From: Comamonadaceae bacterium
GTDB lineage: Bacteria; Pseudomonadota; Gammaproteobacteria; Burkholderiales; Burkholderiaceae_C
Length of the DNA stretch: 35,727 nucleotides
Assembly: GCA_947372425.1 (NCBI GenBank)
Contig: CANBTQ010000004.1
Location: 1 to 35,727 of the forward strand
Reading direction: 5' to 3'
A program made the translations under genes and the position numbers. Every line of letters starts with the position of its first letter. The stretch's first letter is position 1. Below, one piece after another: positions 1 through 35,727 of this stretch. The notes under the pieces are model-generated. The model did not search any database and was not told the origin of the DNA. It saw only the letters and a list, made by a program, of their open reading frames with translations.

Positions 1-1683
1 CGCTTCTTCCACCGCCTGGGCGCGTCCCTGCTGGACCGCACCATCTGCGCTGCAGCCGGCACGGCCGCACTGGAATACACCCTGGGCGGCAAGCTGGGCA
101 TGAAGATCGAATTCTTTGCCGAGTCCGAGCTGATCATCATCTGGGGCAGCAATGCGATTGCCAGCAACCTGCACTTCTGGCGCCATGTGCAAACCGCCAA
201 GCGCCAGGGTGCGCGCATCATCTGCATAGACCCGCGCAAGACCGAGACCGCCGAGAAGTGCCACCAGCACATCGCCCCGCGCCCCGGCACCGATGCCGCA
301 CTGGCGCTGGCCCTGATGCACGAACTGATCCGCCATGACTGGCTGGACCACGACTACATCGCACAGCACACCGTCGGCTGGGACGCCTTGCGCGCACGCG
401 CCCTGCAGTGGACGCCGGCGCGCGCGGCCGAAGTCTGCGGCATCAGCGTGGCAGAAATTGAAAACCTGGCACGGGAATATGGCCAAGCCTGCAAGGCCGG
501 CAAGAATGCGGCCATACGCCTCAACTACGGCATGCAGCGCAGCCGCGGCGGTGGCAATGCGGTACGCGCCATTGCCTGCCTGCCCGCACTCACCGGCGCC
601 TGGCGCCGGCGTGCCGCCGGCCTGCTGATGTCCAACTCCGGTGTCCACCCGACCGACCGCGCCACGCTGCAGCGCCCCGATCTGCTGGCCGGACGCACAC
701 CGCGCACCATCAACATGAGCGCCATCGGCGAGGCCCTGCTGCACCCGGCCAGCCCGGACTTTGGCCCGCAGGTGGAGGCCGTCATCGTCTACAACAGCAA
801 CCCGGTGGCGGTGGCGCCCGACTCCGGCCAGGTGGTGCGGGGCTTTGCGCGCGAGGACCTGTTTACCGTGGTGCTGGAGCATTTCCAGACCGACACGGCC
901 GACTATGCCGACTACATCCTGCCGGCCACCACCCAGCTCGAGCACTGGGACATCCACACCACCTACGGCCACACCGACGTGCTGCTGAACCGCCCGGCCA
1001 TCGCGCCGGTGGGCCAGGCGCGCAGCAACAGCGCCGTGTTCCGCGAGCTGGCGGCACGCCTGGGTTTTGACGATCCCTGCTTTGCCGATGACGACCTGAC
1101 GATGGCGCGCCAGGCCTTTGGCAAGACACTCGACTTTGATGCACTGCTGGAACACGGCTTTGCCACCGTGGCACTGGCCGATGCACCCCTTGCGGCGGGC
1201 GGCTTTCCCACGCCGTCGGGCAAGTGCGAATTTTTCAGCCAGCGCCTGGCCGATGCGGGGCAGGACGGCCTGCCCGACTACCTGCCCAACTACGAGACCG
1301 CACGACCGGGCGAGCGCTACCCGCTGGCCATGATCTCGCCACCGGCGCGCAACTTTCTCAACAGCAGCTTCGTCAATGTCAAAAGCCTGCGCGACATCGA
1401 GGGCGAGCCGCTGCTGGAAATGCACGCCGACGACGCGGCCGCCCGCAACATCGTGTCCGGCGACACGGTGCGCATCTTCAATGACCGCGGCAGTTACCGC
1501 TGCACCGCACGCATCAACCAGCGCGCGCGACCCGGCGTGGTCAACGGCCTGGGCGTGTGGTGGCGCAAGCTGGGGCTGGACGGCCACAACGTCAACGAGC
1601 TGACGCACCAGCGCCTCACCGACATGGGCCGGGCCGCCACCTTTTATGACTGCGCGGTGCAGGTGGAGCGATACGCCGGATAA
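1..1683 (+). CDS. Molybdopterin-dependent oxidoreductase, C-terminal part (5' end outside window)
   Basis: Frame is open from base 1 (RFFHRLGASLLDRTICAAAG...) into the 527-aa ORF. Contains IIIWGSNAIASNLHFWR, ICIDPRKTETA, NSNPVAVAPDSG, DYADYILPATTQLEHWD and a C-terminal molydopterin dinucleotide-binding-like region (ARNIVSGDTVRIFNDRGS). Confidence 0.9.
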   Translation, partial: RFFHRLGASLLDRTICAAAGTAALEYTLGGKLGMKIEFFAESELIIIWGSNAIASNLHFWRHVQTAKRQGARIICIDPRKTETAEKCHQHIAPRPGTDAALALALMHELIRHDWLDHDYIAQHTVGWDALRARALQWTPARAAEVCGISVAEIENLAREYGQACKAGKNAAIRLNYGMQRSRGGGNAVRAIACLPALTGAWRRRAAGLLMSNSGVHPTDRATLQRPDLLAGRTPRTINMSAIGEALLHPASPDFGPQVEAVIVYNSNPVAVAPDSGQVVRGFAREDLFTVVLEHFQTDTADYADYILPATTQLEHWDIHTTYGHTDVLLNRPAIAPVGQARSNSAVFRELAARLGFDDPCFADDDLTMARQAFGKTLDFDALLEHGFATVALADAPLAAGGFPTPSGKCEFFSQRLADAGQDGLPDYLPNYETARPGERYPLAMISPPARNFLNSSFVNVKSLRDIEGEPLLEMHADDAAARNIVSGDTVRIFNDRGSYRCTARINQRARPGVVNGLGVWWRKLGLDGHNVNELTHQRLTDMGRAATFYDCAVQVERYAG

Positions 1684-1729
1684 AACTCCGTTACTTTAAA
1701 TTAATACAAACACAAAGACTGCAAATTAG

Positions 1730-1756
1730 TTGATTCACGGATAGTTCTGCTAGCAT
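1730..1756 (+). promoter_or_regulatory. Candidate sigma70-like promoter in an AT-rich patch before the FecR-domain gene
   Basis: TTGATT, 15-nt spacer, TAGCAT inside an AT-rich intergenic island (about 1681-1780). The spacer is shorter than ideal. Confidence 0.3.
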
Positions 1757-1794
1757 TCATCTTTTGCTTACCAGTCCGTTTTCGGGAGAGAGAC

Positions 1795-2244
1795 ATGCTG
1801 TTGCGATCCTTCGCATTGTGTTGGGGGCTGCTGGCGGGGCTGGCAGCATGGGCTGAAGAGCCGGCCATAGGCTATGTCAAAACCGTGTCCGGTGAGGCCA
1901 GCGTCAGCACCGGCAAAGAGACGGTGGCGGCCCGTGCCGGCACACCCGTGTTTACCGGCAGCCGGCTCAAGACCGGCCACCAGGGCAGCCTGGGCGTGAC
2001 CTTCAAGGACGACACCGTCATGTCCTTCGGCCCCGACACCGAACTGCAGGTGGACGACTACCTGTACGCCCCCAGCAAGGGCAAGCTCAAACTGGCCGCC
2101 ACCATGCTGCGGGGCAGCCTGAACTATGTGTCGGGCGTGATCGCCAAGTTGCAGCCCGATGCCGTCAGTGTGAGCACCCCGAGCGGCATCATCGGCGTGC
2201 GCGGTACCCAGTTTGTGGTGAAGGTGGAGGACCGGGCACCATGA
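1795..2244 (+). CDS. FecR-domain secreted protein
   Basis: N-terminal signal peptide-like segment, then GYVKTVSGEASVSTG...FTGSRLKTGHQGSLGVTFKDDTVMSFGPDTEL...TPSGIIGVRGTQFVV, typical of FecR domains. Stop overlaps the next start (ATGA). Confidence 0.85.
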   Translation: MLLRSFALCWGLLAGLAAWAEEPAIGYVKTVSGEASVSTGKETVAARAGTPVFTGSRLKTGHQGSLGVTFKDDTVMSFGPDTELQVDDYLYAPSKGKLKLAATMLRGSLNYVSGVIAKLQPDAVSVSTPSGIIGVRGTQFVVKVEDRAP

Positions 2245-2837
2245 GCCCGCTGCGTACCACCCCCCTGCTGCTGGCCCTGCTGGCGGGCTGCGCCGGCGCA
2301 CCGGCGCCCGGCCGCTCGTACATCACGCTGCTGGAAAGCCCGGACGGCACGGTGGGCCGGGTGCTGGTCCAGGGCGCCCGTGGCGCGCAACAGATCACGC
2401 AGGCCCGTTACGCCGCCCCGCTCGATGGCTCGGCCGCCGCCGCGCCGGTGGACGAAGCGCAGTTCCAGCGCGACTTCTCCCAGGCCATGGCAGCACGCCC
2501 GCCCCTCCCCGAACACTTTGTCCTGTACTTCGAAACCGGCGGCACCCGGCTCACGCCGGAGTCGCTGGCGCTGCTGCCCGACATCCTGGCCAGCGCCGCA
2601 GGCCGCACCACGGTAGACCTGTCCGTCATCGGGCACTCCGACACCGTGGGCACGCCCGAGGTCAATGCCGCCATTTCCCTCCAGCGGGCCCAATCCATTG
2701 CCGCGCTGTTGCAGAGCCGGGGCCTGAAGGTGGATGCACTCACGGTGGAGTCGCACGGCTCGGGCAACCTGCTGGTGCCCACCCCCGACCAGACCGCCGA
2801 GCCGCGCAACCGGCGGGTGGAAATTTCAATACGGTAG
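2241..2837 (+). CDS. OmpA-family lipoprotein
   Basis: Lipobox LLAGC near the N terminus. C-terminal OmpA-like domain: YFETGGTRLTPESLALLPDILA...VIGHSDTVGTPEVNAAISLQRAQSIAALL...ESHGSGNLLVPT...EPRNRRVEISIR. Confidence 0.9.
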   Translation: MSPLRTTPLLLALLAGCAGAPAPGRSYITLLESPDGTVGRVLVQGARGAQQITQARYAAPLDGSAAAAPVDEAQFQRDFSQAMAARPPLPEHFVLYFETGGTRLTPESLALLPDILASAAGRTTVDLSVIGHSDTVGTPEVNAAISLQRAQSIAALLQSRGLKVDALTVESHGSGNLLVPTPDQTAEPRNRRVEISIR

Positions 2838-2856
2838 CCCGCGCGCACTGCGCCCG

Positions 2857-4998
2857 CTACTTCTCGCCCATCACCAGCCGGTCGCCGGATTCGCCCTGTG
2901 CCAGGCGGCGCAGGTGCAGTTGCACCAGCGGGTCCTGCGGCCAGTCGTGCGCCAGCCGGGTGAACCAGGCCAGCACCCCGGGGTCCTGTTGCTGTAGTGC
3001 GGCAAAGGCGGCCCGGTAGTCGGGCAGGGGCGCGCGGGCCAGGCCGTCGGCGCTTACCGGCTCGTAGACCATCAGATCGTGGCTCTTGCCCAGCAGCAGC
3101 AAACGCCCCACCGGGCGCACCGGCAGGGACGGCTCCGCGCCCAGCATGTCCTGCGAAATACAGATGCGCGTGCCCAGTTGCTTGTTCACACGCTCCAGCC
3201 GTGCCGCCGTGTTCACCGCGTCGCCCAGGGCACGGTAGTCAAACAGGGTGCTGCCGCCGAAGTTGCCCACAATCACCTCGCCACAATGCACGCCGATGCG
3301 GGTCTGCCCGAAGGCAATGCCCTGTTGCTGCAGGCGGCGCGCATAGTCGCTGGCAAAGGCGTCCATCTCCAGCGCGCAGGCCAGTGCCCGGGCCCGGTGG
3401 TCGGTCTGCTCCAGCGGGGCCGAAAACATGATGGCCACAGCGTCGCCCACGATGCGGTCCAGCGTGCCCTCCAGGCGAAAGGCAATGGCCACCATCTGGT
3501 CCAGGTAGGCATTGAGCAGGCTGACCGCCTGCGCCGGGTCCAGCCCCTCCACCAGGCCGGTAAAACCGGTGAGGTCGGTGAAGACAAAGCTGCACACCTG
3601 GCGCCGCCCGCCCAGGGCCATGTCCTGCGGATGGGCCACCAGATGCGCCACCCGGTTGGGGGACACATAGCGCGCAAAGGCCTGGCGTATCCAACGCTGC
3701 TGCTGCTCCGTGCGCCGGTGGTGCCACAGGCTGCAGACCAGGTAGGCCAGCAACAGGCCCAAGGCCGGTGTGCAGGCATCCAGCAGCAGGCCCTGGGCCA
3801 CAAAGGCCCACCAGGCGCCACCCAGCACGGCGCCCAGCAGCGCCAGACAGGCGGCAGCAGCACGCAAGGCCCGCGTACGCAGGGCCAGCAGGCCGGCCAG
3901 TGCCGCCGCCAGCAACAAAACCAGCGCCTCCAGACCGCGGGCCCAGGACGGGCGCTGCAAAAAGTTTTCGCCCAGCGCCTGCTCCAGCGCCTGGGCATGC
4001 ACTTCCACGCCGGGCAGCATGCCCATGGGGCTGAAGCGCAGGTCCATCAGGCCTTGGGCCGAACTGCCCACCAGCACCAGCTGCCCGGCCAGTTGCTCCG
4101 TCGGCACCTGCCCGGCCAATACCTTCCAGGCCGGTATGACGCGCGCCGCCACCGGCGCGCTGTAATGCAGCCACATCTCGCCCTGCGGCGTGGTGGGCAG
4201 GGTCAGCCGGCCGATCCGGATTTCGGACAGGCCGCTGTTGGGGCCGGCGCTCTTGAGCACCACATTGCCGGCCCCCTGGGCGACCCGCAGGGCCTCGCCC
4301 ACCAGTGTGGCCACCGGCGCATCGCCGAGCTGCAACACCAGCGGCACGCGGCGCACCACGCCATCGCCATCCGGCACAAAGTTGAGTGCGCCGTTGCCAC
4401 GCGCAGACTGCTCAAAAGCCGGCAGCGCCGTCACGGCGTCGTCAAAGTGCAGCAGCCAGTCGGGCTGGGCCTGGCCGGACACGATGAAGTGCGCCTTTGG
4501 CAGCGGCATCCGGGCCGCCACGGCGCTGCCGCCGGCAGGCCGGCCGCGCAGGGAGAAGCCCAGCACCGCGTCGCTGCGCGCCAGGCTGCGTGCAAACACC
4601 GCGTCATGGTCCGGCAGGGCGACGACGGCCGCGCGCTGGCTGCCCTGCAGTTGCCACAGCTCGGCCACTGCGCGGGGGGCGGTGCGGTCGGGTTCGGGGA
4701 ACATCACATCCAGGGCCACCACGGCGGCACCGGCCGCGGTCAGCCGGTCCAGCAGTGCGGCCATGCGGGTGCGCGGCCAGGGCCACTGGCCCAGACGCGC
4801 CAGGCTGTCTTCGTCCAGGTCGACGATGCGCACCGGCAGCGGCTGGTAGATGCGCGGATGCCAGCGCTGGAACTGGTCAAACTGGAAGTTGCGCAGCGTC
4901 TGCGCGCCGCGGCCGTCCACCAGCAACAGGCCCAGTGCCGCCAGCACCGCCAGAAGCGGGAGCAGCAGGACCCAACGCGTGCCGGTCTTCGGTTCCAT
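2857..4998 (-). CDS. CHASE2-domain class III adenylate/guanylate cyclase
   Basis: CHASE2-like N terminus (VRIVDLDEDSLARLGQWPWPRTRMAALLDRLTAAGAAVVALDVMFPEPD), transmembrane segments, and a cyclase domain keeping both metal Asp motifs (FVFTDLTGFTGL, DRIVGDAVAIMFSAP) and LFDYRALGDAVNTAARLE. Confidence 0.92.
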   Translation of the reverse strand: MEPKTGTRWVLLLPLLAVLAALGLLLVDGRGAQTLRNFQFDQFQRWHPRIYQPLPVRIVDLDEDSLARLGQWPWPRTRMAALLDRLTAAGAAVVALDVMFPEPDRTAPRAVAELWQLQGSQRAAVVALPDHDAVFARSLARSDAVLGFSLRGRPAGGSAVAARMPLPKAHFIVSGQAQPDWLLHFDDAVTALPAFEQSARGNGALNFVPDGDGVVRRVPLVLQLGDAPVATLVGEALRVAQGAGNVVLKSAGPNSGLSEIRIGRLTLPTTPQGEMWLHYSAPVAARVIPAWKVLAGQVPTEQLAGQLVLVGSSAQGLMDLRFSPMGMLPGVEVHAQALEQALGENFLQRPSWARGLEALVLLLAAALAGLLALRTRALRAAAACLALLGAVLGGAWWAFVAQGLLLDACTPALGLLLAYLVCSLWHHRRTEQQQRWIRQAFARYVSPNRVAHLVAHPQDMALGGRRQVCSFVFTDLTGFTGLVEGLDPAQAVSLLNAYLDQMVAIAFRLEGTLDRIVGDAVAIMFSAPLEQTDHRARALACALEMDAFASDYARRLQQQGIAFGQTRIGVHCGEVIVGNFGGSTLFDYRALGDAVNTAARLERVNKQLGTRICISQDMLGAEPSLPVRPVGRLLLLGKSHDLMVYEPVSADGLARAPLPDYRAAFAALQQQDPGVLAWFTRLAHDWPQDPLVQLHLRRLAQGESGDRLVMGEK

Positions 4999-5180
4999 CT
5001 ACAGCCTTTCAAAGACGGGATGCCTTTGCTGGCTGCATACGATACCATCAGCAAAGTAGCTTCATTCAAACATACCAAGGGGGTGGGATCGTCATGGCGA
5101 TCGCGACTATCACAGGCTTTGTGCGGACCGGGCGCAGCCGCTGCCGGGCCGGCCACGCCCTGCACTGAAGCGGTCCGCCT

Positions 5181-8100
5181 GTGCTGCAGCCGACCAGTCC
5201 CATGGCCACCCCGACCCAACGCAAACGCCCCATCACGCGGATCCTGCCGCTGGCCCTGATGTGGCTGGGTATTGCCCTGTGCGGCTACCTGGGAGACACC
5301 CTGGAGAAGCGGGCGCAGCTGGCCTGGAAGGAAGCCGCCGAGCGTGAAACCGCGCTGCAGACCGCCACCCTGCAAGGCTGGATGGACAGCAGCCTGACCA
5401 CCCTGTCCGGCCTGGCCCTGCTGGTGGACAACACCCCCAACCTGGACGCCGACACCTTTCACAGCGCCTCGGACGGGGTGCTGGGACACGCCAAGGCCGA
5501 CCTGATTCCGGAGAAAGCGCTGCTGCTGGACCAGCACGGCCGCTGGGTGACCCGCTACCACGCGGGCGACCCCGGGCAGCCGCGGCTGCTGCCCGCAACG
5601 GGCAGCCCGGCACAGGGCCTGCTGGAACACAGCCTGGGGCTGGCGCGTGAAACCCACAACGCGTGGTTCATGTCCGCACCTTTTGCCGACACCGGCCAGC
5701 GCAAGCATGTCTACCTCGCACTGGTTCCGCACAACCAGCCCGACAAGGCCCTCGTGGCGGTGCTGGACCTGCAAAAGGCAGTGGATAGCTTGCTGGGTGC
5801 AGACAACCTGGCCGGCATCGACCTGGACCTCGAACTCGAACCCGCCGGCGAAGGCGCCAGCAGCGCGCGGCAGGCAGCAGTGTCCAGCAGCACGGTGGTG
5901 TTCGAGCGCAAGACCTGGCTGTTTATTGCCCACACCAAATTCAATTTGCGCTGGCTGGTCGCCAAGCCGTTTGCCGGCGGCGTGGACAAGACGCTCAGCC
6001 GCGCGGTCTGGATCGTGGGCTCGCTGACCAGCCTGCTGCTGGCACTCTACCTGGCCAACCTGCTGACCAAGAACGAACGCATCCAGCAGAAGGTGGACGC
6101 GGCCACCGAAGACCTGCGCCGCAACATGCAGGCGATGGCTGCCAGCGAAGCCCGCCTGCGCCACATTCTGGACAGCAGCCCGCTGGGCATTGCCGTGTCG
6201 GTGGAGGGTGTGGCCCGCATGGCCAACCCGGCCATGAAGACCATGCTGAACGTGGCGGTGGGCGACTTCATCCCCAAACTCTATGTCGATCCCGCCGTGC
6301 GCGACAGCATCCAGCAACGCCTGCAGACCGAGGGCAGCGTACACAGCCTGGAGCTGCAGATGTTCAACCCCGCGGGCGAGGTGCGCGACTTTCTCAGCAC
6401 CTTCATGCAGACCGACCATGCCGGCGAGCAGGCCGTACTGGGCTGGCTGCTCGACATCACCGACATGAAGGCAGCCGAACAGCTGGCGCGCGCGGCCCGG
6501 GACGCGGCCGAAGAGGCCACCCGGGCCAAGTCCGACTTTCTGGCCAATATGAGCCACGAAATCCGCACCCCGATGAACGCCATCATCGGCCTGTCGGGCC
6601 TGGCGCTCAAGAACGACATGCCGCCGCGCATCCAGGACTACCTGCGCAAGATCCGCCAGAGCGGCGAGCACCTGCTGGGCATCATCAACGACATCCTGGA
6701 CTTCTCCAAGGTCGAGTCCGGCAAGCTGGAGATCGAGGCCATTGCCTTTGACCTGGACGCCGTGATCGACAACGTGGTGAACCTGATGTCCAAGAGCGTG
6801 GAGGACAAGGACCTGGAGCTGCTGTGCAGTGTGGCCGCGGCCGTGCCCAAGACCCTGATCGGCGACCCGCTGCGCATCGGCCAGGTCCTGATCAACTACA
6901 CCAACAACGCCGTCAAGTTCACCAAGCAGGGCGAGGTGCAGCTCTCCATCAACGTGCTGGAGCGCAGCGACACCGATATCCTGCTGTACTTCGCGGTGAC
7001 CGACAGCGGCATCGGCCTGAGCGCGGAGCAGATCGGGCGCCTGTTCGGCAGCTTTGTGCAGGCCGACACCTCCACCACCCGCAACTACGGCGGCACCGGC
7101 CTGGGCCTGGCCGTGAGCAAGCGCCTGGCCGAGGCCATGGGCGGCGAGGTGGGCGTGGAAAGTGTGCTGGGCCAGGGCTCCACCTTCTGGTTCACCGCCC
7201 GCCTGGGCCTGGCGCCGCAGGAGCGCACCGCCCAGCTGCCGCGCATCGACCTGCAGGGCAGCCCGGTGCTGGTGGTGGACGACAACGAGACCTCGGCCCT
7301 GATCCTGTCCGAGATGCTCGCCAACATGGGCTTCCCGGTTCACCACGCCAGCTCCGGCCAGGCCGCACTGACCCTGCTGGAGCAGGCCGACCAGAGCGAC
7401 GCCCCCTATGCGTTTGTCATGATGGACTGGCTGATGCCAGGCATGGACGGACTGGAAACCGTGCGCGCCCTGCAGGCCCTGCCGCTGCGCACCATGCCCG
7501 CGGTGCTGATGGTCACGGCGCACCGCCGCCAGGACCTGATCAAGGCGGCCGAGCGGCTGGGCATCGAGCATGTGCTGGCCAAGCCCTTGAGCCATTCCCT
7601 GCTGTTCAACACCATGATGCAGATGCTGGGCCAGTCCGCAGACCCCGACCTGCCGCAGGCCTACCGCAGCCAACCCACCTCACTGGAAACCGCGCTGCAA
7701 GCCCTGGGTGGGGCCCGCATCCTGCTGGTGGAAGACAACGAGATCAACCAGCAGGTGGCCTGCGAAATCCTGCGCGACGCCGGCTTTGTGGTGGATGTGG
7801 CCGAGAACGGCCAGATTGCGGTGCAGAGCGTGGAGGCCCGTGCGGCCGAAGGCCAAGCCTACGACCTGGTGCTGATGGACATGCAAATGCCAGTCATGGA
7901 CGGCGTGACCGCCGCGCGCCTGATCCGCGAGAACCATGGCGCAGACCGCCTGCCGATTGTGGCCATGACGGCCAATGCCATGCAGGCGGACCGCGACCGC
8001 TGCCGCGATGCCGGCATGAACGGCTTTGTGCCCAAGCCCATCAACCAGGACGAACTGTGGCGCGCCCTGCTGGCCAACATCACACCGCGCGCGGGACTGG

Positions 8101-8759
8101 GGCCGGTGCTGCGACCCGTGAGCGACACCCCTGCCGAAACCGACGACCTGTTGCATGCCTTGCGCGGCATCCCCGGGCTGGACCCGGACCAGGGCCTGTT
8201 GCGCACTGGCGGCAACCCGGCCTTTTACGCCTCGCTGCTGAAGAAGTTTGTTGCCTCCCAGGAAGACGCGATGCAGCGCGTGCAGCTGGCCTTGCAGGCC
8301 GCCGACCCGCCCACGGCAGAGCGGCACGCCCACACCCTCAAGGGCGTGGCCGCCAGCCTGGGCGCCCCTGTGCTGCAGCAGGAGGCCGGCGAACTCGAGA
8401 ACAGGCTGCGTCGCCATGCCAGTGCGGCGGACCTGCAGGCGGCCATTGACCGCACCACGCTGCAGCTCGACAGCCTGATGCAGGCCCTGCGGGAGGCGCC
8501 CGGTCTGCTCAACCACCCGGTGGCCCGGGCCAACCAGCTGAGCGAGGCCGACCGCATCGCAACCCGCAACATTGCCACCCGGATCAAGCGCCTGTTGCAG
8601 CTCGACGACGCGCAGGCCGTGGCCCTGTGGGAAAGCCATGCCCCGCAGCTGCGGGCCCTGTATGCCGATGCATCCCGCATCGAAGAAGCCATTGGCGCCT
8701 TTGAGTTTGAAACCGCCCACACCCTGCTCGAAGCCAGCGCAGAACACGCCACGGCATGA
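5181..8759 (+). CDS. Membrane hybrid sensor histidine kinase (HK-HATPase-REC-REC-Hpt)
   Basis: TM segments at both ends of an extracytoplasmic region; H box [18 protein letters not shown]; HATPase motifs; receiver 1 [10 protein letters not shown]...[11 protein letters not shown]; receiver 2 [12 protein letters not shown]...[11 protein letters not shown]; Hpt-like [17 protein letters not shown] start at 5181, alternative ATG at 5202. Confidence 0.93.
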
Positions 8760-8778
8760 TGCATCCGGCAGGACGCAT
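8759..8778. terminator. Candidate hairpin between convergent genes
   Basis: ATGCATCC-GGCA-GGACGCAT, 8-bp stem with one mismatch, between the kinase stop and the reductase stop; no strong T tract. Confidence 0.3.
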
Positions 8779-8783
8779 GCCGC

Positions 8784-9872
8784 CTAACAGTCCAGCACCA
8801 GGTTGCCCTGCGGGCGCGAGCAGCAGGCCAGCAGCCAGCCGGCCGCCACGTCCTCGTCGGTGATGCCACCGTTTTGCAGCATGTGCACCGCGCCCTCGAG
8901 CTTCTTCACCTTGCAGGTGCCACAGACGCCAAACAGGCAGGCGCTCGGAATGCTGAGCCCCGCCGCGCGCGCCACGTCCAGCACGGTCTGGGTGCCGCTG
9001 CATTGCGCCTCACGCCCGGAGGCGGCAAAGCGCACGGTGGAAGTCTGCGCGCTGGCTACTTGTTCGTCGGCATGCGCGCGGGCTTCGGCATCCACATGCA
9101 CCGGCACCTGGAAGCTCTCCTCGTGGTAGCGCGCCATGTCGAAGCCGGCGGCCTGCAGAATGCCGCGCACCGCCTTCATGTAGGGCTCGGGGCCGCAGCA
9201 GAAGATTTCGCGCTCAAAGTAGTCCGGCGCAATCAGCTCCAGCATCAGCTGGTTGAGGCGCCCGCTGTAACCGGTCCAGGCGCCAAACGGGTTGGGCTTT
9301 TCGCAGACCAGGGCGACGCGGAATTCCGACACGCGGGCGCTGATGGCCTCCAACTCGCTGCGAAACAGCAGGTCGGAAGGTGTGCGCGCGCACTGCACAA
9401 AGCACACATCGGTATGCCGCCCCTGGTCGAACAGCCAGCGCGTCATGGACATCAGCGGCGTGATGCCCACACCGCCGGCCAGAAACAGGTATTTGGGTGC
9501 CGGGCGGTGCTGCACGCTGAACACACCCGACGGCCCGCGCGCCTGCACATGGTCGCCCACCTGCAGGTGCTGGTGCAGCCAGTTGGAGACCTTGCCACCG
9601 GGCTCGGCCTTGACGGTAATCGTCAGGCAGACCGGGCGCGACGGGCTGGACGAGAGCGTGTAGCAACGTGTGTGCGGCACGCCGTCAATCTCCACCTTCA
9701 GGGTGATGAACTGGCCGGCCTGGTAACGAAACCAGGACGGCTGCTCGGTCTGGAAGCAAAAGGTTTTGACGTCGGCGCTGTCGGCCAGAATCATGGTGCA
9801 GGTCAGGCGCTCGGCCTCGCTGTCCCAGGGCTTGATGGCGTCCGTGTCCCGCGGTTTGAGGATAGCGTTCAT
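8784..9872 (-). CDS. Hybrid ferredoxin reductase (FAD/NAD(P)H plus C-terminal 2Fe-2S), GbcB-like oxygenase reductase
   Basis: FAD-binding RCYTLSSSP, NAD-binding FLAGGVGITPLMSM, FCCGPEPYM, and C-terminal plant-type 2Fe-2S motif CLFGVCGTCKVKK...LLACCSRP. 11 bp downstream of the Rieske oxygenase gene on the same strand. Confidence 0.88.
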   Translation of the reverse strand: MNAILKPRDTDAIKPWDSEAERLTCTMILADSADVKTFCFQTEQPSWFRYQAGQFITLKVEIDGVPHTRCYTLSSSPSRPVCLTITVKAEPGGKVSNWLHQHLQVGDHVQARGPSGVFSVQHRPAPKYLFLAGGVGITPLMSMTRWLFDQGRHTDVCFVQCARTPSDLLFRSELEAISARVSEFRVALVCEKPNPFGAWTGYSGRLNQLMLELIAPDYFEREIFCCGPEPYMKAVRGILQAAGFDMARYHEESFQVPVHVDAEARAHADEQVASAQTSTVRFAASGREAQCSGTQTVLDVARAAGLSIPSACLFGVCGTCKVKKLEGAVHMLQNGGITDEDVAAGWLLACCSRPQGNLVLDC

Positions 9873-9883
9873 GCGGCCCGCCC

Positions 9884-11146
9884 CTATGCCGCGCGGTGGA
9901 TGGGAATCACGGCGGCATCGCGCTGCGGCGCTTCCATCTGCGCCATCTGGCCGGTGTACCAGTCGATGAAGTTCTGCACGCCAAACTCAATCGTCTGTGA
10001 ATACGGGCCGGGCACATAGGCCTTGCTGTTGATGCCAGCCTGGTTGTTCTCGGCCAGGATGCGGTCCTGGTCATTGGTGGCGGCCCAGACCTGCATCATC
10101 TCTTCAGGTTTGTAGTCCACGCCTTCCTGCGCGTCCTTGTTGACCAGCCACCAGGTGGTGACCTGGGTCAGCTGCGGGCCCAGCGGCAGCACACGGAAGG
10201 CAATCGCATGGTCACTCTGCAAATGGTTCCAGGAGTTGGGCAGGTTGAGCATGCGCACCGAACCCAGGTCGGCGCTTTGCAAGTTGCCCAACAGCTTGTT
10301 GACAGCGGGCTTGCCGTCCATGGTCATGGACTCGCCCTGGGCCAGCGGCAGGCGCACCACGCGGAAACGTTTGTCGGGCGAATTTTGCGAGGCGTGCGGC
10401 AGGCCCTGCGCGTCCCATTCGGCCGCCTTGGCGTGGATGCGCGCGGCAAAAGCGGGCGGCATGCGCGGGTCATCGGTGCTGTCGTATTCGGACAGGGTGC
10501 GCAGCAATTCGGGGTGCGCGCCGGTGCAGTGGTAGCACTCGCGGTTGTTCTCGATCACCAGCTTCCAGTTGGCTTGTTCCACCAGCGTGGAGCTGCAGGC
10601 CACCTTGGCGTTCTTCAAATCGTGCGGCAGCATATAGGGCTCGACCATGCGGGCGAAGGCTTCGAAGTCGGGCGCCTCGTCGGCCAGGCAGACATAGACA
10701 TAGCCGCCCACGCTGCGGCAATGCGCCTGCTTCAGAGAGAAGTCTGCGGCCTTGAAGTCCGGGCCCATTTCGCGCGCAAACAGCAGGCGGCCGTCGAGCT
10801 CATAGGTCCACTGGTGGTAAGGGCAGACCAGCTTGGCGGCCTTGCCCTCCTCGCCGATGCAGACCTTGGAGCCGCGGTGCCGGCAGGTGTTGTAGAAGGC
10901 GCGCACCACGTTGTCGGCACCACGCACGATCACCAGCGAGGTCGGGCCCACTTCCATGGTGAACCAGTTGCCACTCGCGGGCGCGGCGCACTCGGGTCCG
11001 GCAAACAGCCAGTTGCGGTACCAGATCTGCTCCAGGTCGAGCTGGTGGAAATCGGCGTCGCCATAAAAGGGCTGGGGCAGGCTGTAGTCGGGGCGGCGCG
11101 TGGCCAGCAGCTGCGCCATGCGGGTGCGGGGGGATTCTGGGTTCAC
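9884..11146 (-). CDS. Rieske non-heme iron oxygenase alpha subunit, GbcA-like (glycine betaine / quaternary amine monooxygenase family)
   Basis: Rieske motif CRHRGSKVCIGEEGKAAKLVCPYHQWTYELDGRL and mononuclear Fe site region ENNRECYHCTGAHPELL. GTG start at 11146 with GGAAGG Shine-Dalgarno. Substrate assignment is inference. Confidence 0.87.
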   Translation of the reverse strand: MNPESPRTRMAQLLATRRPDYSLPQPFYGDADFHQLDLEQIWYRNWLFAGPECAAPASGNWFTMEVGPTSLVIVRGADNVVRAFYNTCRHRGSKVCIGEEGKAAKLVCPYHQWTYELDGRLLFAREMGPDFKAADFSLKQAHCRSVGGYVYVCLADEAPDFEAFARMVEPYMLPHDLKNAKVACSSTLVEQANWKLVIENNRECYHCTGAHPELLRTLSEYDSTDDPRMPPAFAARIHAKAAEWDAQGLPHASQNSPDKRFRVVRLPLAQGESMTMDGKPAVNKLLGNLQSADLGSVRMLNLPNSWNHLQSDHAIAFRVLPLGPQLTQVTTWWLVNKDAQEGVDYKPEEMMQVWAATNDQDRILAENNQAGINSKAYVPGPYSQTIEFGVQNFIDWYTGQMAQMEAPQRDAAVIPIHRAA

Positions 11147-11154
11147 AACGGTTT

Positions 11155-11194
11155 CCTTCCGGTCAGGTCAAAAATTCGGAGACCATGAAGAAGG
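11155..11194 (-). promoter_or_regulatory. Candidate Shine-Dalgarno-sequestering hairpin (possible riboswitch expression platform)
   Basis: On the minus strand CCTTC (11190-11194) is complementary to GAAGG (11155-11159), part of the GGAAGG SD. An inner GGTC/GACC pairing lies between them. Confidence 0.4.
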
Positions 11195-11273
11195 GCGCTG
11201 GCACAACACGGACGCGCAGGCATCCGCATGGCGACCGCGCGACCACCCTCCGTAGTCCGGCTACTGGTGCACA

Positions 11274-11460
11274 CGCGGGCTGGTTTACGGACTGGCGCAC
11301 GGCACCGGCTGTCTTACCGGTGCTGTAGGCGTTGACCTTCCCGGGCGGACCCAGTGGTTTGCTTGAACGCCGCTTGCTGCGCTTACCGTTGCGGGGGCAG
11401 TTCCGGCATTTCACCGGCTTCCCATTTAACCGGGTTGATGCCCGGAACCTGCGTCTGCCC
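11274..11460 (-). ncRNA. Cobalamin (B12) riboswitch
   Basis: Minus strand reads GGTTCCGGGCATCAACCCGGTTAAATGGGAAGCCGGTGAAATGCCGGAACTGCCCCCGCAACGGTAAGCG...CCACTGGGTCCGCCCGGGAAGG...CGCCAGTCCGTAAACCAGCCCGCG. This has the hallmark GGGAA..CCGGTGAAA..CCGGAACTGCCCCCGCAACGGTAA core, CCACTGG, GGGAAGG and a B12 box-like AGTCCGTAAACCAGCC. Confidence 0.93.
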
Positions 11461-11571
11461 CGCTCTTGCGAACGGGCATGGCACAAAGTTTAGGCGGCGT
11501 GCAGCTTCCGGCGCCACGGTGCTGCGACCCTGGCTTATGCGGACCCGACAAGCCCGCCAAGCGCTGCCGCT

Positions 11572-12828
11572 TCAGGGTAAAAACCCGTCGTTCAGCGTGT
11601 TGAGAAAGGCCACCACATCGGCCACCTGTGCCGGGCTCAGCACCGGTCCGGCATTGGCCGGGTTGTTGAACGGGGGCTTGCGGGTTTCCAGATTGGCCTG
11701 GTACTGCGCCGGCAAATCGTTGGGGATGCCGGCGGCACCATACCAGCGCTGCGGGTCGGTGTTGCGAGTGGCGTAAAAGCTCACCACATCGGTCAGGTTG
11801 CTAAAAAATCCGTTGTGCATCAGCGCCGGGCGCTTGCCTGCATTGCGCAGGCTGGGCACCTGGAAGGCACCGCACAGGCTGCTGGCAGTCACGCCGGCCG
11901 GCAGCACCGGCGGCGTGCGCTCCGGGCCGCACAAGCCCAGGTCAAAAAAGCCCGCCACGGCATTCGCCGGGATGCGTGTGTTGCGCGGAATGCCTTCCAC
12001 CGTGTAGTTGTGGTTGGTGAACAGCGAGTCGCGCGGATTGCCGCTGCCGGGGTTGAGCCGGTGGCAGCCGGCACAGCCCACGCGCGGGTTCTGGAACAGC
12101 GCCAGTCCGCTTTGTTCGGCCGCCGTGAAGCTGGCTTTGCCCAACACCACCGCGTCGTATTTGGAGCTGAAGGCATCGAAGCTGCCGGCCGATTCAAAGG
12201 CCTGGATGGCCTGGCCGATCTGTGCCAGGGCCTGCGTCGGGTTGCTGAGTGCGGCCGCACCAAACAGCGCCGTGAACTGGCGCGCGTAGCCCGCCGCAGC
12301 CACCTTGCTGACCAGCGTGGTAGCGTCGGCGTTGTTCATCTCCAGCGGGTTCATGAAAGGCAGCAGGGCCTGCTGCGCCAGCGTGTCGGCACGGCCGTCC
12401 CAGAACTGGCCGCCGGCCGGAATCAGGTTGCCCTGCGGCGTGGTGACAAAGCCGAAGCGGGGATTCTCGGAACTGTAGGCCGCCTGCGAAGGCGCGCGCA
12501 GCCCGATGGAGGTAGGCAGGCTGCCGCGCGCCACGCCCAGGGTCGAGCCGTTCAGGCTGGAGAAGCCGCTGACCGCCTGGTGGCAGGACGCGCAGGCCGT
12601 GCCGGGCGGCGTGGACAAATTGGTGTCGTTGAAGAGCGCCTGGCCCAGCGCGCGCAGGCTGGTCTGTGTGGCCGCCAGCGCAGCGGCCTGTTGGGCCTCG
12701 GCATTGACCGTGGCCGCAGCACCCGTGTCGCTACCACCGCCCCCGCCACCACAGCCGCACAGGCCCAGCAAGGCCGCCACCACCACCGCAAACCACCGGA
12801 ACCCGGCACCCGAATCAGGCATGTGCAT
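11572..12828 (-). CDS. Di-heme cytochrome c peroxidase / MauG-family lipoprotein
   Basis: Two CXXCH motifs (CASCHQAVSG, CAGCHRLNPG), lipobox-like LCGC followed by Gly-rich linker, and LFNDTNLSTPPGTACASCH. Confidence 0.9.
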   Translation of the reverse strand: MHMPDSGAGFRWFAVVVAALLGLCGCGGGGGGSDTGAAATVNAEAQQAAALAATQTSLRALGQALFNDTNLSTPPGTACASCHQAVSGFSSLNGSTLGVARGSLPTSIGLRAPSQAAYSSENPRFGFVTTPQGNLIPAGGQFWDGRADTLAQQALLPFMNPLEMNNADATTLVSKVAAAGYARQFTALFGAAALSNPTQALAQIGQAIQAFESAGSFDAFSSKYDAVVLGKASFTAAEQSGLALFQNPRVGCAGCHRLNPGSGNPRDSLFTNHNYTVEGIPRNTRIPANAVAGFFDLGLCGPERTPPVLPAGVTASSLCGAFQVPSLRNAGKRPALMHNGFFSNLTDVVSFYATRNTDPQRWYGAAGIPNDLPAQYQANLETRKPPFNNPANAGPVLSPAQVADVVAFLNTLNDGFLP

Positions 12829-12899
12829 CTCCCTAAAAAGTTGTGAATCCAGTTTAGGAGTGCGCGCCCGGCGCCACGTTACAGTTTTGTAATGCGCCC

Positions 12900-13892
12900 T
12901 CAGGCCGGCATGGCCGCTGCCGCAATGTCCAGCGAACGCAGACGCAGCGCGGGATCAAAAATATCGCAGACCAGCATCAGCTCATCGGCCTGGGTCACGT
13001 CCACGATGTTCTTCAGCTGCCCGGCCACCGTGGCCGGCCCGCCGATCACGGCCATGGCCAGGAAGTCGGCAATCGCTGCGCGCTCCTGGTGGTCGCGGCT
13101 TTCCAGATAGCCCGCCACCGGCGGCTGCAAAGACTTGCGCTCGCCCCGCACGATGCCCGACACGCGCTGGAAGATACTGGTGGCGAGGAACTGCGCCTCC
13201 TCATCCGTGGGCGCCGCCACCAACGGCACACCCACCACCACGCGCGGCGCGGCCAGTGCGGGCGAAGGCAGGAAGTTGTCGCGGTACAGCGCAATCGCCT
13301 GCAGCAGCATGCGGGGCGCAAAGTGCGAGGCAAAGGCGTACGGCAGACCACGCTGGGCCGCCAGTTGGGCCGAGAACAGGCTGCTGCCCAGCAACCAGAT
13401 CGGCACCTGCGAATTGGCGCCCGGCGATGCAATCACGCGCTGCCCCACCACCGGTGTGCCCAGCAGTTGTTGCAGCTCGGCTACCTCGCGCGGAAAGTCT
13501 TCTTCGGTCTCGGCACGGTTGCGGCGCAGGGCGCGCATGGTGACCTGGTCGGTGCCGGGCGCGCGGCCCAGGCCCAGGTCACTCCGGCCCGGGTACATGG
13601 CCTCCAGCGTGCCAAAGGCCTCGGCCACCACCAGCGGCGCATGGTTGGGCAGCATGATGCCGCCCGAGCCGACACGGATGCTGCGGGTGCCGGCGGCAAT
13701 ATGGCCCACCAGCACGGCGGTGGAGGAGCAGGCCAGGCCCGGCATGTTGTGGTGCTCGGCCAGCCAGTAGCGGGTGAAGCCGAGCTGTTCAGCATGCTGC
13801 GCGGTCTGCAGCGCGATGGCGATGGCCGCGCCAACGCTGCCGCCCTCGCGCACAGCAACCAGATCGAGCATGGAGAGAGAGGTCTTGGACAT
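12900..13892 (-). CDS. LLM-class flavin-dependent oxidoreductase (luciferase-like monooxygenase)
   Basis: [12 protein letters not shown]...[87 protein letters not shown] track starts at a GTG (13895); ATG at 13892 preferred. Confidence 0.92.
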
Positions 13893-13980
13893 CACCCATT
13901 ATCGGCAGACGGTGTGGCGCTTGCAGTGGCAGCCCGCAATGCCCTTGGGTGCGCACTGCGAACCGGGCCGCAATGCCGCG

Positions 13981-14580
13981 TCAGCCCTGCTGCCCCGATT
14001 CAAACAAGGCGATGGCGCTGGCCGCCACCTGCGTGGTGTCGTAATACGCGTAGCCGCCCACGCCCACCGCGCCCAGCAGCGGGATGAAGCGCGCCGCGCC
14101 GTTGCCCAACAGCTTCTGGCTCAGGCGCAGGCCAATGCGTCGGACCACGTTTTGCAGCAGGGCACCAGAGGCCTGCCGGACGACCCAGCGCTCGCCGGCA
14201 CGCACGGCCAGGTCGCGCACCGCCTGCGCCGCACTGTGCTTGAACAGGCAGTACAGCATGTGCTCCCTGGACAGGCTGGCGCTCTGACCGTACACCGCCG
14301 CTATGTCGCTCACCAGCTGCGACTGGATGCGCCACACCGCCAGCAGATCGGGCAACACCGTCAACAACCCGAACGGCCCCGGCGCCAGCGCCAGCGTGCC
14401 CGAGGTCAGGGCCGCCTGTTGGGCCGCCACACGCGTGAGCGCCTGCGCCGCAGCCAAGGGCTGTGGCGAAGCCGCCTGGGCACTGGCCGGTATGCGCCCG
14501 GCCAGGTCCATCGCGGCACCGGCCAGGGCCTCTGCCGCAGTGCCCGCCGGGGTGACATGGGTCAGCTTGTTGTTGCGCAT
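13981..14580 (-). CDS. EcsC-family-like protein
   Basis: GPFGLLTVLPDLLAVWRIQSQLVSDIAAVYG and FIPLLGAVGVGGYAYYDTTQVAASAIALF resemble EcsC family signatures; family call by eye. Confidence 0.6.
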   Translation of the reverse strand: MRNNKLTHVTPAGTAAEALAGAAMDLAGRIPASAQAASPQPLAAAQALTRVAAQQAALTSGTLALAPGPFGLLTVLPDLLAVWRIQSQLVSDIAAVYGQSASLSREHMLYCLFKHSAAQAVRDLAVRAGERWVVRQASGALLQNVVRRIGLRLSQKLLGNGAARFIPLLGAVGVGGYAYYDTTQVAASAIALFESGQQG

Positions 14581-14621
14581 GCAGGCCTCTCTTTCCAGGT
14601 TGCCGGATCGGGCGCCGCGGC

Positions 14622-14927
14622 TCAGTCCGGCTGGGCAGCCAGGGCCAGCACGCGCCCGGCAATCATGTCGAGGGCGGCACGGCTGACACCCTGCTTGTCT
14701 ATCCAGACCTTGGGCAACAGGCTGCCGCTTAAGCTGACCGCATCGCCGTCGCGCAGCGCCAGCAGCGCCTGGCTCACGCCGTTGTCAAAGGCAATCACAT
14801 TGACGATCACCAACTCCGGCTGTGTGCCCTGCGCACGCACCTTGGCCACCACAAAAATGCTGTTGTTCTTGCCCACGCGCTTTTCGGGGTCGCCCCAGAT
14901 GTGTCCGGCCACCAGTCCTTCGATCAT
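14622..14927 (-). CDS. Small OB-fold / single-stranded DNA-binding-like protein
   Basis: GLVAGHIWGDPEKRVGKNNSIFVVAKVRA...VIVNVIAFDNGVSQALLALRDGDAVSLSGSLLPKVWIDKQGVSRAALDMIAGRVLAL matches an SSB-like beta-barrel pattern. Confidence 0.65.
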   Translation of the reverse strand: MIEGLVAGHIWGDPEKRVGKNNSIFVVAKVRAQGTQPELVIVNVIAFDNGVSQALLALRDGDAVSLSGSLLPKVWIDKQGVSRAALDMIAGRVLALAAQPD

Positions 14928-14989
14928 TCCGTCTCCTGTTCAATGGGCTTTAGCTTAACTTGCATCGTTGAACTCCCCCATCCCCCCCG

Positions 14990-15016
14990 CCCCTTACCCC
15001 CCGTCGGGGTAAGGGG
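14990..15016. repeat. Perfect 11-bp inverted repeat in intergenic region (terminator-like)
   Basis: CCCCTTACCCC-CCGTC-GGGGTAAGGGG. Confidence 0.7.
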
Positions 15017-15214
15017 TGCCTAATGCGGACAGCCGATTTGGTTACGTCGCTTCGGCTTGGGCCTTATCGGCGTGGCGTCCTGAGTCAGTGGGTGCCGTGC
15101 GCAAGCCCAAACGCGTCGCTCGGTGTGCCAACAACACGCGCTAACCCAAACCATAATCGCAGGCAAGCCATCTATTGCTGGCGTTCACCAACCCATTCGC
15201 ACCAAGGAAATCCC

Positions 15215-16333
15215 ATGCAAACCAAAGCCGCCGTCGCCTGGAAAGCCGGCCAACCCCTGACCATTGAAACCGTTGACCTGGCCGGCCCGCGCGTGGGCGA
15301 GGTGCTGGTCGAAATCAAGGCCAGCGGCATCTGCCATACCGACTACTACACGCTCAGTGGCGCCGACCCCGAAGGCATCTTCCCGACCATCCTGGGCCAC
15401 GAAGGCGCGGGCATCGTGGTCGATGTGGGGCCGGGTGTCACCTCGCTCAAAAAGGGCGACCACGTGATTCCGCTGTACACGCCCGAATGCCGGGGCTGCA
15501 AGTTCTGCCTGAGCCGCAAGACCAACCTGTGCCAGCTGATTCGTGGCACGCAAGGCAAGGGTCTGATGCCGGATGCCACCAGCCGCTTCAGCCTGAACGG
15601 CGACCCGATCTTCCACTACATGGGCACCAGCACCTTTAGCAACTTCACGGTGGTACCGGAAATTGCGCTGGCCAAGATCCGCCCGGACGCGCCCTTTGAC
15701 AAGGTCTGCTACATCGGCTGCGGCGTCACCACCGGCATTGGCGCCGTGATCTTCACGGCCAAGGTGGAAGCCGGTGCCAACGCGGTGGTGTTTGGCCTGG
15801 GCGGTATCGGCCTGAACGTGATCCAGGGCCTGAAGATGGTGGGCGCCGACAAGATCATCGGTGTCGATCTGAACCCGGCGCGCGAAGCCATGGCACGCCA
15901 GTTCGGCATGACGCACTTCCTGAACCCGAAGGACATTGAGGCGGCGGGTGGCAACATCGTCGATGCCATTACCCAACTCACCGACGGCGGCGCCGACTAC
16001 AGCTTTGAATGCATTGGCAACACCCAGGTGATGCGCCAGGCGCTGGAGTGCACGCACAAGGGCTGGGGCCGCAGCATCATCATCGGCGTGGCCGAGGCCG
16101 GTGCCGAAATCAGCACCCGCCCGTTTCAGTTGGTGACGGGCCGCAAGTGGGAAGGCTCGGCCTTTGGCGGCGCCCGCGGCCGCACCGATGTGCCCAAGAT
16201 CGTGGACTGGTACATGGAGGGCAAGATCAACATCGACAGCCTGATCACCCACACCATGCCGCTGGAAGACATCAACAAGGGCTTTGACCTGATGAAGCGC
16301 GGCGAGTCCATCCGCGGCGTGGTGCTGTTCTAA
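15215..16333 (+). CDS. adhC/frmA: S-(hydroxymethyl)glutathione dehydrogenase / class III alcohol dehydrogenase (formaldehyde detoxification)
   Basis: [68 protein letters not shown]...[34 protein letters not shown]. Zn-binding Cys cluster. ATG 15215 preceded by AAGGAAA. Confidence 0.96.
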
Positions 16334-16351
16334 AAAAGTTGGCTTAGCCCC

Positions 16352-16382
16352 GGCGCCACGCGCAGTGGACAAGCGTGGGGGC
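16352..16382. repeat. Intergenic direct repeat copy 1
   Basis: GGCGCCACGCGCAGTGGACAAGCGTGGGGGC, similar to copy 2 at 16435-16466. Confidence 0.7.
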
Positions 16383-16434
16383 ATGTTTTACCGCCGGGCC
16401 GCCCCAAGGTAAAACGCGGCCCCCTTGGGGGCAG

Positions 16435-16466
16435 GGCGCCACACGCAGTGTGGCAACCGTGGGGGC
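16435..16466. repeat. Intergenic direct repeat copy 2
   Basis: GGCGCCACACGCAGTGTGGCAACCGTGGGGGC. Contains perfect CCACAC-GCA-GTGTGG hairpin. Between the copies is a GCCCCAAGG...CCTTGGGGGC inverted repeat. Confidence 0.7.
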
Positions 16467-16477
16467 GCACTACCTCT

Positions 16478-18274
16478 TTAGAAAGTTTCCCATTCCTCGT
16501 CGGCCGCGCTGGCCGATGCCACCACCTTGGGTGCGGGCTGCGGCAGCGAGGCCGTGGCCTTGGGTGCAGCGGGTTTGGGGGCCGCGGCGCGGGGTGCTGC
16601 CGCTGGCTTGGGGCGCGGTTTGCTGGCAGCGCCCAGCTCGACACGGCGCTCGGTGCCCTGGAAGGGCACGGCCTTGCTGGCCGGGGCACGGACATTGGCC
16701 TTGGGCAGGGCTGCCACGGCATGGCCCTCACCCAGCTTGAACACGGCCACCGTCTGCAGCAACTCGCCGGCCTGGCTCTTGAGGCTGGAGGCGGCTGCCG
16801 CCATCTCTTCCACCAGCGCGGCGTTCTGCTGCGTCACCTGGTCCATCTGCGTGACGGCTTCGCCCACCTGGCTGACACCGGCGGCCTGCTCGCTGCTGGC
16901 CGCGCTGATCTCGCTCATCAGGTCGGTGACGCGCTTGATGGAGTCCACCAGATCCGTCATGGTGGTGCCGGCCTGGTCCACCAGCGTGGTGCCCTGCTCC
17001 ACCCGCTCCACACTGGCGCCTATCAGGCTCTTGATTTCCTTGGCGGCTTCGGCCGAGCGTCCGGCAAGCGAACGCACTTCGGAAGCCACCACCGCAAAGC
17101 CGCGGCCCTGGTCGCCGGCACGGGCCGCTTCCACCGCCGCGTTCAGCGCCAGGATATTGGTCTGGAACGCAATGCCGTCGATCACGCTGATGATGTCGGA
17201 AATCTTGCGTGAACTGTCGTTGATGCCCTTCATGGTCTCCACCACCTGACCCACCACGGCGCCCCCCTTGATGGCCACGCTGGAGGCATTCATCGCCAGT
17301 TGGTTGGCCTTGCGCGCAGTGTCGGCGTTTTGCTGCACGGTGGAGCTCAGCTCTTCCATGGAGGCTGCGGTTTGCTCCAGCGCACTGGCCTGCTGCTCGG
17401 TGCGGGCCGAGAGATCGTTGTTGCCCTGGGCGATCTGGGCACTGGCCGTGGCCACCCCTTCGGAGCCCTGCTGCACGCTGCCCACAATGCGCACCAGGTT
17501 GTCCTGCATATGCAGCAGCGCAGTGAGCAGCACGCCGGTTTCATCGTGGGTCTTGACGGCCACGCGCGAGGTCAGGTCGCCTTCGGCCACCTTGGTGGCA
17601 AAGCCCACGGCATCGGCAATCGGCAAGGTGATAGAGCGTGCCGTGGCAAGCGCAATCACCATGCCCGCAACGGCAGCCAGCGCAGTCAGCGCCTCGGTAA
17701 AGCTGCTGGCAAAGGAGCCGTCCTGCTGCATCTGTGTCACGCCCTTGTCCATCAGTGCTTCCTGGAACTTGGTCATGGCGTCCGCCGCATCAAAGAACTC
17801 TTTTTGCGGGGTCTGGAAGTCACCCATCAGGAACACGCCGGCCTCCTCCACCTGGCCGCCTTCCAGCATGGCAATCAGCTTGCTGCGGGCTTCGGCATAG
17901 ACCGCCCGCTTGGCCATGATGGTGTCCAGCAAGGCCATGCCTTCCGGGCTTTTGACCAGCGGCTTGAGCTTCTCCAGCAAACTATTGTTGGCCGTGGATT
18001 CTTCCGTCACCTTGGCCAGCCAGGACTTCAGCTTCTCGGGGTCCTTGGCCGAAATGATGGCATTGCGCAGAAAGCGCGCCTGGTTGCTCTGGTGTTCCTG
18101 GATTTGATTGACCATCACTACCTTGGCGTAGCGGTCCTTGAAAATGACTTCTGCGGTTTCGTTGATATGGCTGAGGCGGCTGACCGCCACCGTGGCCACC
18201 GCCAGCAGCAGCGCGATGATGATGCCAAAGCCCAGCGCCAGGCGCTTGCCAATGGGAAGATTTCCGAGATTCAT
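16478..18274 (-). CDS. Methyl-accepting chemotaxis protein
   Basis: [33 protein letters not shown]1, HAMP, and signalling hairpin core [60 protein letters not shown]-type sequence. C terminus EEWETF. ORF is open further upstream; ATG 18274 preferred. Confidence 0.96.
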
Positions 18275-18377
18275 ATTCGATCCGATGTGTTGAAAGCGTC
18301 TGCCTCCACTGGCCAACGCAATCCCATTTTGAACCGGGCCGGGCGTCTCATCCTGACCCATGTCAATCGGGCGCAGA

Positions 18378-19730
18378 TTATGGCACTGCGGCATCGCGTG
18401 TCAGGCGCACCACGCTCTTGTGAATGCGCCGCGTGGCACTCCAGACGCCCCACAACACCAGGGGAATCAATGCGCCCACGGCCAGCTCGGGGTTGACCGG
18501 CACACCGGCCGCCTTGAAGGCCTTGGCGCCATACAACAGCAGGCTCACCACGTAATACGAGATGGCGGCAATCGACAGGCCTTCCACCGTGGTCTGCAGG
18601 TGCAGTTGCAGTTCCTGCCCGCGCGTCAGCTTGGCCAGCAATTGCTGGTTCTGCGATTCGGCGGCAATGTCCACGCGGGTACGCAGCAGGGCGCTGGCAC
18701 GCGCCACCCGCTCCGACAGCGAAGCCAGGCGTTGCGCCGTGGCCGCCACCGTGGCCATGGCCGGTGACAGCCGGCGTTGCATGAATTCACCAATGGTCTG
18801 CATGCCCGGGATGGTGACTTCGCGCAGCTCGGCAATGCGTTGCGCCACCAGCGCCTGGTAGGCGCGCGTGGCCGAGAAACGGTACACATGGTCGGCCGTG
18901 GCCCGCTCCACCCGGGCCGACAGCGACACCAGGGTGTCGAGCAGCTCCTGGTCGGCGGCCGATTTGTTTTCCAGCTGCGCCGTGATGTCCGCCAGCTGGC
19001 CTTCGGCCTGCGCCAGCATGGGCGCCAGCGCCTTGGCTGCGGGCAGACCGCGCAAGGCCATCAGGCGGTAGGTCTCCAGTTCGAGCAGGCGCTGCGACAC
19101 CCGCCCGGCGCGGGTTTGCGGCGTGTTCTCGGGGGCAATCACCACCATGCGCTCAAAGCCGCTGGGGCGCAGCATGAAATCGGTCAGGGCCCAGGAGTGC
19201 TGGTTGTGGCCCATCACCGAGGCCACCATGGAATGCGCGCCGAACCAGGGCTGGGCCTGCGCCACCGTGCCCGCCACATCGGCCAGATTGCCATGCAGCA
19301 TCAGCACTTCAATGGCGGCAATGGTGCGCCCGGGTATGGCGCGCAACCAGCCCGGCGGCAGCAGCACCAGGCCCAGCAGGGCCGCATCGTCCAGACCGGC
19401 CAGCGCATGGTCCGGCAGCGGCTGCACCAGCGAGTAGCGGGTGAACTCGCTGTGGCGCTCCCACTTCAGGGTGTAGCCGTCCAGCCGCAGGCGCAGAAAG
19501 TTGCCCTGCAGGCGCTCCACCTCCAGGTCCTGCTGGCCGGGCAGCAGGCGCAGGTGCGCACAGTCCTGCTCGCGGCTGACATCGTCGTTGAACACGGCCA
19601 CATACAGCACCAGGGCCGGCATGCGGATGCGCGCCTGCGGCCGGGCATGCACTTCGTTGTGCAGCGTTTGGCGCAGGGCATCGTCCTGCGGCAGAAAGGC
19701 CGATGCAGGGGTGGTGTCAGAGGGGTTCAT
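18378..19730 (-). CDS. DUF3422-like membrane-anchored coiled-coil protein
   Basis: [25 protein letters not shown] near N terminus, long alpha-helical middle, C-terminal TM region ([20 protein letters not shown]...[12 protein letters not shown]). Start set at ATG 19730 rather than 19844. Confidence 0.75.
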
Positions 19731-19891
19731 GGTGGTGCGCCTCGCAGAGTGGTCGGCGCAATTTACAGCAGATTGCGAATTGCCCATGTGGCCAGCGCCT
19801 AACAGACTTGCAATAACCCGGCACAGCCGCACATGCGTAGGCATGGGCTATAACCCAGTCCATTCATCCATCCCTTCAGGAACAACGACCC

Positions 19892-20965
19892 ATGCTTTTT
19901 GACACCTACACCCTCGGCACCATCTCCCTCACCAACCGCGTCGTCATGGCCCCCATGACGCGCAGCCGTGCGGTGGACCGCAACATTCCCAATGCACTGA
20001 TGGCCGCGTACTACGGCCAGCGCGCCACGGCCGGGCTGATCATTACCGAAGGCCTGTCCCCCTCGCCCAACGGCCTGGGCTATGCGCGCATTCCCGGCCT
20101 GTTCAATGCCGAGCAGGTGGCGGGCTGGCGCCTGGTGACCGATGCGGTGCATGCCAAGGGCGGCAAAATTTTTGCGCAGTTCATGCACTGCGGCCGTGTG
20201 GCGCACCAGGCCAACTTGCCCGCCGGCGCGCGCACCGTGGGCCCGATGGCAGAAGTCTGCCCCGGCGAGATGTGGACCGATGCCTCCGGCATGCAGCCCC
20301 ACAGCGCACCGCACGCCCTGACCGAAGCCGAGATTGCGGCCACCGTGGCCGAATACGCCCGCGCCGCCACCCTGGCGGTGGAAGCCGGCTTTGACGGCGT
20401 CGAGCTGCACGCAGCCAATGGCTACCTGATCGAGCAGTTCCTCAATGCCAATGTCAACCAGCGCACCGATGGCTACGGCGGCAGCGCCGAGGGCCGCAAC
20501 CGCTTTGCACTGGAAGTGGCGCAGGCCTGCGTCAACGCCATCGGCGCCGGCAAGGTCGGCATCCGGGTATCGCCCTACGGTGTGTTCAATGGCACCGGTG
20601 CCTTTGAAGGCGTGGATGCGCAGTACCTGGCCCTGGCGCAAAAGCTGTCGGACCTGGGCCTGGCCTACCTGCACCAGCTGGACCATTCGGCCATGGGTGC
20701 ACCCGCCGTGCCGGCTGCCATCAAGAAGCAATTGCGCAGCGCTTTCAAGCAGACCTACATTGCCGCCGGCGGCTTCGATGCCAGCAGCGCAGAAGCGGCC
20801 CTGGCTGCCGGCGATGCCGATCTGGTGGCCTTTGGACGCCCGTTTATTTCCAACCCCGATCTGGTGGCCCGCATGCAAACCGGTGCAGCGCACACTGACG
20901 CAGACATGTCCACGTTTTATACGCCGGGCGAGAAGGGATATACCGATTACGCGGCCCTGAATTGA
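19892..20965 (+). CDS. nemA: Old Yellow Enzyme-family alkene reductase (N-ethylmaleimide reductase-like)
   Basis: MLFDTYTLGTISLTNRVVMAPMTRSRA...GFDGVELHAANGYLIEQFLNANVNQRTDGYGGSAEGRNRFALEV...FGRPFISNPDLVAR. Confidence 0.93.
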   Translation: MLFDTYTLGTISLTNRVVMAPMTRSRAVDRNIPNALMAAYYGQRATAGLIITEGLSPSPNGLGYARIPGLFNAEQVAGWRLVTDAVHAKGGKIFAQFMHCGRVAHQANLPAGARTVGPMAEVCPGEMWTDASGMQPHSAPHALTEAEIAATVAEYARAATLAVEAGFDGVELHAANGYLIEQFLNANVNQRTDGYGGSAEGRNRFALEVAQACVNAIGAGKVGIRVSPYGVFNGTGAFEGVDAQYLALAQKLSDLGLAYLHQLDHSAMGAPAVPAAIKKQLRSAFKQTYIAAGGFDASSAEAALAAGDADLVAFGRPFISNPDLVARMQTGAAHTDADMSTFYTPGEKGYTDYAALN

Positions 20966-21053
20966 GCCGGCGGCGGTGGCAGCGCACCTAGAATAAGCAG
21001 CCCGTCCTGCGGGGGTCTGCGGGGCGGGGAACCTACACCCGCAAAGGATTGCT

Positions 21054-21656
21054 ATGTCGTTGTCCAAATCCACCCTTTCGGCCATTCAGCAGGCTGGTCA
21101 GAGCCTGCACAAGGCAACCGTCGTGGTTTCCACGGCCGTGCGCGAGCAGGCTGAACACATGGTGGCCACCGTGGCCAGCCAACCGTTCGAGGCCGAGGGT
21201 GAACAGGCTTTTGCCAACTTCAAGATGCTGGCGCGCCTGTCGCAGGACCTGCAATCCCTGGAAGAACAGCTGCGCGGCTTGTATGCCACTGCGTCCGATC
21301 TGGCCAGCCCCGAGATGGATGTGGTGGTGGCCCTGGCGCATGCCAGCGCCCGCAGCCGCACAGCGGCGGCGGGCGAGGTGGCGGAAGACGCCATCGTCAA
21401 ACCGGCCAAGGCGCAACGCAGCCCGCGCACGCTCAAAAAACCGGCCAAGCCCGTTTCACTCACCGCCAATGACAGCAAGGTGCTGGCCTTTCTGAGCACC
21501 GTGCTCAAGGCCGGCCAGTGGACGGCGCTGACGGGCAACGTGGTGGCACAAGGTGCCGGACTGCCCCTGGGTTCGGTGGGCATTTCGCTGAAAAAAGTGG
21601 TGGCTTGCGGCGCGGTGAAAAAACGCGGACGCGGCAGCTACCAGATTCCCGTCTGA
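21054..21656 (+). CDS. Conserved hypothetical protein: helical N terminus, C-terminal winged-helix-like domain
   Basis: Helical N terminus; Lys/Ala/Pro-rich linker (KPAKAQRSPRTLKKPAKP); C-terminal VLAFLSTVLKAGQWTALTGNVVAQGAGLPLGSVGISLKKVVACGAVKKRGRGSYQI resembles a winged helix. Confidence 0.6.
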   Translation: MSLSKSTLSAIQQAGQSLHKATVVVSTAVREQAEHMVATVASQPFEAEGEQAFANFKMLARLSQDLQSLEEQLRGLYATASDLASPEMDVVVALAHASARSRTAAAGEVAEDAIVKPAKAQRSPRTLKKPAKPVSLTANDSKVLAFLSTVLKAGQWTALTGNVVAQGAGLPLGSVGISLKKVVACGAVKKRGRGSYQIPV

Positions 21657-21681
21657 CACTGCGCGTGCCCAGACAGCTGCC

Positions 21682-22308
21682 ATGCTGAGCCTTCAAACCG
21701 CCCTCAGTTTCTTCGGTGTCTCGCTGCTGCTGGGCATCACCCCCGGCCCGGACAATGTGTTTGTGCTGGTGCAGTCCGCCACCTACGGCAAGCGTGCCGG
21801 CATGCTGGTGGTGCTGGGCCTGTGCGGCGGCCTGGTGGTGCACACCACGGCGATTGCACTCGGGCTGGCCGCGGTGTTTGCGGCGTCCGAGACGGCCTTT
21901 GTGCTGCTGAAGTTTGCCGGTGCGGCGTATCTGGCCTACCTGGCCTGGCAGGCGTTCCGTGCGCCAGGGGCCGGCAGCAGCGACGCACCTGCCCCGGCAT
22001 TGCGGCCCGGACAACTGTGGCTGCGTGGCGTCATCATGAACCTGACCAACCCGAAAGTGGTGTTCTTCTTTCTGGCCTTTTTGCCGCAGTTTGTCGATCC
22101 GCGCATCGGCTCGGTGGCCTGGCAGCTCGGGCAGCTGGGTGGCATCTTCATCCTGGCCACGTTGCTGAGCTTTGGCGCCATCAGCTACTTTGCCGCCAGC
22201 CTGGGGCAAAGCCTGCGCGGCTCGGCGCGGGCCCAGCAGTGGATGAACCGAGCCGCCGGCATCGTGTTTGCCGGACTCGCCCTGCGCCTGGCATTGGCGC
22301 AGCGCTAA
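21682..22308 (+). CDS. LysE/RhtB-family amino acid exporter
   Basis: FFGVSLLLGITPGPDNVFVLVQSATYGKRAGMLVVLGLCGGLVVHTTAIALGLAAV; multi-TM; MNLTNPKVVFFFLAFLPQFVD. Confidence 0.92.
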   Translation: MLSLQTALSFFGVSLLLGITPGPDNVFVLVQSATYGKRAGMLVVLGLCGGLVVHTTAIALGLAAVFAASETAFVLLKFAGAAYLAYLAWQAFRAPGAGSSDAPAPALRPGQLWLRGVIMNLTNPKVVFFFLAFLPQFVDPRIGSVAWQLGQLGGIFILATLLSFGAISYFAASLGQSLRGSARAQQWMNRAAGIVFAGLALRLALAQR

Positions 22309-22351
22309 GCCCCAGGAGGGCAGCAGCCCGGCCGAACTGCCGGTGTCGCGA

Positions 22352-23260
22352 TCAAGCCGGAACTTCGGACACGATGCCGATTTCCCGCAGGACCTCGGGC
22401 AGGTTTTCAAGGGACTCCACGTGTTCGCTCGCAATTTCCAGGCGCTCGATACCCGGCATCTTGAATCGCACGTTCTGAATATCCTTGCGGTAGTTGTCCA
22501 GGCGCGAGGGGCACATGCCACAGACGGCTTCGGTGGACTTGGTAAAAAAGCTCACCAGTTCCTTGTCGGTGGCTTCCAGGCCCAGGCCCTTGTAGGCCAG
22601 ATACGGTGCCCATTCCGGCTTGGAACCCAGTCCGAATTTTTCGCCCACGATATGCAGGTTGCCAATTTGCGGGCACTTCCACAGCCTGCCGTCCACCAGG
22701 TTGACACAGTGCTTGCTGTGGCAAACCTCCCAGCTGGCCTTGGGATCGGCATCGGTAAACGGCAGCATGTCCTCACCGATACCTTTGTAAAAGCGGTTCC
22801 AGTTGTGGATGTTGTCGCCAAAGCCGATGCGAATGCCTTCGTTGGTGTGCCAGGCCTGCATCTGGTCAATCGCGGCGCGCACCTTGGGCAGGTATTTTTT
22901 GTCCTGCGAATGCACCGACAGGAACAACCCGACATTCAGGGTGCGCAACAGGAAGGGCATTTCCGGGTGCCGGTCAAAGTTCAGCCCGTTGGTGCAGACC
23001 TGGATATCGGCCTGGGGGAAGATGGCCCGGGCCAGGATGACGATTTGCGGGAGCATGGGGTTCAAAAACGGCTCGCCCCCCAGGATGCGGAAGAACTTGG
23101 GCTTGACCCGCCGCCCCCAGGAAGTCAGCCACACCTCGGCCTGCTCCAGCGTCACCATATTGCTCAAGGCGTAATTGGCATACGCCGAGCACCCGTCGCA
23201 GTGCAGGCTGCACAAATGGGTAATGGGGAATTCCAGATATTCGACGTCGTAGGTATTCAT
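22352..23260 (-). CDS. Radical SAM protein with additional C-terminal cysteine motifs
   Basis: CX3CX2C motif in THLCSLHCDGCSAYANY; RILGGEPFLNP; IQVCTNGL; auxiliary Cys region CHSKHCVNLVDGRLWKCPQIG and CGMCPSR. Confidence 0.9.
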   Translation of the reverse strand: MNTYDVEYLEFPITHLCSLHCDGCSAYANYALSNMVTLEQAEVWLTSWGRRVKPKFFRILGGEPFLNPMLPQIVILARAIFPQADIQVCTNGLNFDRHPEMPFLLRTLNVGLFLSVHSQDKKYLPKVRAAIDQMQAWHTNEGIRIGFGDNIHNWNRFYKGIGEDMLPFTDADPKASWEVCHSKHCVNLVDGRLWKCPQIGNLHIVGEKFGLGSKPEWAPYLAYKGLGLEATDKELVSFFTKSTEAVCGMCPSRLDNYRKDIQNVRFKMPGIERLEIASEHVESLENLPEVLREIGIVSEVPA

Positions 23261-23322
23261 ATAGTCCCTGAAAGTTTGGTCTATTTTGAAATGCGGGGGG
23301 CCGATCCAAAGATGGGATAAAG

Positions 23323-23335
23323 GCCTGCTTCAGGC
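23323..23335. terminator. Candidate hairpin between flgN and radical SAM gene
   Basis: GCCTG-CTT-CAGGC; on the minus strand followed by CTTTAT. Weak. Confidence 0.3.
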
Positions 23336-23354
23336 AATAGATCTGACTTTTGAA

Positions 23355-23374
23355 GCGCAACAGGGCCGTTGCGC
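23355..23374. terminator. Candidate hairpin just downstream of flgN
   Basis: Perfect GCGCAAC-AGGGCC-GTTGCGC, 7-bp stem; minus strand continues TTCAAAA, no strong T tract. Confidence 0.45.
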
Positions 23375-23391
23375 CCCGCCGGTGGCAGCGA

Positions 23392-23775
23392 TCAGGCAGC
23401 CAGCACCCGGAAGGCGCCGCTTTGACGCGCCACCGAGCCATACACCGAGCTGCCACCCGAATAGGTGGACTTGACCGGTGTGGGCACCACCACCTGCAAC
23501 GCCCGCAGATTGAGGGCGGCCTGGCGCGAGAGCCCGTCGCGCAGCATGGGCAGGCGCTTGGCCAGCGCCTGGATACGCCGGCGTACGGCACCGCGGTGGG
23601 GCTGGGGCAGAGTCTGGGACGGGGTCTGGAGCAAGCGGGCCAAGTCCAGGCTCAGGGCCTGCAGGGTGGCCGCGGCCGTCTGCATCTGCGGTGCGTCGCC
23701 GCCGGCCAGAAACGCAGCGACCTGGTTGAACTGCTGTTCCACCAGGTCGAGTTGCTTGAGCATCGAATTGTGCAT
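23392..23775 (-). CDS. flgN: FlgN-like flagellar export chaperone
   Basis: Small helical protein directly downstream of flgM; positional call plus FlgN-like C-terminal region (LNLRALQVVV...YGSVARQSGAFRVLAA). Confidence 0.7.
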   Translation of the reverse strand: MHNSMLKQLDLVEQQFNQVAAFLAGGDAPQMQTAAATLQALSLDLARLLQTPSQTLPQPHRGAVRRRIQALAKRLPMLRDGLSRQAALNLRALQVVVPTPVKSTYSGGSSVYGSVARQSGAFRVLAA

Positions 23776-23823
23776 ATCAGAGTCCTTGCGCCCGTTGCGT
23801 GGCGCAGGCCCTGCTGCCGGCGC

Positions 23824-24138
23824 TTACGTGGGTGCGCTGGTGAGCATTTCCTGCGCGTTGGAGAGCAGCTTGTCGGCAATCGCCTCGGGGTTGACCACGA
23901 AGCTGCCATCCCGGATGGCGGCCTTCATCTGGTCGACCTTTTTGGTGTCGACTTCCGCTGCCGAATTGAGCGCGTCCTTGCCCAGCGAGCGTGCGGCGCT
24001 GGTCAGCGCCACCGTCACGCCGGCATCGGAGGCGCTGGACGTGGCTACCTGCGCCGCATCCTGCCCCGTTTTGGGCGTGTTGGAAGGTGGCGTCTTGAGG
24101 GACGTCAGGTCGGAAGGGGTATTGCCGGTAACTTTCAT
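23824..24138 (-). CDS. flgM: Anti-sigma-28 factor FlgM
   Basis: MKVTGNTPSDLTSLKT... with C-terminal VDTKKVDQMKAAIRDGSFVVNPEAIADKLLSNAQEML, characteristic of FlgM. ATG 24138 with GGAG upstream; the ORF track's 24150 is a TTG. Confidence 0.92.
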   Translation of the reverse strand: MKVTGNTPSDLTSLKTPPSNTPKTGQDAAQVATSSASDAGVTVALTSAARSLGKDALNSAAEVDTKKVDQMKAAIRDGSFVVNPEAIADKLLSNAQEMLTSAPT

Positions 24139-24180
24139 TTCGTGCTCCAAAACTACGATGCGCGTAGCCTCGTACAGGGG

Positions 24181-24207
24181 TTATCGGCTCGAATCTAACG
24201 GACTTTA
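24181..24207 (-). promoter_or_regulatory. Sigma-28 (FliA) promoter for flgM
   Basis: Minus strand TAAA-GTCCGTTAGATTCGA-GCCGATAA: exact TAAA-N15-GCCGATAA consensus, in the flgA-flgM intergenic region about 40 bp before the flgM ATG. Confidence 0.9.
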
Positions 24208-24234
24208 GGATTAATTGCACCGGCGCACCTCTTT

Positions 24235-24993
24235 TTACAGTTCGATCCGCACGGTGCGGGCATCGAGCACGGTGCCGGTGGCCACCCGGCCATTGTCCAT
24301 GCGGACCCGGGCAGTCTGGCCCACCACGCCGGCCGACAGCGCCTGGGCATCGCCCGACACCTGAAAGCCCTGGCCCTCGGCCACCACCCGCACCTGGGTG
24401 CCGGCCTGGAATACCTGGGTCGGGCGCACCAGGCCCTGGCGCAGCACCTGGCCGGTGCTCAGGGACCGGGTAGCGGTCTGGCCCAGCCACAGGGCAGGGT
24501 CCAGCAGCACCGGGCTGGTGTCTTCGGCCCAATCCACTTCCGTGGCCACCACATCGTTCTGGCTCAGCAGGCTGCCGGCCTGCACCTGGCCGCGCACCAC
24601 CCAGGCATTGCCGAAGGCCTTGACGGTGACGGGCACACTCACATTCCATTTGGCCATGCCATCGACGCAGCGCAGGCCCACCCGGCTGTGGCCCCACAGG
24701 CGCGCGCCGGGCGGCAGATAGGCTTCCACATTGCCGCAGGGCGCCAGCCGCAGGCGACTGTCCAGCGCGCCTACCGATACCTCCAGCCGCAGCCGTGCGG
24801 CCGGGTCGGTCTGCGCATCCTGGGCGGCGCTGCGCGCCCACTTCAAGGCCAGGCCCGAGTAATCCGGCTCCTGCGCCTGGGCCGCGCCACCCGACAGCAG
24901 CAGGGCCGCGCCGGCCAGCGCCGCCAGCAGGCAGCGCAGCGGCTTGGCAAAGGGAATAAGCGTCATGACAAGGCTCCGGTGGGCAGGGGACAT
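24235..24993 (-). CDS. flgA: Flagellar P-ring assembly chaperone FlgA
   Basis: Signal peptide; RLAPCGNVEAYLPPGARLWGHSRVGLRCVDGMAKWNVSVPVTVKAFGNAWVVRGQVQAGSLLSQNDVVATEVDWAE; C-terminal SAF-like region. Confidence 0.94.
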   Translation of the reverse strand: MSPAHRSLVMTLIPFAKPLRCLLAALAGAALLLSGGAAQAQEPDYSGLALKWARSAAQDAQTDPAARLRLEVSVGALDSRLRLAPCGNVEAYLPPGARLWGHSRVGLRCVDGMAKWNVSVPVTVKAFGNAWVVRGQVQAGSLLSQNDVVATEVDWAEDTSPVLLDPALWLGQTATRSLSTGQVLRQGLVRPTQVFQAGTQVRVVAEGQGFQVSGDAQALSAGVVGQTARVRMDNGRVATGTVLDARTVRIEL

Positions 24994-25155
24994 GCGGGTA
25001 ACTATAGGCAGCCCCCCTGCCGGCTAAGGCCGCATATGCAGGCCAAAAGCCCCGCTATTCCACGGCTGAAAAATTAAAGCTTTTCCCATAATTGCCTCAC
25101 GTCGCCAGCCACAGCTCCCCCTGTAGCCGGTGTTCCCCCCTACGAGGTATGACCC

Positions 25156-25602
25156 ATGTTTGCCAATTTGACCAACGGACTGGACTTTCAAGCCAAGGCT
25201 CTGGTGATCCGGGCCGACCGTCAGCGCGTGATCGCCAGCAACATCGCCAATGCCGACACCCCCGGCTACGTGGGGCGCGACATCAACTTCAAGGAAGCCA
25301 TGAGCGCCGCACTGGGTAGCAGCTCGGCCTCCGCACCGCTGCCCCTGTCCGGCAGCGGCGGCAGTGACGGCACCAGCAACGCGCGCCACATTGCGCTGCA
25401 AAGCACGCTGGGCAGCCTGCGCAACGACGGCTCGCCGTCCCTGGCCTACACCGTGCAAAGCCAGCCGTCCATGGACGGCAACAGTGTGGACATGGACCAC
25501 GAGCGGTCCAGCTTTGTCGACAACGCGGTGCGCTACGAAGCCACCCTGCGCTTTATTAACGGCAGTTCCAAAACAATCTTGAGTGCCATTCAGGGCCAGT
25601 AA
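25156..25602 (+). CDS. flgB: Flagellar basal-body rod protein FlgB
   Basis: LTNGLDFQAKALVIRADRQRVIASNIANADTPGYVGRDINF...VDMDHERSSFVDNAVRYEATLRFINGSSKTILSAI. Confidence 0.95.
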   Translation: MFANLTNGLDFQAKALVIRADRQRVIASNIANADTPGYVGRDINFKEAMSAALGSSSASAPLPLSGSGGSDGTSNARHIALQSTLGSLRNDGSPSLAYTVQSQPSMDGNSVDMDHERSSFVDNAVRYEATLRFINGSSKTILSAIQGQ

Positions 25603-25630
25603 GGCCCTGACCACACCCTAGGAGCAGCTT

Positions 25631-26035
25631 ATGTCCATGTTTTCCATCTTCAATGTCTCTGGCAGCGCCATCAGTTCGCAGGCCCAGCGCCTCAACGTGG
25701 TGGCCAGCAACCTGGCCAATGCCGATGCCGTAGCCGGCCCCGACGGCAAGGGCTACCGGGCGCGCCAGGTGATGTTCGAGACCGTGCCCATGGGCTCGGA
25801 AGCGTCGGCCGGCGTCAAGGTCAGCGGCGTGCAGGAAAGCCAGGAGCCGCTCAAGCGCGTGCACAACCCCTCGCACCCCGCGGCAGATGCCGACGGCTAT
25901 GTGACCCAGTCGAACGTGAACCCGGTGGAGGAGATGGTCAACATGATCTCCGCCTCGCGCTCCTACCAGAACAACGTCGAGGTGATGAACACCGCCAAGA
26001 CCCTGTTGCTCAAAACCCTGCAAATGGGTCAATAA
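25631..26035 (+). CDS. flgC: Flagellar basal-body rod protein FlgC
   Basis: MSMFSIFNVSGSAISSQAQRLNVVASNLANADAVAGPDGKGYRARQV...SNVNPVEEMVNMISASRSYQNNVEVMNTAKTLLLKTL. Confidence 0.96.
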   Translation: MSMFSIFNVSGSAISSQAQRLNVVASNLANADAVAGPDGKGYRARQVMFETVPMGSEASAGVKVSGVQESQEPLKRVHNPSHPAADADGYVTQSNVNPVEEMVNMISASRSYQNNVEVMNTAKTLLLKTLQMGQ

Positions 26036-26052
26036 GACTTAAAGGAAAACCT

Positions 26053-26697
26053 ATGGTCGCCGCCGTCTCCTCCACCACTGCCACCACCGGCACCCTGGCC
26101 AGCGCCTCCACCAGCGCGCAGGACCAGTCGGACCGTTTCCTGAAACTGCTGGTCGCCCAGCTCAACAACCAGGACCCGATGAACCCGATGGACAACTCGC
26201 AGATGACCAGCCAGATCGCGCAGATCAACACGGTCTCGGGCATCCAGCAGCTCAACGACAGCATCAAGTCCATGTCGGCCCAGTACACCTCGATGCAGGT
26301 GATGCAGGGCGCGGCCATGATCGGCCACCAGGTGGTGGCCGACGGCAGCACCATGAGCATCAACGCCGGGGTTGGCACCGCCGCCCTGAGCCTGGACGCA
26401 GCTGCCAGCAGCGTGCAGGTGCAGGTGCTCACACCGGGCGGCGCGGTGGTCGACCAGTTTGATATGGGCGCCCTGAGCGCCGGCACCCACAACATCCAGT
26501 GGGACGCCTCCAGCTATACCGGTGGCGGCACCCCGACCTTCAGCATCACCGCCAAGCAGGGCAGCAGCACCGTGACGGCCACACCGCTGATCCGCGACAC
26601 CATCGCCTCGGTCGGCACCGACAGCACCGGCGCCATGAATCTGGCGCTCAAGGGTGGCGGCAGCATCAAGTACGACACCATCAAATCCATTCTGTAA
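26053..26697 (+). CDS. flgD: Flagellar hook assembly protein FlgD
   Basis: DRFLKLLVAQLNNQDPMNPMDNSQMTSQIAQINTVSGIQQLN, FlgD hallmark. Confidence 0.96.
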   Translation: MVAAVSSTTATTGTLASASTSAQDQSDRFLKLLVAQLNNQDPMNPMDNSQMTSQIAQINTVSGIQQLNDSIKSMSAQYTSMQVMQGAAMIGHQVVADGSTMSINAGVGTAALSLDAAASSVQVQVLTPGGAVVDQFDMGALSAGTHNIQWDASSYTGGGTPTFSITAKQGSSTVTATPLIRDTIASVGTDSTGAMNLALKGGGSIKYDTIKSIL

Positions 26698-26712
26698 ACA
26701 CAAGGACCCACC

Positions 26713-28023
26713 ATGAGCTTTCAAACTGGACTCTCCGGCCTGAGCGCAGCCAGCCAGAACCTGGACGTGATCGGCAACAACATTGCCAACGCCAACACCG
26801 TGGGCATGAAGTCTTCGCGGGGTGAGTTTGCCGATCTGGTGGCCTCGGCCATCGGCGCGGGCGGCACCTCCAACACCGCGGGCATAGGCACCGCCCTGTC
26901 CACCATTTCGCAGAACTTCAGCCAGGGCAATGTCAGCATCACCGGCAACAGCATGGATGTGGCCATCAACGGCGGCGGCTTCTACCAGCTGACCAAGACC
27001 GATGGCACCACCGCCTACTCGCGCGCCGGCCAGTTCAAGCTGGACAAGGACGGCAACATCATCAACAACAGCGGCTCGTTTGTGATGGGTTACCCCACCG
27101 ACATCACCGGCGCCCGCACCAGCCAGACCACGCAGAAGCTGTCCATCCCCACCGGCGCGCCGATTGCCGCCCAGGTCAGCAAACTGATCACGGCCGAGCT
27201 CAACCTGGACGCCCGCGCCGTGCCCTACGACAGCGTGACGCCCAATGTGGCGCGCACCACCTACGGCACCTCCATCACCACCTACGACACGCAGGGCAAC
27301 CCCAAGCCGGTGAGCCTGTACTTCCAGCGCATCGCCACCGTGGTGACGGCCACATCGCCCACCATAGACCCCAACGCGGTGGCCACGGCCACCCCGACCG
27401 ACCAATGGGCCGTGTACACCGATCCGCTGCCCGCCAACCAGGCCACCCCGGTGGGCGTGTTGTGCTTTGACAAAAATGGTGCGCTCAGCTCCACCAACGG
27501 TGTGCCCGACTCCACCTTTCCGCCCGTGGGCCCTCCGAGCGGCCTGGCGGTGACCCCGACCGACCCCGTCATCCCCACCTACTACGTGGATGTGAACGTC
27601 AGCAAGGTGACCCAGTACGGCGTGGACTTTGCCGTGTCCAACCTGACGCAGGACGGCTACACCTCGGGCGCCTTCACCGGCCTGAGCATCGACAACAAGG
27701 GCGTGATCACCACCCGCTACTCCAACGGCCAGACGCTCAAGAGCGGCGGCATGATTGCCCTGGCCGACTTCCGCAACGTGCAGGGCCTGTCGCCCGTGGG
27801 CGGCGGCGAGTTCCTGGAAAGCTACAAGTCCGGCACCGCCGTCATGGGCCAGCCCACTGTGGGCAGCTTTGGCGAACTGCGCTCGGGCGCGGTGGAAGAG
27901 TCCAACGTGGACCTGACCGCCGAGCTGGTCAACATGATGACGGCACAGCGCAACTACCAGGCCAACGCCCAGACCATCAAGACCCAGGACCAGATCATGT
28001 CGACCCTGGTCAACCTGCGCTAA
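26713..28023 (+). CDS. flgE: Flagellar hook protein FlgE
   Basis: MSFQTGLSGLSAASQNLDVIGNNIANANTVGMKSSRGEFADL...; C-terminal VEESNVDLTAELVNMMTAQRNYQANAQTIKTQDQIMSTLVNLR. Confidence 0.96.
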   Translation: MSFQTGLSGLSAASQNLDVIGNNIANANTVGMKSSRGEFADLVASAIGAGGTSNTAGIGTALSTISQNFSQGNVSITGNSMDVAINGGGFYQLTKTDGTTAYSRAGQFKLDKDGNIINNSGSFVMGYPTDITGARTSQTTQKLSIPTGAPIAAQVSKLITAELNLDARAVPYDSVTPNVARTTYGTSITTYDTQGNPKPVSLYFQRIATVVTATSPTIDPNAVATATPTDQWAVYTDPLPANQATPVGVLCFDKNGALSSTNGVPDSTFPPVGPPSGLAVTPTDPVIPTYYVDVNVSKVTQYGVDFAVSNLTQDGYTSGAFTGLSIDNKGVITTRYSNGQTLKSGGMIALADFRNVQGLSPVGGGEFLESYKSGTAVMGQPTVGSFGELRSGAVEESNVDLTAELVNMMTAQRNYQANAQTIKTQDQIMSTLVNLR

Positions 28024-28039
28024 CAGGAGCTGAGACGCC

Positions 28040-28780
28040 ATGGACCGCCTGATATACACCGCCATGACGGGGGCCGGTGCCGCCGCCAACCGGCAGGCGA
28101 TCCTGTCGTCAAACCTGGCCAATGTTTCCACCAACGGCTTTCGCGCCCAGCTCGAAACCTACCGTGCCGTGCCGCTCAATGGCGAAGGCTCCAGCACCCG
28201 CGTGTTTGCGGTGGAAGCCTCGGCCGGTTTTCTGGACCTGCCGGGCCAGGCCCAGCAAACCAACCGCGCCCTGGACGCCATGACCACCGACAAGAGCTGG
28301 TTCGCGGTGCAGGGCCTGGATGGCAACGAGGCCTATACCCGCAACGGCAGCTTTGAAGTGGCCGCCGACGGCACGCTCAAGACCGCCAACGGCCTGACCG
28401 TACTGTCCAGCGGCGGCTCGCCCATTACCGTGCCGGCCGGTGCCGATGTGACGCTCAGCAACGACGGCAGCATCAGCGCCAAGGTGGCCAACCAGCCGCT
28501 GAGCGTGCTGGGCAAGCTCAAGCAGGTCACGCCCACCGCCGACGACCCGCTGCGCCGCGGCGAGGACGGCCTGTTCCGCGCCCAGTCGGGCGACCCGCTG
28601 AACAACGACGACGCGGCCCGCCTGCATGTGGGCGTGCTCGAAGGCTCGAATGTGAACGCCATCGAGACCATGGTCGGCATGATCCAGACCGCACGCCAGT
28701 TCGAAGCCCAGACCAAGCTGATGACCACCGCCGAAGCCAATGACCGCTCGGCCGCCCAGCTGCTGGGCATGCAGGGCTAA
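28040..28780 (+). CDS. flgF: Flagellar basal-body rod protein FlgF
   Basis: MDRLIYTAMTGAGAAANRQAILSSNLANVSTNGFRAQLETYRAVP...LEGSNVNAIETMVGMIQTARQFEAQTKLMTTAEAND. Confidence 0.96.
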   Translation: MDRLIYTAMTGAGAAANRQAILSSNLANVSTNGFRAQLETYRAVPLNGEGSSTRVFAVEASAGFLDLPGQAQQTNRALDAMTTDKSWFAVQGLDGNEAYTRNGSFEVAADGTLKTANGLTVLSSGGSPITVPAGADVTLSNDGSISAKVANQPLSVLGKLKQVTPTADDPLRRGEDGLFRAQSGDPLNNDDAARLHVGVLEGSNVNAIETMVGMIQTARQFEAQTKLMTTAEANDRSAAQLLGMQG

Positions 28781-28815
28781 GCCCGGCACCACCACAAACA
28801 CTTTAAGGAAGCACC

Positions 28816-29598
28816 ATGATCAACTCGCTCTGGATCTCCAAGACCGGCATGGAAGCCCAGCAAATGCAGCTGGACGTGATTTCCAACAACCTGGCCAACG
28901 TCTCCACCAACGGCTTCAAGAAGGCCCATGCGGTGTTCGAAGACCTGATGTACCAGAACCTGCGCCAGGTCGGCTCCAACACCGCCGAGCAAAGCACCCT
29001 GCCCACCGGCCTGCAGGTCGGCCTGGGTGTGCGCACCGTGGCCACCAGCCGCAACTTCAGCCAGGGCAGCATGCAGCAGACCAGCAACAACCTGGACGTG
29101 GCGGTGCAGGGCAATGGCTTCTTCCAGGTCACCATGCCCGACGGCACCACCGGCTACACCCGCGACGGCTCGTTCCAGCTCGACAGCCAGGGCCGCATGG
29201 TGAATGCCAACGGCCTGTTGGTGCAGGGCGGTATCACGGTACCGGCCAACGCCTCCAACCTGGCGGTGGCAGCCAATGGCACGGTCACCGCCACCATACC
29301 GGGCACCGTGGCGCCGCAAACCATAGGCACCATCACCCTGGCCAGCTTTGTCAACCCGGCAGGTCTGGAGCCCAAGGGACAAAACACCTATGGCGAAAGC
29401 GCCGCATCGGGCCAGCCCAATGCGGGCACTGCCGGCTCCAACGGCCTGGGCACCATCATGCAGGGCTTTGTGGAAACCTCGAACGTGAACGTGGTGCAGG
29501 AGCTGGTGAGCATGATCCAGACCCAGCGCGCCTACGAAATGAACTCCAAGGCGATCCAGACCTCCGACCAGATGCTGCAAAAGCTGGCCCAGCTGTAA
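28816..29598 (+). CDS. flgG: Flagellar distal rod protein FlgG
   Basis: MINSLWISKTGMEAQQMQLDVISNNLANVSTNGFKKAHAVFEDLMYQNLRQVG...ETSNVNVVQELVSMIQTQRAYEMNSKAIQTSDQMLQKLAQL. Confidence 0.97.
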   Translation: MINSLWISKTGMEAQQMQLDVISNNLANVSTNGFKKAHAVFEDLMYQNLRQVGSNTAEQSTLPTGLQVGLGVRTVATSRNFSQGSMQQTSNNLDVAVQGNGFFQVTMPDGTTGYTRDGSFQLDSQGRMVNANGLLVQGGITVPANASNLAVAANGTVTATIPGTVAPQTIGTITLASFVNPAGLEPKGQNTYGESAASGQPNAGTAGSNGLGTIMQGFVETSNVNVVQELVSMIQTQRAYEMNSKAIQTSDQMLQKLAQL

Positions 29599-29633
29599 CG
29601 TCCTGCCACCCCACCTGAGCACCGAGGTTTTTT

Positions 29634-30341
29634 ATGACACGCCCCCGCCTCCACCTGGCCCCACGCAGCACCCTGGCCCTGGCCGTGCTGCTGTGCGCGG
29701 CCTGTGCGCCCCTGCCGCAAAAAGTGGTGGTGGATTTTGCCGAGCCCAAGGCCACGCCCGTGGCCGCGGCTCCGGTAGCCGCCGTGCGCAAGCCGGCCAC
29801 CGGCAGCCTGTTCAACACCAGCAGCTACCGCCCGGCTTTTGAAGACAGCCGGGCCCGTCTGCTGGGCGACATTCTCACCCTCCAGCTCGTGGAAAGCCTG
29901 GCCGCCAGCCAGGTCAGCGCCTCCACCGTGAACCGCAACACATCGTCCGACAACACCCTGAGCACGGCGCCGCTCAAGGGCCTGATCGGCGTGGACCTGC
30001 TGAACCTGAACATGGCGGCCAAGACCAATAACGATTTCTCCGGCAAGGGCGGCACGCAGTCGGCCAACACCTTTACCGGCTCCATCACCACCACGGTGAT
30101 CGAGGTGCTGCCCAACGGCAACCTGGTGGTGGCCGGAGAGAAACAGATCGGCGTGAACCAGAACGTGGACGTGATGCGCTTCTCCGGCACCGTGGACCCG
30201 CGCCTCTTGCAGCCCGACAACATCATCAGCTCGACCCAGGTGGCCAATGTGCGGGTCGAGTCGCGCGGCCGTGGCGCCCAGGGCGAAGCGCAAACAGTTG
30301 GCTGGTTATCCCGCTTCTTTTTGAGCTTTAACCCGTTCTAA
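29634..30341 (+). CDS. flgH: Flagellar L-ring lipoprotein FlgH
   Basis: Lipoprotein-type signal; GSLFNTSSYRPAFEDSRARLLGDILTLQLVES...GNLVVAGEKQIGVNQNVDVMRFSGTVDPRLLQPDNIISSTQVANVRVESRGRG. Confidence 0.95.
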   Translation: MTRPRLHLAPRSTLALAVLLCAACAPLPQKVVVDFAEPKATPVAAAPVAAVRKPATGSLFNTSSYRPAFEDSRARLLGDILTLQLVESLAASQVSASTVNRNTSSDNTLSTAPLKGLIGVDLLNLNMAAKTNNDFSGKGGTQSANTFTGSITTTVIEVLPNGNLVVAGEKQIGVNQNVDVMRFSGTVDPRLLQPDNIISSTQVANVRVESRGRGAQGEAQTVGWLSRFFLSFNPF

Positions 30342-30355
30342 AGAACTCCAGAATT

Positions 30356-30407
30356 GTGCCGAGGGGTAAAGGGTCCAGTCGGATCCCCCCATTTACCGGT
30401 TTGGCAC
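30356..30407 (+). repeat. Imperfect inverted repeat abutting the flgI start codon
   Basis: GTGCC..GGTAAA.GGGTCC-AGTC-GGA.T.CCC..TTTACC..GGCAC followed directly by ATG at 30408. Confidence 0.6.
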
Positions 30408-31565
30408 ATGAACACCCAGATACACGCACACAAAGGCACCGGCCAGCAGCAGCTGCTCAAGGCCCTGGTGCTGTTCTGCCTCTCCCTTTTCAGCCTGCTG
30501 GCCGCCAACCCGGCCCAGGCCGCCCGCATCAAGGAAATCGCCTCCATTGAAGGCGTGCGCTCCAACCAGCTGACCGGCTTCGGCCTGATCGTGGGCCTGG
30601 ACGGCACGGGCGACCAGACCACCCAGATGCCCTACACCACGCAGGGCCTGTCCAACTACATGCGCCAGCTTGGCATGACACTGCCGGTGGCCCAGCTCAG
30701 CCAGTTGCAGATGAAAAATGTGGCGGCCGTGCTGGTCACCGCGCAACTGCCCGCCTTTGCACGCCCGGGCCAGACGCTGGACATCAATGTCTCCTCGGTG
30801 GGCAATGCCAAGTCGCTCAAGGGCGGCACGCTGATTGCCACACCGCTCAAGGGTGCGGACGGCGAGGTCTATGCCATGGCCCAGGGCAATCTGATCGTGG
30901 CCGGTGCCGGCGCCTCGGCCGGCGGCAGCAAGGTCACCGTGAACCACCTGAGTGTTGGCCGCATTCCCGACGGCGCCCAGGTGGAGCGCTCGGTGCCCAC
31001 CGCCCTGCTGGAAGGCAACAGCATCAGCCTGAGCCTGAACGCCTCCGATTTCCAGACCGCCCGCAAGGTGGCCGCCGCCGTCAACCAGCGCTTTGGTGCC
31101 GGCATGGCCACGGCGCTGGACGGCCGCACGGTGCAGGTGCAGGCACCGGCCGGCGCCAACGATCGCATCAGCTTTATTGCCGAGATGGAAGAGATACCGG
31201 TGGAAGCATCGATCCAGTCGGCCCGCGTCATCATCAACGCCCGCACCGGCTCCATCGTGCTCAACCAGGCGGTCAGCCTGGGGGCCTGCGCGATTGCCCA
31301 CGGCAACCTGTCGATCAGCATCTCCAGCACGCCTTCCGTGAGCCAACCCAATGCACTGTCGGGCGGCCAGACGGTGGTAACCGAAAAAGCCAATATCGAC
31401 ATCAAGGCCGAGCCCGGCAAGCTGATCCAGATACCGGCCTCGGCGCAGCTGGCCGATGTGGTCAAGGCCCTCAACTCGCTGGGCGCCACACCGCAAGACC
31501 TGCTGGCCATTCTGCAGGCCATCAAATCGGCCGGCGCCCTGAATGCGGAGCTGGAGGTGATATGA
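30408..31565 (+). CDS. flgI: Flagellar P-ring protein FlgI
   Basis: Signal peptide then ARIKEIASIEGVRSNQLTGFGLIVGLDGTGDQTTQMPYTTQGLSNYMRQLG. ATG 30408 preferred over the TTG at 30354. Confidence 0.95.
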   Translation: MNTQIHAHKGTGQQQLLKALVLFCLSLFSLLAANPAQAARIKEIASIEGVRSNQLTGFGLIVGLDGTGDQTTQMPYTTQGLSNYMRQLGMTLPVAQLSQLQMKNVAAVLVTAQLPAFARPGQTLDINVSSVGNAKSLKGGTLIATPLKGADGEVYAMAQGNLIVAGAGASAGGSKVTVNHLSVGRIPDGAQVERSVPTALLEGNSISLSLNASDFQTARKVAAAVNQRFGAGMATALDGRTVQVQAPAGANDRISFIAEMEEIPVEASIQSARVIINARTGSIVLNQAVSLGACAIAHGNLSISISSTPSVSQPNALSGGQTVVTEKANIDIKAEPGKLIQIPASAQLADVVKALNSLGATPQDLLAILQAIKSAGALNAELEVI

Positions 31566-32467
31566 GCTACGGTTCCCTCAACGGCACGTCCTCGTTCAAC
31601 CAGGGTCTGGCGGCAGACGCCCAATCGCTGGGCAACCTGAAGATGGCAGCCGGCAAGCAAACGCCCGCCGCGATCCAGGAAACCGCCAAGCAGTTTGAGT
31701 CCATGTTCATGAAGGAACTGCTCAAGAGCATGCGCGACGCCAATGCCGCCATGAAGTCGGGCGAGATGGACAACGCCGGCAGCGAGCTCGGCACCGATCT
31801 GCTGGACCAGCAGTTTGCGGTGCAGATGTCGGGCCAGCCCGGTGGCCTGTCGCAGATGATTGCTGCCCAGCTCAGCCGCAGCATGGGCATCGCGCCGGAT
31901 GCGGCGGGCACCGCAGCCGCCCCCAAGGCCACGCTGCCGCTGGACCCAGCCCGCAATGTGGGCCACGGCAGCAGGAGCAGCAAGGCCCCCACGGCCGGCC
32001 AGGTGGAGTTTGTCAACAAGCTGTCGGACGCCGCCGCCAAGGCCGAGCAGGCCAGCGGCATTCCGGCCGGCTACATGATCGGCCAGGCCGGGCACGAGAC
32101 GGCCTGGGGCCAGCACGAAATCAAGAACAAGGGCGGCACGCCCTCCTTCAATGTGTTTGGCATCAAGGCGACACCCGGCTGGACCGGCAAGGTGGCCGAA
32201 GTCACCACCACCGAATACCGCAATGGCGTGGCCGAGAAGACGGTGGCCAAGTTCCGCTCGTATGGCTCCTACGAAGAGGCCTTCAAGGACTACGCCAAAC
32301 TGGTCGGCGACAGCCCGCGCTATGCCCAGGCCAAGCTGCAGACCAGCAGCCCGCAGGCCTTTGCCAGCGGACTGCAAAAAGCCGGCTACGCCACCGACCC
32401 CGAATACGCCGCCAAGCTGAGCCGGGCCATCAACACCACGCTGCAGATGCGCCGCGTACAGGTCTAG
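31562..32467 (+). CDS. flgJ: FlgJ: rod-capping domain plus C-terminal peptidoglycan hydrolase domain
   Basis: N-terminal AKQFESMFMKELLKSMRDAN; C-terminal GYMIGQAGHETAWGQHEIKNKGGTPSFNVFGIKA. Start overlaps flgI stop (ATGA). Confidence 0.95.
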   Translation: MSYGSLNGTSSFNQGLAADAQSLGNLKMAAGKQTPAAIQETAKQFESMFMKELLKSMRDANAAMKSGEMDNAGSELGTDLLDQQFAVQMSGQPGGLSQMIAAQLSRSMGIAPDAAGTAAAPKATLPLDPARNVGHGSRSSKAPTAGQVEFVNKLSDAAAKAEQASGIPAGYMIGQAGHETAWGQHEIKNKGGTPSFNVFGIKATPGWTGKVAEVTTTEYRNGVAEKTVAKFRSYGSYEEAFKDYAKLVGDSPRYAQAKLQTSSPQAFASGLQKAGYATDPEYAAKLSRAINTTLQMRRVQV

Positions 32468-32479
32468 GGGCGCTGGGTC

Positions 32480-34468
32480 ATGGGCATTCTCAACATCGGC
32501 ACGCAGGCACTCAATGCCAACATGGTGGCCCTGCAGACCATTGGCAACAACATTGCCAATGTCAACACCGCGGGCTACTCACGCCAGAACGTGATCCAGA
32601 CCACGGTGGCCGGCCAGTACACCGGCGCCGGCTATATCGGCAAGGGCGTCGAGATCCAGACCATCCAGCGCAACTACGACCAGTTTTTGACGCGCCAGTC
32701 CACCCTGGCCACCGCCACGCAGGCCGCTGACCAGACCCGCTCAGACTATCTGGCGCAGCTCAGCACCATCTTCCAGGGCGGCAGCAACGGCATCGGCCAG
32801 TCCATCAATGACATGCTGAATTCGTTCTCGGACGTGGCCAGCACGCCCACTGACCTGACCGCCCGCACCGTGGCCCTGACCCGCATTGACGAAACCACGC
32901 GCCGCATGCGCGCGGCCTCGCAAAGCCTGGACGACCTGCAAACCGGCATCCAGCAGGCACTGGCCGAGAAGATCAACGCGGTCAACACCCTGGCGCAAAA
33001 CATCGCGGACGTGAACGGCCAGATTGCCCGCGCCCAGGGCGGCGGCCAGCCGGCCAATGACCTGCTGGACAAACGCGACCAGTTGATCAAGAGCCTGAAC
33101 CAGTATGTGCAGACCACCTCGATTCCAGCCGACGACGGCACGGTCGGCGTCTATATCGGCGGCAGCCAGTCGCTGGTGCTGGGTTCAACCGCCGCCTCGC
33201 TCTCGCTGGCCAAGAATGATTTTGGTGACCCGAACCAGAGCAAGGTGGTCATCAAGCGCGACGGCATCAGCGTGACCATGGACGAAAACGCCCTGGCCGG
33301 TGGCGAGATCTCGGGCCTGCTGCGCTTTCAGAACAACGACCTGGTGGAGGGCCGCAACCTGCTGGGGCGCCTGACCACCAGCATCACCAGCACCATGAAC
33401 ACCCAGCACCAGCTGGGCCTGGACCTGAACAACCAGCCCGGCGGGCCGCTGTTTTCCACGGTCAACGTCAACACCATCCTGGTGCCCCAGGGCACGGCCA
33501 CACCCAACTCCGGCAGCGTCACCCTGGGCACGGACCCGACTACCAACCTGACGGTATCCATCAGCAAGGCCAGTGACATGGTGGCGTCCGACTACCAGGT
33601 GAATGTGATCGGGCCCCAGAAGGTTTCCATCACCCGCCTCTCGGATGGCGCCAACGTGCCCATTGATCCGGCCAACCCGGGCACCACCCACTTCTTCGAT
33701 CCGACCGACCTGACCACGCCCATCACCTTTGACGGCCTGACGCTGACCAACCTGAACGGCGCCGCAGCCGGCGACCGCTTCTACCTCAAGCCCTTCAGCA
33801 GTGCGGCCAGCAACATCCAGCGCGAATTTTCGACGCCCTCCGCGCTGGCCGTGGCCAGCCCCATCGTGGGCCAGATGGGCAGCAACAACAGCGGCAGCCT
33901 GCAGCTGAGTTCGCTCAAGGCCGGGGTCAACCCGCCGGTGAATGTGCCGGTGACCATCACGTTTATTTCATCCAGCCAGTACACGCGCAGTGATGACCTG
34001 AACAGCCCGCCCCTTGCCGTCAACTACACCTCGGGCGAGCCGATTTACGGCACCGGCTCACCGGCCGCCTGGACCCTGGTGATGCAGGGCGCACCCAAGG
34101 CCAACGACACGTTTCAGGTGCAGAACATCCAGAACACCAGCCTGGACCCCAAGCTCAACGGCGGCAATGCCACCAACATGATGGACCTGCGCGACCAGCC
34201 CATGTTTGACGGCGCCAACCTGACCGACGGCTATGCCAGCCTGATTTCACAGGTCGGCATACGGGCCCAGAGTGCCAATTACTCCGCCACCGTCTCCACG
34301 AATATTGCTGTCAATGCCGAAAAAAGCCGCGCCGGCGTGGCTGGCGTCAACCTGGATGAAGAGGCCGCCAAGCTGCTGCAATACCAGCAGGCGTACCAGG
34401 CCTCGGCCAAGATGATCCAGATTGCGCAAAGCATTTTTGACACCCTGATCCAGACACTGGCCCGTTAG
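32480..34468 (+). CDS. flgK: Flagellar hook-associated protein 1 FlgK
   Basis: MGILNIGTQALNANMVALQTIGNNIANVNTAGYSRQNVIQ...; C-terminal GVNLDEEAAKLLQYQQAYQASAKMIQIAQSIFDTLIQTL. Confidence 0.96.
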   Translation: MGILNIGTQALNANMVALQTIGNNIANVNTAGYSRQNVIQTTVAGQYTGAGYIGKGVEIQTIQRNYDQFLTRQSTLATATQAADQTRSDYLAQLSTIFQGGSNGIGQSINDMLNSFSDVASTPTDLTARTVALTRIDETTRRMRAASQSLDDLQTGIQQALAEKINAVNTLAQNIADVNGQIARAQGGGQPANDLLDKRDQLIKSLNQYVQTTSIPADDGTVGVYIGGSQSLVLGSTAASLSLAKNDFGDPNQSKVVIKRDGISVTMDENALAGGEISGLLRFQNNDLVEGRNLLGRLTTSITSTMNTQHQLGLDLNNQPGGPLFSTVNVNTILVPQGTATPNSGSVTLGTDPTTNLTVSISKASDMVASDYQVNVIGPQKVSITRLSDGANVPIDPANPGTTHFFDPTDLTTPITFDGLTLTNLNGAAAGDRFYLKPFSSAASNIQREFSTPSALAVASPIVGQMGSNNSGSLQLSSLKAGVNPPVNVPVTITFISSSQYTRSDDLNSPPLAVNYTSGEPIYGTGSPAAWTLVMQGAPKANDTFQVQNIQNTSLDPKLNGGNATNMMDLRDQPMFDGANLTDGYASLISQVGIRAQSANYSATVSTNIAVNAEKSRAGVAGVNLDEEAAKLLQYQQAYQASAKMIQIAQSIFDTLIQTLAR

Positions 34469-34489
34469 GGCTGAACCCGGAGCCACACC

Positions 34490-35719
34490 ATGTCTGTCAC
34501 CTCATTCTCCCGACTGGGCACCGCCAACGCCTACGACAACACCGTGGCCAATCTGCAGACGCGCCAGAACAACCTGTCCAATCTGCAGGAAAGCCTGTCC
34601 TCCGGCAAGAAGATCAACACGCCTTCGGACGACCCGACCGGCGCGGCGCAGGCCGAGCGCGCCCTCAACCGGCTGGCCCGCATTGCCACCGACCAGCGTG
34701 CGCTGGAGGTGCAGCGCAATGCCATCTCCACCGCGGAAAGCACCCTGGGCGACATCACCGACTCCCTGCAACAGGTGCGCGATCTGGTGGTCAGTGCAGG
34801 CAACGGCAGTTTCAGCGCCGCCGAACGCAGCACCGTGGCCAACCAGATCAGCGGTCTGCGTCAGCACATCCTGAGCCTGGCCAACACCCAGGACAGCAAC
34901 GGCCAACCGCTGTTCGCAGCCCTGGGCAGCGCCCTCAAGCCCTTTGCCGGCCCTGCCAGCGGCAGCCCGGACTACACCTTTCAGGGCCTGGCCGGCACCT
35001 CCGCTGGCGGCACCTATGCCATCCCCTCGGCGCTGGATGGCGACAGTGCCTTCATGCTGCAGGCCGCACGCGATGCGGTCTACAACGTCAAGGTGACCAG
35101 CGCCTCCGGCAACCTCACCACCGACAACGTGGTCAAGAGCGGTGTGGGCACGATTAGCGGCGACAGCTACTCCATCACCATCGACAACTTCAGCGCCGGC
35201 GCGGTGGACTACACCGTCACCGACACCACCACCTCGGTCAGCACCAGCGTGACCGGCGTGCCCTGGACGCAGGCCAATGGCTTTGCCGTCAACACCCCCG
35301 GCATGCCGGGCCTGAGCCTGAACGTCACCGGCACCCCCACCGCCGGCGACACGCTCACTGTCAAACCCAACGCCAGCGTGTTTTCCACCATCGACCAGGC
35401 GGTAACCGACATTGGCGGTGCACTCAGCAAAAACGACGCCAACCAGGCCGTTACCCAGGCCCTGCACAACATCGACGTCAGCATGGCCAACATCTCGGCC
35501 GTGCGCGGCCAGGCCGGCGACCTGCTCAACCGCGCCGACAGCATCACCAGCGGCAACGACAAGCGCACCATCGAGCAAAAGGCCAACCAGTCGCGCGCCG
35601 AAGACGTGGACATGATCCAGGCCGTGTCCGACTTCCAGAAGCAGCAGACCGGCTACCAGGCCGCGCTGCAGTCGTACGCGCAGATCCAGAAACTGTCGCT
35701 GTTCAACTTCATCAGCTAA
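34490..35719 (+). CDS. flgL: Flagellar hook-associated protein 3 FlgL
   Basis: NTVANLQTRQNNLSNLQESLSSGKKINTPSDDPTGAAQAERALNRLARI...; C-terminal SRAEDVDMIQAVSDFQKQQTGYQAALQSYAQIQKLSLFNFIS. Confidence 0.96.
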   Translation: MSVTSFSRLGTANAYDNTVANLQTRQNNLSNLQESLSSGKKINTPSDDPTGAAQAERALNRLARIATDQRALEVQRNAISTAESTLGDITDSLQQVRDLVVSAGNGSFSAAERSTVANQISGLRQHILSLANTQDSNGQPLFAALGSALKPFAGPASGSPDYTFQGLAGTSAGGTYAIPSALDGDSAFMLQAARDAVYNVKVTSASGNLTTDNVVKSGVGTISGDSYSITIDNFSAGAVDYTVTDTTTSVSTSVTGVPWTQANGFAVNTPGMPGLSLNVTGTPTAGDTLTVKPNASVFSTIDQAVTDIGGALSKNDANQAVTQALHNIDVSMANISAVRGQAGDLLNRADSITSGNDKRTIEQKANQSRAEDVDMIQAVSDFQKQQTGYQAALQSYAQIQKLSLFNFIS

Positions 35720-35727
35720 GACGCAGC

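Follow-up and report, generated by a model that had tools for sequence, protein, structure and literature searches.

Cobalamin riboswitches typically control genes of B12 synthesis and salvage, and ribonucleotide reductase is another B12-independent enzyme, beside the methionine synthase MetE, known to stand under their repression. To our knowledge, the enzyme choices governed by these RNAs are mainly those of methionine synthase and ribonucleotide reductase. In the best described case, metE, encoding the B12-independent methionine synthase, is repressed by a cobalamin riboswitch in alignment with the use of MetH (PMC9600662).

Betaine demethylation is described both as an oxygenase reaction and as a corrinoid-dependent one. 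In Pseudomonas and Chromohalobacter, glycine betaine is demethylated by the monooxygenase GbcAB (cited in PMC12478193). MtgBCDE, a corrinoid betaine demethylase/methionine synthase, has been shown genetically in Ruegeria pomeroyi, where the route is described as one of bacteria without GbcAB (PMC12478193). Here we analyse a stretch of 35,727 nucleotides (the window) from a Comamonadaceae bacterium, in which a cobalamin riboswitch precedes a GbcAB-like operon, and we compare it with related loci.

Riboswitch and operon of the window

Across the whole window, the Rfam scan (cmscan) returned a single match, the cobalamin riboswitch model RF00174 at 11467-11261 on the minus strand, with a score of 98.2 bits (gathering threshold 31.5 bits) and E 1.5e-23. 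The match is full length, all model positions from 1 to 189 being covered, and has the class I layout with a large peripheral domain. Its alignment contains the canonical core CUGCCCCCGCAACGGUAAG and the B12 box CCACUGG. The initial annotation had recognised a core and a B12 box on the minus strand ahead of a two-gene Rieske operon and had proposed an Infernal run with RF00174; the significant match bears it out. Its span, ending at 11460, cut seven bases off the aptamer, which extends to 11467. The aptamer, separated by 114 bases from the GTG start of the GbcA-like reading frame, presumably binds cobalamin and would thereby alter expression of the genes downstream.

These genes encode a GbcA-like Rieske oxygenase (420 amino acids, 9884-11146, minus strand; Pfam domains Rieske and Ring_hydroxyl_A) and a GbcB-like ferredoxin reductase (362 amino acids, 8784-9872, minus strand; FAD_binding_6, NAD_binding_1 and Fer2). 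Both frames and the 11-bp gap between them are as first annotated, and the operon is convergent with a plus-strand ORF at 5181-8759. The best NCBIfam models of the pair are GbcA (NF058607, 614.8 bits) and GbcB (NF058606, 422.7 bits), both scores lying below the equivalog cut-offs of 670 and 500 bits, respectively; the GbcA-like protein of Rhodoferax lacus reaches 628.3 bits against the same cut-off of 670. The oxygenase is 54-60% identical to GbcA of Halomonas and Pseudomonas, and its Rieske CxH/CxxH and ENNRECYHC motifs are intact, the Rieske and mononuclear-iron motifs lying at residues 88, 199 and 357. At 26 diagnostic positions of the catalytic domain it agrees with gammaproteobacterial GbcA at 15 and with Burkholderiales homologues at 3. 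Judged from these sequence features, the pair would be a betaine-type demethylase, its substrate most likely glycine betaine; because both proteins score below the equivalog cut-offs, it could also be another betaine.

Further along the window, a gene on the plus strand (15023-16333) encodes S-(hydroxymethyl)glutathione dehydrogenase, an enzyme of formaldehyde detoxification (TIGR02818, 612 bits against a cut-off of 544). In R. lacus a homologue, recognised by its N-terminal sequence only, is located near the riboswitch and gbcAB (locus L155, 8477-9595, minus strand). Plausibly, this nearby dehydrogenase takes up the formaldehyde by-product of the oxygenase.

Occurrence of the linkage in Rhodoferax

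R. lacus (G360) headed the search of the genome collection, with an oxygenase 87% identical to that of the window; the GbcA proteins ranking next, at 51-60%, come almost exclusively from Gammaproteobacteria. Its riboswitch (110.7 bits) occupies the same place before gbcAB and is 82.5% identical to the one in the window, while identity of the latter to the other riboswitches of the genus that were compared is below 41%. The two copies also agree in core, B12 box and distance to the GTG start.

Cobalamin riboswitches are present in 97 of the 103 genomes of the genus Rhodoferax that were scanned. Among the hits whose downstream genes were read, a riboswitch stands before gbcAB in three of the 103 genomes: the window's own (G000, a MAG 77% complete), R. 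lacus and a third Rhodoferax genome (G375), with aptamer scores of 79-111 bits. The synteny survey suggested at first annotation therefore finds the riboswitch-oxygenase order beyond a single genome, conserved in R. lacus and recurring in G375. Other riboswitches of the genus, again among hits with downstream genes read, mostly precede genes for TonB receptors, cobT/bluB-type genes and cbi genes. In the three genomes themselves, all remaining riboswitches precede a TonB receptor gene or a cbiX/cbiD operon, gbcAB being the only target outside B12 acquisition. The interpretation given below is based on these three linked genomes only.

When some 50 gbcA-like loci of Burkholderiales, Gamma- and Alphaproteobacteria were scanned with Rfam, none but those of the three Rhodoferax genomes had a riboswitch. 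Screening loci L004-L104 with a less strict pattern gave the same outcome, save for one poor match at L010, a locus with an oxygenase of 33% identity. For the loci scanned, a wider taxonomic association between the riboswitch and gbcAB was rejected.

Between aptamer and gbcA, a putative hairpin (11155-11194, minus strand) would sequester the Shine-Dalgarno sequence, CCUUCU (11194-11189) pairing with GGAAGG (11160-11155), with a minimum free energy of -17.6 kcal/mol and a z-score of -2.5. Shine-Dalgarno sequences of R. lacus and G375 are likewise paired in the predicted folds, in hairpins with a U-rich loop built of different bases from those of the window; their z-scores are modest (-1.58 and -1.12, respectively). 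We propose the window hairpin as a candidate translational OFF element. An intrinsic terminator was rejected as the expression platform, one weak terminator-like site being found against 0.9 expected. Translational repression is known for other proteobacterial cobalamin riboswitches, and by this analogy repression of translation by bound cobalamin would be the likeliest mechanism, the gbcAB riboswitch presumably acting in the OFF direction.

The third genome carries a distinct version of the locus. Its riboswitch is compact (157 nt) and devoid of the B12 box that is present in the window and in R. lacus, its oxygenase and reductase are 50% and 43% identical to those of the window, and a split metH follows 73 bp past gbcAB on the same strand. 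In the maximum-likelihood tree, the oxygenases of the window and R. lacus form the sister group of gammaproteobacterial GbcA without falling inside that clade (support 92/85), and that of G375 joins Stc2, 3n0q and one protein of Alloyangia. A single clade of the three riboswitch-linked GbcAs was rejected (p-AU 9e-15); therefore, B12 control either arose twice or survived replacement of the coding genes.

Past the aptamer the leaders share a single 10-mer, too little to distinguish separate recruitment of a riboswitch from replacement of the genes behind one leader. This word, TCCGTGTTGT (11203-11212 of the window, minus strand), is exact in the riboswitch-gbcAB leaders of R. lacus and G375 and absent downstream of the other riboswitches examined. 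Local similarity between the window and G375 leaders past the aptamer comes down to this one word, which exceeds chance weakly, shuffled sequences equalling its score in 2.6% and 6.2% of cases; homology of the two leaders in this part was rejected on these grounds.

The corrinoid route and the proposed switch

The MttB family (PF06253) comprises corrinoid-dependent quaternary-amine methyltransferases. We found three copies in the window's own genome, five in R. lacus and four in G375, with several MttB classes in each; the four members of the genus whose gbcA-like genes lack a riboswitch had none. Fifty further GbcA genomes yielded MttB in two, Nitrincola alkalilacustris and Alloyangia. MttB thus accompanies gbcAB in 3 of 3 genomes with the riboswitch and in 2 of 54 without it (Fisher p 3.4e-4), a contrast confounded by taxonomy because 55 of the 103 genus genomes carry MttB; for the same reason, 3 of 3 alone is weak. 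Within the genus, the comparison is 3/3 against 0/4 (p 0.029). A perfect link between riboswitch and MttB is weakened by this frequency in the genus and by the two riboswitch-free exceptions, Alloyangia with gbcA and an MttB, and N. alkalilacustris with gbcAB, MtgB and an MtgBCD-like cluster. Since the latter possesses both routes, pairing with a riboswitch is evidently not obligatory and other regulation can serve.

R. lacus and G375 contain a full betaine cluster, consisting of betA, betB, MtgC (B12-binding), DUF1638, MtgD (pterin-binding), RACo, MtgE, MtgB and soxB. It also includes a transporter-like set and an AraC/DJ-1 regulator resembling GbdR, through which betaine induces the gbc operon of Pseudomonas. 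Further genes of the cluster were read from sequence as sox, glyA, sdaA, folD and purU, and it was chiefly the G375 copies that were scanned for protein families. The nearest solved structures of MtgB include 9yce, 'Glycine betaine methyltransferase'. In the window's 77%-complete genome, a contig keeps the R. lacus gene order and encodes an MtgB C-terminus near-identical to that of R. lacus; Alloyangia was left out of this comparison, its MttB having been missed in gene calling. A B12-dependent counterpart (MttB/MtgB) is hence co-encoded in all three riboswitch-gbcAB genomes, in the window's own as a cluster fragment. By homology, MtgB and GbcAB would share one substrate.

Taken together, we find it quite probable that GbcAB is the O2- and NADH-dependent, B12-independent counterpart of MtgB/MtgC/MtgD, repressed by B12 through a leader that hides the ribosome-binding site. 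This reading proceeds from features established here by computation: the riboswitch and the operon, their conservation, the reappearance of the arrangement with a second lineage of gbcAB, and the corrinoid pathway encoded in the same genomes. The initial annotation had already suggested an O2-dependent counterpart of corrinoid demethylation, a suggestion now strengthened by the synteny in R. lacus and G375, by the corrinoid route in the same genomes and by the occurrence of MttB in just 2 of 54 riboswitch-free GbcA genomes.

According to the proposed scheme, plentiful cobalamin would bind the leader RNA and favour the helix that hides the gbcA ribosome-binding site, so that GbcAB would be off and betaine methyl groups would pass through MtgC to tetrahydrofolate. 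Cobalamin shortage would expose the ribosome-binding site, and GbcAB would take over, using O2 and freeing the methyl group as formaldehyde, which the nearby glutathione-dependent dehydrogenase would remove. We infer in this scheme the ligand response, its OFF direction, the translational mechanism and the substrate. At low B12, the GbcAB route would spare corrinoid for MetH. Members of the MetE/MesD family (PF01717) were found in none of the three genomes, which dismisses MesD/MesX as the relevant B12-independent partner. Because of this absence, GbcAB alone would not give full B12-independence, and the benefit may consist in B12 spared for MetH, not in independence from B12. On balance, the evidence inclines us to the wider view that catabolism of betaine, and perhaps of other quaternary amines, is a further case in which a cobalamin riboswitch governs a B12-dependent/B12-independent enzyme pair: the RNA would select either corrinoid methyl transfer or demethylation with O2, and riboswitches of two kinds would have become attached to two distinct gbcAB lineages.

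The same switch might operate on another substrate, e.g. proline betaine (stachydrine), with another MttB paralogue as the corrinoid counterpart. Such a substrate would fit the window proteins' scores below the GbcA cut-off, the grouping of the G375 oxygenase with 3n0q and with Stc2 (crystallised as a demethylase), the several MttB classes of each genome, and a non-MtgB MttB that neighbours an OYE-family oxidoreductase in G375, at a distance of 22 kb from gbcAB. We nevertheless consider it possible but doubtful: in the tree, the enzymes of the window and R. lacus have as their sister group gammaproteobacterial GbcA, a family with characterised members from Pseudomonas and Chromohalobacter, the diagnostic residues favour that type over the Burkholderiales one by 15 to 3, and a betaine cluster (betAB, MtgBCDE, sox) is present. 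Extra methyl-THF would be useless while B12 limits MetH, which makes it unlikely that the operon supplies one-carbon units under B12 stress by turning betaine formaldehyde into methyl-THF for MetH. Although the split metH 73 bp after gbcAB in G375, on the same strand, and the lack of MetE/MesD in the three genomes would agree with such a supply, metH does not adjoin gbcAB in the window or in R. lacus, and GbcAB would compete with any direct betaine:homocysteine transfer.

Alternatively, the riboswitch might be a mere passenger or a leftover of earlier regulation, with no B12-linked role for the oxygenase, given that the linkage occurs in only 3 of 103 genus genomes and that related gbcAB operons elsewhere are riboswitch-free. 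This is rather improbable in view of the full-length aptamers of 79-111 bits kept in three genomes, the 82.5% identity between window and R. lacus with core, B12 box and GTG spacing retained, the reappearance of a riboswitch before gbcAB of a second lineage, and the exclusive association of all other riboswitches in these genomes with genes for B12 uptake or synthesis. A chance or leftover riboswitch was accordingly rejected on score, conservation and recurrence. Action of the oxygenase on a corrinoid-related compound, also entertained in the initial annotation, found no support. Riboswitch control is typical for B12 synthesis and salvage genes and would suit a corrinoid or B12 precursor as substrate (corrin-ring oxidation, lower-ligand chemistry), but for a protein 54-60% identical to Halomonas and Pseudomonas GbcA, without adjoining B12 genes, this is hardly credible.

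Comparison with described systems

Riboswitch repression of a B12-independent enzyme is already established for metE, whereas the betaine-demethylase case appears new: a literature search of incomplete coverage found no published link between a cobalamin riboswitch and a Rieske-type betaine demethylase. If our reading is true, the choice made by cobalamin riboswitches extends to catabolism of a major osmolyte, and B12 supply decides whether a methyl group is kept as methyl-THF or lost as formaldehyde. The response to B12 scarcity of aerobic freshwater bacteria that possess corrinoid demethylases then becomes directly testable, and R. lacus, a cultured isolate, offers itself as test organism.

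The operon shares with GbcAB of Pseudomonas and Chromohalobacter the two-gene arrangement of Rieske oxygenase and ferredoxin reductase, oxygenases 54-60% identical and the same motifs; operons of that type, in those checked, lack a cobalamin riboswitch, and MttB almost never accompanies them. The clusters of R. lacus and G375 resemble the Ruegeria system in their matching MtgB, MtgC, MtgD, MtgE, DUF1638 and RACo-type activation proteins, but in these Rhodoferax genomes a GbcAB led by a riboswitch comes in addition, and G375 has kept a split MetH. With the stachydrine demethylase Stc2 (3vca), only the riboswitch-linked oxygenase of G375 is grouped, the window and R. lacus enzymes standing apart as sister to gammaproteobacterial GbcA. 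In its logic, the locus is most like metE, where a riboswitch also precedes a B12-independent enzyme whose B12-dependent counterpart is encoded in the same genome. It differs from metE in that the product of gbcAB is a catabolic Rieske oxygenase, and in that the two counterparts would send the methyl group to different ends, formaldehyde in one case and methyl-THF in the other.

Leader and neighbours of the riboswitch-led gbcAB operon

All three leaders in which a cobalamin riboswitch precedes gbcAB (Rieske oxygenase and reductase), those of the window (11203-11212, minus strand), R. lacus (locus L025) and the Rhodoferax genome G375 (locus L154), have the word TCCGTGTTGT in common, situated about 75-87 bases 3' of the AACCAG of the aptamer. 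This word did not turn up downstream of the other riboswitches examined.

In G375, a split metH gene (L154, 13175-17083), encoding the homocysteine domain and then the pterin, B12 and activation domains, lies downstream of the riboswitch and gbcAB on the same strand, and expression of MetH may therefore also be affected by B12. In the window, the riboswitch is preceded on its own strand by a gene for a di-haem cytochrome c peroxidase (MauG/MbnH-like; 11572-12828, minus strand), which stops about 100 bases short of it.

Cobalamin riboswitches preceding other genes

One cobalamin riboswitch of G001 (L134 / L156, 12203-12410, minus strand, 102.7 bits) is followed by a hotdog-fold thioesterase gene, about 3 kb beyond which mesX and a mesD-like gene are found. 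G364 and G015 (L139, L140) carry a radical-SAM protein gene that is led by a cobalamin riboswitch; close to it lies a bluB-like gene, which has a separate riboswitch.

Possible pairing of oxygen-dependent and corrinoid demethylation

MttB-family methyltransferases, falling into at least four sequence classes, were counted across the whole genus in 55 of the 103 Rhodoferax-group genomes, with a maximum of seven copies per genome. MttB is adjoined by a further Rieske oxygenase gene with a reductase in R. lacus (L238, 7448-11496) and by two Rieske oxygenase genes together with those for a LysR regulator and OYE-family enzymes in G035 (L257, 5267-13042); the O2-dependent and corrinoid routes may thus be commonly paired in the genus. 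Nitrincola alkalilacustris (L030, L256), possessing both an MtgBCD-like corrinoid cluster and gbcAB, the latter without a cobalamin riboswitch, is a counterexample to obligatory pairing.
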